Assembly: GCF_013265555.1 (NCBI RefSeq)
Contig: NZ_CP041345.1
Span: forward strand, 682,001 to 746,000
Direction of reading: 5' to 3'
DNA length: 64,000 nt
Source: Tenuifilum thalassicum
GTDB lineage: Bacteria > Bacteroidota > Bacteroidia > Bacteroidales > Tenuifilaceae
In this document: in pieces, positions 1-64,000 of the stretch
How positions within the stretch are numbered: the stretch's first letter is position 1
Layout of the letters: each line of letters opens with the position of its first letter
Translations under genes and position numbers: made by a program
Notes under the pieces: model-generated
Seen by the model: the letters and a program-made list of their open reading frames with translations, nothing else
Database searches by the model: none
What the model was told of the DNA's origin: nothing

Positions 1-1044
1 GTTAAGCTGGTCAAGGTTATCGGGGTCTTCGGGTATAGTTAGTTTATTCGATGAGTTACTTACTGAAAGCACTGTTTCAAAAATAAACCTCTCACCTTCC
101 TGTATGTACTGTCCCATTGAGTGTAAGTCGGTTGTGAAATCGACACCTGCAGGGAAGATTCCTTTATTCTCTTTCCCCTCACTCTCTCCGTAAAGCTGCT
201 TCCACCACTCGGTTACGTAATGCAATTTGGGAGTGTAGTTAACCATGATTTCCACTTTTTTGCCTTTGGCATAAAGCGCATTACGTGCAGCGGCATATTG
301 ACATGCAGGATTTTGTTCAAAAGGAACGTTTGCAGCGGTATCACTCATGGCTTTACGAGCACCTTCAACCATTTTTCTGATATCAAAACCTGCTATGGCA
401 ATTGGTAGTAATCCTACTGGAGTTAGAACCGAATATCTACCACCAACGTCATCGGGAATAATAAAGGTTCTGTAACCTTCGGTATCGGCAAGTTTCCTAA
501 GAGCACCTTTCGATTGGTCGGTGATAGCCACAATGCGCGAAGCCGCTTCCGATTTGCCTACTTTGCTTTCCAAATGCTGTTTTAGTAATCTGAAAGCAAT
601 TGCAGGTTCAGTTGTTGTCCCCGATTTGGAAATAACAACTATTGAGTAGCTGTGTTTATCGAGTACCTTTAGCAACTCTGCATGATAATCCTCACAAATG
701 CTATTACCTGCAAAAAGCACCTTGGTCCCATTGTCGTTTAACATCGAAAAGCTATTGCCTAGGGCTTCAATAACAGCCTTGGCGCCAAGGTAAGAACCTC
801 CAATACCAACTACAACAACTATTTCGCTTTTCCCCCGAAGTTCAGCTGCAACCTTTTCTACGCTCTTCAATTGCTCTTCGGTAATCTCAGCAGGTAAGTT
901 AACCCAGCCTAGAAAGTCATTTCCCTTCCCACTCTTTTCCTCAATTTGCTTCTGACATAAATTAATCTTTTCTCTATAGGACATTACCTCTTGCTCAGAG
1001 GCAAATTGAAGCATGTTGTTTAATTTAACTTCTAGTTTGCTCAT
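1..1044 (-). CDS. pgi: Glucose-6-phosphate isomerase, 3' end missing
   Basis: Interconverts glucose 6-phosphate and fructose 6-phosphate in the cytoplasm (glycolysis and gluconeogenesis). The frame is open from the ATG at 1044 to the window edge, giving 348 codons; the C-terminal roughly 90-100 residues lie outside. Visible family motifs are the sugar-phosphate binding stretch [19 protein letters not shown], the segment [16 protein letters not shown], and the signature region around [14 protein letters not shown]. The reading frame stays consistent with the family all the way to base 1, so there is no sign of a frameshift. A small lipoprotein gene ends 37 bases upstream on the same strand, so the two may be co-transcribed. 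Identification is secure; the true end cannot be seen. Confidence 0.95.
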
Positions 1045-1081
1045 ATTTCCCTTGTTTATTCTTGTTTGTTATTCATCTATA

Positions 1082-1255
1082 TCAACCAACCCGATAGGAT
1101 CTTCTTGGAAATTTCTTTTTGTGACAATTGCACTTATACTTTCTTGTCTTATCAACCTTCCTTTTTTGAGGTGCAGACCGCCTGTTACAGCTATTAAATG
1201 AAATAACTGATATAACAAGTATGAAAGCAAAAAGTATCCTTATAATCTTTTTCAT
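1082..1255 (-). CDS. Small lipoprotein, 57 residues, unknown function
   Basis: A short gene upstream of pgi in the same direction. It starts MKKIIRILFAFILVISVI, a basic N-terminus plus hydrophobic stretch, followed by the lipobox-like SFNSC, so Cys23 is the likely lipidated residue. The mature part is only about 35 residues and very basic, with a Cys-Asn-Cys pair in KYKCNCHKKKF. I do not recognise the family. The start codon is followed by a typical lysine-rich signal sequence, and a TAACTTCG element lies 8 bases upstream of the ATG. Function is unknown; the CNC motif and basic tail could bind metal, nucleic acid or peptidoglycan, but that is speculation. The gene is short, so a non-coding origin cannot be excluded, although the signal peptide and lipobox argue against it. 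Confidence 0.6.
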   Translation of the reverse strand: MKKIIRILFAFILVISVISFNSCNRRSAPQKRKVDKTRKYKCNCHKKKFPRRSYRVG

Positions 1256-1262
1256 TTTATTG

Positions 1263-1270
1263 CGAAGTTA
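1263..1270 (-). promoter_or_regulatory. Candidate -7 promoter element (TAACTTCG)
   Basis: On the minus strand the bases read TAACTTCG, seven of eight matches to the Bacteroidota TAnnTTTG element, 8 bases before the ATG of the 57-residue lipoprotein. It would drive the lipoprotein-pgi unit with a very short leader. No convincing -33 TTTG is present. Confidence 0.35.
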
Positions 1271-1576
1271 CAAAGAATTATTTATTTAAATCTATCTCAT
1301 ATTGCTTTGAATATTCATGTTTTCTGGAATAGTTAGAATTAAAACGATTGCAATAAAGGAATATTTTTATGGTTTCAGAAAATATTTTTTATTGTAATCT
1401 AGTACAAAGTTATTCATTAGTCCATTGCTTTATGGTAGTTATTTTGGCAAAATATTTTCGGAAAGTTGTTTTAGCAACCCAACGTCTTAAACTATTCTTA
1501 TCGATTTAATATATCAATCTATTTAAATTCATAATTAAGGTTTTGTGTAATTTTTTTTGATGTCTTACGTGTTGTT

Positions 1577-1605
1577 TGTATATCAAAACATGTTTTTTGT
1601 ATACA
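1577..1605. repeat. Imperfect inverted repeat upstream of C25 protease
   Basis: The left arm TGTATATCAAAACA (1577-1590) meets TGTTTTTTGTATACA (1591-1605), which is nearly its reverse complement with no spacer. It sits about 120 bases before the protease ATG. It could be an operator for a dimeric regulator; AT-richness makes a chance match possible. Confidence 0.35.
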
Positions 1606-1725
1606 GGATTGTGTTTTCTGTCGACAAATGTCTAGATAAAGTCATATAGGGGTTGATTTGAATTAACAATAGGCGGAAATTTATGGCAATTTTTTATAAC
1701 CAAACCAAATCTAAATCTAACCAAC

Positions 1726-4700
1726 ATGAAAAGAGTTTTACTAAGTACATTGCTAATTTTATTTGGATTGATATCGTTTTCGCAATCCAAAAATTACAAT
1801 GGGTACAAGGTAAGCTACGAGGAAACAAAAGGTTCTGTAGTACTTACATTTGTAATTGACACGTTTGATGTGGCTGTTAAGGAAATAAATGGCCAACAGT
1901 TCACAACTATTAAGTTTCCGCATGGAGTGAATACTTTTAAGAAGGGATTCGCAGAGCTTCCCATGCTTAACACCGCGCTACAAATTGGCGATCAAAACGA
2001 TGTTGTGATTTCAGCAGAAGGAGAGGGATTTACCGAAATAAAGCTTGATTATCCTCTATTGCCTTCACGTGGTACTATTTACCGCGATCAGGACCCTGAA
2101 AAAGTACCTTATGTAATTGCTCCTGAGTCGATGGTAGATGCTTGGTATCCTGGTGAGTTAGCCGAATCAACCGATCCATTTGTTTTTCGCGATACTAGGG
2201 GGGTAAATATTTATGCCTATCCATTTGAGTATAATGCGGTGAAACAGGTGCTTCGAGTATACAAAAGTGTTAAGGTTGTTATTAAAGAAAATACCAAGAA
2301 ATCGACAAACCCAATAAAAGTAAAACCTTCAAAGGTTGACGCTTCGGTTAATGAAATATACAAATCTTTATACATAAACTATTCAGATACAAAGTTTTCA
2401 AACCAGCTCGATGAGTTTGGCGATATGCTTGTAATTTACACCTCGCGCGATGCATCAGCAATTCAGCCATACATTGAATGGAAAAGGCAGAAAGGATTCA
2501 ATGTTACCACTCAACAGGTATCAGCTGGTACAAATGTGAAATCGATAATTCAAAACGCTTATAGTGCAAACCCAAATCTACTTTATGTACAACTTGTTGG
2601 CGACTGGGCAGACATAAAATCTGATTTGGGCACAGGGCAAAATGCCCCCATGGATCCATATTTAGGGTGCGTATCAGGGAACGATTACTATCCAGAACTT
2701 ATTATCGGTAGATTTTCAGCAAATAACTCATCTCAGGTTACAGTTCAGGTAAATAAGGCTATAAACTACGAGAAGAATCCTGACATGAGTGGGACGTGGT
2801 ATAAAGCAACTTTAGGAATGGCTAGAAATGAGGGAGCAGGTGCTGGTGATGATTCTGAAGGTGACGACCAACATATGGAAAACATCAGGTTAAGGTTACT
2901 ATCACCTTCATATAACTACACTACTTTTTATAGGGAGTATGATGGAAACAGTTCGTATGTTTCATCAAATACTACTGCCTCAATAATTTCAAGTAGAATA
3001 AATTCAGGTGTTAGTGTGTTGAACTACTGTAACCATGGATTAGAAACAGGATGGAGTGTTGGAAACTATTCGTCAAGTGATGTTGTAAACTTGTCAAATG
3101 GAAATAAACTACCTGTTATTTTTTCTGTGGCTTGTGTAGTTGGTAAATTTCATAGAACAGGTGGCGATTGCTTTGCGGAAACCTGGCTTAAGAAAGAGAA
3201 CGGGGGTGCTGTAGCTACTATCATGTCAACCATTAACCAACCCTGGCAACCCCCTATGCGTGGTCAGGATTACTTTAACGATATTCTTATAGGCGGTTAC
3301 AATTATTCATCTAATCCTGGTAACGGAACTAGCACTACAGCTAGTGATAAAAGAACTACATTTGGTTCAATTACCTTTAATGGTGATGTGCTAATGCTCG
3401 CTGAGCAGTATACTAATACAGATACTCGTGAAACCTTCCAAACCTGGACTATCTTTGGTGATGCATCACTTCAGATTAGAACCAATACTCCAAGCGCCTT
3501 GTCAGTTACTGCTGGCGATGTAACAGGCAGTCCTTACACAGTAACAGTTAAATCTAATGGTTCTCCTGTTCAAAATGCTTTAGTAGCTTTATATCAAAAT
3601 GGAAATACTTACAGAGCATTCACAAACTCACAGGGTGTTGCGTCTATTACTCATTCGCTTTCAAGTGGCAGTGCTACTTTAACTGTAACTGGCTACAACT
3701 TAGGAACCTATCAGGGAACTGTAAATGTGGGCACTTCAGGTACCGCTCCTGCTACTCCTAGTGGGTTGTCAACTTCAAACATCACCACAAACAGTGCGAA
3801 ACTTAGCTGGAGCGCTGTTAGCGGGGCAACCTCGTACGATGTTCAGATCAGGCCTCAGGGCGGGTCATACTCAACCTATAACGTTACAACAAACTCGTAC
3901 AACGCAAGCGGCCTTTCTGCCAACACCACTTATGAGTGGCACGTAAGGGCTAAGAACTCCTATGGCACGAGTAGCTACTCTTCTATCAAGTCGTTCACCA
4001 CACAGGCGAACCCAACGGGTGTTAGCTTGCCATACTCGCAAAGCTTCAGCAGCTCAAGCCTACCAAGCGGATGGACAACACAAAACACTGGTAGTGGCAT
4101 AACCGAGCGCTGGAGCGTTTCCAACAGCAACAAGGCTGGCGGTTCTGCATACGAGATGAAGTGCAGCTACCAGAATGTAAACCCAGGCACCACCCGCCTG
4201 ATTACACCTGCCATCAACACCGTTGGCAAGAGCCAGATCACCCTTACCTTCAAGCACATGTTCGATGCCTATAGCTCAGGTGCTACGCTACGCGTTCAAA
4301 CCTCGAACGATAAGTCCAGCTGGACCAACACCACATGGTCAAAGAGCACCTCTACATCAAACATTACCGCCCGTACCGAAACAGTTACCATTACAACCAA
4401 CCTGAACTCATCAACCACCTACATAGCCTTTGTGGTTGAGGGTAACATCTACAACATCGACTACTGGTACATTGATGACGTATCCGTAACCGCTGGTAGC
4501 GCAGCTTCAACCCCAACCGTAACAACGGGAAGCGTTAGCAACGTAACCTCAAGCTCGGCTACCGTTAGCGGTAATGTAACATCGGACGGAGGCGCAAGCG
4601 TAACAGCACGTGGTATATGCTACAGCACATCGCAGAACCCAACCATTTCGAATAGCAAGGTGGCAAGCGGTTCGGGTACTGGCTCGTTCAGCGCAACCCT

Positions 4701-5532
4701 AACAGGGCTATCGCCCAACACCACCTACTATGCAAGGGCATATGCAACCAACGCCCAGGGCACATCATACGGTAGCCAGGTTAGCTTTACTACTGAAAGC
4801 GGCTCGTCGGTAAGCTACTGTACTTCAAAGGGCAAAAACTCCAGCTACGAGTGGATTGACCTGGTTCAGTTTGCAGGAATTAACCGTACATCGGGCAATG
4901 ATGGTGGCTACAAGGATATGACCAGCATGCAGGCCACTGTTAATCCGGGCTCATCGTATACAATCTACATAAGCGCAGGATTCAGTAGCAGCTCATATAC
5001 CGAGTATTGGGCCATCTGGATTGACTTTAACCACAATGGAACATTTGAGGACTCCGAAAAGGTGGTTTCAGGCTCATCGTCAAGTAGCAGCACGCTATCG
5101 GCAACTGTAAGCATACCATCAACTGCAACGCTTGGCGTAACCCGCATGCGCGTGAGCATGAAGTATAACGCTGCACCAACCGCTTGCGAAACATTTACCT
5201 ACGGTGAGGTTGAGGATTACAGCGTGAATATTACAAGTCGTAGGTCCGACGATACTAATCCAACAATATTTGCTGATGAGCTAGGAAATGAAAATCCTGA
5301 GATTATATCTCTATTCCCAAATCCAGCAAATAGTATCTTAAATGTAAGAGTTAAAGGTTTAGTTGGCGACCTTCCTGTAAGAATTTTTGATATACAAGGA
5401 CGTTTAGTTAAGGAAACTTCAACTCAAGGTGATGTACAAACTATTGATGTTTCGAACCTAAGCAGTGGTATATATATAATTGAAGTTCTAGATGAAAGGG
5501 AGCCTTTAAGAAAGCAGTTTATAAAGCAATAG
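1726..5532 (+). CDS. Gingipain-like C25 cysteine protease with T9SS sorting domain
   Basis: A secreted multidomain cysteine protease of 1,268 residues. Approximate order: signal peptide (1-20, ending SFSQS); C25-type propeptide (to about 225); peptidase C25 domain (about 230-580) with the catalytic pair His437 (in NYCNHGLETGW) and Cys470 (in FSVACVVGKFHR); Ig-like C25 C-terminal domain (590-665); fibronectin type III (about 675-760); jelly-roll/MAM-like adhesin domain (770-925); second Fn3-like domain (928-1023); GEVEDY-type domain (1026-1170, ending YGEVEDYSVNI); and a T9SS type A sorting domain (ISLFPNPANSILNVRVKG onward). The protein is expected to be exported by Sec, moved across the outer membrane by T9SS and anchored or released. 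Bases from about 3,720 to 5,235 (the adhesive modules) are far richer in G+C than the protease and sorting parts, pointing to a separate origin or gene conversion between paralogues. No T9SS core gene is adjacent. Confidence 0.9.
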   Translation: MKRVLLSTLLILFGLISFSQSKNYNGYKVSYEETKGSVVLTFVIDTFDVAVKEINGQQFTTIKFPHGVNTFKKGFAELPMLNTALQIGDQNDVVISAEGEGFTEIKLDYPLLPSRGTIYRDQDPEKVPYVIAPESMVDAWYPGELAESTDPFVFRDTRGVNIYAYPFEYNAVKQVLRVYKSVKVVIKENTKKSTNPIKVKPSKVDASVNEIYKSLYINYSDTKFSNQLDEFGDMLVIYTSRDASAIQPYIEWKRQKGFNVTTQQVSAGTNVKSIIQNAYSANPNLLYVQLVGDWADIKSDLGTGQNAPMDPYLGCVSGNDYYPELIIGRFSANNSSQVTVQVNKAINYEKNPDMSGTWYKATLGMARNEGAGAGDDSEGDDQHMENIRLRLLSPSYNYTTFYREYDGNSSYVSSNTTASIISSRINSGVSVLNYCNHGLETGWSVGNYSSSDVVNLSNGNKLPVIFSVACVVGKFHRTGGDCFAETWLKKENGGAVATIMSTINQPWQPPMRGQDYFNDILIGGYNYSSNPGNGTSTTASDKRTTFGSITFNGDVLMLAEQYTNTDTRETFQTWTIFGDASLQIRTNTPSALSVTAGDVTGSPYTVTVKSNGSPVQNALVALYQNGNTYRAFTNSQGVASITHSLSSGSATLTVTGYNLGTYQGTVNVGTSGTAPATPSGLSTSNITTNSAKLSWSAVSGATSYDVQIRPQGGSYSTYNVTTNSYNASGLSANTTYEWHVRAKNSYGTSSYSSIKSFTTQANPTGVSLPYSQSFSSSSLPSGWTTQNTGSGITERWSVSNSNKAGGSAYEMKCSYQNVNPGTTRLITPAINTVGKSQITLTFKHMFDAYSSGATLRVQTSNDKSSWTNTTWSKSTSTSNITARTETVTITTNLNSSTTYIAFVVEGNIYNIDYWYIDDVSVTAGSAASTPTVTTGSVSNVTSSSATVSGNVTSDGGASVTARGICYSTSQNPTISNSKVASGSGTGSFSATLTGLSPNTTYYARAYATNAQGTSYGSQVSFTTESGSSVSYCTSKGKNSSYEWIDLVQFAGINRTSGNDGGYKDMTSMQATVNPGSSYTIYISAGFSSSSYTEYWAIWIDFNHNGTFEDSEKVVSGSSSSSSTLSATVSIPSTATLGVTRMRVSMKYNAAPTACETFTYGEVEDYSVNITSRRSDDTNPTIFADELGNENPEIISLFPNPANSILNVRVKGLVGDLPVRIFDIQGRLVKETSTQGDVQTIDVSNLSSGIYIIEVLDEREPLRKQFIKQ

Positions 5533-5548
5533 AGAAAGTTCTAAAATT

Positions 5549-5580
5549 AATTAGGGGTTGCAGAAACGCAACCCCTAATT
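5549..5580. terminator. Bidirectional rho-independent terminator
   Basis: Perfect 13-base-pair stem: AATTAGGGGTTGC (5549-5561), loop AGAAAC, GCAACCCCTAATT (5568-5580), followed by TTTT. It sits between the convergent C25 protease and rsmI genes and can serve both. Confidence 0.85.
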
Positions 5581-5604
5581 TTATCTTCAAGCATTTAATT
5601 TAAC

Positions 5605-6279
5605 CTATTTGCCCTTACCTTCTATTATCACAACAAACTCTCCTTTAGGTGGTTTGGCCTTAAAATGCTCAAAAACTTGAGCAACTGTTCCGCGAATGGT
5701 CTCCTCATGTAACTTGGTAAGCTCTCGGGAAATGCTTACCATACGTTCATTACCAAAGATGGATTGTAGCTGTTCAAGAAGTTTGATAATCCGGAATGGC
5801 GATTCGTAGAGAATTATGGTTCGTTCCTCGTCCTTTAAGGCCTCTAACCTTTTATTTCGACCTTTCTTTTGTGGTAAAAAACCTTCGAAAATAAACCTAT
5901 CGCATGGGAATCCGCTTTGAATAAGCGCAGGAATAAAGGCAGTGGCGCCTGGAAGGCATTCTATGTCAATTCCCTTTTCATGACAAGTACGAACTAGCAA
6001 AAATCCTGGGTCAGAAATTCCTGGTGTACCTGCATCGGATATTAGAGCAACCGATTCACCTGCTTCAATGCGATTGGCTATATGTTCAACAGTTTGATGT
6101 TCGTTGAATTTATGATGCGATTTTAGAGGTGTAGAAATACCATAGTGTTTCAGCAGCTTACTACTTGTTCGGGTATCTTCGGCAAGAATTAGGTTTACGC
6201 TTTTAAGCGTCTCCAAAGCGCGTAATGTGATATCGGCCAGATTCCCTATAGGAGTAGGGACAATATAGAGTTTTGACAT
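5605..6279 (-). CDS. rsmI: 16S rRNA (cytidine-1402-2'-O)-methyltransferase RsmI
   Basis: Transfers a methyl group from S-adenosylmethionine to the 2'-O of C1402 in the decoding centre of 16S rRNA. The 224 residues carry the family signatures LYIVPTPIGNLADITLRAL at the N-terminus, AEDTRTSSKLL, and SDAGTPGISDPGFLLVR, which form the tetrapyrrole-methylase fold and SAM site. It ends KGEFVVIIEGKGK, as is usual for the shorter RsmI forms without the extra C-terminal helical domain seen in Escherichia coli. An unknown gene ends 12 bases upstream, so the two are probably one transcript. Confidence 0.95.
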   Translation of the reverse strand: MSKLYIVPTPIGNLADITLRALETLKSVNLILAEDTRTSSKLLKHYGISTPLKSHHKFNEHQTVEHIANRIEAGESVALISDAGTPGISDPGFLLVRTCHEKGIDIECLPGATAFIPALIQSGFPCDRFIFEGFLPQKKGRNKRLEALKDEERTIILYESPFRIIKLLEQLQSIFGNERMVSISRELTKLHEETIRGTVAQVFEHFKAKPPKGEFVVIIEGKGK

Positions 6280-6291
6280 TATTATGCAGTT

Positions 6292-6987
6292 TTATGAGAA
6301 TTTACGACGAACCAAATCGATAAAAGTAACAACTGTTTCATTATTAGGGTCCCAATCAAAGTTTTCCTGTAGGTAGATTATCGCATCATTAAGGTCTGTT
6401 ATGGTGTTTAACTGCTTGATAGTTTGGTTATAGTGTTCGGAATTTCCATTAAAGAGTTCCTTGATAAACAAAAATTTATCGTTAATGCCAATGGCTTTTG
6501 AGAGGTCTGAGATGGGTTTGTTCTGTAGGCGCGATTGCATATCAACCTTTTGGGCATGTTCAGCAATAACCTCATCGCGAAACTTACGCTTCCCTTTGTA
6601 TTTGTCGGCTAATATCTCTGCACCTTGTGTATTGTTTGCATTTACTTCAGGAATAGGACTACTCGATTCTGATTTAGATGTTGTTTTTATTTGCCTGGGC
6701 TTTTCTACCTTTTTGCTGGTTGTAGTGTTCTCTGATACTTTCTTATCGGAAGTTTCTTCTTTTTTGATTTCGATACTTTGCTTTGCCCTAACCTCTTTCT
6801 GCTCTTTTTCGGGTTGCCTTGGGAGCGGCTCACTGCTAACACCAAGTAATACTTCATCATAAACCGCTGAAAGTTTTGAAAGTAGAATATTGCGCTCAAT
6901 ATTGCTCAAATTGCCCTCGGCTAGTGCTTTGTCTATTAAGGCAATTGCTTCTGTTAGTTTATCTCGGGCATCTAAAAGGTTCTTCAT
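6292..6987 (-). CDS. Conserved hypothetical protein, disordered linker between two helical ends
   Basis: I do not recognise a named family. The protein has about 231 residues if it starts at the ATG at 6987 (MKNLLDARDKLTEAIAL); an in-frame ATG at 7014 would add nine residues, but the sequence that follows, MKNLLDARDK, looks like the natural start. Residues 1-55 form an amphipathic helical region. Residues about 60-125 are rich in Lys, Ser, Thr and Glu and probably disordered. The last 105 residues (from ILADKYKGKRKFRDE) form a compact helical domain ending DLVRRKFS. No signal peptide or membrane segment, so it is probably cytoplasmic. It lies 12 bases before rsmI and diverges from tdk. A helical-linker-helical layout suggests an adaptor or nucleoid/cell-division-type protein, but this is only a guess. 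Confidence 0.75.
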   Translation of the reverse strand: MKNLLDARDKLTEAIALIDKALAEGNLSNIERNILLSKLSAVYDEVLLGVSSEPLPRQPEKEQKEVRAKQSIEIKKEETSDKKVSENTTTSKKVEKPRQIKTTSKSESSSPIPEVNANNTQGAEILADKYKGKRKFRDEVIAEHAQKVDMQSRLQNKPISDLSKAIGINDKFLFIKELFNGNSEHYNQTIKQLNTITDLNDAIIYLQENFDWDPNNETVVTFIDLVRRKFS

Positions 6988-7027
6988 GGTAAAAATATAT
7001 TTTTCGTTTTTCAAAAATAAGTTTTAT

Positions 7028-7035
7028 TACATTTG
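7028..7035 (+). promoter_or_regulatory. Candidate -7 promoter element of tdk
   Basis: TACATTTG matches the Bacteroidota TAnnTTTG element exactly, 38 bases before the tdk ATG. The expected -33 TTTG is only approximated by TTTCG near 7002-7006. Confidence 0.5.
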
Positions 7036-7073
7036 TATGTAAATCTAATTTAAATAATTCATTTTTTGACAAA

Positions 7074-7661
7074 ATGCCTTTTTTAGAAAATCCGGTTAGC
7101 GGCAAACGTAAGGGATACATTGAGGTTATTGCTGGTTCGATGTTTTCAGGCAAAACCGAGGAACTTATTCGCAGGCTTAAGCGAGCTAAATATGCTAAGC
7201 AGCGGGTTGAGATTTTTAAGCCCATTATCGACACAAGGTACTCAGAGGAGGAAGTAGTGTCGCACGATGCAAACTCAATACATTCAACACCTGTATCATC
7301 TTCGGGAAATATTTTAATGCTTGCTCAAAATGTAGATGTGGTAGGGATTGATGAGGCTCAATTCTTCGATATGAACCTTCCAAATGTTTGCAACCAGCTA
7401 GCCGATATGGGAATAAGGGTTATAGTTGCAGGTCTTGATATGGATTTCAGGGGAAAACCTTTTGGGCCAATGCCTCATCTAATGGCTATTGCCGAGTACG
7501 TTACGAAGGTGCATGCTATTTGTGTTCATTGCGGCGACCTTGCACAATACTCGCACCGAAAAACTGATGCCGATAAACTTGTACTGCTTGGCGAAACTGA
7601 TGTTTACGAACCCCTTTGTAGGCTATGTTACAACAAGGTAACACAGGAGAATGATAAGTAA
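7074..7661 (+). CDS. tdk: Thymidine kinase
   Basis: Phosphorylates thymidine with ATP in the nucleotide salvage pathway. The 195-residue length is normal for type II (TK1-like) bacterial enzymes. Visible elements: the P-loop [15 protein letters not shown] near residues 22-36, the Walker B-like [11 protein letters not shown] with the catalytic Glu, and a zinc site made of two cysteine pairs, CVHC and CRLC, flanking the lasso loop with the thymidine-binding [10 protein letters not shown]. It is divergent from the rsmI unit and is followed after 15 bases by a small membrane protein gene. Confidence 0.95.
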
Positions 7662-7676
7662 ACCAACCCTTTAAAA

Positions 7677-8135
7677 ATGCAAAAAATCAATAAAATAGAG
7701 AATATTTTTGGGCCAGTTGGGACTATTTCTGGTTATATAATTGCAATTGTTGGGGTAGTTGTGCTGTTCAGCTCTTTAAAAGGTTTGGTTTTTATATCAA
7801 TAGGCCTTTTTGTTGGTTTTACATCAAACGTTGCCTATGTCGATTTCGATAAAAAGAGGTGCCGTAACGCTATCAAGTTTTTTGGAATTTTTCCAGTTGG
7901 TAAGTGGGTTGATATTGATAAATCGATGGCTTTATCATTAAAAAAGTCGACTAAAGCATGGCGTACATATAGCATAACTAATCGAACTTATGACCATGCC
8001 GATGGCGATTATAAGATAGAACTTCTGAATAAGGACAAAAAGGTAATTGGTGAGTTAGAGCGATTTAAAAAGTTGGATGAAGCAAAGATGGACTTATCGC
8101 TTTATTCGGAAAGACTTAACCTGCCAATTATATAA
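7677..8135 (+). CDS. Hypothetical membrane protein (152 aa)
   Basis: No recognised family. Two hydrophobic segments are close together at about residues 15-33 and 37-53 (GTISGYIIAIVGVVVLF and GLVFISIGLFVGFTSNVAYV), forming a membrane hairpin. A hydrophilic cytoplasmic-type domain of about 95 residues follows, beginning VDFDKKRCRNAIKFFG. It has the look of small PH-like or bacterial bPH-type membrane proteins, with alternating strands, but no diagnostic motif. It lies between tdk and a DUF3592-like gene, with short gaps of 15 and 25 bases, so is probably in the tdk transcript. Confidence 0.7.
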   Translation: MQKINKIENIFGPVGTISGYIIAIVGVVVLFSSLKGLVFISIGLFVGFTSNVAYVDFDKKRCRNAIKFFGIFPVGKWVDIDKSMALSLKKSTKAWRTYSITNRTYDHADGDYKIELLNKDKKVIGELERFKKLDEAKMDLSLYSERLNLPII

Positions 8136-8160
8136 ACAGCATAGAAGGTTAATTAAATAG

Positions 8161-8583
8161 TTGAAGTCAAAAGCTGACATATCATTCAAAATTTCAAGGA
8201 AGCTATTCTGGTTTATAACCATAATGATTTTACTATTGCCTATTACCACACGTTATCGATTACTAATTTGGGGAGAATACACTAAAGGAGTTGTTGTTGG
8301 TGTAGAGGATGTGCAACTCTCAATTTTACAGGGACTTGGACCCGACAAGTTTCCTGTTATTCAGTTTGCTACAAAAGATAGACAGATAATTGAATTTTTT
8401 GGTCCCGAAAACTTTGACTACCCAATTGGAAAGGAGTTATGGGTTGTTTACGATACAGAAAACCCGAACAAAAATACTCTGTTAACTTTAGGCGCTTTGT
8501 ATGCAAGCAAGAAATCAATTTTGCCTGGTATCCTATTCATAATCTGGATGGCATTTTACTTTGCCTTTAAAACAAATAATTAG
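8161..8583 (+). CDS. DUF3592-like membrane protein (140 aa)
   Basis: Starts at TTG; no ATG is available in frame before the first membrane helix. It has a hydrophobic segment near residues 13-32 (FWFITIMILLLPITT), a central beta-rich part with YTKGVVVGVED, PVIQFATKDRQIIEFFG and WVVYDTENPNKNTLL, then a C-terminal membrane helix (ILPGILFIIWMAFYFAF). The order 'TM - G.VVG.E - P.I.F.T.D - V.YD..NP - TM' is that of DUF3592 proteins, whose role is unknown. Follows the 152-residue membrane protein after 25 bases. Confidence 0.65.
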   Translation: MKSKADISFKISRKLFWFITIMILLLPITTRYRLLIWGEYTKGVVVGVEDVQLSILQGLGPDKFPVIQFATKDRQIIEFFGPENFDYPIGKELWVVYDTENPNKNTLLTLGALYASKKSILPGILFIIWMAFYFAFKTNN

Positions 8584-8589
8584 ATTTTG

Positions 8590-8597
8590 TAAATTTG
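8590..8597 (+). promoter_or_regulatory. Candidate -7 promoter element of murF-alr
   Basis: TAAATTTG is an exact TAnnTTTG match, starting just after the upstream stop codon and 35 bases before the murF-alr ATG. No good -33 element lies at the standard distance. Confidence 0.45.
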
Positions 8598-8632
8598 TTG
8601 TACTAACTTGCAAAAATCAATTTTAGTAATTA

Positions 8633-11101
8633 ATGATTAATTTATCAGTCACAAAGATTGCGGAGATAGTTCAAGGTGAAGTAATTGGCGATTCTAATCG
8701 GATTGTCAATAATGTACTTACCGATAGTAGAATTCCTGTGTCAGGGAGCAGGGTGATTTTTGTTGCTATCAATGGGCAAAATCACAATGGCCATGAGTTT
8801 GTTTATGAGCTTTATGAGTATCGCGATATAAATGTTTTTCTGGTAGAAAAGGATGAGGTAAATTATTCTCTCTGTCCTGAGGCCTCTTTTGTCATAGTTG
8901 ATGACACACTTCAAGCACTACAAAAGTTAGCTGTTTATCATCGAAATAGATTTGCATATCCTATTATAGGCATCACCGGAAGTAATGGTAAAACCATAGT
9001 TAAGGAGTGGCTAAATCAGCTATTATCCGATGAATACCAGATTGTTCGCAGCCCTCGTAGTTATAATTCACAGGTGGGGGTTCCCTTATCGGTTCTGCAG
9101 ATGGATGACCATTTCGACTTGGGTATTTTTGAAGCAGGTATTTCTAAGCCAGGAGAAATGGTTAAACTTCAACCTATTATTGACCCATCAATAGGGATAT
9201 TCACAAACATAGGAATGCCTCATCAAGAGAATTTTGATGATATTGACGAAAAGGTTAATGAAAAGTTAAAGCTATTCAGAGAGGTAAACACTCTCATTTA
9301 CTGTAAGGACCATGCAGTAATTGATACCATAGCAAGGGAGAATACTCTTTTGGCTGATAATCAGCTGTTAACATGGGGGCAAAATCCTGAAGCAAACATC
9401 AAAGTAAGAAGCATTAAAAGACTTGAATCTAAAACCGAAGTACACGTTCAATACAAACAGCAGGAGTTTAACCTGACAATTCCATTTATCGATGGTGCAT
9501 CGTACGAAAATGCGATGCATTGCGTGGCAACCATGTTGCTGTTGGGTTACAAGGCTTCTGATATAGAAGAGCGCCTAAAGCGCCTGCAACCTGTTGCCAT
9601 GCGACTTGAACTGCTTGAAGGTATAAACGGATGCTCTTTAATTAACGACTCCTACAACTCCGATTTAGGCTCTCTAGCAATTGCTGTCGATTTTTTAATG
9701 CAGCAAAAGCAGCATGATAAGCATGTAGTAATCCTTTCCGATATTCTTGAAAGCGGTTATGCTCCTGAGCAGCTCTACTCTAAGGTGGCGCAGATGTTAG
9801 AAGATAAAGGCGTTGATTTGCTTATTGGTATTGGCCCTGAAATAAGCCGATACGATTACGCATTTGATATTGATGCCGATTTTTACACATCGACACATGA
9901 ATTCCTTGCCGACTTGAAACGTAGGGAGTTACGCGATTCTGCAATACTGATTAAGGGTAGCAGAAAATTTCATTTTGAGCAGATATGCTCTACTTTAGAG
10001 CGCAAGGTACATCGAACCATACTCGAAATCAACCTTAATGCCATATCACATAATCTTAACCACTACCGCAGCCTGCTTAATCCTGATGTGATGATTATGG
10101 CTATGGTAAAGGCATTCTCATACGGAAGTGGTTCCTTTGAGATTGCTAATCTTTTACAATATCATCGTGTCGATTACCTTGGAGTTGCTTATACCGACGA
10201 AGGTGTTGCACTTAGAGAAGCAGGAATTACCTTGCCAATAATTGTACTTAACCCTTCCTTTGGTACTTACGAGGTGATGATTGAGTTTAACCTTGAACCT
10301 GAAATATACAACTTTGCTGGTTTAAGAGAGTTTATATCCGTGCTAAATAGAGTGGGGGTTAGCTCCTATGGCATTCACCTAAAAATTGATAGCGGAATGC
10401 ATCGGTTAGGATTTTTACCTGTCCAGGTAGATGAGCTCTTAGATATAATTAAGTCAACAAATTCGGTTCGAGTCGAGAGTATATTCTCGCATCTGGCAGC
10501 AAGCGATGAGCCCCAGCACGATGAGTTTACAAAACAACAGATAGAGATATTTTCAAGTGTATACGATAAACTTTCCGAAGGCCTTGGGTATAAACCTGTC
10601 AAACATATTTTAAATACTGGTGGAATTGAGCGTTTCCCCGAAGCTCAGTTCGATATGGTTCGTTTAGGAATCGGCCTATATGGCATTAGTCCAACCCAAC
10701 AGGATAAGCTAATGCCTATAAGCACGTTAAGGAGTAAGGTGATACAGGTTAAGTACGTTCAACCTGGCGAAACAATTGGTTATAGTCGAAGGGGCGTAGT
10801 TGAGAAACCAACAACAGTTGTAACCATTCCGGTTGGCTATGCCGATGGGCTTTCGCGACTTCTTGGAAATGGGAATTATAGAATGATGCTTAATGGAAAG
10901 CTCGTTCCTACTATTGGTAACATTAGCATGGATACTACCATGCTCGATGCTACAGGTGTTGATGTTAAAGAGGGCGACGAAGTAATCGTATTTGGCAATG
11001 AGCCCACTATTGCCGATATGGCAAAAGCAATGGGCACCATTCAATACGAGGTGCTAACATCAATATCGCAAAGGGTGAAAAGGGTTTATTTTCAGGAATA
11101 G
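8633..11101 (+). CDS. murF-alr: Bifunctional MurF ligase / alanine racemase
   Basis: One polypeptide of 822 residues with two consecutive activities of peptidoglycan precursor synthesis. The N-terminal half (about 1-455) is UDP-MurNAc-tripeptide:D-Ala-D-Ala ligase, with the ATP-binding loop GITGSNGKTIVKEW near residue 113 and the NDSYNSDLGSL motif of Mur ligases. The C-terminal half (about 460-822) is PLP-dependent alanine racemase, with the PLP lysine at 493 in MAMVKAFSYGSG, the catalytic tyrosine region ETIGYSRRG, and the signature RLGIGLYGISP. The racemase supplies D-Ala for the ligase's substrate. This fusion is a known arrangement in Bacteroidota. It converges on the Crp/Fnr gene with one base between stop codons. 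Confidence 0.93.
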   Translation: MINLSVTKIAEIVQGEVIGDSNRIVNNVLTDSRIPVSGSRVIFVAINGQNHNGHEFVYELYEYRDINVFLVEKDEVNYSLCPEASFVIVDDTLQALQKLAVYHRNRFAYPIIGITGSNGKTIVKEWLNQLLSDEYQIVRSPRSYNSQVGVPLSVLQMDDHFDLGIFEAGISKPGEMVKLQPIIDPSIGIFTNIGMPHQENFDDIDEKVNEKLKLFREVNTLIYCKDHAVIDTIARENTLLADNQLLTWGQNPEANIKVRSIKRLESKTEVHVQYKQQEFNLTIPFIDGASYENAMHCVATMLLLGYKASDIEERLKRLQPVAMRLELLEGINGCSLINDSYNSDLGSLAIAVDFLMQQKQHDKHVVILSDILESGYAPEQLYSKVAQMLEDKGVDLLIGIGPEISRYDYAFDIDADFYTSTHEFLADLKRRELRDSAILIKGSRKFHFEQICSTLERKVHRTILEINLNAISHNLNHYRSLLNPDVMIMAMVKAFSYGSGSFEIANLLQYHRVDYLGVAYTDEGVALREAGITLPIIVLNPSFGTYEVMIEFNLEPEIYNFAGLREFISVLNRVGVSSYGIHLKIDSGMHRLGFLPVQVDELLDIIKSTNSVRVESIFSHLAASDEPQHDEFTKQQIEIFSSVYDKLSEGLGYKPVKHILNTGGIERFPEAQFDMVRLGIGLYGISPTQQDKLMPISTLRSKVIQVKYVQPGETIGYSRRGVVEKPTTVVTIPVGYADGLSRLLGNGNYRMMLNGKLVPTIGNISMDTTMLDATGVDVKEGDEVIVFGNEPTIADMAKAMGTIQYEVLTSISQRVKRVYFQE

Positions 11102-11102
11102 G

Positions 11103-11810
11103 TTACCCTAAATCGCTTATTCGCTCTAACCGGTAGTGGTCAAGAATTTTAATTCTCCGACCGTCGAGTTCAATAACACCTTCATCGGCAAAACCCGAGA
11201 GGGTCCTGATTGCGTTTGAGGTAGTCATGTTCGATAGGTTCGCCAAGTCTTCGCGCGATAGGTAAACTTTTATAGTCATACCATCATCTTCTAACCCATA
11301 GGTGTCGCGAAGAAATATGAGCGATTCAGCTAATCGTCCTCTAATATGTTTTTGAGTTAAAGTAACGGTTCTGTTTGTTGAAAAACCGAGCTCCGTTGCA
11401 ACCGATTTGAGAATATGGAGAGTTAGCTCTGCATTTTGTCGTAAAATTCCTAAAAAGGCATTTTTTTCAATAATACATACTACGCTATCCTCAAGGGCTT
11501 GAGCAGTGGCAGAATAGTCCTCCTCTGCAAATAGAGCCCTATAGCCAATAAATCCTATTGGCTTAGCCATTCTTACAATTTGGTCACGCCCACCAACACC
11601 CTCTTTGAATAGCTTTACCTTGCCCTTTGAAAGGCAAACTAGCCCTTGGGGGGTATCGCCTTCCTTGTAGATTATTTCTCCTTTCTTGAAATACTGGCAG
11701 GTAATATTATTTCGAATAATCTCTTTTTCTTGTGGTTTTAGATTTGGGAAAAGACCACAAACTCCTTCAAAAACGCTTTCTATGTCAATGTGGTATGAAT
11801 TTCTGGCCAT
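11103..11810 (-). CDS. Crp/Fnr-family transcriptional regulator
   Basis: A 235-residue cytoplasmic regulator. Residues about 20-140 form a cyclic-nucleotide-binding type jelly roll (FKKGEIIYKEGDTPQGLVCL and SKGKVKLFKEG). Residues 150-225 form a winged helix, with the recognition-helix segment LSREDLANLSNMTTSNAIRT. The N-terminal segment contains CGLF and ITCQYF but not the cysteine pattern of oxygen-sensing FNR, so oxygen sensing by a 4Fe-4S cluster is not supported. A perfect palindrome and a TAnnTTTG element lie directly upstream, so autoregulation is plausible. The targets are unknown. Confidence 0.9.
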   Translation of the reverse strand: MARNSYHIDIESVFEGVCGLFPNLKPQEKEIIRNNITCQYFKKGEIIYKEGDTPQGLVCLSKGKVKLFKEGVGGRDQIVRMAKPIGFIGYRALFAEEDYSATAQALEDSVVCIIEKNAFLGILRQNAELTLHILKSVATELGFSTNRTVTLTQKHIRGRLAESLIFLRDTYGLEDDGMTIKVYLSREDLANLSNMTTSNAIRTLSGFADEGVIELDGRRIKILDHYRLERISDLG

Positions 11811-11818
11811 TTTTTTTT

Positions 11819-11826
11819 CAAATGTA
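11819..11826 (-). promoter_or_regulatory. -7 promoter element of the Crp/Fnr gene
   Basis: Minus-strand TACATTTG, an exact TAnnTTTG match, lies 8 bases before the ATG, so the transcript would have almost no leader. Confidence 0.5.
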
Positions 11827-11834
11827 ACGTATTT

Positions 11835-11852
11835 TTATGTTATCTAACATAA
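11835..11852. promoter_or_regulatory. Palindromic candidate operator
   Basis: TTATGTTA-TC-TAACATAA, perfect 8-base arms with a 2-base centre, in the position where the -33 element of the Crp/Fnr promoter should lie. Size and symmetry suit a Crp/Fnr dimer. Placement over the promoter suggests autorepression. It lies 25 bases from the regulator's ATG and 54 bases from the nadE stop. Confidence 0.5.
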
Positions 11853-11905
11853 TCTTAACAAAAATTCACCCAAAAAGATTTGCATTTATTTCTTTTCTGC
11901 CCTTT

Positions 11906-13570
11906 TTAGCTCCATTTTGTTACTAAGGGCATCTTCCTGCCATACCCAAATGCTTTTGACGAAACCCTTAGTATAGGTGGCGATTGGTAACGTTTATACT
12001 CATTCAGATTAACAAGCCTTATTATTCGTTTAACCGTATTGCTTTCATAACCTTTTCTTATAATTTCCTCTGCCGAAAGGCCTTGCTCAATATACGCAAA
12101 AAGTATTGGGTCAAGAATATCGTATGGGGGCAATGAATCCGAGTCCTTTTGATCTGGACGTAATTCTGCTGAGGGTGGTTTAGTAATGGTATTTATTGGA
12201 ATAATCTCATCATCCCTATTAATAAAGTTAGCCAACCTGTATACATCGGTTTTGTAAACATCTCCGAGAACACTTAGGGCACCACACATGTCGCCGTATA
12301 GAGTACCATATCCAACTGCTGCCTCGCTTTTGTTGCTGGTATTTAGCAGCAAATGGCCAAATTTATTCGAGAGTGCCATAAGTAGGGTTCCTCTAATACG
12401 AGCCTGAATATTCTCTTCGGTGATATCTTCGGGTTTACCCTCAAATACATCTCGGAGCTGATTCCTAAAAGTATCGAAAATGTTTTGTATGGGGACAATA
12501 TCGTATTTAACATTGAGTTTCTTGGCAAGTTGAACCGCATCGTCAACAGAGTGCTGCGATGAGTACTGCGAAGGCATAAGTAATACCCTAAGGTTCTCAG
12601 CAGGGAGCGCCTTTGCGGCCAAAGCAAGAACAACTGCGGAATCTATACCGCCTGATAGTCCAAGTGTAGCTTTAGAGAAACCTAACTTACGAAAGAAGTC
12701 GCTAATCCCCATTACTAATGCATCGTGTATTCGTTCTAAGCGTCTGTCATCGTTTAAGGGATTTATGCTCTCAACGGTTTTGCCTTTGGCAAATGTAGAA
12801 TCAATGATTGTGAAATCCTCATAGAAACTTTTCAGCTTATGTAGTATTTTACCTTGCTCATTTAGCACCATAGAGCCGCCATCGAAAAGCAAATCGGTGT
12901 TTCCTCCAACCTGGTTTACATAGATTACTGGTTTAGAGTATCGTGCCACATTGTTTTTAAAAACCTCAAAGCGACGTTCCTCAACGTTATAGCTAAAAGG
13001 TGATGCCGAGATATTTACAATTAGATCGGGATTAAGTTTTGAAAGATGGTTCATTGGGGCGTCGCGGTAAAGTTGTCCTCTATCGAATGCCGAGGATGTG
13101 GGTTGGTCATCCCAAATATCCTCGCAAATGGTAATGGCAAGTTTAACACCGTCAATTTCAGCCAACCGATACTTTTCGGTGTTGGGTTCAAAGTAGCGAT
13201 ATTCATCAAAAATATCGTAGTCAGGAAGTAATGTCTTATGGAATACATCCAATACTTTTCCTTCTCCTAAAAGGTAGGCTGAGTTATGCAGAAGTTTCCC
13301 AGTTGGCGCCTCATTATAGCTTGGCCCTCCCACAATGGCGTATATATCAACACACGATTTGGCAACATCCTTAATGGCCTGTATGCTTTTGTCGACAAAA
13401 TGTTTATGGGTTAAAAGGTCGTGTGGTGGATAGCCACAAATTGAAAGTTCAGAAAAAATCACGAGCCTTGCACCTTGTTGTTTTGCACGATTGATAGAAG
13501 AAACAATTTTTTCAACATTCTGCTCAAAATGCCCAATGGTATAGTTTAGCTGGGCTAATGCAATCTTCAT
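11906..13570 (-). CDS. nadE: Glutamine-dependent NAD+ synthase
   Basis: Last step of NAD+ synthesis: amidates nicotinate adenine dinucleotide using ATP, with ammonia released from glutamine. The 554 residues comprise an N-terminal nitrilase-type glutaminase (about 1-265) with the Glu-Lys-Cys triad in IFSELSICGYPPHDLL, FHKTLLPDYDIFDEYRYF and LAITICEDIWDD, and a C-terminal ATP-pyrophosphatase domain with the P-loop LGLSGGIDSAVVLALAAK. Length is close to the shorter class of glutamine-dependent enzymes. An outer-membrane barrel gene stops 11 bases upstream, so they may share a transcript. Confidence 0.95.
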   Translation of the reverse strand: MKIALAQLNYTIGHFEQNVEKIVSSINRAKQQGARLVIFSELSICGYPPHDLLTHKHFVDKSIQAIKDVAKSCVDIYAIVGGPSYNEAPTGKLLHNSAYLLGEGKVLDVFHKTLLPDYDIFDEYRYFEPNTEKYRLAEIDGVKLAITICEDIWDDQPTSSAFDRGQLYRDAPMNHLSKLNPDLIVNISASPFSYNVEERRFEVFKNNVARYSKPVIYVNQVGGNTDLLFDGGSMVLNEQGKILHKLKSFYEDFTIIDSTFAKGKTVESINPLNDDRRLERIHDALVMGISDFFRKLGFSKATLGLSGGIDSAVVLALAAKALPAENLRVLLMPSQYSSQHSVDDAVQLAKKLNVKYDIVPIQNIFDTFRNQLRDVFEGKPEDITEENIQARIRGTLLMALSNKFGHLLLNTSNKSEAAVGYGTLYGDMCGALSVLGDVYKTDVYRLANFINRDDEIIPINTITKPPSAELRPDQKDSDSLPPYDILDPILFAYIEQGLSAEEIIRKGYESNTVKRIIRLVNLNEYKRYQSPPILRVSSKAFGYGRKMPLVTKWS

Positions 13571-13581
13571 CTTACAAATTT

Positions 13582-14241
13582 TTAAAAAATGACACCAATT
13601 TTAAGGGAAAGGCTTTGCGAAGTAATGGTTGAGGCGGGGTATTCAAGTATGGAAGTTAAACCGTCGGTCCAAATAATGCCAAACTGTAAGGCGCTCTCAC
13701 CTCCTAGGGAGTATTCTCCTCCTACTCCTATAAAATATGAAGCAAATCCCCATGCCACATCGGTTTTTGTGGTTTCCCGATCAACCTGATAATCTGTACT
13801 CCAAACATGACTCCTAATTCTTAAACTTCCGCTTATGCCAAGGTTGGCAAAAAAGGTGGTGTAGCCTATCTGATTCGTTCTAAATTTAAAACCTAATGGA
13901 AGAGTTAAGTACTGCGATTTATATTTAATATTTTTCCCTACTTCAATGGTATAGGTGCTATCGACAGTTTTAAGTGTATAGGTCGATTGAGTAAAACGGA
14001 TATTCCCGCCAAGGTTGTTAATCGACAATCCAGAGAGGAATGAGTAGCGTTGAGCAAAAAAACGTTCCGAAGAAAATCCAATGTTGAATCCCGATACTGC
14101 ACCATTGGGGTCGTACTTTTTAGTGTCGGAGGTAAACCACGAGACTTGGGGGTCGGCAAAAATGCCAAAACTATATTTTTGCGCTTTTACAGCCTGAAAG
14201 CACAAAACCAATCCAGTAAGCAATAAAAACAAACGCTTCAT
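13582..14241 (-). CDS. PorT-like outer membrane beta-barrel protein
   Basis: A 219-residue protein with a signal peptide (1-20, ending FQAVKA) and alternating hydrophobic/hydrophilic strands with many aromatic girdle residues (QYLTLPLGFKFRTNQIGY, FFANLGISGSLRI, GGESALQFGIIWTDG), ending in a strand with terminal phenylalanine (SLSLKIGVIF). This matches small eight-stranded barrels of the PorT / OMP beta-brl_2 type. PorT itself assists T9SS secretion in Porphyromonas, and the window holds T9SS cargo, but orthology cannot be decided by eye. It precedes nadE by 11 bases. Confidence 0.7.
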   Translation of the reverse strand: MKRLFLLLTGLVLCFQAVKAQKYSFGIFADPQVSWFTSDTKKYDPNGAVSGFNIGFSSERFFAQRYSFLSGLSINNLGGNIRFTQSTYTLKTVDSTYTIEVGKNIKYKSQYLTLPLGFKFRTNQIGYTTFFANLGISGSLRIRSHVWSTDYQVDRETTKTDVAWGFASYFIGVGGEYSLGGESALQFGIIWTDGLTSILEYPASTITSQSLSLKIGVIF

Positions 14242-14266
14242 CTTTCTTTACCTTTTGCTATTTTTA

Positions 14267-14274
14267 CAAAAGTA
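14267..14274 (-). promoter_or_regulatory. Candidate -7 element of the barrel-nadE unit
   Basis: Minus-strand TACTTTTG, an exact TAnnTTTG match, 25 bases before the ATG at 14241. Confidence 0.5.
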
Positions 14275-14368
14275 ACCATTATTTTTTTATCGCTAATGCT
14301 TAAAAAATGATAATACATATGCCAGTATTTATGTCTCTTGTTGTTGGTATGCATTAGCTCTTCTTTTG

Positions 14369-14376
14369 TAACTTTG
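14369..14376 (+). promoter_or_regulatory. -7 promoter element of ispE
   Basis: TAACTTTG, exact TAnnTTTG match, preceded by TTGTTG (14341-14346) about 22 bases upstream as a -33 candidate. It also argues for the ATG start at 14400, because an upstream TTG start at 14379 would lie at or before the transcript's first base. Confidence 0.55.
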
Positions 14377-14399
14377 GATTGAATTTGATTAAAGGAAAG

Positions 14400-15221
14400 A
14401 TGATATACTATCCCAATGCTAAAATAAATATCGGTTTAAACATTGTTAGTCGTCGCGACGATGGTTTTCATGATATTGAAACCCTGTTTTATCCAGTAAG
14501 AGGATTAACCGATATTTTAGAAATAATTGCCGTTGATGGCAAACTAAATTCGATTGAGTTTTCTCAAAGCGGAATTCAAATTGACGACCAGCCAGATGCT
14601 AATCTATGCGTAAAAGCCTACAAATTACTTGCTGATAAGTACGGGCTTCCTCGTGTTAAAATGCACCTGCATAAGATGATTCCAATGGGAGCGGGTTTAG
14701 GTGGCGGCTCTGCCGATGCTGCTTTCACGCTGCTAGCATTAAACCAGTTGCTTGATAGGCCTCTCGACAAAGTTCAGCTGGCAAACCTTGCACTACAGCT
14801 GGGTAGCGATTGTCCTTTCTTCTTACTTAATCGGCCCGCAATAGGGAAGGGACGTGGCGATAAACTTCAAGAAGTCAGCTTTGAGCTATCGGGCTATTGG
14901 ATATTACTTGTAAATCCTGGAATTCATGTTGGCACAAAGGAGGCTTATGAGGGTTGTATCCCACAAAAATGGGAGTCTTCTTTAGAAACTTTAATTGGTG
15001 AACCTATTGCAAAATGGAATGAGCTGCTTAGCAACGATTTTGAAAGAACTGTGTTTGTAAAACACCCTAAGATTATGAATATTAAAAACGAACTTTATAG
15101 TATGGGGGCTGTTTATGCCTCAATGTCAGGTAGCGGCTCTACTGTTTTTGGGATATTTCAAACCAAACCTTCTGTTCCGGATGACTTTAAAGCATATTTC
15201 ACGCATGTATCGTTGATGTAA
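14400..15221 (+). CDS. ispE: 4-diphosphocytidyl-2-C-methyl-D-erythritol kinase
   Basis: GHMP kinase of the MEP isoprenoid pathway; phosphorylates CDP-methylerythritol with ATP. The 273-residue protein starts MIYYPNAKINIGLNIV, which holds the catalytic Lys-Asn region of the family, followed by the ATP loop PMGAGLGGGSADAAF and a C-terminal GHMP motif ASMSGSGSTVFGIF. The ATG at 14400 has the purine-rich AAAGGAAAG directly before it, and family members begin at this point, so I prefer it over the upstream TTG at 14379. Divergent from the barrel-nadE unit. No neighbour belongs to the same pathway. Confidence 0.93.
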   Translation: MIYYPNAKINIGLNIVSRRDDGFHDIETLFYPVRGLTDILEIIAVDGKLNSIEFSQSGIQIDDQPDANLCVKAYKLLADKYGLPRVKMHLHKMIPMGAGLGGGSADAAFTLLALNQLLDRPLDKVQLANLALQLGSDCPFFLLNRPAIGKGRGDKLQEVSFELSGYWILLVNPGIHVGTKEAYEGCIPQKWESSLETLIGEPIAKWNELLSNDFERTVFVKHPKIMNIKNELYSMGAVYASMSGSGSTVFGIFQTKPSVPDDFKAYFTHVSLM

Positions 15222-15260
15222 ATGTTTAAGAATATTTTTTACTTAGAATTCAAAAGGCCA

Positions 15261-16325
15261 TTATAGCCATTTTTTTCTTCTGAAGTAAATAACCATCAGA
15301 ATACCCACTATAAGCATCAAGGCCACACTCATAGGATACCCAAACCTCCAATTAAGTTCGGGCATGTATTTAAAGTTCATGCCATAGACCCCTGCAATAA
15401 AAGTAAGCGGAATAAATATGGTTGCTATAATGGTTAAGACCTTCATTATTTCATTCATTCTATTACTTACGCTTGAAAGATATACATCCAATAAGCCGGC
15501 TACCATATCCCTTAATGTCTCAACTATATCAATAACCTGAATGGTATGGTCGTGAATATCTCTGAAATAGATTGCGGTATTCCTATTGATTACGCTTGTT
15601 TCATCTTTATTCAAAACATTAAGTACCTCTCTGAGTGGCCAAATTGATTTTCTTAGCTCCAAAAGATTTCTCTTTAATCGATGAATGGTATGAACAACTT
15701 CTTGTGAAGGATTTAGCAATACGTCTTCCTCCAGAATCTCAACCTCTTCCCCAATTTTTTCGAGTATTACAAAATAGTTATCGACAATAATATCGATTAA
15801 TGCGTAAAGCAGGTAATCGGCTTTGTTTTTTACTATCAGCCCCGTCTTATTCCTTATTCTATGGCGAATTGGTTCAAAAACATCGACCTTTCTCTCTTGG
15901 AAAGTAAACACAAAATTTTTTCCAAGAACCATACTAACCTGTTCAGAATCTACTTGGTGTGAAAGCTCATTGTAAGTGAGCATTCGTAAGACAACAAACA
16001 GGTATTCATCAGAATACTCAACCTTAGGCCGTTGGTTCACATTAAGAATATCTTCGAGTACAAGCAGGTGCAGATTAAAGAACCTGCCAATTTTCTCAAT
16101 CACATCAACTTTGTGCAAGCCAACTATATTTATCCATGAGACTTTTGGGGAATCTATGAATGGTAAGCATTCCTCAATATCATTAAGTTCATGCTCACAA
16201 TATTCTTCAGAATTATAATTAATTACAGCTATTTCATAATCGTCGGTTTTGTTTCCGGTATAAATTAAGGTTCCTGGTGGTTGCCCTTTTTTATGGGCTA
16301 TATTTTTAAATTTTAATTGTTCCAT
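15261..16325 (-). CDS. corA: CorA-type magnesium/cobalt transporter
   Basis: A 354-residue inner-membrane channel for Mg2+ (and possibly Co2+ or Ni2+). A long soluble N-terminal funnel domain (about 1-290) is followed by two membrane helices at the C-terminus; the first (VLTIIATIFIPLTFIAGVYGMNF) ends in the diagnostic pore motif YGMNF, and the second is YPMSVALMLIVGILMVIYF with the basic tail RRKKWL that is typical of CorA. Monocistronic. About 225 bases of AT-rich sequence with no gene follow upstream. Confidence 0.93.
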   Translation of the reverse strand: MEQLKFKNIAHKKGQPPGTLIYTGNKTDDYEIAVINYNSEEYCEHELNDIEECLPFIDSPKVSWINIVGLHKVDVIEKIGRFFNLHLLVLEDILNVNQRPKVEYSDEYLFVVLRMLTYNELSHQVDSEQVSMVLGKNFVFTFQERKVDVFEPIRHRIRNKTGLIVKNKADYLLYALIDIIVDNYFVILEKIGEEVEILEEDVLLNPSQEVVHTIHRLKRNLLELRKSIWPLREVLNVLNKDETSVINRNTAIYFRDIHDHTIQVIDIVETLRDMVAGLLDVYLSSVSNRMNEIMKVLTIIATIFIPLTFIAGVYGMNFKYMPELNWRFGYPMSVALMLIVGILMVIYFRRKKWL

Positions 16326-16551
16326 TATAAGTCAGTTTAAACTATTTTAGGTTAATATTTTAATAAAAACAGGTTAATACTCAACTCCAATAAACTTTTA
16401 CAAATCCATGATGTATTAATATAGCAAACCCGAATGCAATTTTGCTTTTATTAGGAATTGAATCTTTTACTTTTCACCCAGCAAAACCATTAATCGAAGT
16501 TTTTAAATTTTGGTTATTAGCAATTTTCCTTAATACTGGAGGCAAACTTTT

Positions 16552-17961
16552 TTAAAATATCCACCGCCAAGCTAATATCATAAAAAGGAAAATGCCTCCA
16601 TAAACTATTGGTATAAGGAACATTGCGTTACTTGAATATTTAATGTTAAACCTGTAGTTCAACCTTTTAACAACCGCAACGCTCAACCAAATTCCACCTA
16701 TTACAACAAGGGTTAATAAAACCGAAATCAGTATATTTAACCAAACAGGAGTTGGGTTTAAGATGATATCACCTGCTACAATTTGATTAGCAGTGATTTT
16801 ACCGGTTATATCAGACGACAAGTATTTGAAGTATGGCAAACGAGATGTGGTTTTTAAAATAGCCTTTGAAAGATGAGCTGAAGCAATAATTGGGATGAAT
16901 GCCAGGCCATAATTCAACAGGTAATTCTTTAATTTTAAGGTGAATCCCGATATTTTAGCTATTAGGTATGGTAAATACCAGATTAATAATGGGATTAGTC
17001 CGAAAAGTATAATCCCACTAAACAACCCGTTGGCTGTCGGCGATAATGCTAAATGTTTTAGTAACAAATGTGGCAAGAAGTTTAAAATTGAATCGGTTAC
17101 CTTCCATTCCGACCAAATCTCAGAAATAACAAAACCCGAAATAACCAGCACAAAAACCATTTCAGGAAGTTTCAGAGGCTTTAACTTGAATAGGTCGTTG
17201 GCAAAACCAGTATAGGTTAGTTGTGGGTTTGGCCGATTTACATTTTTCTGTGTTTGATACCTGCTGCAAGCTTTTAAACATCCTCCACATAGTATGCAAT
17301 TGGAGTTATCGGAAATATTTGCAGGATACAAATCGACACCGCAACTTTTTACATTCAGGTTGTACTGATAATTTTTACTTATACAGGACTTGTCAGTACA
17401 GCTATCGCATATGCCTTTATCTTTCACTCGCCAACCCAAAAAGGATAGTTTTGAGTACAAACCCAAAAGGTATCCAACCGGACACACATAACGGCAAAAA
17501 GTGTTTTTCTCAAAGATTGCACCAACAAGTACCGAAATAGCAACTATAGTCAAAAGGTAAAGTGCCATAAATGTTGGGTTGCGATGAATGGCAAAAACTT
17601 GTATGCCAACAAAAAGAATCAATAAATAGAATACTGTAATTATCCAGCCCGATAGTAACCATCTGGGCCGTTTGCGTTTAAGACCAATTTTTGAGAAAGC
17701 GGTTGTTATTAGCTCAACCGGACAAACCATGCACCAAACTCGTCCAAAAAAAATAGCAAGAATAATTATGGCAGGCCACCAGTATGACCATACAATCAGG
17801 TTCCCCAGGTTGGTATTCCGGAGTTGTTTCAAAAAAACAGGATCTGAGGAACTTGCCGAAAATCCTAAAACAACCAGCATTACTAATGCTGCTAATGAGA
17901 AGTACTTTAATACAATCGGGAAGTAATTCTTATCTAATAACTTGTTGAATTTGTTCAGCAT
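16552..17961 (-). CDS. Membrane polyferredoxin (NapH/CcoG-like 4Fe-4S protein)
   Basis: A 469-residue membrane protein with about eight hydrophobic segments and two kinds of cysteine motif. Two membrane-proximal CxxxCP motifs (RVWCMVCPVELITT and FCRYVCPVGYLLG) are like those of NapH, NosR and CcoG families. A cytoplasmic ferredoxin-like section carries clusters CDSCTDKSC and CILCGGCLKAC. Proteins of this type pass electrons between the quinone pool and redox partners. No reductase, nap, nos or cytochrome oxidase gene is adjacent, so the partner is unknown. It stands alone, with long intergenic regions on both sides. Confidence 0.8.
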   Translation of the reverse strand: MLNKFNKLLDKNYFPIVLKYFSLAALVMLVVLGFSASSSDPVFLKQLRNTNLGNLIVWSYWWPAIIILAIFFGRVWCMVCPVELITTAFSKIGLKRKRPRWLLSGWIITVFYLLILFVGIQVFAIHRNPTFMALYLLTIVAISVLVGAIFEKNTFCRYVCPVGYLLGLYSKLSFLGWRVKDKGICDSCTDKSCISKNYQYNLNVKSCGVDLYPANISDNSNCILCGGCLKACSRYQTQKNVNRPNPQLTYTGFANDLFKLKPLKLPEMVFVLVISGFVISEIWSEWKVTDSILNFLPHLLLKHLALSPTANGLFSGIILFGLIPLLIWYLPYLIAKISGFTLKLKNYLLNYGLAFIPIIASAHLSKAILKTTSRLPYFKYLSSDITGKITANQIVAGDIILNPTPVWLNILISVLLTLVVIGGIWLSVAVVKRLNYRFNIKYSSNAMFLIPIVYGGIFLFMILAWRWIF

Positions 17962-18417
17962 GGCTTAATTTTTTGATTTTACTATAATTACCATTCTCTG
18001 TTTTGGAGTGTCCTTATGTTACTATAAAATTAGTTAGATATCACCATCAGTTAAAATAAATCTTATACATTCAACAACGAAGTATTAATTGTTAAAAGTA
18101 AAAATATAAATATAACTGATAATTTCTTAATCGCATGTTAAATGTTAAAATGATAAAAGGATTGAAATTGTTGATGACATCAAATTCTGCCCCGCCGATC
18201 AGATTAACATATTTGAATATCAAGAAATTAGTAAATAAATGTTCTTTACTGATGCCTTCTAGGGATATAAATCATGTTTTCTTTAAGCTTACGGTTTTGT
18301 CTGAGGCCAAATATTATTCTACGGAAATGATTTTTCCATAACCCAATTTTATTGGGGTACGTCTAGGAAAAATTACAGATATATGGCACAAATCGATGAA
18401 AGCAAGTAAAAGCCTAG
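17962..18417. other. 456-base intergenic region
   Basis: AT-rich spacer between two minus-strand genes. The only open frame (18135-18341, plus strand, 68 codons) has no recognisable feature and is not supported. A weak hairpin CCCAA-TTTTA-TTGGG lies at 18342-18356 and might end transcription of the amidohydrolase gene. Otherwise I see nothing in it. Confidence 0.5.
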
Positions 18418-19254
18418 CTAATTCTTAAAAAACTGCTCTAACCGGATTTTTTTCCGTTTTGTTTTCCCAAATTCGTTTTTCAAATCGAGTTTAATAACAT
18501 TTTTGTTGCTTAGCTTATAGGATAGGTAGAATATGCTATCGGTAATGTTAATGAACGATACGTAAACGGTACCTCCTAAACGTCCCTCTTGATTTTTTCT
18601 TGGTGGTTGAACGGCCTGCCCAAAAGTATTTCCTACCTTAAGCAGGTTAATTTCCTCACCGCTATTCTCCATTTCTGTGATTCTTTCAGCAATGCTATTA
18701 TACCTGTAACAGGGATAGTTTCCTGCCTCGGGATTCGATAGCAAAAAGTTAGTCATAATGAGTTTATTTCCCTTTAGCCAGTGCAACTTTCGTTCCCCAT
18801 CAACCCATTCCACCACAACGGCTTTTCCTGTTCTATCGCCAAACATCATGTGGCTATTGTTTAATGCAATGTGCTTTTTTTCTAAGTATTCCAAAGCCTC
18901 TTCAACAGTAGAGCAATTAGCTAATAGCTTATCGCCAAGGTTATTTTTAGGGTTCCCATACCCCTTAATGCGTTCCTGTTCAGGAGTATTAGCAGCATCA
19001 AAGAAAAGCCCTTTTTCGTTAACACCTCCTTGCGCAAAATCATTCCAACCATACCATAAACGTGCAAACTTGTTCCTCGATCTTGGCTCAATTTGAATAT
19101 ATGCTTCAACATCTAACCAGTAATCCTCGCTATTCACCACATAGATTTTTCCTGTTTTGGAATCGATGTAGTAAAGCACAGAACAGGCAAGGGAAGAGGT
19201 GTAAGATAACAGACCAATTATAGCTGTAGTAAGTATTTGACTGGTAGTTTTCAT
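18418..19254 (-). CDS. Exported Ntn-type (choloylglycine/C45-C59-like) amidohydrolase
   Basis: A 278-residue protein. The N-terminal hydrophobic segment ends SSLACSVLYYIDS; Cys24 follows the signal cleavage zone and is in the position of the N-terminal nucleophile of the linear amide C-N hydrolase family, exposed by cleavage. The family-like GKIYVVNSEDYWLD, FAQGGVNEKGLFFDAAN and a later TNFLLSNPEAGNYPCYRY fit the penicillin/bile-acid acylase fold. Such enzymes cleave linear amides (bile salts, acyl-homoserine lactones, penicillin V, peptide N-acyl groups). The substrate here is unknown. The same Cys could also be read as a lipobox (SSLAC), in which case it would be acylated and not catalytic. 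Confidence 0.7.
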   Translation of the reverse strand: MKTTSQILTTAIIGLLSYTSSLACSVLYYIDSKTGKIYVVNSEDYWLDVEAYIQIEPRSRNKFARLWYGWNDFAQGGVNEKGLFFDAANTPEQERIKGYGNPKNNLGDKLLANCSTVEEALEYLEKKHIALNNSHMMFGDRTGKAVVVEWVDGERKLHWLKGNKLIMTNFLLSNPEAGNYPCYRYNSIAERITEMENSGEEINLLKVGNTFGQAVQPPRKNQEGRLGGTVYVSFINITDSIFYLSYKLSNKNVIKLDLKNEFGKTKRKKIRLEQFFKN

Positions 19255-19414
19255 TCGTAAAAGGATTTATTGTAGTTTCAGTCAGAAAGAAAGATAAAGG
19301 GTTCGTCAAGGTTTGAATTAGCTATTAAAATTACATTTTATATTTGTTTCGAAGCCCTTTGGGTTTGGTTTTAATTGAAGAAAGGTAGCCCTTAATAGCT
19401 CGAATAAATGAGAA

Positions 19415-19439
19415 AACCGCTAGCAAAAGGCTAGCGGTT
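19415..19439 (-). terminator. Rho-independent terminator of the barrel gene at 19464
   Basis: Ten-base-pair stem AACCGCTAGC (19415-19424) / GCTAGCGGTT (19430-19439), loop AAAAG, followed on the minus strand by TTTTC. It lies 25 bases past the stop of the 182-residue barrel protein. Confidence 0.75.
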
Positions 19440-19463
19440 AACAGAAACATATTTTATTAGGAT

Positions 19464-20012
19464 TTAAAAAGCGAAACCAATAGCAAATCCTACTCGAAGG
19501 CCAAAGCCTTCAAATTTACCCACGTCAAAAGAATCGGTACCTGATTCAACATCAACGCTTCCTTTGCTATAGTGTCCACCAAAAAACAGATCCATGGTAA
19601 AACCAGAATTTGTAATCCATTGACGTCCAAACAAAAGACCTCCACCGAAATTGGTGTAAGTACCCTTATCATTCGATTCGGTATTTTCTAAAGAGAAGTT
19701 TTGGTAACGAACGTAAGGGGCGAGGTAGAATCCATCAATCGCATTTTGCTTAGGATAGAATCTTGCTTCTGGTGTAAGAATTAAACCAGAGAATTTTGAA
19801 TCACCTATTTTATAACTTAAATAAGCTACTCCAAGCTGCCCAGACATGTTATCAGAGAGCTTGCGTTCATAAAAAACAGAACCTGTTCCAACTAAAAGAC
19901 TTAGCGTGTTGACCTTAATAACATTAGGCTCTTCCGACACAGCAGGTTTGTCTTGAGCAATTGCTGGAACAGCAAACAAAGCAACTAGCAAAACAGATAA
20001 AAACTTTTTCAT
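19464..20012 (-). CDS. Outer membrane beta-barrel protein (182 aa)
   Basis: Signal peptide MKKFLSVLLVALFAVPAIAQ, then a mature domain of about 160 residues made of alternating strands (GSVFYERKLSDNMSGQLGVA, FYLAPYVRYQNFSL, GFTMDLFFGGHYSKG) and a final strand LRVGFAIGFAF ending in Phe, typical of eight-stranded outer-membrane barrels (DUF3575/OmpW-like size). No catalytic motif. Role unknown. A strong terminator follows, and an inverted repeat lies just upstream of its start, so it is probably transcribed on its own. Confidence 0.8.
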   Translation of the reverse strand: MKKFLSVLLVALFAVPAIAQDKPAVSEEPNVIKVNTLSLLVGTGSVFYERKLSDNMSGQLGVAYLSYKIGDSKFSGLILTPEARFYPKQNAIDGFYLAPYVRYQNFSLENTESNDKGTYTNFGGGLLFGRQWITNSGFTMDLFFGGHYSKGSVDVESGTDSFDVGKFEGFGLRVGFAIGFAF

Positions 20013-20026
20013 TTTTAAATTATTTT

Positions 20027-20046
20027 AAGTTAACGCTGGTTAACTT
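20027..20046. repeat. Inverted repeat between M6 protease and barrel gene
   Basis: AAGTTAAC-GCTG-GTTAACTT, perfect 8-base arms with a 4-base spacer. It lies 14 bases upstream of the barrel ATG and 20 bases past the protease stop. Either an operator for the barrel gene or a weak AT-rich terminator for the protease. Confidence 0.45.
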
Positions 20047-20065
20047 TCAAATAGCGTGCCAAAAA

Positions 20066-22480
20066 TTAGAATTTTGTTATTTTGATTTTTTTCGATGCTA
20101 AAATTGTTGTGTTGCCGCCATTGTGTAGGTCCACTTTAACAATGTAAACACCTTTAGATAAATCAGCTAGGTCGAGTTTAATGGTATTTTGACCTTGAAC
20201 AACTGGTGAATTAACAATTTCTTTTATTTGCTGACCAAGCATGTTATAGATACTTACATTAACCATTCCTACCTGCTCTAAACCGGATATTGTTACGTTG
20301 GTTTCAGAAGTTACAGGATTTGGGTAAGCCGAAATATTTACATTATCACTTGGGCTCGTGTCTATACCGGTAGCAATTTTTTCACCATTAACTATAGCTC
20401 TTATAAGGAAGTTATAGTTTAGATTATAGTCTGACAATTGATTCCACTGAGAGCCTTCCAGTATCCATCCACCTTTACCAGCTACATATGGGCCGCGATC
20501 TGTAGCAAAAGGATAACCCGACGATGCTGTTGCTGAATATCCTACCCAGTACTCTTTGTTGGGTTTAATGGTGATGGAGCTGTCTAGCTGGTGCGAAGTC
20601 CATTGGTCCAGTTTTACCTCATTTGAAACGTTTTTTTCATATATAAGAGTCCCAGGGTCACCAAAGGTACCGCCTTCCCATACCTTTACAATTTCATTGG
20701 AGGTTAATCTAGTTCCATTATCGCTTTTGATGTAAAAATCAATCTTGTTAATATATTTACCTACTACATTAGTAAGATCATCAGTTGTAAAGCGGGTAGC
20801 TGCTGTCAAGGTAGTGGAACCATTACCAATGGCTGTTCCATAACCATTATCATTTTTAAGTACAACCCATGGGTCAAAGTCTATAGTAGCGTTAAATGAA
20901 ATGGTTGAAGAAGCCGCAGAAACATTAGAGATGTTAAGCCCGCCGTCTGTTCCGTTGGAAAGAAAACTTTTGGGGTCGGTTTGATCATTAATTTGGGTTC
21001 TATTGTAGCTAGCATTAAAGGTAGCATCGTTAATGCTTCCGTTTACCACTAATGTACCTCCTGGTCTATATAGGTATACTTCATCAGGGGGACCATCGGC
21101 GTTGCCTTTCCCTTCTAAAACAGAGTTAATGCGATAAACCAACATGCCATCGCCTGGTAGAGAAGCATCGTAAGCTTCGCGTTTTCGATATTCAACCACA
21201 AAGTACTCGGTATAGCTATTGGGTGATGGTATTTTATAAACATTCCCGGTTGCAGAAGTAGATAATGGGTTTAGGGTATAGGTACCAGTTTGTGTAATCT
21301 CTGGTATTTCATCAATCCAGCCACCATAAAGATACTTCATATATGCCCCCATATTTTGAGGTTCATCCCTGGTCCCTTCCATAATATCCCATACACCAAC
21401 AGTTGAACGATTTAAATTATCATCATAATGGTATAGGTCTGGAGCGCCAACAGCGTGGAACATTTCATGGCATAGAGTTCCTAAATCAATTCTATTATTG
21501 CCAAAGTATTGGAGTTGTAAGGTATAATCCCCAACCTGTTTCCCGTTAATGTAAGCTTTTTTTGACCACAAACTCCATTGGTGTGGCCAAAGCAAATCAT
21601 TCCATCCGTCATTCTCGCCAGCAAGAATAAATGAAACAACATCGATGTAACCATCATTGTTTATATCGATATTCAAATCTGATGGGACGTATTTTGCAAT
21701 TGAATCAATGGCTGTTTTAAGTAATGTGTGCTCTCTATATGTTTTACTAGCCTCATTGGTGTAGTCGTCCATGTCTGGATCGTACCCTTCGGTGTTGGTT
21801 GTGGCGTTGTAGGGCCTATAATAGTTTCTATTATGGGTGTCGGTAAACCAAACAATAAGATTATTTGAAGGGGTTGGATAAAATGATGAGGAAACCGTGA
21901 ATTTATCATATGATACGCTGCTGTAGTAATCATTTACAGAGCTGACTGCGCCATTGTATATGTTTTCGTAGAAGCTAAGTGGTTCATCGGTAATGTTATC
22001 ATCAGCAAATTGAATAAAAACAACAATGTTGTTCATTACCGTTTGCGCTTTGCTATTAAGAGGGGCTATTCCATTTTTTTGCCCTTTAGCTGGATTAAGC
22101 AGCTGATAATGGTTGTTTACTTGAAATCTTTTCCTCTTGGCAAGGTATTCTTTGCGCGAAATATTTAAGTAGGGCTCAATCCCTTTGGATGCTGATGGTT
22201 TATCCTTTCCTACGATGAGATCGCTTGGAACCAAACGACCATCTATTTTTTGAGCGTAAACATAGTAACCAGTTTGAGGATGCTGGATAATGGTGTAACC
22301 ATTTGCATCGTGTAACCAGTTGTGAAACTCATCACCACTGGCATAACATTCAATCTTAGTTCCATCGGGCTGGTGAATAACTGTAGGAACAAATTTTTTG
22401 GGTACTCCATTGGATACTAATGGAATAATCCCAATTAGCAATGTGTAAATTGCTTGTTTTAATAATCTTTTCATTTTCAT
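20066..22480 (-). CDS. M6-family metalloprotease with T9SS sorting domain
   Basis: A secreted zinc protease of 804 residues. It has a signal peptide (LLIGIIPLVSNGVP), then an N-terminal region typical of M6 enzymes (FHNWLHDANGYTIIQ). The catalytic domain carries the zinc motif HEMFHAVGAPDLYHYDD (His338, Glu339, His342) near the middle, as in the immune inhibitor A type. A jelly-roll region near residues 540-700 and a C-terminal T9SS type A sorting domain (NISAYPNPVTSETNVTISG onward, ending ASKKIKITKF) follow. Cargo for outer-membrane export, presumably for degrading extracellular protein. A lipoprotein gene lies 31 bases upstream on the same strand. Confidence 0.92.
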   Translation of the reverse strand: MKMKRLLKQAIYTLLIGIIPLVSNGVPKKFVPTVIHQPDGTKIECYASGDEFHNWLHDANGYTIIQHPQTGYYVYAQKIDGRLVPSDLIVGKDKPSASKGIEPYLNISRKEYLAKRKRFQVNNHYQLLNPAKGQKNGIAPLNSKAQTVMNNIVVFIQFADDNITDEPLSFYENIYNGAVSSVNDYYSSVSYDKFTVSSSFYPTPSNNLIVWFTDTHNRNYYRPYNATTNTEGYDPDMDDYTNEASKTYREHTLLKTAIDSIAKYVPSDLNIDINNDGYIDVVSFILAGENDGWNDLLWPHQWSLWSKKAYINGKQVGDYTLQLQYFGNNRIDLGTLCHEMFHAVGAPDLYHYDDNLNRSTVGVWDIMEGTRDEPQNMGAYMKYLYGGWIDEIPEITQTGTYTLNPLSTSATGNVYKIPSPNSYTEYFVVEYRKREAYDASLPGDGMLVYRINSVLEGKGNADGPPDEVYLYRPGGTLVVNGSINDATFNASYNRTQINDQTDPKSFLSNGTDGGLNISNVSAASSTISFNATIDFDPWVVLKNDNGYGTAIGNGSTTLTAATRFTTDDLTNVVGKYINKIDFYIKSDNGTRLTSNEIVKVWEGGTFGDPGTLIYEKNVSNEVKLDQWTSHQLDSSITIKPNKEYWVGYSATASSGYPFATDRGPYVAGKGGWILEGSQWNQLSDYNLNYNFLIRAIVNGEKIATGIDTSPSDNVNISAYPNPVTSETNVTISGLEQVGMVNVSIYNMLGQQIKEIVNSPVVQGQNTIKLDLADLSKGVYIVKVDLHNGGNTTILASKKIKITKF

Positions 22481-22511
22481 TTAAATTGATTACTTACTAA
22501 TACCTGGGTAA

Positions 22512-23054
22512 CTATTTTTTTACAAAACCTCTAAAATCTACTTTCCACTTGGTGGTAGTTTTAACGATTGTATTATTTGGCAAAGAGTCTATCTTTGACT
22601 CGGTGTATGTAAAACTTTCCTTCGGCTTTAATTTGAAAGATTTGTCCTTTAGAGTAAACTTTAACGTTGAATCGGAATAGCTTTCAATTATAAGTTCTTC
22701 ATGCTTATATGGAAAGTTCTTTACTTCTTTGATAAAGCTAGAAACTCCCCTGCCTGAAACTCCTTTTAACACACGACCAATTCCAAGGAATAATTTTATA
22801 CCTGTTGAATCGGAAATACTATTTCGGTACAACTCTAGATGTTGATTATCAGGATTGTAACTATATCCTGGAGAGTCAATCCTGCGGCCAGGAAATGATT
22901 TTCCAGATAGTACTTCTCCCTCTGATGTAACAAAATACTCCACAAAAGGAATTAGAGAATTACTTTTAGCAGCACTGGTTGTTATATTCCGTTTTTGAAC
23001 TGAGCAGGAATAAACAGTAAATATTGCTAGAGCTAGTTTTAATGCAAACTTCAT
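22512..23054 (-). CDS. Lipoprotein, unknown function (180 aa)
   Basis: Signal peptide with lipobox FTVYSC (Cys17), so membrane anchored. The mature part contains SLIPFVEYFVTSEGEVLSGK, a region with FPYKHEELIIESYSDSTLKF, and a Lys/Thr-rich C-terminus ending WKVDFRGFVKK. No domain recognised. It lies just upstream of the M6 protease gene (31 bases), so it may be co-transcribed, but no functional link is evident. Confidence 0.7.
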   Translation of the reverse strand: MKFALKLALAIFTVYSCSVQKRNITTSAAKSNSLIPFVEYFVTSEGEVLSGKSFPGRRIDSPGYSYNPDNQHLELYRNSISDSTGIKLFLGIGRVLKGVSGRGVSSFIKEVKNFPYKHEELIIESYSDSTLKFTLKDKSFKLKPKESFTYTESKIDSLPNNTIVKTTTKWKVDFRGFVKK

Positions 23055-23178
23055 GAGTTTCTGTTCAAATTTTTACAAAGAAACAAAAAGTATGAGCAAA
23101 ATAACTGCCCATTTTACAATAAACGGACAAACTACAGGAATTGTTTGCTAAAATGCATATAATTGTCGATAAACGACA

Positions 23179-24489
23179 CTAGGATTTTTTATCTCTAGCA
23201 ATGCCTAAACGCTGAGCAGTTCTTTCAGGTACATAGATGACTAGTCGTTGCCCTATTCTAATCAAATTACCCCGCAACCTATTCCATTGCCTGAGCTGTC
23301 GAACAGAAACATTATACCTTTCGGCTATTTTTCCTAGAACGTCTCCTTTTTTTACCCTATAGACATAACGAACCGAACCTGGAGGGACATAGTATCTGTA
23401 CGATTTTAGATACTTTGCAGGATCGGCTAGCACTTTCTTGTTGAAGAAGATACTATCCTTGTAGGCAAAAATCTCTTTTTCTTTATCGATGTAAGGCCCA
23501 ACCAGTTCTTTAGGCAGACGAAGAACAAAAGACCGTCCTTTTGCTGGTATGATATCTACTTTGTATTGGGGATTTAAATCACGAAGCAGCTCAATGGGGT
23601 AGTCTAGTACTTCCGCAACCTGCTTTAGGTGAAGCATGTCGTTTACCATAATAGTATCAGTAGCAGGAGGGTAGGTTATAGGTTGAGGAATTATATTATG
23701 TTCCTTGTAAAAATAGTAGGTGTAGTTGGCGGCAATGAATGCTGGCACATAGCCACGAGTTTCTCGAGGGAGATAGTAATATATATCCCAGTAATTTCTT
23801 TTACCCCCAGATCGACGAATTGCTTTGTTAACATTACCAGGACCGCAGTTGTATGCAGCAATCACCAAGGTCCAGTCTCCATAAATTGAGTAGAGGTCTT
23901 TAAGGAATTTACAGGCTGCATGTGTCGATGCAATGGGGTCGAGCCGCTCATCGATAAAGGAGTTAATGGTAAGATTATACATTCTCCCTGTGCCATACAT
24001 AAACTGCCATAGTCCTACAGCACCTGCTCTTGAAACGGCTCTTGGGTTAAGCCCTGATTCAATGATAGGGAGAAATCTCAACTCCTGTGGCAGCTGATAC
24101 AAATCTAGTATTTCTTCAATTATGGGGAAGTAGTACTCGGTTAAACCAAGCATTACTTCAACTCTATCGCGTTTTTTCTCGGTGTATGCTTTAATGAAAT
24201 TTCGAACTATATGGTTATATGGTAGATTAATGAATGAGTTAATACTTTGCAAACGTTTAATATAGAATGAATCTTGTGTTTCATTAACTCCTAACGTATC
24301 ATCATCAACATCAACAATTAGGCTATTGTCTTCATTGGGTTGTTGTATGTACCATTGATACAGCAGACTATCCATTTTCTCTATCTGCTGTTTATCAAAT
24401 ACCGTGTCATTTTCTAACTTTGGATTCTGAGCAGGAACTATATTTGAGATAAGAATTGAAAATATGATTAGTTTTAAATTTTTCTTCAT
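23179..24489 (-). CDS. MltD-like lytic transglycosylase with LysM
   Basis: Cleaves peptidoglycan glycan strands with anhydro-MurNAc formation, in the periplasm. The 436 residues start with a signal peptide (FSILISNIVPAQ). The SLT domain (about 115-260) has the catalytic Glu in LPIIESGLNPRAVSRAGAVG, followed by LWQFMYGTGRMYNL and AAYNCGPGNVNKAIRRSGG, the classical family 1 motifs. A middle part of unknown fold (about 280-370) is followed by a C-terminal LysM domain (YRVKKGDVLGKIAERYNVSV) for glycan binding. Shikimate kinase ends 24 bases upstream, so the two are likely one transcript. Confidence 0.93.
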   Translation of the reverse strand: MKKNLKLIIFSILISNIVPAQNPKLENDTVFDKQQIEKMDSLLYQWYIQQPNEDNSLIVDVDDDTLGVNETQDSFYIKRLQSINSFINLPYNHIVRNFIKAYTEKKRDRVEVMLGLTEYYFPIIEEILDLYQLPQELRFLPIIESGLNPRAVSRAGAVGLWQFMYGTGRMYNLTINSFIDERLDPIASTHAACKFLKDLYSIYGDWTLVIAAYNCGPGNVNKAIRRSGGKRNYWDIYYYLPRETRGYVPAFIAANYTYYFYKEHNIIPQPITYPPATDTIMVNDMLHLKQVAEVLDYPIELLRDLNPQYKVDIIPAKGRSFVLRLPKELVGPYIDKEKEIFAYKDSIFFNKKVLADPAKYLKSYRYYVPPGSVRYVYRVKKGDVLGKIAERYNVSVRQLRQWNRLRGNLIRIGQRLVIYVPERTAQRLGIARDKKS

Positions 24490-24513
24490 AACCAGTTTGT
24501 GTTAATAGTAGGG

Positions 24514-25029
24514 TTAAATATTCACAGTGGAAATAATGAGTTGAGCAAGATCCTTAGGGTTGGCGTTATCGGCATCAATAATTACTTGTGCTTTTTCGTA
24601 ATATTTTTTTCGCTCGTTTAGCACCCGAATTATATACTCGTTGAGTTCATCCTTTGTTTTTCCCCAAAGTAATGGTCTGTCAACTTTCGATTCAATAAGT
24701 CTAGCAACTAACGTTGAAACTTCGGCCCTTAGGTAGACGGTTATTCCGTTTCTATTCATGTAATCGATATTATTATAAAAGCACGAAGTGCCTCCACCTG
24801 AAGAAATAACAAAATCGCCTTCAAATGAACATACCTCCTTTAACGTTTCGTTTTCTATCATCCTAAAATAGTCTTCTCCTTTGGTCTCAAAAATTAACTT
24901 TATGCTTAAATTGTGTTTTTGTTCAATATATTCATCAAGATCGATAAACCTGTATCCTAAAATATGAGCTAAATCAACACCTACTGTTGACTTTCCGCTG
25001 CCCATAAATCCTATAAGGAATATCTTCAT
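24514..25029 (-). CDS. aroK: Shikimate kinase
   Basis: Phosphorylates shikimate at O-3 with ATP in aromatic amino acid synthesis. The 171 residues show the P-loop FLIGFMGSGKSTVGVDLA, the DLDEYIE motif for Mg and shikimate, the substrate-binding ISSGGGTSC, and the LID segment KVDRPLLWGKT with its arginine. Length is normal. It lies between parC (with a terminator in between) and the lytic transglycosylase gene. Confidence 0.95.
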   Translation of the reverse strand: MKIFLIGFMGSGKSTVGVDLAHILGYRFIDLDEYIEQKHNLSIKLIFETKGEDYFRMIENETLKEVCSFEGDFVISSGGGTSCFYNNIDYMNRNGITVYLRAEVSTLVARLIESKVDRPLLWGKTKDELNEYIIRVLNERKKYYEKAQVIIDADNANPKDLAQLIISTVNI

Positions 25030-25076
25030 TAGCTCTAATTTTTAATTATATCAAAATATATATTCCAAAGATAACA

Positions 25077-25101
25077 AAAGAGCAGGTAAAACCCGCTCTT
25101 T
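25077..25101 (-). terminator. Rho-independent terminator of parE-parC
   Basis: Eleven-pair stem AAAGAGCAGGT (25077-25087) / ACCCGCTCTTT (25091-25101), 3-base loop and one G-U pair on the minus-strand transcript, followed by TTTTG. It lies just past the parC stop and separates it from aroK. Confidence 0.75.
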
Positions 25102-25104
25102 AAA

Positions 25105-27759
25105 CTATAAACCTAGCGACATTTGTTCTGAAGTATTATCATTTTCATTCTCTTCAGGGTCGTTATCGGACTCATTCTCTTTATTATTGGCAAATGCCGA
25201 TTTTTCTTTTTCAAGGGGTTCTATAAACTCTACCTTTTTGACTGTAAGGGTGGTTATTCGCTTTCCTTTAGCTCTTTGCCCTTTTACAGCAATAAAAGCA
25301 TCAACATCAATCTCTTCAGGTTCCCTATTGGCATGCTTACCGCCAAAAGTAATTTTTAAACATGGGTAAATATCAGCATTTATGGAAACGAGTTTTGAGC
25401 CATCTCCTTCGGGAATAAATGGTAGAATTTTCTCGGTTGATTCAAAGCTAAAGCGCTTCAGGTAGTAGTATTTTTGAGAACCATCGTAGTAAACAACAGA
25501 ATAAACCTTGTTTTGGTCGTATTTTTCAATAATTAATGGTTGCTCATCGAAACGCAAGGAGTAATCGGTGTTGGCAAGGAAGTAACTCCCATCGGGGTTA
25601 ACAATAAGAATTTTTTCGCCAGGCATAAATTCGTCGATGAGTTCACCTTGCCCTTCTAGGTTAAGTCGCATAACCTCAGGGTCGTACCAAACCTTTACTC
25701 CCTCAACTGTGCTTGTAATTTTCTCTTTAAGAACGATTTTGTGAATGGCATAACGGGTAAAAATATTTCCTTGTGAATTTCTACCCTTTACGGCAAGCTG
25801 ACCAAAATCGAGCTCTATGATAAGGTTTCTTAATCGTGGGCGAGGTTTAAGATATACCTTTAGCACCTCTGTTTCCCCATTCGGATTTACCGAAAGCCAA
25901 AGTATTTGAGAGCCTGGTGTTCCCTTTGTAATGTCATACTCCTTGTCGCGTGTCGTTCCAGTAATAGCGCACCTTTTCATCATAATATTACCGTTCAAAC
26001 CATCGCGGTATACGACATTGTATATGGTGCGTTTATCGTTTCGCGTGTACACGCCAACGTACATAATATCTTTCCCGAAAAAGTCTTTGTCTTGTACCTT
26101 TCGGATATAGTATTTCCCGTTTTTAAGGATTACAATAATATCATCGATGTCGGAGCATTCACAAACGTATTCATCTTTTTTCAGGCTTGTCCCTACAAAT
26201 CCTTCGGCACGGTTAACGTATAGTTTCTCATTTGCTACAACCACTTTTGTTGCCTCAATGGTATCGAAGCTACGAAGTTCGGTTTTACGTTCGCGCCCTT
26301 TCCCGTATTTCTTTTTAATGTTTTGATAGTAGTTGATAGTGTAATCAACAATATGCGCAAGGTGATGTTTAACCTGCTCAATTTCAGCCTCAACCGCTTT
26401 AATATGCTCATCAGCCTTTTTGATATCAAACTTTGATATTTTTCGAACAGGTTTCTCGGTGAGCTTTACCACATCTTCGCGTGTGATTTCTCTACGGAAT
26501 AGCTTTCGATATGGATCAAAGCCCCGTTCGATGGCTTCAAGAACCATCTCCCAGGTTTCGGTATCTTTTTCCAGCTCACGATAGATGCGTTCTTCGAAAA
26601 ATATCTTTTCAAGCGATGAAAAATGCCAATCCTCTTCCAGTTCGCGCAAGCGGATATTTAGCTCCATGGTAAGGAGGTCCTTGGTTCGGTTTACCGATGC
26701 CCGGAGAATATCCTTTATGCCCATAAAGCGTGGTTTGTCTTCGTAGATAACACAAGCGTTAGTAGAGATTGACATTTCACAATCGGTAAAGGCATACAAC
26801 GCGTCGATGGTCATGTCGGGATTAACATCGGGGTGCAAATGGATTAGAATTTCAACATTCTCGGCTGTGTTATCGTCTATCTTCTTAATTTTTATTTTGC
26901 CCTTATCGTTAGCCTTGAGGATGGAATCGATAAGCGAAGTTGTTGTTTTTCCATATGGAATCTCGGTTATTGCCAAGGTTTTTCTATCAACCTTTTGAAT
27001 TTTTGCACGCACCCTTACACTTCCGCCTCGTAAACCATCGTTGTACTTGCTGCAGTCGGCAAGTCCGCCTGTAGGAAAGTCGGGATATAGTTCAAAGTCT
27101 TTTCCTTTTAAATAGCTTATCGAAGCATCAATAAGCTCATTAAAGTTGTGAGGTAGTATTTTTGATGCCAAACCAACGGCAATACCTTCAACGCCTTGAG
27201 CAAGGAGCAGAGGGAACTTAACTGGAAGAGTAACGGGTTCCTGGTTCCTGCCATCATAGCTGAGCATCCACTCGGTGGTTTTTGGGTTGAAAACCACATC
27301 GAGAGCAAATTTTGAAAGTCGTGCTTCAATGTAACGTGGGGCTGCAGCACCATCGCCAGTGAGTATGTTACCCCAGTTACCCTGTGTGTCAATAAGGAGG
27401 TCTTTTTGTCCAAGTTGAACAAGCGCATCTCCAATTGATGCATCTCCGTGTGGGTGATACTGCATGGTGTAACCAATGATGTTGGCTACCTTGTTGTAAC
27501 GCCCATCGTCGAGGCGTTTCATGGCGTGAAGGATGCGACGTTGCACAGGTTTTAACCCATCGTCGAGATGTGGAACGGCACGTTCCAGTATTACATACGA
27601 GGCGTAGTCAAGAAACCAATCCTTATACATTCCAGAAATGTGATTCTTCTTGGCTGCCTCACCTGTTAACTTTTCTATTTTGGCATGCTGGTCAGGCGTG
27701 CTATTCTTATCATCGCCTTCGCTTAACAGCTCGTCCGCTTCAAAATCGTCCAATCGCAT
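25105..27759 (-). CDS. parC: DNA topoisomerase IV subunit A
   Basis: Type IIA topoisomerase breakage-reunion subunit; decatenates daughter chromosomes with ParE. The 884 residues carry the catalytic Tyr143 in AAAPRYIEARL, the conserved RRILHAMKRLDDGRYNKVAN and MQYHPHGDASIGDAL stretches, and a C-terminal beta-pinwheel region of variable sequence. The tail is acidic (ENESDNDPEENEN). The gene lies 26 bases downstream of the partner subunit gene in the same direction. Assigned to topoisomerase IV, not gyrase, because of this pairing and the absence of a GyrA box; the call of ParC versus GyrA is inference. Confidence 0.9.
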   Translation of the reverse strand: MRLDDFEADELLSEGDDKNSTPDQHAKIEKLTGEAAKKNHISGMYKDWFLDYASYVILERAVPHLDDGLKPVQRRILHAMKRLDDGRYNKVANIIGYTMQYHPHGDASIGDALVQLGQKDLLIDTQGNWGNILTGDGAAAPRYIEARLSKFALDVVFNPKTTEWMLSYDGRNQEPVTLPVKFPLLLAQGVEGIAVGLASKILPHNFNELIDASISYLKGKDFELYPDFPTGGLADCSKYNDGLRGGSVRVRAKIQKVDRKTLAITEIPYGKTTTSLIDSILKANDKGKIKIKKIDDNTAENVEILIHLHPDVNPDMTIDALYAFTDCEMSISTNACVIYEDKPRFMGIKDILRASVNRTKDLLTMELNIRLRELEEDWHFSSLEKIFFEERIYRELEKDTETWEMVLEAIERGFDPYRKLFRREITREDVVKLTEKPVRKISKFDIKKADEHIKAVEAEIEQVKHHLAHIVDYTINYYQNIKKKYGKGRERKTELRSFDTIEATKVVVANEKLYVNRAEGFVGTSLKKDEYVCECSDIDDIIVILKNGKYYIRKVQDKDFFGKDIMYVGVYTRNDKRTIYNVVYRDGLNGNIMMKRCAITGTTRDKEYDITKGTPGSQILWLSVNPNGETEVLKVYLKPRPRLRNLIIELDFGQLAVKGRNSQGNIFTRYAIHKIVLKEKITSTVEGVKVWYDPEVMRLNLEGQGELIDEFMPGEKILIVNPDGSYFLANTDYSLRFDEQPLIIEKYDQNKVYSVVYYDGSQKYYYLKRFSFESTEKILPFIPEGDGSKLVSINADIYPCLKITFGGKHANREPEEIDVDAFIAVKGQRAKGKRITTLTVKKVEFIEPLEKEKSAFANNKENESDNDPEENENDNTSEQMSLGL

Positions 27760-27785
27760 GTTCTTGAGCTATAGTGTATAGTTAA

Positions 27786-29699
27786 TTATGCTACTAAATT
27801 CTCGTTACTGTCATCAGTTTTATCTACATTCTCATCAATGTCGGATATTTTGACTGGGGGCTCCTCGTCAATAATATCCTCTTCGATACGTAGGTTGTTA
27901 ATTATAAACTCCTGCCTATCGGGCGTGTTCTTACCCATATAGAACGAAAGTAGTTCCTGAATCTGGTCGTCTTTAGTTAATCGTACGGGATCAAGCCTGA
28001 TGTCGGGACCAATAAAGTTTTTAAACTCATCGGGTGATATCTCACCTAAACCTTTAAAGCGAGTGATTTCAGGGTTTGGCCCAAGTTCGGCAATTGCTTT
28101 TTCCTTTTCTTCGGGTGAGTAACAGTAGATTGTCTTCTTTTTGTTACGAACCCTAAAAAGTGGCGTTTGCAATATGAATAGATGACCTTGCCTTATTAGT
28201 TCGGGGAAGAACTGAAGGAAGAATGTAATTAGAAGAAGGCGGATGTGCATACCATCAACATCGGCATCGGTGGCAATTACAATTTTGTTGTAACGGAGGT
28301 TATCCATATCCTCCTCAATATCGAGTGCCGATTGCAGAAGGTTAAATTCCTCGTTCTCGTAAACAATTTTTTTGGTTAAACCATAGGTGTTTAAAGGCTT
28401 ACCTCTAAGAGAGAAAACTGCTTGGGTGTTCACATCACGCGATTTTGTAATAGAGCCACTCGCTGAGTCCCCCTCGGTTATAAAAAGCGTTGTTTCCTCT
28501 GCACGGGGATTTTTGCTATTATAATGAACCCTACAATCGCGCAGTTTACGATTATGCAAGCTTGCCTTTTTTGCCCGTTCACGAGCTAACTTCTTTATCC
28601 CCGAAATGGCCTTTCGTTCCTTCTCCGACTCAAGGATTTTTTGGAGAAGAGTTTGAGCAACTTCGCCATGTTTATGTAAGTAATTATCGAGTTTCTCCTT
28701 AATAAAGTCAATCACAAACTGTCTTACCGACGGACCATTAGGGCCCATATCCTTACTTCCAAGTTTGGTTTTGGTTTGCGATTCAAATACAGGGTCTTCA
28801 ACCTTGATGCTTATGGCTGCAATGATTGAGGTTCTGATATCGGAAGGGTCAAAATCTTTTTTGTAGAACTCCCTGATAGTCTTAACATACGCCTCGCGGA
28901 ATGCAGAAAGGTGTGTTCCCCCTTGGGTGGTATGCTGTCCGTTAACAAAAGTATAGTAATCCTCTCCGTAACCTGTACCATGAGTAATGGCAACCTCAAT
29001 ATCTTCGCCTTTAAGGTGTATTATGGGATAGAGAGGTTCCGATGAGATATTCTCATTTAACAGGTCAAGCAGACCATTTTTTGAAATAAACTCTTTTTCG
29101 TTAAAGGTGATTAGAAGGTTGGTGTTCAGGTAGGTATAGTTACGAATCATGGTTTCGATGTACTCCTCCTGGAATACATAGTTCCCGAATACCGTTTCAT
29201 CGGGTGTGAACTGCACGAAAGTTCCATTAGGTTCTCCATTAGCAGGATACTCCTTATCGCTAACAAGAATCCCAGCAGAAAACTCTGCTTCCCTGGTAAC
29301 ACCCTCACGGATACTTTTAATTATAAATTGTTTGGAAAGGGCATTAACTGCTTTGATACCAACCCCATTTAACCCAACAGATTTCTTGAAAACCTTTGAG
29401 TCGTACTTGGCACCCGTGTTCATTTTAGAGGCTACATCGATAAGTTTACCCTGGGGGATACCTCTACCGTAGTCACGTATGGAAACGGTTTTATCATTTA
29501 AAGTGATATCAATACGCTTCCCGTTACCCATCATAAACTCATCTATCGAGTTGTCAACCACCTCCTTGAGCAGAATGTAAATACCATCATCGGGTTGCGA
29601 ACCATCGCCTAACTTACCAATGTACATTCCAGGGCGTTTGCGAATATGCTCCTGCCATTCTAAGGTTTTAATGCTATCTTCGGAATATCCAACACTCAT
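27786..29699 (-). CDS. parE: DNA topoisomerase IV subunit B
   Basis: ATPase subunit of topoisomerase IV. The 637 residues carry the GHKL ATP site ([39 protein letters not shown]), a transducer domain, and the TOPRIM motifs [13 protein letters not shown] and [16 protein letters not shown]. The ATG at 29699 ([13 protein letters not shown]) is chosen because GGAGAT lies 8 bases before it and a TAnnTTTG promoter lies 22 bases upstream; a TTG 24 bases upstream at 29723 would fall on the transcript start. It precedes parC. Confidence 0.93.
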
Positions 29700-30060
29700 G
29701 ACAATATCTCCAATTTGCTGCAAAAATAACCAAATTGAATTGGCTCAAGGAATGAATGCAGAAATAAATATCAACAGCTACGCGATATTTTTTAACCGTT
29801 TGATTTTCAACATGGCAAAGAAATAAGGTTAATCATGTTGTGACATTGTGATTAAATGTGATGTTTCAACGTTTGAAACTAAAGTAAAAGCGTTTTTTGT
29901 CATAAGAATTCAGAACTATTTATAAGTTTGTCCTAAAATAAGTTTTTAGATTTCATAGATTGAGTGCCATTGAAAAACTATTCTTTTGACAATGTTTTAG
30001 GCCGTTTAATCTTCCATCAACCATTATAGGGTTTTACTATTTTTACAGCAAAAAAAAGAA
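29700..30060. other. 361-base divergent intergenic region
   Basis: Holds the parE promoter near 29,720-29,750 and, on the other strand, an AT-rich lead-in to the metal-receptor gene with a near-match -7 element (TATTTTTA, about 30038-30045). I see no RNA gene or repeat. Confidence 0.5.
29721..29728 (-). promoter_or_regulatory. -7 promoter element of parE-parC
   Basis: Minus-strand TATTTTTG, exact TAnnTTTG match, with a -33 TTG candidate at 29746-29748 (17 bases away), 22 bases before the ATG at 29699. Confidence 0.6.
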
Positions 30061-30858
30061 ATGTCAGTAAAAGAACAAAAGCGAGTGATTGATGATCTTG
30101 GTAGGGAGATAATTTTTTCATTTCCACCTCAAAGAATCGTTTCATTAGTGCCTTCAATAACCGAACTTCTTTTTGATTTGGGGTTAGACGATAAAATTGT
30201 TGGTGTTACAAGTTATTGCATTCACCCTAAACAGGCTAAATCAAAAGTAATTGTAGGAGGAACTAAAAATGTAGATGCCAGTTTGATTCGAAGGCTGAAG
30301 CCCGATTTGATATTGGCAGAAAAGTCGGAGAATCAAAAAGAGAATGTGTTAGATGTTGCTGCTGAATGCTCCGTATACACTTTTGATATCAGTGGTTTTG
30401 ATGATGCCATTAAGATGATTCAAACTGTAGGTTTATTAACTAGTACAACCGAGCAGGCTAATGAAATATCTAAAAAGGTTACCTCTCAGTTTAGGAACTT
30501 GGGCACAGCGAGGACTTCAAAAACAGTATTTTACCCAGTTTGGAAAAATCCGTACATTACTATCAATGCAAGCACCTTTATTTCATCTATGTTAAAATTT
30601 TGTGGGCTTAAAAATATTTTTGATGGATATGACAAGTCCTATCCCGTTGTTGATTTAAGCGAGGTTATTAATCATAATCCCGATATTATTTTACTCCCGT
30701 CAGAACCCTACGAGTTCTCACAAGACGATATGGCTGAACTAAAATCCTTATTCCCAAACTCTAAACTTTTCTTGGTTGATGGAGAAATGTTTGCCTGGTA
30801 TGGTTCAAGAATGTTAAAAGCCGCTGATTATTTTAGTGAACTTATCAAAATGTTTTAA
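30061..30858 (+). CDS. Helical-backbone metal receptor-like protein without signal peptide
   Basis: A 265-residue protein with the fold of class III ABC substrate-binding proteins (BtuF/FhuD type): VIDDLGREIIFSFPPQRIVS, then LVPSITELLFDLGLDDKIVG, a domain bridge helix, and LKPDLILAEKSEN. These usually bind corrinoids, siderophores or heme in the periplasm. This copy starts at an ATG with no signal peptide, and the frame upstream closes at a TAA (30007-30009) with no other start. A cytoplasmic role, or export by another route, would be unusual. No ABC permease or ATPase is adjacent; a YiiX-like lipoprotein gene follows after one base. Confidence 0.7.
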   Translation: MSVKEQKRVIDDLGREIIFSFPPQRIVSLVPSITELLFDLGLDDKIVGVTSYCIHPKQAKSKVIVGGTKNVDASLIRRLKPDLILAEKSENQKENVLDVAAECSVYTFDISGFDDAIKMIQTVGLLTSTTEQANEISKKVTSQFRNLGTARTSKTVFYPVWKNPYITINASTFISSMLKFCGLKNIFDGYDKSYPVVDLSEVINHNPDIILLPSEPYEFSQDDMAELKSLFPNSKLFLVDGEMFAWYGSRMLKAADYFSELIKMF

Positions 30859-30859
30859 G

Positions 30860-31492
30860 ATGAGAAAGTTGAGCTTTACTTTATTGCTGTTGATTACTTT
30901 CATATCGTGTACTCGCGAGTTTGAGTTTAAATCGGGCGATTTACTTTTTCAAGATATTGATTGTGGACCGTTATGCGATGCTATTGAAAATGTTACATCA
31001 GGATACGAGGGTAGAAAAATTTCTCATGTAGGAATTGTAAATGTTACTGATAGTGGGACCTATGTAATTGAGGCATACGGGACGGTTCGTTTGACAGAAT
31101 TGAAAGAGTTCATGCAAAGAAGTATAGATAGAGCAGGAAATCCCAAAATCATTGTGGGACGGTTGCAGCCAAGGTATACGAAATACCTTGCAGAATCAGT
31201 TAATCGCGCCATCAAGCTGGTGGGATGTCCATATGATGACGATTTTCTTTTGAACAATGGGAAGTATTATTGTTCAGAACTTGTGTATGAGACATATCTT
31301 GATGATGAAGGTAATCATTTGTTTAACCTGCGTCCGATGACTTGGAAGAACCCTCTCACAGGAGAATATGACTCAACTTGGGTGGAATATTTTAGCGATA
31401 AAAACCAACCTATACCAGAAGGGAAGCCTGGATGCAATCCGGCAGATTACTCACGCAGCCCAAAACTATCAATAGTAAAAGTGTTTTATTAG
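30860..31492 (+). CDS. YiiX-like permuted papain-fold lipoprotein
   Basis: A 210-residue lipoprotein; start at the ATG at 30860 (MRKLSFTLLLLITFISC), lipobox Cys17, one base past the previous stop. A YiiX/DUF830 type NlpC/P60-related hydrolase is suggested by FKSGDLLFQDIDCGPLCDAI near the mature N-terminus, a histidine in KISHVGIVNV, and KYYCSELVYETYL, with the catalytic Cys in a permuted order. Such enzymes act on amide bonds in peptidoglycan or lipid-linked substrates. Probably co-transcribed with the metal-receptor-like gene. Confidence 0.75.
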   Translation: MRKLSFTLLLLITFISCTREFEFKSGDLLFQDIDCGPLCDAIENVTSGYEGRKISHVGIVNVTDSGTYVIEAYGTVRLTELKEFMQRSIDRAGNPKIIVGRLQPRYTKYLAESVNRAIKLVGCPYDDDFLLNNGKYYCSELVYETYLDDEGNHLFNLRPMTWKNPLTGEYDSTWVEYFSDKNQPIPEGKPGCNPADYSRSPKLSIVKVFY

Positions 31493-31722
31493 TGCTCTTT
31501 TTTGATTTGTTTAAGATTTTGTGGGATGTTATTGAATGCTATAGGTTAATAAGATGAGGAAAGGTATTTAACAAGAATAATAATTCAACTCCAAGCGCAA
31601 TTGCTTAGCTTAACCATTTATTTTTATAAGTTATTGAATCGAAAATATACGAATCGAAAAGTCCTGATTTTTTCCCTTTCATGCTTAATGTTGGAAGTGC
31701 ATGTTTTGTTTGTGCAAACTTA

Positions 31723-32307
31723 CTAGTTCGCTTTTAGGAATTCCTCGGTGCTCATAATTTTGGCGTAGCTTTTTAGTGTGGAAAGGGTTGATAGGTGAAC
31801 CATTTTTGCTTGAATTATTTCATTTTCCCATTTTAAGTCTTTTGTGGCACAAGCATCGTGAATTAGAGTTACCTTAAAGCCGTAGTCGGCTCCAGCGCGT
31901 ACAGCTGCTTCAACACACATATGTGTTTGCATTCCGCAAATTACAAGGTTAGAAACCTGCTGCCCTCTAAGATATTCTAGTAAACCCGTTCCTTTGAATG
32001 CGTTAACATTTGTTTTGATAAACACGGCTTCCCCTTCTGCTGGTTTTACCAGTTTGTGAAAATCCATACCGCTACTAGCCTTGTGTCCTATGTGAACCAC
32101 TAACATGTTGTTTTCTCGGAAATAGGATAGAAGTTTTGCTGCATTCTGGGCAGCGGGTTCCGGATTTACAAGTTCCGACAGCCCTCCAGGGAAGTAGAAT
32201 TCTTGAATATCAACAATAACTAATGCAACTCGGCTAGTGTCTGGAATCGCTTTTAATGTGATACTTAGTGCCATCACACATAGTAGCGAAAGAAGATGTT
32301 TACGCAT
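31723..32307 (-). CDS. Isochorismatase-family cysteine hydrolase, exported
   Basis: A 194-residue protein with a signal peptide (LLCVMALSITLKA). The catalytic triad of the family is visible: Asp in ALVIVDIQEFYFPGG, Lys in VFIKTNVNAFKGTG, and Cys in VICGMQTHMCVEAAVRAGAD. Relatives include nicotinamidases, isochorismatases and N-carbamoylsarcosine amidases. The substrate is not predictable. A periplasmic location is less usual for this family. It is isolated, with gaps on both sides. Confidence 0.85.
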   Translation of the reverse strand: MRKHLLSLLCVMALSITLKAIPDTSRVALVIVDIQEFYFPGGLSELVNPEPAAQNAAKLLSYFRENNMLVVHIGHKASSGMDFHKLVKPAEGEAVFIKTNVNAFKGTGLLEYLRGQQVSNLVICGMQTHMCVEAAVRAGADYGFKVTLIHDACATKDLKWENEIIQAKMVHLSTLSTLKSYAKIMSTEEFLKAN

Positions 32308-32346
32308 TGTAGTAAGATTTTTGTAAAGATAATGTTTTTGAATGAA

Positions 32347-32586
32347 CTAGTTGAGGTAGTAGAAACAGGCTCTGCTATTATTTAAACTTTGAGGTATTTG
32401 CTCTTCAAAAAGTTTCACATCGAGTTGGTCCACAAATAAATCGTAAAATGAAAGCATGCCATTGGGTGGCTTATTATCGTTATCCTCGTCAAAGAAAACC
32501 ACTAGATTGTAAAACCAAAAGGGGTCGGTGTTCATATGCATTCGACCCAAAAAATCAACTACCGTATTGTGTCTTCTTTTATACAT
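32347..32586 (-). CDS. Possible small protein (79 aa), unknown
   Basis: An uninterrupted frame of 79 codons, MYKRRHNTVVDFLGRMHMN..., with a reasonable composition and an acidic middle (FDEDNDNKPPNG). No promoter element or ribosome site that I can recognise, and no known domain. The overlapping plus-strand frame (32448-32672) is less protein-like. It could be a real small gene or a chance frame in AT-rich sequence. Confidence 0.35.
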   Translation of the reverse strand: MYKRRHNTVVDFLGRMHMNTDPFWFYNLVVFFDEDNDNKPPNGMLSFYDLFVDQLDVKLFEEQIPQSLNNSRACFYYLN

Positions 32587-32987
32587 GGGTAACTTATTAC
32601 TATAAGTTAATCCTCAAACTCATTTTCAAGTTAGCTATTTTAAATCTAAAAGTCAATACTATAAGAAATTAATAATATTGATGTAAATCAATATCTTATT
32701 GGGTGATTAAACAATACTAACGCTATTCGTTTGCTAAATGGTGTTGTTCCTGTCTAATAGTTTGGTTTTGGTAGAATGCATGTTCTAAACTGTATTATAA
32801 CGAAAAGATTCTTTAAGAGTATTACTATATTGCTGACAAAAAGAAAGTTGAAATGAAAAAGTATTATTAATTTCTGCTAGTCAAACTCAATGTTAACATA
32901 TCTTAAATTAAATGCATTCTTATACATAAATATTTTATTATGAATTTAAAAGGCGTAAATTTATTTAATAAATCAAACCAAAATAAA
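32587..32987. other. 401-base intergenic region
   Basis: AT-rich region before the repeat lipoprotein gene. I see no hairpin, exact promoter element or RNA gene. An in-frame ATG at 32940 is not the likely start of the downstream gene. Confidence 0.4.
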
Positions 32988-34676
32988 ATGGACCACAAAT
33001 CAAAAATTACACTTATAGTCATTGCCGGTTTCATGTCATTATTTGTGGCATGTGAACCCGACGATAATGGCAATGGTTCAGGGTCGAATATAATTTCAAC
33101 GGATATCATTCAGAATACCACGTGGGAGTCGGGTAAAACCTATGTTATAAGTGGAAGCGTTAGCGTTGAAGGTGCAATTCTTACTATTCAACCAGGTACT
33201 ACCATAAAATTTGAAGCTGGCGCAAGCCTGCACATTGGTTATAGTAGTAATGCTACACTAATTGCTAATGGTACTGCTGATAAGCCAATTGTATTTACGT
33301 CTAATGCTTCGAACCCCACGCTGGGTTCTTGGGAAGGGATAACCTTCTGGGAGTATAGTTTGAATTCGAGCATGCAATTTTGTACGATTGAATATGCTGG
33401 TAAATCGGGCGAAGGCGCAGTAAATCTTGAGGGGTGCGCGATTACTTTTTCTAACAACATTGTTAGGTTTACTAAGGATTATGGTTTAGCTCTCAGCTCC
33501 GAAGCAAGCTTTACAGAAATGAATAGTAACAGTTTTAGCGATTGTGGTAATCATCCCCTAAGATTGCCATGTGAGTATATGCACACTATTGGAACTGGTA
33601 ATGTTTTTACTTGCCCAGAGAATAAGGGAGTAAATGTATACGAAGGTACTGCAAAAGGAAATGTTACCTGGCGTAAACTCGATAAGCCCTACTTTGTTGA
33701 AGGTGACCTAAACTTTGAAGATGGAACATTAACCATTGAACCAGGAGCTATATTTAAGTTTGGAGCAGAAAGCGATTTTCATATTGGATACAATGAAAAC
33801 TCAACTTTACTTGCTAATGGCACTGCCGCTAACCCTATTGTTTTCACTAGTAGTGCTACAGTACCTGCTGCTGGTGCATGGAATGGCATTACCTTTTGGG
33901 AGAATAGCCTAAACTCAAGCATGAAGTATTGCACGATTGAGTATGCAGGGGAAACGGGTGATGGTGCCGTAAATCTTGAGGGGTGTGCAATTACTTTTTC
34001 TAACAATACCGTCAGGAATGCTAAAGATTACGGGTTAAAACTCAGCTCCGAATCCAGTTTTATAGAGATGAATGATAATCAGTTTGAGAATTGTGGTAAT
34101 CACCCCCTAAGGCTTTCCTGTGAATTTATACACACCATAGGAACCGGGAATGTTTTTAATTGTCCTGATGGTAAGGGGATTAATGTTTTTGGAGGAAGTT
34201 CAACTGGGAATATCACTTGGCGCAAGCATGACAAACCTTACTATGTTGACGATGATCTTAACTATGATAATGGGACGCTTACCATTGAGCCGGGTGCGAT
34301 TTTTAAATTTGGTGCAAATACCGGATTTCATGTTGGTTCCAATCAAAATTCAACCCTTATAGCCACTGGTACTCCGGATAATATCATTGAATTTACAACC
34401 AGTGCTTCATCGCCTGCAGCAGGGGCATGGGAGGGTATTTATCTTTGGGATAATAATTCTTCCAATACCAGTTTTGAATATTGTCGGTTCAGTTATGCTG
34501 GGGAAGGTTCTTCAAGCGATAGAGCATCAATATGGGCTACTCAAACATCATTTAGTGTAAATAACTGCGAGTTTGTCAATTCTGCTGGTTGGGGCATTTT
34601 CCTTGATAATGCAACTTTTAGTGGTTCTGGTAATACGTTTAGCAATTGTGCTTTGGGCAATGTGGGCAGCAACTAG
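32988..34676 (+). CDS. Repeat lipoprotein of parallel beta-helix type
   Basis: The 562-residue protein starts at the ATG at 32988 (MDHKSKITLIVIAGFMSLF), because this gives a lipobox VAC at Cys22 preceded by a hydrophobic stretch; an in-frame ATG 48 bases upstream would bury it. After an acidic/Gly-rich linker (EPDDNGNGSGSN) come three tandem units of 183 residues. Each begins with W..., then GTLTIEPGAIFKFGA, then NSTLLANGTAANPIVFTSSA, CTIEYAG, GAVNLEGCAITFSNN and CGNHPLRLSCEF. These short repeats of Asn and Gly with hydrophobic spacing are the pattern of right-handed parallel beta-helices (pectin-lyase-like). The third unit is shortened. No catalytic site is seen; surface adhesion or glycan binding is possible. 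Confidence 0.8.
   Translation: MDHKSKITLIVIAGFMSLFVACEPDDNGNGSGSNIISTDIIQNTTWESGKTYVISGSVSVEGAILTIQPGTTIKFEAGASLHIGYSSNATLIANGTADKPIVFTSNASNPTLGSWEGITFWEYSLNSSMQFCTIEYAGKSGEGAVNLEGCAITFSNNIVRFTKDYGLALSSEASFTEMNSNSFSDCGNHPLRLPCEYMHTIGTGNVFTCPENKGVNVYEGTAKGNVTWRKLDKPYFVEGDLNFEDGTLTIEPGAIFKFGAESDFHIGYNENSTLLANGTAANPIVFTSSATVPAAGAWNGITFWENSLNSSMKYCTIEYAGETGDGAVNLEGCAITFSNNTVRNAKDYGLKLSSESSFIEMNDNQFENCGNHPLRLSCEFIHTIGTGNVFNCPDGKGINVFGGSSTGNITWRKHDKPYYVDDDLNYDNGTLTIEPGAIFKFGANTGFHVGSNQNSTLIATGTPDNIIEFTTSASSPAAGAWEGIYLWDNNSSNTSFEYCRFSYAGEGSSSDRASIWATQTSFSVNNCEFVNSAGWGIFLDNATFSGSGNTFSNCALGNVGSN
33117..34676 (+). repeat. Three tandem in-frame repeats, period 549 bp
   Basis: Conserved landmarks recur at a spacing of exactly 549 bases: ACCATTGA-type (33183, 33732, 34281) and TAAATCTTGAGGGGTG (33421, 33970). 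Units start near 33117, 33663 and 34212; the last is truncated in its second half. Identity between units 1 and 2 is very high in the second half of the unit. Confidence 0.85.
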
Positions 34677-34701
34677 CTAGTGTATAATACAGTTTTAATC
34701 A

Positions 34702-34732
34702 ATAGCGCATTGTTTTGATAGCTTTGCGCTAT
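34702..34732 (+). terminator. Rho-independent terminator of the repeat lipoprotein
   Basis: Eight-base-pair stem ATAGCGCA (34702-34709) / TGCGCTAT (34725-34732), 15-base loop, followed by CATTTTATTATTTTTTC. Its position excludes a start for gldE at 34715, inside the hairpin. Confidence 0.6.
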
Positions 34733-34777
34733 CATTTTATTATTTTTTCTAACTTTACGAAGTTAACCAATTCGTAC

Positions 34778-36103
34778 TTGAGTTTGGAAAGTTTTAGTGA
34801 CTTATTTAATGAGATTACAAACGGTGTACTTTTTACACCTCCTACGTTTGGCTTTTATCTTGGTTTAATAGTTCTTTGCGGGCTGCTTATCCTATCAGCT
34901 CTATTTAGCGGTTCAGAGGTAGCCTACTTTTCTTTAACACCTGCCGAAATTAAGGAACTTGAAGACAAGTCGAAAAAGTCTAAAGTTTTAACAAACCTCT
35001 CAAACCCTGAGCAGCTTCTTGCAACACTCCTGGTTGCAAACAACCTTATCAATGTTGGTGTAGTAATTCTTTCTACCTTTTTAACTCTATCTGTTTTCGA
35101 TTTTAGTCAAGCTCCTGTTTTTGGTTTTGTATTCCAGACGGTGATAATCACTTTTATCTTGCTCCTTTTTGGCGAGATTCTTCCAAAACTTCTAGCATCA
35201 AATCGTGCCTTACGCTTTGCAGAGGTGGTTGCCCCTTTAATTAGCGCTATGATTATCTTGTTAAAGCCACTTTCTAAACTTCTAATTCATTCTTCTACTA
35301 TAATAAATAAAAGGGTGGCTACACCGCAAAAGATTTCAATGGATGAGCTAGGCGATGCCATAGAACTCACTGCCGAAGAGCTGGCCGAGGAGCGCCAAAT
35401 TCTTGAGGGTATTGTTTCATTCACTTCCACAATTGTGAGTGAAATAATGAAACCCCGAATCGATGTAGTGGCACTTGATCTTAATACCTCCTACGAAAAG
35501 TTGCGCGAGGTGGTTATTGAATCTGGATATAGCCGTATTCCAATCTATAATGAATCGTTCGACGATATCAAGGGAATACTTTATGTCAAAGATTTAATAC
35601 CTCACATTCAAAAGGACAACACTTTTCGTTGGCAAAATCTTATTAGACCACCATACTTTGTTCCCGAGAGCAAGAAAATTAATGATTTGCTAACCGAGTT
35701 TCAGCTTAAACATATCCACATGGCCATAGTAGTTGATGAGTATGGCGGGACTAGTGGAATTGTTACTCTGGAAGATATTCTGGAGGAGATTGTTGGAGAG
35801 ATTTCAGATGAATCAGACGATGACGAGCGTTTATATACTAAAATCGATGATAAAAACTACATATTTGAGGCTAAGGTAATGCTCAACGATTTTTGTAAAA
35901 TTGTAGGTTGCGACGATGATATTTTTGACGATGTCCGTGGCGATGCTGAAACAATTGCAGGGTTAATATTGGAGAAAACGGGGCAGATACCAAAGCAAAA
36001 TGAAAAGGTAGATTGTAAGCAGTTTACTTTTACTATTGATGCAGTAGATAACCGTAGAATAAAGAGAGTAAGAGTTAAAATAAACGAAGATGCCGAATCC
36101 TAA
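34778..36103 (+). CDS. gldE: GldE, CBS-domain gliding-associated membrane protein
   Basis: A membrane protein of the HlyC/CorC family: N-terminal DUF21 region with about four membrane helices ([20 protein letters not shown] to about residue 180), two CBS domains (about 215-330; [20 protein letters not shown] and [20 protein letters not shown]) and a C-terminal CorC/HlyC domain. GldE is required with GldD for gliding and T9SS function in Flavobacterium. The start is uncertain: a TTG at 34715 lies inside a terminator hairpin, so I use the TTG at 34778; TTG at 34784 is also possible. Overlaps gldD by 14 bases. Confidence 0.85.
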
Positions 36104-36665
36104 GTCGTTACTAATATCCTCATTGCTAGTTTTTTTGCTTGTTTCATGTGCCGATGAGCCAGTTCCTAAACCACGTGGCTATTTTAGGTTGACGTTTCCC
36201 GAGAAACAGTATCGTTTACTTGATACAATTTACCCCTTTACATTTGAATATCCAGTTTATGGAACTATTGTTAAAGAGAGAAACAGAGATGGCGAGGGGG
36301 AATGGATAAGTGTTGCCTTCCCAAAATATAAAGCCAAGATTCATTTGAGTTATAAAGATATTAGCAACAACCTTAACCAGCTTACCGAGGATGCCCGAAC
36401 GCTTGCCTATAAGCATACCTATAAGGCAGATGCCATTGACGAAATGGTGTTTGATAACCCCGAAAAAAATGTTTACGGAATTCTTTACGATATTAGAGGA
36501 AACTCGGCCAGCTCCATTCAGTTCTATTTAACCGATTCTTCGAGACACTACATACGTGGTGCGCTCTACTTCAGATGTGAACCCAACAAGGATTCCCTTG
36601 CTCCTGCTGTTGATTTCTTTACTAAGGATGTTATCCATCTTATCGAAACTCTTAGGTGGAAGTAA
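36090..36665 (+). CDS. gldD: Gliding motility lipoprotein GldD
   Basis: A 191-residue lipoprotein with lipobox LLVSC (Cys20), then the GldD pattern PKPRGYFRLTFPEKQY and FTFEYPVYGTI, and a conserved GALYFRCEPNKDSLAPAVDF near the C-terminus. Required for gliding and T9SS in Flavobacterium; many non-gliding Bacteroidota also keep it. Overlaps gldE by 14 bases, an arrangement that suggests translational coupling, and is followed by a phosphopantetheinyl transferase gene after 6 bases. Confidence 0.92.
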   Translation: MPNPKSLLISSLLVFLLVSCADEPVPKPRGYFRLTFPEKQYRLLDTIYPFTFEYPVYGTIVKERNRDGEGEWISVAFPKYKAKIHLSYKDISNNLNQLTEDARTLAYKHTYKADAIDEMVFDNPEKNVYGILYDIRGNSASSIQFYLTDSSRHYIRGALYFRCEPNKDSLAPAVDFFTKDVIHLIETLRWK

Positions 36666-36671
36666 TTTTCA

Positions 36672-37292
36672 ATGCCAGTTATAAAAACCATACACGATGA
36701 TGATATAACCATTGCTTTATGGCTCATCAGCGAAGCTGAGAATGAGCTCTTGGAGCATGTTGGTCAGGTTGATGATTTACCCTCAAATAAAAACCGACGC
36801 ATTGAACGGATAGCAACTATGGCATTGCTTAAAACTCTAGGATTTAAGCAGTTTTATTCCTATGATAGTCTTGGAAGGCCGTATTTCACAGCTTCCCAGG
36901 TACGGATATCAATTAGCCATACCGATGGTGTTGTTGCCCTAGCTTTTTCTGAGTCTCAAGAGGTTGGGGTTGATATTGAGCAAACTACAAGGAATTATAG
37001 AAAGATTGCTGGAAAATATTTGTCTACAAATGAAGCAATTGGTTCCCACAACTTCTCCGATTTTCACTATGCATTAATTTGGAGCGCAAAAGAGACAATT
37101 TACAAGCTACCTTGGGGTAAAAGCCTAGTGTTTAACAGAGATATTGAAATTGATTTAAAAAATTTCAATAGTGATAGAGGTTGGTTAAAAGCTATGGTTT
37201 TTAACGATGGGGCTTGGGTTAATGTAAAACTATTTTATACCTTTATTGATAATTATTGCCTGACATGGACAGGCATGAACCGAATATTGTAA
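36672..37292 (+). CDS. 4'-phosphopantetheinyl transferase superfamily protein
   Basis: Transfers 4'-phosphopantetheine from CoA to the serine of carrier proteins. The 206 residues show the superfamily motifs RISISHTDGVVALAFS, VGVDIEQTT with the metal-binding Asp and Glu, and SAKETIYKL. Length is that of a compact Sfp-like enzyme. It lies between gldD and pcrB. Its stop codon (TAATG) overlaps the pcrB start codon, so translation is coupled. The carrier protein target is unknown; no acyl-carrier or polyketide gene is nearby. Confidence 0.9.
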   Translation: MPVIKTIHDDDITIALWLISEAENELLEHVGQVDDLPSNKNRRIERIATMALLKTLGFKQFYSYDSLGRPYFTASQVRISISHTDGVVALAFSESQEVGVDIEQTTRNYRKIAGKYLSTNEAIGSHNFSDFHYALIWSAKETIYKLPWGKSLVFNRDIEIDLKNFNSDRGWLKAMVFNDGAWVNVKLFYTFIDNYCLTWTGMNRIL

Positions 37293-37990
37293 TGGCACTT
37301 GTTTACGATAAGATTTGTCATGGTAGCCTTGCCATTCTGATTGACCCAGATAAAGAGGGAAGTGTAGATATAGATAAAATTATTGAAAACGCTGAGAAAT
37401 CGGGGGCGTCGTTACTGTTTGTAGGAGGAAGTTTGGTAAACAGTCCGCTACATGAGTTTGTTGAACGCGTTAAGAGAATGACATCGCTTCCTGTTGTCCT
37501 TTTCCCAGGTAGTGCCATGCAGTTCTCCCCAAAGGCCGATGGGATTCTTTTCCTATCGTTAATCTCAGGCCGAAACCCAGAGTTTCTTATCGGGCAACAT
37601 GTGAATGTGGCTGCAATGGTAAAGCAAAGCAATATAGAGGTTATCCCAACAGGATACATACTAGTAGATGGAGGAACTCCAACCTCAGTACAATACATGA
37701 GCCAAACCATGCCAATACCCTCGAACAAGCATGAGATTGCTGTCTCAACAGCAATTGCAGGCGAACTGCTTGGTTTGAAAGCAATTTATCTTGAAGCTGG
37801 AAGCGGAGCATTAAACCCAGTTCCATTAAAAATGATAGAGAAGGTAAAAGAGAATATTTCAATCCCCTTAATAGTTGGTGGTGGAATAAAAACACCACAA
37901 CAGGTTACCTACGCCCTTAGTGCAGGAGCTAATCTTGTGGTGGTTGGTAATGCCCTTGAGAAAAATCCCTTGCTATTAACACGCAGCTGA
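37292..37990 (+). CDS. pcrB: PcrB/GGGP-synthase-like prenylglyceryl phosphate synthase
   Basis: A TIM-barrel enzyme that joins a prenyl diphosphate to glycerol-1-phosphate, first described for archaeal ether lipids. The 232 residues include GSLAILIDPDKEGSVDIDK, FVGGSLVNSPLHEFV, LPVVLFPGSAMQF, YLEAGSGALNPVP, and the phosphate site LIVGGGIKTPQQ. The ATG at 37292 overlaps the previous stop (TAATG), so I choose it over an earlier in-frame ATG at 37256. It converges on the PafA-like gene with no bases between stop codons. Whether it makes heptaprenyl- or geranylgeranyl-glyceryl phosphate cannot be read. Confidence 0.88.
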   Translation: MALVYDKICHGSLAILIDPDKEGSVDIDKIIENAEKSGASLLFVGGSLVNSPLHEFVERVKRMTSLPVVLFPGSAMQFSPKADGILFLSLISGRNPEFLIGQHVNVAAMVKQSNIEVIPTGYILVDGGTPTSVQYMSQTMPIPSNKHEIAVSTAIAGELLGLKAIYLEAGSGALNPVPLKMIEKVKENISIPLIVGGGIKTPQQVTYALSAGANLVVVGNALEKNPLLLTRS

Positions 37991-39640
37991 TTATTCCAAA
38001 ATTTGTTTTATAGGAACACCCGTTGAACCATTCGGCCATGTAATTCCTAGCAATAGCGATAGAGTTGGGGCTATGTTATTCATATATACTGGCTCTAAAA
38101 CCGATTTCCGTTTTATTTTCCAACCATAGAAAATTAAGGGAACATGTGCATCGTAATCGTATGGGGAGTTTGCAGAGGTAACATGCCCGTTTCGTTCTAC
38201 CCATCCTGGTTCAAGGTTGATAACAACATCGCCAGAACGGCGCTGGTTAAAACTATTTTGAAACTTCACCATTATTCCATTGGCAAATTGACCATTTTGT
38301 AGGTTATGGGCTGTGGTGCTATTTGCAACGCCGCTAAACTCCAGCATAAAATCGGAAACCCTTTGTTGTACATCTTCAAGTTTCAGGTTAGAGTCTTCAA
38401 TTAGCTTTCGGTTGAGGTAAATTTGTTTATCGTGATAGCCAACCACCCAGTTGCCTTGACCATAAACAGCATTAAGATAGGTTTTCAAAAGTATCATTGC
38501 TTTTTGTGGGTCGAAATAACCACCAGGTATTTTCGATTTCTCCAAGTAATCAGGAGTTGAAGCCACACCCTGGTCGGAGGTTAAAACAACAAGGCAGTTC
38601 TGTAAGCCAACTGTGGCATCGATAAAATTAAGGAAATGCTCCATCTCCTTGTCGAGGCGCAGGTATGTGTCCTCCATTTCAATGGAGTGGGGTCCAAACT
38701 TGCCACCAATGTTTCGATTTGCGCTAAAGGTGACACAAAGCAAATCGGTGTGTTCATCTGCCCCTAGGTCTTCGCCTGCAATTGCAGCAATGGCCAAGTC
38801 TTTTGTAAGAAGATTACCATAAGGTGACTCTAGTAACGAGCTAAAATCGGTTTTGGGTTTAGGGTTTCCTATTACACCATTTACCATCCCTTTTAGCTTC
38901 TCAAGCAGGGTCTTCTTCTTTTCCTCCGATTTTACTGATGCAGTATCGGCTTCTTCGTAATTCTCAATAGGTTGAAGGGCTTTCCACTCACGTTCGGTAT
39001 ATAGCTTGGAAAATCCTTTTGTGTTGAACGTATCGACCCATGCTGGTAGTGTTTCAGTAAAATAGCTACTGCTTACCCATAAACCTTTTTCGGTATCGAA
39101 CCAAAATATACCATTTGCACTATGCCCGGCAAGCAGAATAGCAGAACCCGCATCGAGCGCAATGCTAATAACCTTGGAGTGTGGGTTACTTAACCTGAGC
39201 TCATCGCCAAAGGTACTTGTAACCAAATTTTTAGCTGAATATTTTCCACTGAAATAGCTTCCGCCAATAGTACTTACCTTTTCTTCGTAAACAGCATTGA
39301 TTTCTTCGCCTGAATAACGCGAAAACCACTTGTCGGAAATAATTCCATGAACCGAAGGGTTGGAACCTGTTGAAATTGTGGCTAATCCAGGGTAGGGCTG
39401 AGTGAGAAGATAGTTATAGCGAGCATTCCGGCAATAGGTGCCATCGTTTACCAAACGCTTGAACCCATTGTCACTAAATTTATTCCAGTATCGGTTTAGG
39501 TAGTCGAAACGCATTTGGCTTACTACTATTTCAATAATCAGTTTTGGTTTTTCCGATGGGATTGACCTATTTATCTGTGCTTGTGAGGAACTATTAATCA
39601 ACAAAAAAAGAAGGAGTGAATACAACGAAAAAAGGCGCAT
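37991..39640 (-). CDS. PafA-like alkaline phosphatase superfamily protein, catalytic residues lost
   Basis: A 549-residue exported protein (signal peptide to about residue 22, SSSQAQ) that follows the PafA fold across its length: IVVSQMRFDYLNRYWNKF, TGSNPSVHGII, ILLAGHSANGIFWFD, FGPHSIEMEDTYLRLDKEME, VVLTSDQGVASTPDYLEKS, and SPYDYDAHVPLIFYGW. However, at the positions of the seven known PafA zinc or nucleophile residues, six are replaced: D38 by Ser41, T79 by Pro82, D305 by Arg310, H309 by Gly314, H353 by Gln358 and H486 by Ala491; only D352 remains (Asp357). K162 and R164 also appear lost (IALDAG). It is unlikely to be a phosphatase. It could be a pseudoenzyme, perhaps binding phospholipid, phosphoprotein or a partner. 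The order of segments is intact, so this is divergence and not truncation. Confidence 0.85.
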   Translation of the reverse strand: MRLFSLYSLLLFLLINSSSQAQINRSIPSEKPKLIIEIVVSQMRFDYLNRYWNKFSDNGFKRLVNDGTYCRNARYNYLLTQPYPGLATISTGSNPSVHGIISDKWFSRYSGEEINAVYEEKVSTIGGSYFSGKYSAKNLVTSTFGDELRLSNPHSKVISIALDAGSAILLAGHSANGIFWFDTEKGLWVSSSYFTETLPAWVDTFNTKGFSKLYTEREWKALQPIENYEEADTASVKSEEKKKTLLEKLKGMVNGVIGNPKPKTDFSSLLESPYGNLLTKDLAIAAIAGEDLGADEHTDLLCVTFSANRNIGGKFGPHSIEMEDTYLRLDKEMEHFLNFIDATVGLQNCLVVLTSDQGVASTPDYLEKSKIPGGYFDPQKAMILLKTYLNAVYGQGNWVVGYHDKQIYLNRKLIEDSNLKLEDVQQRVSDFMLEFSGVANSTTAHNLQNGQFANGIMVKFQNSFNQRRSGDVVINLEPGWVERNGHVTSANSPYDYDAHVPLIFYGWKIKRKSVLEPVYMNNIAPTLSLLLGITWPNGSTGVPIKQILE

Positions 39641-39654
39641 AGCAGTTCAATTTT

Positions 39655-42222
39655 TTATTGTTTTGCGAATACTATCTTACTTGTTAAAGTTTGGGTTTCA
39701 TTTTTTGCAACTAAAAGGTAAATTCCAGGTTTAATTGACATTACTTCCCTGTGAACTTTGATTTCTAATGATTCCTCTAAAACTTTCCCTTTAAAAAGTG
39801 AAGCAACTGTTTTACCAGTTATATCGACAAGGCTAATGGAAACATTACCTTTAAGATTATTTAGGGTTATTGAAAAACTATTTTCTACAGGATTTGGGAA
39901 AATCGAAATTCTATTGTTTCCCTGGTTGATTGGGATAGATGTTGGGTAAATTATGATTTTAAAAGTTGAGTCGCTAGCAACACGCAACTCCCCAGAGGCG
40001 GAGTTGTATCCATCTTTTGAAATGGAGTAGGGGTGATTTAGCCCAAATGGAACATTGGTAAATGTAGCCATCCCATTTTGGTCGGTTTGCTTCTGCTCAT
40101 TGTTAAAGCTTATTGTAGCATCTTGAACACTGTTTTCGTTAGATTTAACCTCAAAGGTTGCATTAAAGTAGGCATCAAAATTAGCAGAGTAGTTTACTTG
40201 TTGCCATTTTAGTTCAAGTTGACCAGAGCCAAGTAGATTATCCTCGGAATATATTTTGAGCTCAACATTATTATCTAAAGGGATATTTGAAAATGAAGCA
40301 GTGCCATTAGATTGTGTGGTAGCTTCATTGGTTCCAAGAACGACTTTTATATTCTCAAATGTGCTAGAGTTTATGGTTGGTGTAATGGTAACATTTCCGC
40401 TAATATCAGGAAGGGTTATGTCATCAACATAAACGCAATCGCTCCCCGATGCTGTTCCATCATCTTTAACATACTCCCATTTAATGGTGTGTGTTCCTTG
40501 TTCTAGAATGGTTACATATCTTGTCCAATCTATTTCACCACTCCATAGGTTTTGTAACTTGTTGTCGATATAAAGTTTAAAAATGTCGTAGGATTCTTCA
40601 GAGGATACCTTAAAATAGAATGAGAACTCTCCCTTATTTAGAACATTAAATGTGAGCGATGCAGCAGTGCTTTGGGAGTTACCAATACTAGCCGATTTTA
40701 AGCAGTATGTGCCACTATTAGCAGTTTCGCTGCTTCTGTTCCAGTTGCCCCCATAGAACGACATTCGTTCAGGTATTGCGTTTTCAAAACTCTCATCGCT
40801 CACCAAGGTGCCTGCATCTTCAAGTGTGAAATTTAGCTCAGTGAACGAGTTCTGGTTGACTACAACATCTGTAATAACCTTGGGCTTATAACCGTTGGCA
40901 ACAGCCATCACATCATAGGTTCCAGGTTCAATTAACCGGTAGTAGTTACCTGTAGTAGGGATTGTTTTAACCGATGAGTTAAGTTTATCGTGATTAAGCA
41001 CTATTATTTCTGCATCGAGAGGTTGGTTCGATGTGTTTTTAACTGTTCCCCCGAAACCGTAGAGTGCATTTTGTAAAAGATGCAGCAGAGCAGAGCGGTT
41101 ATAGACCCAGTGTGCAGGAAGCGATTCTGATGCAAGAAGCTTAGTATTGGATAGCTCAATAGTAATTTCCCTGCAACGGTGAAAGAAGTTCATGTAATCT
41201 TGCCTGCCACCAGCTACCACGTACCAATCCCCGCCGTTGGTGATGCCATTATTTAGGCCAGTCATATAGCCCGAAGGGCTATTAGCCTGAGCGCTATCGG
41301 CATATGCTCTTGAAACGGAAACAAACCAATCGTTGTCGGCATGGGTTTGCTGGGATGAAGTCCAAGTATCCCAGGGATAGTTTACCACCTCAATACCACC
41401 ATGAAAGTTTGCCGATAGCACAAAATGGTGTTGTGCTGCAAAATCCATCATGGCTTGCGTCTCGGGTTGCCATTGGTAGTTATCAGGATGGTTGCCTGCG
41501 CGTAAATCGGGAAAGTTGCGATTTATATCCACGGAATTGGCATTGTAACGGCGCGCCGAAGTAACAGTAAAGTTTCCGCCGTAATATGTGCCATCGGGGT
41601 TTGCGTTAGGATTTATGTAAATTTGCAGGTTATCCACCAGCTCCTTAGCCAACGGAATGGTGTTGTAGTTTGAGAGCAAATAATCGGCTAGCCTTAGCAA
41701 AAGAATGTAACCAGTGGTTTCGTCGCCATGCATAGTGCTAGTGTAGAAAACCTCAGGTTCAGCTTCTTCTGTACCAACATTGTCGGAAATTTTAAGCACG
41801 TAAAGTTTGCGACCCTGAACCGTAGTACCAATGGAATCGAGCTTACAAAGGTTGGGGTAATCGGTCTCAAACTTTTTCATCATGGCGCGGTATACCTCAT
41901 AGGTTGGATACCTATCCCAGCTTGCCATTTCGGCAACGGTGGTTGCCATAGTTAAGGATTTGGCAGCTAAAGTTGAGGGGTGAGGCAGCTTCTCAAATTT
42001 GTAACCTAACTTAATTAGTGCATCTAACTCTTTTTGGTTAGCATAGGCATATATGGTGTCGCCTTTAATGTTATCAATTGATACCGTTTGGGTTATTGTG
42101 GTGTTGACCTTATCCCGATTTGGTTCAATTAAGCGAATGTAATTCTCTATATCTTGTGAATTGCCTGTAATAGCTATAGCTATAGCTGATAAGATTGTAA
42201 AAATTATCTTTTTATATATCAT
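39655..42222 (-). CDS. M14 carboxypeptidase with T9SS sorting domain
   Basis: A secreted 855-residue zinc exopeptidase. Signal peptide about 1-22. M14 catalytic domain (about 110-390) with the zinc motif STMHGDETTGY (His165, Glu168), NPNANPDGTYY, the third zinc ligand His in SANFHGGIEVVNYPWDTW, and the catalytic Glu in CREITIELSNTK. Then a carboxypeptidase regulatory-like beta domain (FGGTVKNTSNQPLDAEIIV), a jelly-roll type region (about 480-610), two more regulatory-like beta domains, and a T9SS type A sorting domain (NRISIFPNPVENSFSITLNN). Fits the M14 group of Bacteroidota. 14 bases separate it from the PafA-like gene, so the two may be co-transcribed. Confidence 0.92.
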   Translation of the reverse strand: MIYKKIIFTILSAIAIAITGNSQDIENYIRLIEPNRDKVNTTITQTVSIDNIKGDTIYAYANQKELDALIKLGYKFEKLPHPSTLAAKSLTMATTVAEMASWDRYPTYEVYRAMMKKFETDYPNLCKLDSIGTTVQGRKLYVLKISDNVGTEEAEPEVFYTSTMHGDETTGYILLLRLADYLLSNYNTIPLAKELVDNLQIYINPNANPDGTYYGGNFTVTSARRYNANSVDINRNFPDLRAGNHPDNYQWQPETQAMMDFAAQHHFVLSANFHGGIEVVNYPWDTWTSSQQTHADNDWFVSVSRAYADSAQANSPSGYMTGLNNGITNGGDWYVVAGGRQDYMNFFHRCREITIELSNTKLLASESLPAHWVYNRSALLHLLQNALYGFGGTVKNTSNQPLDAEIIVLNHDKLNSSVKTIPTTGNYYRLIEPGTYDVMAVANGYKPKVITDVVVNQNSFTELNFTLEDAGTLVSDESFENAIPERMSFYGGNWNRSSETANSGTYCLKSASIGNSQSTAASLTFNVLNKGEFSFYFKVSSEESYDIFKLYIDNKLQNLWSGEIDWTRYVTILEQGTHTIKWEYVKDDGTASGSDCVYVDDITLPDISGNVTITPTINSSTFENIKVVLGTNEATTQSNGTASFSNIPLDNNVELKIYSEDNLLGSGQLELKWQQVNYSANFDAYFNATFEVKSNENSVQDATISFNNEQKQTDQNGMATFTNVPFGLNHPYSISKDGYNSASGELRVASDSTFKIIIYPTSIPINQGNNRISIFPNPVENSFSITLNNLKGNVSISLVDITGKTVASLFKGKVLEESLEIKVHREVMSIKPGIYLLVAKNETQTLTSKIVFAKQ

Positions 42223-42307
42223 CCCCCTAAAAATTTGCTTTAAATATAAGCCTATTTTAGAGAGATGTAGATGAATTTTTTACTTTTTTTGGCTTGGGAA
42301 ATAATTT

Positions 42308-42664
42308 TTACTGAATCAAATTAATAGATAGAGGATACTCAAAGTACTCTCCATTAGAAGATTTTACAGAGGCTATAATTGTCATTATTAAGCCAAAAAT
42401 AAAAATGGCAGCAAGAAGAATAAAGCCTACTAAAAAGATAACTAGTATACCCGCAATAACAGAGTAGATGGTTAGTGATAGTTGAAAGTTAAGTGCTGCT
42501 TTACCTTGCCTGTCAACCTCGGCATACTCGTCCTTTTTAAGAAGCCAGAATACAAGGGGGCCAATGATATGTCCAAAGGGAACAATAAGTCCCGATAGCG
42601 CAGAGAGATGGCAGAGCATGCTAAATGTTCGTTCGTCGTTGTTAATGTAGTTAATCTGTTCCAT
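42308..42664 (-). CDS. DUF4870 membrane protein (118 aa)
   Basis: The ATG at 42664 (MEQINYINNDERTFSML) is preferred to an in-frame start 54 bases upstream that would add no recognisable sequence. Characteristic DUF4870 pattern: LCHLSALSGLIVPFGHIIGPLVFWLLKK, DRQGKAALNFQLSLTIYSVI and a C-terminal IFGLIMTIIASVKS, with three membrane segments. Function unknown; related families include Tic20-like proteins. It sits alone between T9SS-cargo and ettA. Confidence 0.85.
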   Translation of the reverse strand: MEQINYINNDERTFSMLCHLSALSGLIVPFGHIIGPLVFWLLKKDEYAEVDRQGKAALNFQLSLTIYSVIAGILVIFLVGFILLAAIFIFGLIMTIIASVKSSNGEYFEYPLSINLIQ

Positions 42665-42769
42665 AATAAAAGTATTCTTTACAGTAAAAATACGATATCC
42701 TGGGTTAATTTGCTGCACTAGTTCATAAAAAATTGATATTTCATTTTGGTAACATTGTGGATAAGATAA

Positions 42770-42793
42770 AATGCCGACAATTTTGTCGGCATT
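42770..42793 (-). terminator. Rho-independent terminator of ettA
   Basis: AATGCCGACAA (42770-42780) pairs with TTGTCGGCATT (42783-42793), followed on the minus strand by TTTTATC. Located just past the ettA stop. Confidence 0.75.
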
Positions 42794-42798
42794 CTCTA

Positions 42799-44472
42799 TT
42801 ATTCCATCAATTTACGATACTTTATTCGATGAGGAGTGTCATCGCCTAGGCGTTTTTTCTTGTTCTCCTCATATTCGGAGTAGCCACCTTCAAAGAAGTA
42901 GACCTGTGAATTGCCCTCAAAGGCAAGAATGTGCGTAGCAATACGGTCGAGGAACCAGCGGTCGTGCGAAATTACCACAGCGCACCCAGCAAAGTTTTCT
43001 AGACCTTCTTCAAGGGCACGTAGTGTATTTACGTCGATATCGTTGGTGGGCTCGTCGAGCAGAATCACGTTGCCCTCTTCTTTTAGAGCAAGGGCAAGGT
43101 GTAGCCTATTCCGTTCGCCACCCGATAGCATCCCACACTTTTTTTCTTGGTCGGCTCCAGAGAAGTTGAATCGGGCCACGTATGCGCGTGCATTTATTTG
43201 TCGGCCGCCAAGAATGATATTATCGGCACCTCCTGAAATTACCTCAAAGACCGTTTTTTCAGGGTCAATCGCTTTATGCTGCTGGTCGACATAGGCCAAT
43301 TTAACAGTTTCACCAACGCGGAAATCGCCGCTATCGGGTTTTTCAAGGCCCATTATTAGGCGGAAAAGAGTTGTTTTACCAGCACCATTGGGGCCAATAA
43401 CTCCCACAATGCCGTTTGGTGGAAGTTTAAACGATAGGTTTTCGAAAAGTAGCTTATCGCCATAAGCCTTAGAAACATTATTGGCTTCAATAACCAAATC
43501 GCCAAGACGGGGACCGTTTGGTATGAATATCTCCAACTTCTCCTCTTTCTGTTTTACATCTTCGTTAAGGAGTTTGTCGTACGCCGAAAGGCGAGCTTTC
43601 GATTTTGCATGACGGGCTTTAGGCGACATGCGAACCCATTCAAGCTCTCGTTCAAGTGTCTTACGCCGTTTGCTTTCCTGTTTCTCTTCCTGCGCCAAAC
43701 GTAACGATTTTTGCTCTAGCCACGAAGAGTAGTTTCCCTTCCAGGGGATTCCTTCGCCGCGGTCAAGCTCCAGAATCCATCCTGCAACATTGTCGAGGAA
43801 GTAACGGTCGTGGGTAATGGCAATAACTGTTCCCTTATATTGTTGTAGGTGCATTTCGAGCCACTGTACCGATTCGGCATCGAGGTGGTTTGTGGGTTCA
43901 TCGAGAAGAAGAACATCGGGTTGTTGGAGAAGGAGGCGGCATAGGGCCACACGGCGTCGTTCACCACCAGATAGAACCTTTACAGGGGTATCGGCATCGG
44001 GACAGCGGAGGGCATCCATTGCGCGTTCCAATTTAGAGTCGAGGTTCCACGCATCAAGCTGTTCAAGCTTATCGGTTAGCTCTCCTTGTCGCTCAATGAG
44101 CTTATTCATCTCCTCATCGCTCATGGGTTCAGCAAACTTGGCGTTTACCTCCTCATACTCTTTTAGCAGGTCAACCACTTCCTGAACACCTTCCTCAACA
44201 ACCTGACGCACAGTTTTATTGTCGTCGAGGTGTGGCTCTTGTTCAAGGTAACCCACTGAATAGCCAGGCGAGAAAACTACTTCACCCTCATAAGATTTCT
44301 CAACCCCAGCAATAATCTTCATCAATGTCGATTTACCTGAACCATTTAAACCAATGATGCCAATTTTAGCACCATAGAAAAACGATAGGTAAATGTTGTT
44401 CAGCACCTTTTTGTGAGGTGGAAAGGTTTTGCTTACCCCCACCATTGAAAAAATAATTTTTTCGTCGGCCAT
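42799..44472 (-). CDS. ettA: Energy-dependent translational throttle protein EttA
   Basis: ABC-F ATPase that binds the ribosomal E-site region and gates the first peptide bond in response to ATP/ADP ratio. The 557 residues hold two ATP-binding cassettes: Walker A IGLNGSGKSTLMKIIAG and IGPNGAGKTTLFRLIMG; signature motifs LSGGERRRVALCRLLLQ and LSGGERNRLHLALALK; Walker B LLLDEPTNHLDAESVQWLE and ILLDEPTNDIDVNTLRALEE. The linker between them (about residues 245-320) with KSLRLAQEEKQESKRRKTLE and ARHAKSKARLSAYDKLL, and the C-terminal end HRIKYRKLME, are those of EttA and not of the larger Uup. Confidence 0.95.
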   Translation of the reverse strand: MADEKIIFSMVGVSKTFPPHKKVLNNIYLSFFYGAKIGIIGLNGSGKSTLMKIIAGVEKSYEGEVVFSPGYSVGYLEQEPHLDDNKTVRQVVEEGVQEVVDLLKEYEEVNAKFAEPMSDEEMNKLIERQGELTDKLEQLDAWNLDSKLERAMDALRCPDADTPVKVLSGGERRRVALCRLLLQQPDVLLLDEPTNHLDAESVQWLEMHLQQYKGTVIAITHDRYFLDNVAGWILELDRGEGIPWKGNYSSWLEQKSLRLAQEEKQESKRRKTLERELEWVRMSPKARHAKSKARLSAYDKLLNEDVKQKEEKLEIFIPNGPRLGDLVIEANNVSKAYGDKLLFENLSFKLPPNGIVGVIGPNGAGKTTLFRLIMGLEKPDSGDFRVGETVKLAYVDQQHKAIDPEKTVFEVISGGADNIILGGRQINARAYVARFNFSGADQEKKCGMLSGGERNRLHLALALKEEGNVILLDEPTNDIDVNTLRALEEGLENFAGCAVVISHDRWFLDRIATHILAFEGNSQVYFFEGGYSEYEENKKKRLGDDTPHRIKYRKLME

Positions 44473-44481
44473 ATAATTTTA

Positions 44482-44497
44482 TTTTTCAGCTGAAAAA
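44482..44497. repeat. Perfect 16-base palindrome before ettA
   Basis: TTTTTCAGCTGAAAAA, no spacer, 10 bases upstream of the ettA ATG. It overlaps the expected translation or transcription start zone and could be a regulatory site, although runs of A and T raise the chance of coincidence. Confidence 0.35.
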
Positions 44498-44499
44498 AT

Positions 44500-44531
44500 A
44501 ACCGCCGGCAAGGAAAAACCAGCCGGCGGTT
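44500..44531 (-). terminator. Rho-independent terminator of the gene at 44553
   Basis: Ten-base-pair GC-rich stem AACCGCCGGC (44500-44509) / GCCGGCGGTT (44522-44531), 12-base loop, followed on the minus strand by TATTTTTTC. It lies 21 bases past the stop of the unknown exported gene and separates it from ettA. Confidence 0.8.
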
Positions 44532-44552
44532 TAAAATACTTTTTATGCGGGT

Positions 44553-45398
44553 TTATTTATTGATTTTAGCAAAATCTTTTGCTAGGAATCCATCCCCTTT
44601 CGATTTAGAAATTTTGTGCATATCGTAATAGTATAGTATACCATCTTCGGCTCCTATTATCATTTTCCAAACACGGCATTGCAATCTGCTACCTTCAGGC
44701 CCAACCTTGTGAAGGAACAGAACATTTGGATTACGTTCTTGAATAGCTTTCTGAATATCTTCGGGATTAACTACCTTTATTGTGTATTTGTAGTTTTTAC
44801 GAATTTCGGTAAGTGCACGAGTCGATTTCTCTAGTGAGTTCTCAGTAACCCAAAGCTCCTTGCTTTTTACTTGCTTAATGTTTTTATTGTAGAACTTAAA
44901 GGCGTTCTTTTTTATAAGTTTAGGATTATCGTTTATGGCTTTAATGTAGTTCTGCATAAAAAGAATAAGTCCTTCAAGTTTATAGGTGTAAGTTCCCTCG
45001 TCTAAATCTTTGTAGCTTAAAGGAACAGAGCAAATATCAGGCATGTCAGTAATTTTACTTACAGCTGCACCCAACGAAGCGCTAAGGAAATTATAGGTAG
45101 GGGCGGGCTTGTCGTTATCGAAACGCATTTGGATTAGCACCAAAAACGATTTATCAATATCCTTACGCATCTCTTCAAACTCTTTGGCTGTGATAAATTT
45201 ATAAGGTGTAATTTTCCAAGAGCGTTCAACCGCATCACGTATTTCAAGGTTATATTGCGAAACCGGATTATTCTCTAGAACAACATAAGTTGTAGACGAT
45301 AAGAAAGTTTTAACATCTTCTGGTCTAACCAAGTTTCGTTGTGCTGAACCCCATAAGGTTAGGGATATCATCGCAATAATTAATGATAATCTTTTCAT
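44553..45398 (-). CDS. Exported protein of unknown function (281 aa)
   Basis: Starts at the ATG at 45398 (MKRLSLIIAMISLTLWGSAQ), a clear signal peptide; an upstream in-frame start would put residues ahead of it. The mature sequence contains a repeated pattern of TYVVLENNPVSQYNLEIRD..., KDIDKSFLVLIQMRF and GEGTYTYKL-like segments (DEGTYTYKLEGLILFMQNY), and a region LEKSTRALTEIRKNYKY. No domain recognised. The pattern resembles Bacteroidota-specific exported proteins without assigned role. Ends at a strong terminator. Confidence 0.75.
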   Translation of the reverse strand: MKRLSLIIAMISLTLWGSAQRNLVRPEDVKTFLSSTTYVVLENNPVSQYNLEIRDAVERSWKITPYKFITAKEFEEMRKDIDKSFLVLIQMRFDNDKPAPTYNFLSASLGAAVSKITDMPDICSVPLSYKDLDEGTYTYKLEGLILFMQNYIKAINDNPKLIKKNAFKFYNKNIKQVKSKELWVTENSLEKSTRALTEIRKNYKYTIKVVNPEDIQKAIQERNPNVLFLHKVGPEGSRLQCRVWKMIIGAEDGILYYYDMHKISKSKGDGFLAKDFAKINK

Positions 45399-45511
45399 AT
45401 TAGTTGATTTTATTATCGTTTTATGCAAATTTAAAAACTTTTCTGCATTTAAATTTAATTTTCACATAGATTATAAAATAGGGTAAAAATATGTTGTCTA
45501 GCATTTTTTTT

Positions 45512-45519
45512 TACCTTTG
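45512..45519 (+). promoter_or_regulatory. -7 promoter element of the OlsF-like gene
   Basis: TACCTTTG, an exact TAnnTTTG match, 44 bases upstream of the ATG at 45564. The best -33 candidate (TTG, 45494-45496) is closer than usual. Confidence 0.45.
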
Positions 45520-45563
45520 CTGCGGTGGGCTAAAATTTTGCATGGTCAATCAAAATTTAGATT

Positions 45564-47402
45564 ATGTCTGATAAGGATAAGATTGTTAATGTTGACGAGG
45601 TCAAGAAGGCTGTTAACATTGGTTCATTTATTGGTGATGGAATTGCACGCCTTTTAATGTACGTTTTAAGACTTAACGAAATTAACAAGAAGTATTCCAA
45701 TGTGGCTAATTTAAGAGGATTAGAATTTTTAACAGCCGCATTAGATATTTTAGAAGTTAAATACGAGATTAATCCTGAAGAGTTCAAACGGCTGCCTTCG
45801 AAAGGACCATTTATAACAGTTTCAAACCATCCGTTTGGCGGAATAGATGGAATTCTACTTTTGAAAATATTGTTAGAGCAAGGACGTGAAGATACACGGT
45901 TGCTTTCAAATTTTCTGATTAAGCGTATCCCCCAGCTCGATGAGTACGTTTTTGCTGTTGACCCATTCGATAACGGAGGCTATAATAAACGGGCTAACAT
46001 CAGCGGGCTTAAGGCAGCTTACAACCATTTGGAGAAGGGTGGTGCTTTGGGGCTTTTCCCTGCTGGTGAGGTATCAACCTATTACGATAATGCCGATGAG
46101 GTTGGTGTTACCGATAAGCACTGGCAGCATTCTATGGTTAAGTTTATTAAGAATGCAAAAGTTCCTGTTGTTCCTATTTACTTTCAAGGGCAAAACAGCA
46201 GATTGTTCCATCTTTTAGGCATGATACACCCTTTGCTCCGTACTGCAAAACTCCCGTCGGAGCTCCTTAATAAGAAAAACCAAACTATTAAGATTCGTAT
46301 TGGTTACCCAATAAGTGTTGCCGAGCAGGATACATATTGCGATGTAGAAAAATTTGGCCGTTTCTTAAGGCTAAAGACATACTCATTAGGCTCTACTATC
46401 GATGTAGATAAGTTTTTTAAATATAAACTTAAATCAGAGCCAGAACCAGAACCAATTATTCCACCAGTTCCTCAAGATGTGGTAGAGGACGAGGTTGCAA
46501 GGCTTATGGACAGTTACCTGCTGTTCAAAAGCAAAAATTACGCTGTGCTTTGCGCTCCTTCGGTGGAAATGCCAAATCTTATGACTGAAATTGGTAGGTT
46601 ACGTGAAATTACATTCCGTGATGTAGGTGAGGGTACCAATCGTAAAATTGATGTTGATGAGTTTGACCTTTACTACTGGCAGCTTTTTATATGGGACGAG
46701 GATGAGAAACGGATTGTTGGTGCATACCGTGCTGGTAAGGGCAAAGAAATTGTCGATAAGTATGGCATTGATGGCTTCTATATTCAAACGCTTTTTAAGA
46801 TTGATAAAGCGTTTACGCCAATACTCGAGCAATCTATTGAACTTGGCCGTTCGTTTATTGTTCCCGATTATCAACGCAAGCCTTTACCCCTTTTCCTTCT
46901 TTGGAAAGGAATTTTATATTTCTTGATTAAAAATCCAGAATATCGTTATCTTATCGGGCCAGTTAGCATCTCAAACAGATTTTCGGATTATTCTAAGGGA
47001 GTGATAATCAGTTTTATGAAATCGAACTATTTCGATCATGATTTTGCGCGTTTCATAAAATCTCGTAATAAGTTTAAGGTGCCAATTAAGGATGAGGAGT
47101 TTAATCTTATTTTTAACAATACTAACGATTTAGGCAAGCTCGATAAGTTTATTCAAGAGGTTGAACCTTTCGATTATCGTATGCCCGTTCTGCTTAAAAA
47201 GTATGTGAAGCTTAACGGGAAAATTATTGGATTTAATGTTGATCCAAAGTTTAATAATGCCCTCGATGGTTTACTAATTCTCGACCTTTTCCAGGTTCCC
47301 ATTGAAACTATAACTTCGCTTTCTAAGGAGATAAATGATAAATCGATTTTAGAGCGATTTAATATCACAGACTATACCTTTGAGGACCAGGAGGTTGAAT
47401 AA
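45564..47402 (+). CDS. OlsF-like bifunctional acyltransferase (PlsC-like plus GNAT-like)
   Basis: A 612-residue two-domain protein. The N-terminal half (about 60-270) is a PlsC-like lysophospholipid acyltransferase with GPFITVSNHPFGGIDGILLL, in which His89 and Asp95 form the catalytic motif (five residues apart, as in several Bacteroidota members). The C-terminal half (about 320-600) is a GNAT-type hemolysin/ornithine N-acyltransferase domain, with EIGRLREITFRDVGEGTN and EQSIELGRSFIVPDYQRK. The arrangement is that of OlsF, which makes acyloxyacyl amino-acid lipids (ornithine or glycine lipids). The amino acid used cannot be read. Ends at a strong terminator. Confidence 0.85.
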   Translation: MSDKDKIVNVDEVKKAVNIGSFIGDGIARLLMYVLRLNEINKKYSNVANLRGLEFLTAALDILEVKYEINPEEFKRLPSKGPFITVSNHPFGGIDGILLLKILLEQGREDTRLLSNFLIKRIPQLDEYVFAVDPFDNGGYNKRANISGLKAAYNHLEKGGALGLFPAGEVSTYYDNADEVGVTDKHWQHSMVKFIKNAKVPVVPIYFQGQNSRLFHLLGMIHPLLRTAKLPSELLNKKNQTIKIRIGYPISVAEQDTYCDVEKFGRFLRLKTYSLGSTIDVDKFFKYKLKSEPEPEPIIPPVPQDVVEDEVARLMDSYLLFKSKNYAVLCAPSVEMPNLMTEIGRLREITFRDVGEGTNRKIDVDEFDLYYWQLFIWDEDEKRIVGAYRAGKGKEIVDKYGIDGFYIQTLFKIDKAFTPILEQSIELGRSFIVPDYQRKPLPLFLLWKGILYFLIKNPEYRYLIGPVSISNRFSDYSKGVIISFMKSNYFDHDFARFIKSRNKFKVPIKDEEFNLIFNNTNDLGKLDKFIQEVEPFDYRMPVLLKKYVKLNGKIIGFNVDPKFNNALDGLLILDLFQVPIETITSLSKEINDKSILERFNITDYTFEDQEVE

Positions 47403-47410
47403 GATTACCC

Positions 47411-47443
47411 CCCCATCAATCCATAAGTTGATGGGGCTTTTTT
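47411..47443 (+). terminator. Rho-independent terminator of the OlsF-like gene
   Basis: CCCCATCAA (47411-47419), 8-base loop, TTGATGGGG (47428-47436), then C and six T. It lies 8 bases past the stop. Confidence 0.85.
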
Positions 47444-47638
47444 AATCTTAAGAATTGTTGACAATTGTTTATCAATTTTAAGATTTCTAATGTTTTTAAT
47501 TTTGATAAATAGTTGAAAAGTTGGCTTAACTCCTTGCTGGTTCTATGTTTATTCGCTTAAAAACCAGTCAAGTTCCTTAAACCATGTTGAATTTAAACCT
47601 TAGGCTTTTCATATTGTCCATATAAAAAACTTTATCCA

Positions 47639-48859
47639 ATGAAAAGATATTTATACCTGGTTGCGCTAATGGCGCTAAGCGCATGTGCTGGAAACGTTAA
47701 AAATGATGAGCAAAGTTTAGAAGAAAAGGCTAAAGCCTTGCATGCCGAAATGGTAACTATTGATACTCATACCGATACACCTTTAAATTTTTTGCGCGAG
47801 GGCTTCGATTTTAGTGGGGAAAATAACTCAGCCATAGGCAGTAAAGTCGATTTGAGAAAAATGGAGGAAGGTGGTTTGGATGCAGCCTTTTTTGCTGTGT
47901 TTATTGGGCAACGGGAGTGTACGCCTGAAGGGTATAAAAAGGCTAATGAGAAAGCACTAAAAATATTCAATGCCATCCACGAGAATGTGGCCAAATATTC
48001 CGACAGGGCAGAAGTGGCTACCTCGTCCGATGATGTTTATAGGTTGAAAAAAGAGGGTAAACGTGCAATATATATAGGAGTAGAGAATGGCTTTCCAATA
48101 GGTGAGGATTTGGATCAAGTTAAGCGTTTTTATGATATGGGCGCACGATACATTACTCTTTGTCATACTCGCAATAATCAGATTTGTGACTCATCAACCG
48201 ATCCCGATGGGCCAAAGTACAATGGCTTAAGCAATTTTGGGCGAGAAGTAGTTACCGAAATGAATAGGTTGGGTATGATGATAGATGTTTCGCACATTTC
48301 TGATAGCTCTTTCTATGATGTATTAGCCCTTTCAAAAGCACCTGTAATAGCTTCGCACAGCTGTGCTCGTGCTGTATGCGACCATCCACGTAATCTCTCC
48401 GACGATATGCTACGTGCCATTGCTAAAAATGGAGGTGTAGTACAGATGTGTGTTTTAAGCGATTACGTTAAAAAAAGTCCCCAAAATCCAGCTCGCGATA
48501 GCGCTTATCGTGCATTAAGGGAAAAGTGGAATAATTTTCGTAATCTTACTCCCGAACAGGAAAAACAAGCCACTTCGGAGTGGTATAAGCTAGAAGAACA
48601 GTTCCCTGGTAGTAGAGCGACAGTTTCGGATGTGGTTGATCACATTGACCATATGGTAAAAGTAATGGGAATTGACCATGTGGGTATTGGAACTGATTTT
48701 GACGGTGGTGGCGGAGTTGAAGGTTGTCGTGATGCATCGGAGATGTATCACATCACAATGGAACTCATTAAAAGAGGGTATTCCGATAAGGATATTCGTA
48801 AGATTTGGGGCGAGAATTTTCTAAGAGTTTTTAGGGAGGTTCAGAAACATAAAGAATAG
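47639..48859 (+). CDS. Membrane dipeptidase (M19 family), lipoprotein
   Basis: A 406-residue zinc dipeptidase anchored as a lipoprotein: MKRYLYLVALMALSAC, Cys16. M19 signatures: ligand His and Asp in VTIDTHTDTPLNF, Glu in GVENGFPIGED, MIDVSHISDSSFYDVL, His and Arg in VIASHSCARAVCDHPRN, and IDHVGIGTDFDGGGGVEG. Hydrolyses L-D or L-L dipeptides. Possibly recycles peptidoglycan or imported peptides released by the secreted proteases encoded nearby; that link is inference. It stands alone between two terminators. Confidence 0.93.
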   Translation: MKRYLYLVALMALSACAGNVKNDEQSLEEKAKALHAEMVTIDTHTDTPLNFLREGFDFSGENNSAIGSKVDLRKMEEGGLDAAFFAVFIGQRECTPEGYKKANEKALKIFNAIHENVAKYSDRAEVATSSDDVYRLKKEGKRAIYIGVENGFPIGEDLDQVKRFYDMGARYITLCHTRNNQICDSSTDPDGPKYNGLSNFGREVVTEMNRLGMMIDVSHISDSSFYDVLALSKAPVIASHSCARAVCDHPRNLSDDMLRAIAKNGGVVQMCVLSDYVKKSPQNPARDSAYRALREKWNNFRNLTPEQEKQATSEWYKLEEQFPGSRATVSDVVDHIDHMVKVMGIDHVGIGTDFDGGGGVEGCRDASEMYHITMELIKRGYSDKDIRKIWGENFLRVFREVQKHKE

Positions 48860-48876
48860 CAGTTCACAGTAAAATC

Positions 48877-48908
48877 AAAAGCCTGATTCCTTGTGGAATC
48901 AGGCTTTT
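48877..48908. terminator. Bidirectional terminator, 14-base perfect stem
   Basis: AAAAGCCTGATTCC (48877-48890), loop TTGT, GGAATCAGGCTTTT (48895-48908). It separates the convergent M19 dipeptidase and ahcY genes and can serve both. Confidence 0.9.
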
Positions 48909-48928
48909 ATCATTATATCAAATATCGA

Positions 48929-50347
48929 TTAGTATCTGTAATGCTCGGGTTTATATGGCCCTTCTGGTTTAACACCAATATATTCTGCTTGCTCAGGAGT
49001 CAAAGTAGTTAGCTTAACTCCAAGCTGTTCGAGGTGCAAGCGGGCAACCTCCTCATCGAGGTGTTTAGGTAGGCGATAAACATCAACAGCTAAATCTTTT
49101 GTCCAAAGTTCAATTTGGGCAAGGGTTTGGTTTGAGAAGCTGTTGCTCATTACAAAGCTAGGATGCCCAGTTGCACAACCTAGGTTAACGAGGCGCCCTT
49201 CGGCAAGAATAAAGATTGAATGGCCATCAGGGAAGATGTATTGATCAACCTGAGGCTTTATGTTTACGCGCTTAACATCCTTTTGTGCGTTAAGCCTATC
49301 CATCTGTATCTCATTATCAAAATGGCCAATGTTACATACAATGGCTTGGTCTTTCATCTTTTGCATGTGCTCATAGGTGATAACATCTCGGTTACCTGTT
49401 GCGGTAACATAAATATTACCTTCAGGGAGGGCATCCTCAACTGTTTTTACTTCAAATCCTTCCATTGAGGCCTGAAGGGCACAGATTGGGTCTATCTCTG
49501 TAACAATAACTCTTGCCCCATATGAGCGCATGCTGTGGGCACAACCTTTTCCTACATCACCATAACCACAAACAACAACTACTTTACCTGCTATCATGAC
49601 ATCGGTTGCGCGTTTAATTCCATCGGCAAGCGATTCACGACAACCATAAAGGTTATCGAATTTGCTTTTTGTAACGGAGTCGTTAACGTTTATGGCAGGA
49701 ATAAGAAGCTCTTTTCTTTCTAGCATTTGGTATAGGCGATGAACACCAGTTGTTGTTTCTTCCGAAACGCCCTTAAGCTCACTTACAAGATTATGCCATT
49801 TGTTAGGATCCTGTTCAATGATGTTTTTAAGTAGGTTGATGATAACCTCCTCCTCATGCGAAGATGCTTTGCGGTTGAGGAATGATTTGTCGTTTTCAGC
49901 TTTATAGCCCCAATGAACAAGAAGAGTTGCATCGCCACCATCATCAACAATAAGGTTTGGGCCTTTTCCATCGGGGAAGGATAGCGCTTGAGCAGTGCAC
50001 CACCAATATTCCTCTAGTGTTTCACCTTTCCAGGCAAAAACAGGAATACCTGCAGCAGCAATAGCAGCAGCTGCATGGTCTTGAGTTGAGAAAATATTGC
50101 AGCTAGCCCAACGTACTTGAGCTCCAAGCTCAACTAGGGTTTCTATTAGCACTGCAGTTTGAATGGTCATGTGAAGCGACCCTGTGATACGTGCGCCATT
50201 TAACGGTTTACTAGGCCCATATTTTTTTCTGAGAGCCATTAGACCTGGCATCTCTTTCTCTGCAATTGATATCTCTTTACGTCCCCATTCGGCCAAACCG
50301 ATATCCTTTACCTTGTATGGTAAAGAAGCTTGAATAACTTGTTCCAT
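48929..50347 (-). CDS. ahcY: Adenosylhomocysteinase
   Basis: Hydrolyses S-adenosylhomocysteine to homocysteine and adenosine in the methyl cycle, using bound NAD+. The 472-residue sequence carries the family substrate region ([35 protein letters not shown]), the NAD-binding Rossmann motif [20 protein letters not shown], the tail motif [20 protein letters not shown] and a C-terminal PYKPEHYRY. No SAH riboswitch is visible. It begins 13 bases after the ribF stop and is likely co-transcribed with it. Confidence 0.96.
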
Positions 50348-50360
50348 TTATGAATTGTGT

Positions 50361-51350
50361 TTAATGGTTTCTTTTGCTTTCAGCCCGTAAAGTTAAGAAT
50401 AACTTTTTATAACTCTCGATATTTTCATTTTTAAGGGCATCAAGAGCATGGTGTTTATCAATAACAAGTTGCTCTTTTAAATGTTCGATTGAAGGGAATC
50501 GTTTTTCGTCGCGTAATCGGCTTATAAAGGCAATCTCAATGCCTAATGTGTAAATATCTTCGTTAAAATCAAATATGTTAACCTCTATGGTTTGCTTTTT
50601 TGACATCTCAACTGTTGGCCTAAATCCAATATTAAGCATCCCTTTATAAATTCTGTCGTTAACATGGACCATAACGGCATAAACACCTGCTTTAGGAATG
50701 AGTTTTAAGGGATCGTTAGGTCTAATATTTGCAGTTGGAAAACCTAGTTTTCGTCCTATTTGATTCCCATTTTGCACGGCACCGGTTATTAGGTAAGGGT
50801 ATCCAAGCATCTTATTTGCAGATTCAAGACTTCCATCGTTTAGGGCATGCCTAATTTTTGTTGAGCTAATATCAATGTTATTGACCGTAAGGGGAGGAAT
50901 AGTGTTAAATGTAAAATTGAGCTCTTTTGATAGTTTCTCAAGCAATTCTGGATTTCCCCTCGCTCCTTTCCCAAAACGATGATCGCTGCCAATTACAAAA
51001 TGTCTGACTTTAAAATCGTTAACCAAGTATTTTATAAACTCTTCTGCCTCAATATTAAAAAAATCTCTGGAAAACTCTTGAATAATAAGGTAGTCTATAC
51101 CAAGTTTTGCTAAAATTTTTGATTTTTCATTAAGGGTAGTTAGGAATCTAAGTTTTTCTGGGTCTTTGTGAAGGACAAGACGAGGGTGAGGCCAAAATGT
51201 AAGAGCAGCCGATTCTAAGCCCATAAGGTTTGCACTGTGAACCACTTTGCTAACAAGCTCACGGTGACCTAAATGCACTCCATCAAAGAAGCCCATTGTT
51301 AAGGCAAGTTCTTTACCTCTGGTTTGCTGGGGGCGTTGAATAATTATCAT
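50361..51350 (-). CDS. ribF: Bifunctional riboflavin kinase / FAD synthetase
   Basis: Makes FMN from riboflavin and then FAD, using ATP. The 329 residues start at the ATG at 51350 (MIIIQRPQQTRGKELALTMG); an in-frame TTG 33 bases upstream is less likely. N-terminal FAD synthetase domain with nucleotidyltransferase motifs LTMGFFDGVHLGHRELV and HFVIGSDHRFGKGARGN, and ISSTKIRHALNDGSLESAN; C-terminal riboflavin kinase domain with GRKLGFPTANIRPND and the catalytic Glu in QTIEVNIFDFNEDIYT. Followed by ahcY after 13 bases. No FMN riboswitch seen. Confidence 0.94.
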   Translation of the reverse strand: MIIIQRPQQTRGKELALTMGFFDGVHLGHRELVSKVVHSANLMGLESAALTFWPHPRLVLHKDPEKLRFLTTLNEKSKILAKLGIDYLIIQEFSRDFFNIEAEEFIKYLVNDFKVRHFVIGSDHRFGKGARGNPELLEKLSKELNFTFNTIPPLTVNNIDISSTKIRHALNDGSLESANKMLGYPYLITGAVQNGNQIGRKLGFPTANIRPNDPLKLIPKAGVYAVMVHVNDRIYKGMLNIGFRPTVEMSKKQTIEVNIFDFNEDIYTLGIEIAFISRLRDEKRFPSIEHLKEQLVIDKHHALDALKNENIESYKKLFLTLRAESKRNH

Positions 51351-51497
51351 CTTTTTATTTGGCTTACTCACGCTAATTTGCAAAATTTATTCCATGATTA
51401 CTAATAATACCTTTAAAGTGCTTCTTTGATGTTGATTAATATAAGCGTTTCAATGACGAATGGACAGGATGTGTTGATAAAAGATACGGTAAAAAGA

Positions 51498-51524
51498 CTG
51501 CCCCAAGGTAAAATATTAGGGCAG
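51498..51524 (-). terminator. Terminator of the glycogen operon
   Basis: CTGCCC (51498-51503) and GGGCAG (51519-51524) form a 6-base-pair stem with a 15-base loop; on the minus strand it is followed by TCTTTTTACC. It lies just past the synthase-phosphorylase stop and separates the operon from ribF. Confidence 0.6.
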
Positions 51525-51536
51525 CCATTCTTTCTT

Positions 51537-54500
51537 TTATATCCATCGAACAAGGCAAAAATCCATACGATGGGGGAGAATTGGATTTTTGGGGAAGATT
51601 CTTATTCCACATTCAAACGCCCCGGGTTCCATTGGTATAAGCTTTAGCTTATAGGTTACTCTGGACCCATCAATTTCTGCCAATTCAAACTCATGTACGC
51701 GTTTAACTGTTATGTCTTGATTTTCAATCATATCTACAACAACCAGCTCCACACCAATTTCATCTGGGGCAAGAGTACCTAAATCGAGTACAACTTCGGC
51801 TTCATATTCATTCCCTATTAGTATTGGTTCTCGCGACATATCAAGCTGCTTAACCCTTATTACTTCAACCTCGTCCCAATTGCGTGCTATACGTCTTTTC
51901 CATTGCGAAATTTGCTTAGCTTGTTCAAAATCGTCTTCGGCAAGTTCGTTGTACCTATGATACAACTTGTTGTAGAATCGATTCTGATAATCGTTAATCA
52001 TTCTGAGGGTGGTAAAGTTAGATGCAACATCCGACATTGATTTCTTGATAAATGAAATCCATTTAGTTGGGATATCCTCTGTGTTGCGTTCGTAAAATGC
52101 TGGCACAATTTCGTTTTCCAAAGTGGTGTAAATCAACTCAGCATCAAGCTCATCCTGAAATTCTTGTTGAGGGTAAGTTTGCTCAATAGGTAGTGCCCAA
52201 CCTGCATTTTCTCTATATCCTTCAACCCACCATCCATCAAGTACGCTGAAATGCAGTACACCATTCATGACCGCTTTTTGGCCACTTGTTCCGGAGGCCT
52301 CCATAGGGCGAGTTGGGGTGTTAAGCCAAACGTCGACACCCTGTACCATTCGCCTTGCAAGTTCCATGTCGTAGTTTTGGAGGAATACTATTCGTCCGAG
52401 GAAACGAGGCTCTTTTGAGATTTCAATTATCCTTTTTATAATATCCTGACCTGCTTTGTCGTGAGGATGTGCCTTCCCGGCAAAAAATATTTGAACAGGT
52501 CTCTCAGGATTATTTACAAGTTCTGCAAGCCTATCGGTATCCTTAAAGAGTAACCAGGCCCTCTTATAAGTTGCAAATCTACGGGCAAAGCCAATAGTAA
52601 GGACTTTGTCGCTTAAGCGCTCTTTTATTTCAATAACTTGTCGTGGGGTTTCGTATCGAACTAGGTTAGGGTTGCTGAGCCGTTTATTAATAAGTTTGAT
52701 AAGTCGTTTTCGTAGCTTATTTCTAATGTCCCAAATCTTATTATCGGGGATGTTTTGAATGTTGCTCCAGTTGGGTTGGTTATAGCCCAGGTTGTTGTTA
52801 TTGTCAACATCCTCAAGAATTGCTTTCCATTCGCGGGCAGTCCATGTGGGGAAGTGCACACCATTGGTTACATAGCTGATGTGCAGCTCGTTTGGAAAGT
52901 AGCATGGCCACATCCCTGCAAACATTTTTCGGCTAACCTCTCCATGTAGCCAGCTAACACCATTAACCTCTTGCGAGAGTCTAATGGCAAGATGACTCAT
53001 TGAGAATCGTTCGGTTTTATCTCCTGGTGTTAAGCGGCCTAAATCCATGAATTCGTCCCAGGTAATCTTCAAGCGTTCTGGATAATGGGCCATGTATGTA
53101 CGTACTAGTTCTTCGGGGAAAGCATCATGCCCGGCTGGTACTGGTGTGTGAGTGGTAAATAGGCTCGATGCCCTGACTAGTTCAAGCGACTCGTTAAAAG
53201 ATAACTTTTCATCAACAATAAACTTTCTCAATCGTTCAAGGCCAATAAATGCAGCATGGCCTTCGTTTATATGGTATATATCGGCATTAATTCCCAATTC
53301 GTTTAGCGCTCTTATACCAGCTATTCCAAGTATCATTTCCTGCTTAAACCGATTCTCTAAATCGCCTCCGTAAAGATGGTGGGTGATAGTTCTGTCAATG
53401 GGTTGATTTTCTTCCATGTCGGTATCTAGGAGGTAAAGGTCGGTACGACCTACTTCAACTTTCCAAATTCTGGAAAAAACATCTCTACCAGGGAAAGCCA
53501 CCTTAACTGTTATCCATTTCCCATTTTCGTCTCGAACTGGTGTTGCAACGCTTTGTGTAAAGTTTTGTTGGTCGTAAACTGCAATCTGTTGTCCCGATGC
53601 AGAAAGTTTTTGGGTGAAATAACCATAACGGTAAAGCAACCCAACCCCTACCATATCAATGTTTCTGTCTGAAGCTTCTTTAAGGTAATCGCCTGCTAGG
53701 ACGCCTAAACCGCCAGAGTAGAGCTTGAGAGAGCTGTGAAGACCAAACTCCATGCTGAAGTATGCTATTTTTGGCCCCTTTCGTTCATATTTTTTCATCA
53801 TGTATGATGAAAACTTAAGGTAAACCGATTGGAGCTTTTCAACGAAAGCCTCATCTTTCTCTAGCTCTTGGAACTTGGGTAAACTAATTTTTTCCAAGAA
53901 CTCAATGGGGTTGTGTTCGCATTTATCCCAAAGTTCTTTATCGATACTTTCAAACAACTCTTTTGCATCGGTATTCCACGACCACCAAAGGTTTCGAGAG
54001 ATTTCATCAAGAGGTTTGAGCTTTTCGGGTAATCGTTTTTGGATAATAAGTCTAACCCAGTTTGGACGATAATGACGAATCTTATGCTCAACCGTTGGAA
54101 GCACTTCCTCTCTCTCCAACTCCATATACATTTGGGTACGTTCCGCAACTACTCTAAGCGCACTGTCATAGGCTTTAAAGTAGAAGTTGACAAAGTTTTC
54201 CCAAAGGGCAACCCTTGATATTTCTCCAGCGTTAGTTGACAGGTTATCCTTTTCTTCCTGACTGAGGGTAGTGTAGTTGTAAAGTGTTTCTGCTATATGA
54301 TTAATCACTTCGTTATCGTTGCTATCGGTTCTATGAATTACCCGAATAGCATCTTTGGATTTATTGTAGTGCTTGTTTATCCAATCGCCAAAGCCAGCTA
54401 GTGAAGTGGTAATAGTGGGAACTTTAAAGGCTAAACTTTCAAGGGGTGTATATCCCCATGGCTCATAGTACGACGGGAATACGGTTAAATCCATTCCGAT

Positions 54501-55790
54501 AAGTAGGTCGTAGTATGGTTTATTGAAAATGCCGTCATTTCCATTTAGATAGCATGGAACCCAAAAGACTTTAACCTTATCGGACGAAGCATTATTGAGT
54601 CCTAAACTTCTTATTTTTTTTAGAATGATTTCTGATTCTGGATCGTTGAGGTAGTGGGTTACATGAGTATCGTCGAGAATAATATAGCTATCGGTTTCCT
54701 TTGCATCGCGTAGGTTATGGAAAACATCCTTTCTTGGTCCATGATGCCCTGCTGGGATTAAAAGAAAGGCAAGGATTTCCTTTTTCAGATTATTCTCTTT
54801 ATTTAGCTTGGCAAGTGCTTCGAGAAAAACATCAATTCCCTTGTTTTTAAACTCATACCTGCCGCTTATCCCAACAACAATGCTATCTTTTGCAACATCA
54901 TGGGAGAGCATGGCTTCAGCTACTTCGTAAAATTTAATTCTTCCCTCTAAGTGTCGAAGTTTAAATTCTTCATCTGGAGTTGGTATAAATGAATCATCAA
55001 ACCCATTAGGGGTAATAAGGTCAACCTCTTTCCCAAGAAAATGTTTGCATTCCTGGGCGGTTATCTCACTTACCGTTGTAAAACAATCTGCCTCTCGTGC
55101 AGCAATTGATTCCAAGGAGTGTTTTGCAACAACATTGAATTCTTTTGCTTTATGTTCGGGGCTGTATTTATCAATATTACTATAAAGAGGAAGGTTATTA
55201 CCAGCTATACTACGCCCAAGTACAGTGGCATGTGTTGTAAATACAGTGCCAACTTGTGGCATGTTATCCTTAAGGTATAGCAGACCGGTTCCAGTCATCC
55301 ACTCGTGAAACTGGGCTACAACCCTATGTCGTAGGCTAAGATTGAAATTAGTAAAACTTTCAATTACTTTTCCTGCAGCATAGCCAAACAGCGCAGGCTC
55401 TATGTAATCCCATTGCCCCGTAAGCGAATCGAGTTTGAACTTTTCCCATAATATCTTGAAGATTTCATCTTTTTTTGAGATTAAACCCGAAAAATTTACC
55501 AAGATGGCAATGGGTTTACACGGGATGTTCCATCGACCTATCCGGATTGCTAACCCTTGTGAGTTGGCGTGTATTTTCCATGCTTTAAAAAGCTCTTGGT
55601 CTTCAATAAATTCTAGGTTGTTTTCTGAGTCCTTAATAATATCAGGTCCTATGGTGATGTAGTTATTCTTAAGTTCGTTTTCTAGCAACGAGGCTTTGGT
55701 AGATACAACTGTATGTATTCCACCTACCTTGTTACAAACTTCCCAGCTAACTTCAAATAGATAGTCGGGTTTTAGAAGTTTGTCTGTCAT
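51537..55790 (-). CDS. Glycogen synthase (GT3-like) fused to alpha-glucan phosphorylase (GT35)
   Basis: A 1,417-residue two-enzyme polypeptide. Residues 1 to about 555 are a GT3-type (eukaryote-like) glycogen synthase, beginning YLFEVSWEVCNKVGGIHTVV with the sugar nucleotide loop, later HEWMTGTGLLYLKD, GISGRYEFKNKGIDVF, and the E-x7-E motif in FPSYYEPWGYTPLESL (Glu443, Glu451). After a linker (about 555-585) begins an alpha-glucan phosphorylase (KPLDEISRNLWWSW) with YFSMEFGLHSSLKLYSGGLG, ADIYHINEGHAAFIG, and the PLP lysine at 1172 in GTSGQKAVMNGV, ending VRWI. Opposing reactions, polymer extension and phosphorolysis, are thus carried on one chain. Last gene of the glycogen operon, 12 bases after GH57. 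The frame is continuous, so no misassembly is indicated in the sequence. Confidence 0.93.
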   Translation of the reverse strand: MTDKLLKPDYLFEVSWEVCNKVGGIHTVVSTKASLLENELKNNYITIGPDIIKDSENNLEFIEDQELFKAWKIHANSQGLAIRIGRWNIPCKPIAILVNFSGLISKKDEIFKILWEKFKLDSLTGQWDYIEPALFGYAAGKVIESFTNFNLSLRHRVVAQFHEWMTGTGLLYLKDNMPQVGTVFTTHATVLGRSIAGNNLPLYSNIDKYSPEHKAKEFNVVAKHSLESIAAREADCFTTVSEITAQECKHFLGKEVDLITPNGFDDSFIPTPDEEFKLRHLEGRIKFYEVAEAMLSHDVAKDSIVVGISGRYEFKNKGIDVFLEALAKLNKENNLKKEILAFLLIPAGHHGPRKDVFHNLRDAKETDSYIILDDTHVTHYLNDPESEIILKKIRSLGLNNASSDKVKVFWVPCYLNGNDGIFNKPYYDLLIGMDLTVFPSYYEPWGYTPLESLAFKVPTITTSLAGFGDWINKHYNKSKDAIRVIHRTDSNDNEVINHIAETLYNYTTLSQEEKDNLSTNAGEISRVALWENFVNFYFKAYDSALRVVAERTQMYMELEREEVLPTVEHKIRHYRPNWVRLIIQKRLPEKLKPLDEISRNLWWSWNTDAKELFESIDKELWDKCEHNPIEFLEKISLPKFQELEKDEAFVEKLQSVYLKFSSYMMKKYERKGPKIAYFSMEFGLHSSLKLYSGGLGVLAGDYLKEASDRNIDMVGVGLLYRYGYFTQKLSASGQQIAVYDQQNFTQSVATPVRDENGKWITVKVAFPGRDVFSRIWKVEVGRTDLYLLDTDMEENQPIDRTITHHLYGGDLENRFKQEMILGIAGIRALNELGINADIYHINEGHAAFIGLERLRKFIVDEKLSFNESLELVRASSLFTTHTPVPAGHDAFPEELVRTYMAHYPERLKITWDEFMDLGRLTPGDKTERFSMSHLAIRLSQEVNGVSWLHGEVSRKMFAGMWPCYFPNELHISYVTNGVHFPTWTAREWKAILEDVDNNNNLGYNQPNWSNIQNIPDNKIWDIRNKLRKRLIKLINKRLSNPNLVRYETPRQVIEIKERLSDKVLTIGFARRFATYKRAWLLFKDTDRLAELVNNPERPVQIFFAGKAHPHDKAGQDIIKRIIEISKEPRFLGRIVFLQNYDMELARRMVQGVDVWLNTPTRPMEASGTSGQKAVMNGVLHFSVLDGWWVEGYRENAGWALPIEQTYPQQEFQDELDAELIYTTLENEIVPAFYERNTEDIPTKWISFIKKSMSDVASNFTTLRMINDYQNRFYNKLYHRYNELAEDDFEQAKQISQWKRRIARNWDEVEVIRVKQLDMSREPILIGNEYEAEVVLDLGTLAPDEIGVELVVVDMIENQDITVKRVHEFELAEIDGSRVTYKLKLIPMEPGAFECGIRIFPKNPILPHRMDFCLVRWI

Positions 55791-55802
55791 ATCGTTGTGT
55801 TT

Positions 55803-57305
55803 TTATTTTGTTTTACCTTTAGTAGTTGCCTTTTTTACTGTGTTTTTCTTCTCAGTTTTAGCCTTTTGCTTTCCCGTACTCTTAGTAGATGTAGAAGATT
55901 TGGATTTGGTTGATTTTCTCCTTTTAGGTTTTTCATCCTTAGCTTTGCTAAGTTTTGTAGAAGTTTCAGTGTCTACATCTTTTACTGCATTTGATTTTGC
56001 AGGCTCATTCTCTTCATTTAGTTCCGATTGTAGTTCCTCAATTTTCTCCCTGTAAAGTTCAATAAGTTTTAATGCATTCTCAGTATTTTCTATATCATTT
56101 TGCTCAACTGGGCTTTCAATTAATTTCTTTTTAAGGCGTAGGGTGAAATCACTTAATACATTCATGTAGTTGATAAAAGCATCGTATGGTGAGTCGTAAG
56201 GGTTGAAGTATTTATGAACATCGCCATCGCTAAACCATTTGGTGCACATATAGTAGAAATGGTCGCTTGTTTGTAGGTATAGCCAATCGCGTTTTATGTC
56301 TGGGTCATTGGTTTTCTCAACCATTTCGGCTAAAGAATATAGCTCATTGAAAGCGCTATCCTGCAACTCGTTACCAAGCCATGCTGTTAGGTCACGCTCC
56401 TCGTCAGCCCATGAAATTGGGTGGGGGACGTGGAGTAATGCTACTGGTTGATGCTTTTGAGCCGCTTCCGATGGTGTTAAAAATTCAAAGTTTGAGTTGG
56501 TGAAAACCCTATCGGGGAGTGCTCGCATAAAGTCAAAAATTCCAGTTTCGGCCCATTGATGTTCACCAAAGGTTTCGTAATCCATGAAAAGATTTACAAT
56601 CTCTTCATTTGGATTAATGTTATTTAACCAGTGAACATACTTTTCGGTAGTGAGTGGCCATTCACTCCAGTCGCGATTGGAGAAACGAAAGGCGATATCG
56701 TCACTTAATCTAAAGTTTTTGAGCAGTAGCCTTAGTTTAGGATTTATAGCGTTAGAGTAAACGAAATTTGGGCTTTTCCAGCCTAGTATATGTTTTGCAC
56801 CTTCTGTTAGCATGGTGTTAAAGCCAAGGTCGGCTACCATTGCGCCAATTTCGTCGGAGTAAATAAGCTCCGTGTTTCTGAAAGCTTTTGGTTTATAACC
56901 AATTAGTTTCTCCAACTTTTCGGTATGGGCTTTAACCTGCTTTGTGAACTCTTCCCTGCTCTTTAAAGCAGATAGCGAGTGAGAGTAGGTTTCTGCCAAA
57001 AACTCTACGCTTCCTGTTTCTGCAAGTTTTTGAAAACTTTCCAAAACATCGGGTGCATATAGTTCAAATTGGTCAAGGGCTGTCCCCGAAATAGAATACG
57101 CTATTTTAAATCGTAAACCATACTCCTTGATAAGGTCTAGCATTAGCTTATTGGTTGGCAGATAGCATTTCTCTGCCACCTTTCGCATAATTGATTTATT
57201 GGCAAAATCATCAAAGTAGTCATGATTTTTTCCTATATCGAAGAAACGATATCTGCGCAATCTGAACGGTTGGTGTACCTGAAAATAAAAACAAATGGTT
57301 TTCAT
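55803..57305 (-). CDS. GH57 family glycoside hydrolase with lysine-rich tail
   Basis: A 500-residue cytoplasmic amylase-like enzyme. GH57 elements: HQP (residues 11-13) in FYFQVHQPFRLRRYRFF, catalytic Glu146 in AFRNTELIYSDEIG, and catalytic Asp242 in LFMDYETFGEHQW. The last 70 residues or so form a highly basic, low-complexity tail rich in Lys, Ser and Thr (PKRRKSTKSKSSTSTKSTG), reminiscent of histone H1. This tail is not part of the hydrolase fold. No signal peptide. It lies between the GT4 synthase gene (11 bases) and the synthase-phosphorylase gene (12 bases). Confidence 0.9.
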   Translation of the reverse strand: MKTICFYFQVHQPFRLRRYRFFDIGKNHDYFDDFANKSIMRKVAEKCYLPTNKLMLDLIKEYGLRFKIAYSISGTALDQFELYAPDVLESFQKLAETGSVEFLAETYSHSLSALKSREEFTKQVKAHTEKLEKLIGYKPKAFRNTELIYSDEIGAMVADLGFNTMLTEGAKHILGWKSPNFVYSNAINPKLRLLLKNFRLSDDIAFRFSNRDWSEWPLTTEKYVHWLNNINPNEEIVNLFMDYETFGEHQWAETGIFDFMRALPDRVFTNSNFEFLTPSEAAQKHQPVALLHVPHPISWADEERDLTAWLGNELQDSAFNELYSLAEMVEKTNDPDIKRDWLYLQTSDHFYYMCTKWFSDGDVHKYFNPYDSPYDAFINYMNVLSDFTLRLKKKLIESPVEQNDIENTENALKLIELYREKIEELQSELNEENEPAKSNAVKDVDTETSTKLSKAKDEKPKRRKSTKSKSSTSTKSTGKQKAKTEKKNTVKKATTKGKTK

Positions 57306-57316
57306 ATTTTAATATT

Positions 57317-58600
57317 TTACTTGTTAGCTAATTTGTTATAGATTTCGTTAATCATGCCAGCGGCCCTATCCCATTTCATGTTGTTAACCTCTTCTTGGCC
57401 GTGTTTGATGAAAAATTCTGAAAGGGCTTTGTAGTTGAGCAATCCATAGATGCTATCGGCAAGGGCATCTATATCCCAAAAATCAACTTTAATGGCATGC
57501 CTTAATACTTCAGCAACTCCAGATTGTTTAGAAATGATAACAGGCACATTTGAGCGCATGGCTTCCAGTGGGCTAATACCAAAAGGCTCAGATACCGACG
57601 GCATAACGTAAACATCGGAGAGTGCAAACATTTGGTTAACCTCATTTCCTTTCAAAAATCCTGTAAAATGGAAGCGCGGTGCTATTCCTAGCTGTGCCAC
57701 ACGGCGAATCATACGATTAAGCATATCTCCACTACCTGCCATAACGAATCGAACATTTTGAGTTCGTTTTAGAACCTTATTGGCAGCTTCAACAAAGTAA
57801 TCGGGTCCTTTCTGGAATGTAACCCTACCTAGGAATGTAACAACCTTTTCGTCAACCCCACGCTCAAACTCTTCCTCAATTCTATTAACGAAATGTACAG
57901 CGTTATGAACTGTAATCACTTTTTCGGGATTAATTCCATAGCGATTTATCACTATGTTCCTAGTATAGTTACTTACAGTAATTACTGTGTCGGCAACTTC
58001 CATGCCTCTACGCTCAATGTTGTAAACCGACTGGTTAATGTTTTCACCGCTTCGGTCAAATTCAGTTGCATGAACGTGAATTACAAGGGGTTTACCCGAA
58101 ACCATTTTGGCTGCAATACCTGCAGGATATGTGAGCCAGTCGTGAGCATGGATAACATCAAATTTTTCGCGCCAAGCTATTGAAGCGGCTGTTATTGCAT
58201 AACGCGTAACTTCCGACATTAGGTTAGGCCCGTATTTGCCAGAAAATCGAAACTTCTTTTTTGTGTATACTGTTTCGTATTTAGCTACTTCTTTTTCAGC
58301 GTATTCAACAATTCTTTTATATTCTTCGGGGTCAACATAAGGAACTATGTTTGAACTTATCTCAAGGTACTTAATGTTTCTCCAGAACTCTTCAAGATTT
58401 TTGGAAGTGTGAGAAACTTCAATATCTTCTGCACTTACTAATCTAACCCTACGTTGGTCCTCGTCGCCGTAGGCTTTAGGAACAACAAAAATTATTTCGG
58501 TACCTTGTTTTGCAAGGGCTCTGGTAAGCCCATAGCATGCCGTGCCTAACCCACCTGTTATATGAGGTGGAAATTCCCACCCAAACATAAGTACTCTCAT
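57317..58600 (-). CDS. GT4 glycosyltransferase (glycogen synthase-like)
   Basis: A 427-residue retaining glycosyltransferase with GT-B fold. N-terminal domain MRVLMFGWEFPPHITGGLGT (acceptor-side glycine loop), HAHDWLTYPAGIAAKMV; C-terminal donor domain with FLGRVTFQKGPDYFVEAANK and the E-x7-E motif in SVSEPFGISPLEAMRS. Predicted to elongate alpha-1,4-glucan chains from an NDP-glucose donor. It is the second synthase-like enzyme in the operon besides the fused GT3 domain, 4 bases downstream of the debranching enzyme gene. Confidence 0.9.
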   Translation of the reverse strand: MRVLMFGWEFPPHITGGLGTACYGLTRALAKQGTEIIFVVPKAYGDEDQRRVRLVSAEDIEVSHTSKNLEEFWRNIKYLEISSNIVPYVDPEEYKRIVEYAEKEVAKYETVYTKKKFRFSGKYGPNLMSEVTRYAITAASIAWREKFDVIHAHDWLTYPAGIAAKMVSGKPLVIHVHATEFDRSGENINQSVYNIERRGMEVADTVITVSNYTRNIVINRYGINPEKVITVHNAVHFVNRIEEEFERGVDEKVVTFLGRVTFQKGPDYFVEAANKVLKRTQNVRFVMAGSGDMLNRMIRRVAQLGIAPRFHFTGFLKGNEVNQMFALSDVYVMPSVSEPFGISPLEAMRSNVPVIISKQSGVAEVLRHAIKVDFWDIDALADSIYGLLNYKALSEFFIKHGQEEVNNMKWDRAAGMINEIYNKLANK

Positions 58601-58603
58601 AGC

Positions 58604-60556
58604 TTAATTGTTTTTTGAATTAAATTTTTCAACCATTTTATTGATTCGTATTATTTCTGCAACGCTCCATGCTTGCGAAATGCATCCATTGGGGCGTTGA
58701 GGTGGGTCGCCATCATATACTTCCGATATCGTACAAATTCCATGGATTCCAATGTCTTCTTTAAAAGATTCTAATATTTCATTAGCAATATTTACAGCAC
58801 GAGTGGGATTAATTCTGAAATGCGCTTCGACATATGCCCCAAGCAGCCACGGCCAGGCTGTTCCTTGGTGGTAAGCCGAGTCGCGTGTTGGTTGGTCGCC
58901 TTCATACCTTCCAACGTAATGAGGGTTGTTTGGTGAAAGGGTTCTTAGGCCCTTAGGCGTATAAAGTTCCTTGTCTATAACCTTGAGTATGCTTGGCATC
59001 TTATCCTCGTCCAATGGGGTGTATTTAAGCGATAATGCAAATACCTGGTTTGGTCGAATGTCGGTATTAGGTCCATTTTCATCAACATAATCGGCCAGGT
59101 ATCCCAGCTCAGGTAACCAGAATAGCTTATTGAATGATTCTTTTGCTCTTTCAGCAACTGGTAGCCATTCCTTCACAAACCTGTAGTCTTTATTTTTTGT
59201 AGCCAGCTCAATGGTGAACATAAGGGCATTGTACCAAAGGGCATTAATTTCAACCGGGTAGCCAATTCGTGGAGTTACAGGTTTTCCATGTACAACAGCA
59301 TCCATCCAGGTAAGGGCATATCCTTTTTTACCCGCCCAAACCAAACCGTTTTCCATCATCTTGATGTTGAAGGGCAGACCATCGCGGAAGGCTTTTATGA
59401 TGTTTTTCATTCGTTTGCCAAATTCCTTCCATACAGTTTTATGGTCGTTGGTATATTCGTAATACTGTTGTAAGGCCCAGAAATACCATAATGGAGCATC
59501 AACGGAGTTAAATGCTTGTGAAGTATAGTTTCCCATATTGGGGAATAGGCCATTTTTTAACTTTTTACTAAGGGAGTCAAGCAAAGTTTTACAAAGATTT
59601 GGGTTGTCGAGCCCAAGAGTTAATCCTGGTAGGGATATGAACGAATCGCGTCCCCAACTTCCAAACCAAGGATACCCAGCAATTATGTCCCATTTCTTGT
59701 TTTTATGAACAATAAACTGGTTTGCTGCATTCGCAATGCATGCCTCAAAGCTATCTTTGTTAGGTCTAATCTCTAGTTCTTTGTTGAATTTACGTAAAAG
59801 CGATGATGGAGAATGCTCTTCTGTTGATGCCGAAAAGATTATGCTATCTCCTTTTTTAATGGGAATTTCAAAATATCCAGGCACAAAAAGGTCCTCATGA
59901 CCCTCGTAACCGCGTTTTAGCTCCTCCATGTATTCAATGTTATAGTACCAATCGGGACATGGGACAAACTCATTTTTTTTGTTAAGCTGCAAGTGGAGTG
60001 TTGGAAAGCCTGTGTAGAGTTTATACTTAACACCATTTTGGCAAGGTTGAAACTTAGTATTTGCCCACATGTTTGCTTTTGATACATTATGAGCATTACG
60101 GAATGCTAGGAATGGCTTAATTTTAAGTCGGGTTGGGCTGTGGGCGTCAAGCAAAGTATAGCGTATCATAAATTGTTCCTCGTTGTGTACAAATAGCAAT
60201 TCCTTTTTCAGCACTACACCGCCCACTCTATAGGTTAAAGTGGGAGTTGGTTCGTAAACAAAATCAATTATGTATTTATGCCCTCGAGGCTCATAGATGC
60301 CAGGGTACCTATGTATGCCAAGGTTAAATTCTTGCCCATGTTGAATAACGGTTTCATCAACACTCGATAACAGAACATGGTTCTCGCCATCGAACTCATC
60401 AATAGGTAAAACCATTAGGCCATGATACTTTCTTGTGTTGCAAAGAATGATTGAAGTACTGCAATAACCACCCGCACGATTGGTGCTCAATATTTCCCGA
60501 TTAAGTGAGTACTCTAGATTAACTAGTTTTTCTTTGTCGAATGAAAGGTATTTCAT
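58604..60556 (-). CDS. Glycogen debranching enzyme (amylo-alpha-1,6-glucosidase)
   Basis: Removes alpha-1,6 branches of glycogen. The 650 residues begin with an N-terminal beta domain (YSLNREILSTNRAGGYCSTS) and have a C-terminal (alpha/alpha)6 domain: PWFGSWGRDSFISLPGL, YALTWMDAVVHGKPVTPRIG, EINALWYNALMF, and RDSAYHQGTAWPWLLGAYVE, the pattern of the archaeal-type GDE C-terminal domain. First gene of the minus-strand operon, followed after 3 bases by GT4. No clear TAnnTTTG was identified upstream. Confidence 0.93.
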   Translation of the reverse strand: MKYLSFDKEKLVNLEYSLNREILSTNRAGGYCSTSIILCNTRKYHGLMVLPIDEFDGENHVLLSSVDETVIQHGQEFNLGIHRYPGIYEPRGHKYIIDFVYEPTPTLTYRVGGVVLKKELLFVHNEEQFMIRYTLLDAHSPTRLKIKPFLAFRNAHNVSKANMWANTKFQPCQNGVKYKLYTGFPTLHLQLNKKNEFVPCPDWYYNIEYMEELKRGYEGHEDLFVPGYFEIPIKKGDSIIFSASTEEHSPSSLLRKFNKELEIRPNKDSFEACIANAANQFIVHKNKKWDIIAGYPWFGSWGRDSFISLPGLTLGLDNPNLCKTLLDSLSKKLKNGLFPNMGNYTSQAFNSVDAPLWYFWALQQYYEYTNDHKTVWKEFGKRMKNIIKAFRDGLPFNIKMMENGLVWAGKKGYALTWMDAVVHGKPVTPRIGYPVEINALWYNALMFTIELATKNKDYRFVKEWLPVAERAKESFNKLFWLPELGYLADYVDENGPNTDIRPNQVFALSLKYTPLDEDKMPSILKVIDKELYTPKGLRTLSPNNPHYVGRYEGDQPTRDSAYHQGTAWPWLLGAYVEAHFRINPTRAVNIANEILESFKEDIGIHGICTISEVYDGDPPQRPNGCISQAWSVAEIIRINKMVEKFNSKNN

Positions 60557-60672
60557 GGCTTAATAAATTTTAAATGGTTAAACTTGTAAAACAAATGGTT
60601 GGGCAACCACTAAAGACTTAACAAGTTAGCTAAAAAAGGCGATATAATTGCTATTTTGGAGTAAACTTTTGC

Positions 60673-60680
60673 TAATTTTG
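60673..60680 (+). promoter_or_regulatory. -7 promoter element of the thioredoxin-like lipoprotein gene
   Basis: TAATTTTG, exact TAnnTTTG match, with TTG (60648-60650) about 22 bases upstream; 41 bases before the ATG at 60722. Confidence 0.5.
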
Positions 60681-60721
60681 GATGATTAAATTTACGATAC
60701 TTCAGATATAATTCGTTTGCG

Positions 60722-61975
60722 ATGCATGTTAAATTTTTTCAAATTTTTTTATCAATAGTAAAAACATCTTCTATTTTTTGTGTTGTTTTATTATTTGCTT
60801 CATGTTCAGAACGGTATGATAGGGTTGAGGTGAATATCAAAGTGCCAGAGTGGGGGAATTCTTTTGCGTACTATAACTTTCATTCAAATGCTAACCAAAC
60901 TCTTTTTGATTCCGTGAGAATTAATAGTAGTGGGGAAGGTATTATAAAATTAAAAACCTCATTACCTTCTGTTATTGCTTTGAGTAACGACAAAAAGGTT
61001 TTTCCTATAGTTCTTGTTGTAAAACCTGGAGATAGAATTAGCATTTCTTCAACTAATGGCAGTTGGGAAGTAAGTGGTTCACAAGAAAGCATGAAACTTA
61101 TGAAGTTTCAGAATAGGGTTGTTAATAGCGATAAACTCCTTAAAAAATTAAGGAACAACTATGCAAAATGCGATAGCTTAGAGATAAAAGATTCTCTTTA
61201 TAAGAATTACCTATCAGCTCGCGATTCTATACTGAATGTGCTAAAACAGGATGCTTTCAGAATGGTTTCCTCAACCCCATATAACATTTCAGCTATTTTT
61301 CTAATAACTGCTAGAATTGAGAATAGACAAATTTTACCTTACAATGAGTTTAAGGAACTTTATCGTTCGGTCGATACAAGCCTCTCTCACTACTACTCAG
61401 ATGATTCTCTTTATCAATCTTTTAAAAAGATTATAAAGCAATTTCAGCTAACAGATAGTTTGAGAAAAATTGAGAGTAAGCTTATAGTTGGTAACAGCAT
61501 TCCGCAACAAAGTTTTATATCTATAAAAGGGGAGAATATTTCGTTACCTGGTATTTGGGCTAGGTGTATATTGCTTGATTTTTGGGGTGCAGGTTCAAAG
61601 CTAAACAATAACCTTCAAAAAAAAGAGCTTAAGAGACTTTTTGAGAAGCACAAAAAGAACGGGCTAGCAGTGGTTAGCTTTGGAGTTGGGTTAGACTCGG
61701 CTCAAATAGCTCAAATGACACAACTCGACACATTAAGTTGGTATCAGGTAAGTCTTGCATCCCAAAGCGATATTAACAAGCTAAAAGAATATGGGGTGGT
61801 TGAACTACCAACATATATATTGACTAATCGTTATGGAACCGTAATTGCCAAAGCAAAGGATATTGATGTGATTGATTCAAAAATAGATTCAATGTTACAA
61901 GTGTATAAACGGTGGCTTTTGGTAAGACAAAAAGCCGATACACTAAATCGTGCAGATACTCTTAAGACTAAATAG
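60722..61975 (+). CDS. Thioredoxin-like (TlpA-type) lipoprotein lacking CxxC
   Basis: A 417-residue lipoprotein: hydrophobic signal and lipobox LLFASC (Cys28). An N-terminal beta domain of the DUF4369 kind (VEVNIKVPEWGNSFAYYNF), a helical middle part, and a C-terminal thioredoxin-fold domain (about 265-400) with ISLPGIWARCILLDFWGAGS, KNGLAVVSFGVGLDSAQ and ELPTYILTNRYGTVIAKAKD (cis-Pro preserved). Where relatives have WCxxC after FW, this has GAGSKLNN, so no redox-active pair exists. It is therefore unlikely to be a thiol oxidoreductase. It ends one base before the rsmA ATG. Confidence 0.85.
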   Translation: MHVKFFQIFLSIVKTSSIFCVVLLFASCSERYDRVEVNIKVPEWGNSFAYYNFHSNANQTLFDSVRINSSGEGIIKLKTSLPSVIALSNDKKVFPIVLVVKPGDRISISSTNGSWEVSGSQESMKLMKFQNRVVNSDKLLKKLRNNYAKCDSLEIKDSLYKNYLSARDSILNVLKQDAFRMVSSTPYNISAIFLITARIENRQILPYNEFKELYRSVDTSLSHYYSDDSLYQSFKKIIKQFQLTDSLRKIESKLIVGNSIPQQSFISIKGENISLPGIWARCILLDFWGAGSKLNNNLQKKELKRLFEKHKKNGLAVVSFGVGLDSAQIAQMTQLDTLSWYQVSLASQSDINKLKEYGVVELPTYILTNRYGTVIAKAKDIDVIDSKIDSMLQVYKRWLLVRQKADTLNRADTLKTK

Positions 61976-61976
61976 C

Positions 61977-62747
61977 ATGCCAGAAGTTCGTCCCAAAAAA
62001 CATTTAGGCCAGCATTTTTTAAATGATAAGCGAATAGCAAATCGTATTGTTGATAGCTTAACGGCTGCTAATGCTGAAAAAATTGTTGAGATTGGGCCTG
62101 GAATGGGCGTTTTAACTTTTGAATTATTTGAACGTTTTAAGGAAAAGCTAGTTGCTGTTGAGGTTGATGGTGAATCTGTTGAGTATCTTAATAAAAACAT
62201 TCCTGAGCTGAATATTATTGAAGGTGATTTTTTGGAAATCAACCTGTTAAAGGAAATCGGGAACCACTTTTCAATTATAGGCAACCTACCATACAACATT
62301 TCGTCGCAGATTTTTTTCAAAATTCTTGAGCATCGGGAACATGTTCCCGAGGTTGTTGCCATGGTTCAACGTGAAGTTGCTCAACGAATAGCCGAAAAAC
62401 CAGGTAGTAGAACCTATGGAATTTTAAGCGTTTTGCTTCAGGCTTACTATAACATTGAGTATCTTTTTACGGTAAGCGAAGGTTGTTTTACTCCTCCACC
62501 TAAGGTGAAATCGGCAGTTGTAAGGCTCACACGAAATGGAGTAACCAACTTGGGGTGCGATTATAAGCTATTTGAAAGGGTTGTAAAGGCAGCATTTAAC
62601 CAACGTAGAAAAACCCTTCGGAATGCAATTAAGGCTCGGTTTAACGGAATCGAAATATCCGATACCTATGCAGGTAGAAGGGCCGAACAACTTTCGGTGG
62701 AGCAGTTTGTTGATTTGACAAACGAAATTACTCAGCTAACCCATTAA
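61977..62747 (+). CDS. rsmA: 16S rRNA dimethyladenosine transferase RsmA
   Basis: Dimethylates A1518 and A1519 of 16S rRNA with SAM. The start is the ATG at 61977 (MPEVRPKKHLGQHFLNDKRI), one base after the previous stop; this is the family start, so an earlier in-frame start is excluded. Motifs: GQHFL, VEIGPGMGVLTFELFERF (SAM), NLPYNISSQIFFKIL (catalytic NLPY), and FTPPPKVKSAVVRL. 256 residues. The stop overlaps the stop of the convergent permease gene within TTAA. Confidence 0.96.
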   Translation: MPEVRPKKHLGQHFLNDKRIANRIVDSLTAANAEKIVEIGPGMGVLTFELFERFKEKLVAVEVDGESVEYLNKNIPELNIIEGDFLEINLLKEIGNHFSIIGNLPYNISSQIFFKILEHREHVPEVVAMVQREVAQRIAEKPGSRTYGILSVLLQAYYNIEYLFTVSEGCFTPPPKVKSAVVRLTRNGVTNLGCDYKLFERVVKAAFNQRRKTLRNAIKARFNGIEISDTYAGRRAEQLSVEQFVDLTNEITQLTH

Positions 62748-64000
62748 GATTTGGTGTTAATAGCCTCTACAGGGCTTAATCTAGACGCTACCCAGGCAGG
62801 GAAAAATCCAGAAACAACACCTATAGTTGCAGAGATAAAAAGCCCACGTAATACATTGCTAATTGTTAACGATACTTTAAAGTCTAAACCGTGAGTAACA
62901 ATCTGGGTACCAATAAAGATTAGAATGAGCCCAATGGCGCCACCAATTACAGCCAGCAGAACAGCTTCGTAAAGGAACTGAATAAGTATAAAGTAACGTT
63001 TAGCACCTAGTGCTTTTTGAACACCAATTTGGCTTGTACGTTCTTTTACCGAAACGAACATGATGTTTGCAATGCCAAAACCGCCAACTATAATGGAGAA
63101 GAATGCTATAAAACCGCCAGCAAAGTTAATTGATCCAAAAATAGAATCGAGACTACTCTTAAGCATATCAATTTGATTAAGAGCAAAATCATCGTCGTCA
63201 AGGGGCTTTAGCTTATGGTGAGCTCTTAAAATACCACGGAGCTCATCTTTTAAGTCTGCAACGTTTGTATTTTCTTTTGCTTTAACCATAATCCATGGTC
63301 CAGAGCGCCTTAAATCGACCATAGTTCGAGCTAAATTTAATGGTATTAATACCATGTTATCAAGGCTGTTTTCACCTATGGCCGATTTCCCTTCTTTGGC
63401 AAAAACACCAATTACACTAACTTTTTGGCCGCCAATCTTTATCATTTTTCCAATTGGATTAGCCCCTTGAAATAGTTCCTTTGCTATTTCGCTTCCAATA
63501 ACAGCGATTGGTCTGCTTGATGTAATTTCAAAAAGGTTAAAAAACCTGCCATTCTCAATCTCAAACGATCTTATTTTGTCAAAATCCTTGCTTACTCCAT
63601 ATATGGTTGTTTCAGGAATGTTATTACTTTCCCATTTTACTTGCTTATTAAAAGCAACATTAAAACAGGCGCTTTCTGTTAGTAAACTTTTTCTACGAAT
63701 TTCATCTAGGTCGCTAATAGTAGGTTCTGGTCTGTTAAAATACTTCCACCAAGGATATTCCTGGTTGCCGCCCCATGGCCACTTTTGAACATAAACCACA
63801 TTTTTGCCCAGCGCTTGTAAGCTATCGCGGACGTTCTTTTCAAGGCTATCAACCATGGTAAAAACTGAGATGATTGCAAAGATCCCTATGGTTATCCCAA
63901 AAAGCGATAGGAAAGTTCTAAGCTTATTTGCAACTATTGACTGGTATGCAAACTGCATACTTTCGTGAGCAAGTTTAAAAAGTATGATTAGTGGGCGAAA
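62744..64000 (-). CDS. MacB/FtsX-type ABC transporter permease, 5' end cut by window
   Basis: An inner-membrane permease with the layout TM - periplasmic MacB-like core - three TMs. The first helix is LRTFLSLFGITIGIFAIISV, then a periplasmic domain with GVFAKEGKSAIGENSLDNMV, then three helices (FAGGFIAFFSIIVGGFGIAN, FLYEAVLLAVIGGAIGLILIF, GLFISATIGVVSGFFPAWVA) with the family end WVASRLSPVEAINT. An ATG at 63958 is inside the conserved N-terminus: the same frame is open to base 64000 and reads FRPLIILFKLAHES just before it, which matches the family's N-terminal amphipathic segment. The true start is therefore outside the window. An ATPase gene is expected beyond the edge. Confidence 0.85.
   Translation of the reverse strand, partial: FRPLIILFKLAHESMQFAYQSIVANKLRTFLSLFGITIGIFAIISVFTMVDSLEKNVRDSLQALGKNVVYVQKWPWGGNQEYPWWKYFNRPEPTISDLDEIRRKSLLTESACFNVAFNKQVKWESNNIPETTIYGVSKDFDKIRSFEIENGRFFNLFEITSSRPIAVIGSEIAKELFQGANPIGKMIKIGGQKVSVIGVFAKEGKSAIGENSLDNMVLIPLNLARTMVDLRRSGPWIMVKAKENTNVADLKDELRGILRAHHKLKPLDDDDFALNQIDMLKSSLDSIFGSINFAGGFIAFFSIIVGGFGIANIMFVSVKERTSQIGVQKALGAKRYFILIQFLYEAVLLAVIGGAIGLILIFIGTQIVTHGLDFKVSLTISNVLRGLFISATIGVVSGFFPAWVASRLSPVEAINTKS

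Follow-up and report, generated by a model that had tools for sequence, protein, structure and literature searches.

The window, by which we mean the whole 64,000-nucleotide stretch of Tenuifilum thalassicum DNA that was analyzed, carries a gene for a PafA-like protein that directly follows a gene for an M14 zinc carboxypeptidase and converges on a PcrB-family gene (Table 1). A scan for promoters and terminators around these genes gave matches no more numerous than in shuffled sequences. Farther along the same flank, at 32940-34676, the translation reads as a protein of 578 aa in which three internal repeats resemble one another.

Table 1 Features of the PafA-like locus, with positions counted from the first letter of the window
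Feature	Position	Strand	Evidence or remark
CNNM/CorC-type gene, gldD and 4'-phosphopantetheinyl transferase	34715..37292	+	Flank located elsewhere in other genera
PcrB-family gene, tail to tail with the PafA-like gene	37256..37990	+	Neighbor clustering
PafA-like pseudo-phosphatase, 549 aa	37991..39640	-	ORF with ATG start, phmmer, Pfam, AlphaFold model, Foldseek
Codon 490, Ala for H486 (zinc-1 ligand); Ala 16, Gly 8, Ser 1 of 25 family rows	38171..38173	-	Alignment
Codons 356-357, Asp (D352 kept, 25/25) and Gln for H353 (Gln 23, His 2 of 25)	38570..38575	-	Alignment
Codon 313, Gly for H309 (zinc-1 ligand); variable across the family	38702..38704	-	Alignment
Codon 309, Arg for D305 (zinc-1 ligand); Arg 22, Lys 3 of 25	38714..38716	-	Alignment
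Lys-rich segment, residues 232-262, particular to the window's family	38855..38947	-	Mostly low model confidence; invariant D232, K248, G255
Codon 82, Pro for the T79 nucleophile; S 12, A 7, P 5, G 1 of 25	39395..39397	-	Alignment
Codon 41, Ser for PafA D38 (zinc-2 ligand); Ser in 25/25 family rows	39518..39520	-	Alignment
M14 zinc carboxypeptidase with T9SS C-terminal sorting domain	39655..42222	-	14 bp upstream of the PafA-like ATG; Pfam, neighbor clustering

A first, sequence-only reading of this DNA had held that the protein aligns with PafA along its length, and phmmer against the PDB bore this out: residues 22-548 of the 549 were matched to PafA (5tj3) with an E value of 4.7e-99, with PhoK as a lower-ranked match. 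Pfam assigned PF01663 alone. The NCBIfam model of PafA, NF042991, matched over nearly the full length, scoring 549.5 bits, below its equivalog cut-off of 650. An AlphaFold model computed from a 21-row alignment had a mean pLDDT of 86.3 and a pTM of 0.87, with low confidence at residues 233-243 and 246-261, and its top match in Foldseek was again PafA 5tj3 (TM 0.86 by query length and 0.91 by target length, 34% identity). The structure prediction that the reading had called for thus returned a PafA fold.

By eye, the N-terminus reads as a Sec-type signal peptide of about residues 1-22 with no lipobox Cys, and the N-termini of the other family members are likewise hydrophobic, mostly with an AQ-type cleavage context and no lipobox Cys, suggesting a soluble, periplasmic protein. 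Neither Pfam (PF01663 alone) nor NCBIfam (PafA and PhoY models alone) detected a T9SS C-terminal sorting domain in it. The window's genome yielded no intact PafA, its best match to NF042991 (E 4.5e-165) falling under the cut-off. PF01663 places numbered three in that genome: the gene under study and two others which, by reading, are NPP-like (L001) and phosphoglycerate-mutase-like (L003).

The active site of PafA comprises the T79 nucleophile and six metal ligands, which we take to be D38, D305, H309, D352, H353 and H486. In the phmmer and MAFFT alignments, the corresponding residues of the window protein are P82 and S41, R309, G313, D356, Q357 and A490, so that D352 is the one residue of the seven that is kept, as the sequence-only reading had proposed. 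N100, K162 and R164 are replaced too, by D103, D163 and G165, the last two losses having also been foreseen. The residues had been named correctly in that reading; its positions 310, 314, 357, 358 and 491 were each one too high, the offset there being +4 and not +5. The title of PDB entry 5too confirms the numbering of T79, N100, K162 and R164, and the changes it names fall in the columns aligned by phmmer. PhoK carries the same intact residues as PafA in the aligned motifs, and we therefore took the intact set as ancestral.

Loss is concentrated at the site. Where the 23 intact homologues show no variation, the window protein retains 23 of 27 residues outside the site versus 1 of 9 within it (Fisher p 1.3e-4, a value flattered by the definition of the intact rows through seven of those site residues). 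Since no zinc-1 ligand, a single zinc-2 ligand and no nucleophile are left, the chemistry of PafA is almost certainly lost in this protein, as judged from its sequence.

Of 60 genomes searched, those of 59 relatives plus the window's own, 45 gave the PafA-like protein. The window's own family has the gene in 24 of 26 relative genomes, giving 25 rows with the window. One of the two misses (G005) is a genome 78% complete in which the M14 gene ends at the very end of an 8,218-base contig; the other (G025) is 67% complete. The frame is open and both zinc sites are missing in all 25 genomes with the gene. Zinc-1 ligands are gone throughout, and the zinc-2 set is reduced to D352 in 23 rows and to D352 with H353 in the other two. 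The substitutions are shared among these orthologues: D38 is always Ser and D352 always Asp, D305 is Arg or Lys, and K162 is acidic (Asp in 17, Glu in 8). At N100 there is Asn in 13 and Asp in 12, at R164 Gly in 15, Ala in 6 and Ser in 4. The site is thus largely re-fixed on new residues (Ser41, Arg/Lys309, Asp356, Gln357 and the acid at 163), with PafA columns 79 and 309 varying.

Selection was estimated by the NG86 method. Among nine pairs the ratio was measurable in three, the other six being saturated at synonymous sites, and dN/dS was 0.039 for the window and L005 (dS 2.2), 0.044 for L006 and L008 (dS 1.5) and 0.065 for L006 and L007 (dS 0.07). These low values answer the Ka/Ks comparison suggested at the outset. 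A lone altered copy among intact orthologues was looked for, and every family row proved altered; together with dN/dS this speaks against a lone decayed copy. That the gene is decaying or mis-assembled has a negligible probability, given 25 open frames, the low dN/dS in all three pairs and the retention of most invariant columns outside the site. The earlier description of a maintained pseudoenzyme, as opposed to a decayed gene, is upheld by the open frames, the dN/dS values, the re-fixed site and the single branch described below. Catalytic loss common to orthologues, purifying selection and an intact frame together mark it as a probable pseudoenzyme of the PafA family.

The altered proteins form one branch. 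In a carefully built tree with 65 rows, the 59 altered proteins were separated from the 6 intact ones with a support of 100/99. In an enlarged tree computed without ten site columns and rooted on the intact rows, 67 altered and 23 intact proteins lay on the two sides of a single branch, supported at 99 in a quick tree and at 100/100, with 100% of 200 bootstrap trees, in a careful one. Rows dropped before counting were L034 and L036 (from the same contigs as L005/G004 and L028/G040), L147 (the same protein as L144), L004 (own copy), L070 and L071 (contig-end pieces from G033, intact at those metal and nucleophile positions that they cover), L142 and L148 (from G117, with an intact reading) and L145 (from G140, a weak 22-bit match of 423 aa with 6 of 7 sites as aligned). 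Seventeen of the 23 intact rows came from 26 genomes hand-picked from 296, a non-random sample from which we claim no frequency. In this sample, the 8 Bacteroidales genomes each gave an altered row (G188 an intact row as well), and 16 of the 18 genomes from outside Bacteroidales gave an intact row, G117 (intact-reading pieces) and G140 (weak match) being left out. Members of the altered branch were seen in Bacteroidales genomes as well as in records whose titles name Bacteroidetes and Chlorobiota. G028, G188 and G033 each have both an intact and an altered copy (the intact one of G033 consisting of two contig-end pieces), and the altered protein is thus not simply the local PafA.

Among the 67 altered rows, one of the seven residues is kept in 52, two in 8, three in 1, four in 4 and none in 2; at the invariant columns, a mean fraction of 0.72 is kept outside the site versus 0.16 within it. 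The zinc-2 set and T79 are complete in the sister rows L028, L035 and L045, whose zinc-1 ligands are replaced (E305, K309, Y486), and the zinc-1 set is complete in L032; no altered row has both. By their residues, L028, L035 and L045 are candidates for a one-metal enzyme or for an evolutionary half-way state. The metals may have been lost in steps, and inactivity need not extend to every altered row; with one full zinc site in each of these four rows, parts of the wider altered branch could still be catalytic. In another altered branch, of nine proteins, E38, S79, K162, Y164 and R353 are common to all. In six of these nine rows (L039, L040, L042-L044 and L049, from records titled Chlorobiota, Chlorobi or Bacteroidetes), two conserved genes, which by eye are Nif3-like and zinc-ribbon, precede it.

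These partial sites bear on the idea that the window protein is still an enzyme of changed chemistry, using a different metal, a single metal or none at the remodeled site. The alkaline phosphatase superfamily includes enzymes with one metal, such as the arylsulfatases and the phosphoethanolamine transferases, and D356 is invariant in the family. Against this, the family has lost every zinc-1 ligand in all 25 rows and retains D352 alone of zinc-2 in 23, and no replacement nucleophile is conserved at column 79, which holds S, A, P or G. We regard such an activity as rather unlikely.

Alternatively, the pocket may sense phosphate or phospholipid: remodeled with Arg/Lys309, Lys314 and polar residues, it would bind a phosphorylated ligand without cleaving it, such as the head group of a lipid or of lipid A, and signal to a partner. 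S41, D356, K314 (Lys in all 25 family rows) and R/K309 are fixed 25/25 and Q357 in 23/25, and 49 of the 67 altered rows have a base at column 305, 309 or 353, compared with a K/R background of 0.10 per residue, the rows being related to one another. A neighbor of another altered branch, Lnb (see below), acts on lipoproteins, which would also suit a lipid ligand. However, K162 and R164, which line the site of PafA, are lost as well, with an acid in place of K162 in all 25 rows, and the bases may merely plug the metal hole as salt bridges. Indeed, the acid at K162 and the base at D305, each present 25/25, could form a salt bridge that replaces the metals. A sensor is thus unlikely, if a reading to be kept in mind. 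The protein might also be a structural remnant, kept for its slot in an export or envelope complex while its former site is free of ligand constraint. Columns 79 and 309 do vary within the family and the site residues differ widely between altered branches, but the fixed S41, R/K309, D356 and acid at 163 and the mostly fixed Q357 argue for constraint on the pocket, making a mere remnant unlikely.

The sequence-only reading had recognized no partner adjoining the gene. This must be corrected, as the M14 gene is a conserved upstream neighbor: every one of the 25 family genomes that carry the PafA-like gene has it directly upstream on the same strand, 0-285 bp from the first Met codon, and the pairing recurs outside the family clade at three loci, L035 (439 bp), L036 and L045. 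The closest relative outside the family, L029, has no adjoining M14 gene, and in G033 one lies nearby on the other strand. Of the 21 mapped family loci, 8 have the converging PcrB gene immediately next to the PafA-like gene (9 with one ORF between), indicating that the flanks change while the pair with M14 stays. In 10 of the 60 genomes M14 was found without a detected PafA-like gene, namely in G005, where the contig ends, and in nine genomes outside the family (G029, G031, G038, G039, G046, G051, G052, G057 and G059), whose M14 proteins may be other paralogues.

Pfam analysis of the window's M14 protein identified Peptidase_M14, a carboxypeptidase regulatory-like domain and Por_Secre_tail, and its best PDB match was carboxypeptidase gp180, residues 503-882 (E 3.2e-60). 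Adjacent and non-adjacent M14 homologues were aligned together in 33 rows. In 32 of them H165, E168, H274 and E356, presumably the zinc and catalytic residues, are present, and the remaining row is cut by a contig end.

A different gene order, Lnb, PafA-like, SecA, was found in a distant altered branch of 16 rows (L098, L100-L106, L131, L133, L135-L137, L140, L144/L147 and L146). At the clustered loci of that branch, Lnb is upstream in 7/8 and SecA downstream in 7/8, with both in 6/8; by tblastn, both are present in all of eight further genomes. Combined, the 16 genomes have Lnb in 15, SecA in 15 and both in 14. Two Lnb proteins that we examined contain the Pfam domains Lnb_N and 5TMH_Lnb, and the one SecA protein examined contains SecA. 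Lnb is a lipoprotein N-acyltransferase. As a general partner of the PafA-like proteins, which we considered, it fails in the window's lineage: 32 of the 60 genomes (the window's own included in the search) have an Lnb match, but none of the 7 of the window's genus has one, and its own genome gave no match. Together with the window's genus, genus g4 lacks an Lnb match (G000-G006, G009, G015 and G020 for the two), although Lnb is present in several further genera of that family. In two further altered lineages (L031 and L056), a gene for an S8 subtilase lies directly downstream (L090:11618-13183 and L093:8090-9337).

We also considered whether the protein is a general component of the T9SS. GldM was matched in 5 of the 8 genomes examined and gave no match in G090, G128 and G188. 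These three carry altered members from the branch with the Lnb and SecA flanks, so that the altered branch is, by this one marker, not dependent on the T9SS. The three genomes and the lack of a T9SS signal in the protein argue against a general T9SS component, the genomic argument again being that of one marker.

We therefore favor, with about even confidence, a non-catalytic binding or scaffold role together with the co-encoded secreted M14 protein, as part of a more ancient function in the handling of exported proteins. The two zinc sites and the nucleophile are gone, and the former pocket has been largely re-fixed with other residues. Exported to the periplasm by Sec, the PafA-like protein would meet other exported proteins there and help to fold, hold or route them. 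In the window's lineage its likely client or partner would be the M14 protein, which has kept its catalytic residues and a type IX secretion signal. Any encounter between the two would be confined to transit, M14 being predicted T9SS cargo and the PafA-like protein lacking a T9SS signal. A gene pairing is by itself not binding, and the partnership is put forward here as a putative one. A broader version, in which periplasmic pseudo-phosphatases, as an old family, assist protein export and maturation in Bacteroidales, placed between Lnb and SecA in one branch and acting as a dedicated helper of M14 in the window's own, with the emptied pocket holding a client or a phospholipid, is more doubtful and we offer it tentatively.

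Compared with known systems, the window protein resembles PafA (PDB 5tj3, 5too; NF042991) in its full-length alignment, predicted fold and similar length, but differs in six of the seven metal and nucleophile residues, in N100, K162 and R164, and in scoring below the NF042991 cut-off. With PhoK/SPAP (PDB 3q3q, 5xwi, 5xwk) it shares the superfamily fold (TM 0.74-0.78 by query length), whereas PhoK keeps the catalytic motifs and is 23% identical in the structural alignment. As in pseudoenzymes generally, the fold is kept and the catalytic residues are lost under purifying selection, with a conserved neighbor. PorX is a response regulator of another subfamily, with a PglZ-type domain. Likened by description only, it has in common a link to the alkaline phosphatase superfamily, its occurrence in Bacteroidota and the T9SS (PMC11320123, PMC10951265). 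Among the matches listed in our literature search, a survey with subscription journals mostly outside its scope, no title or abstract beginning described a pseudoenzyme of the PafA family. Gut PafA sequences have been described as clustering with those of Bacteroidales isolates (PMC8812569), and that text gave no match for 'active site', 'inactive' or 'catalytic residues'.

The enzyme PafA has been studied and is a marker gene for phosphorus recycling. Homologues that bear the name PafA or alkaline phosphatase on similarity alone may be inactive, and the NCBIfam cut-off would exclude the window protein. The order Lnb, pseudo-phosphatase, SecA points to an unstudied factor beside the export machinery. 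The altered rows, for their part, offer a natural series leading from the two zinc sites of PafA to one and to none.
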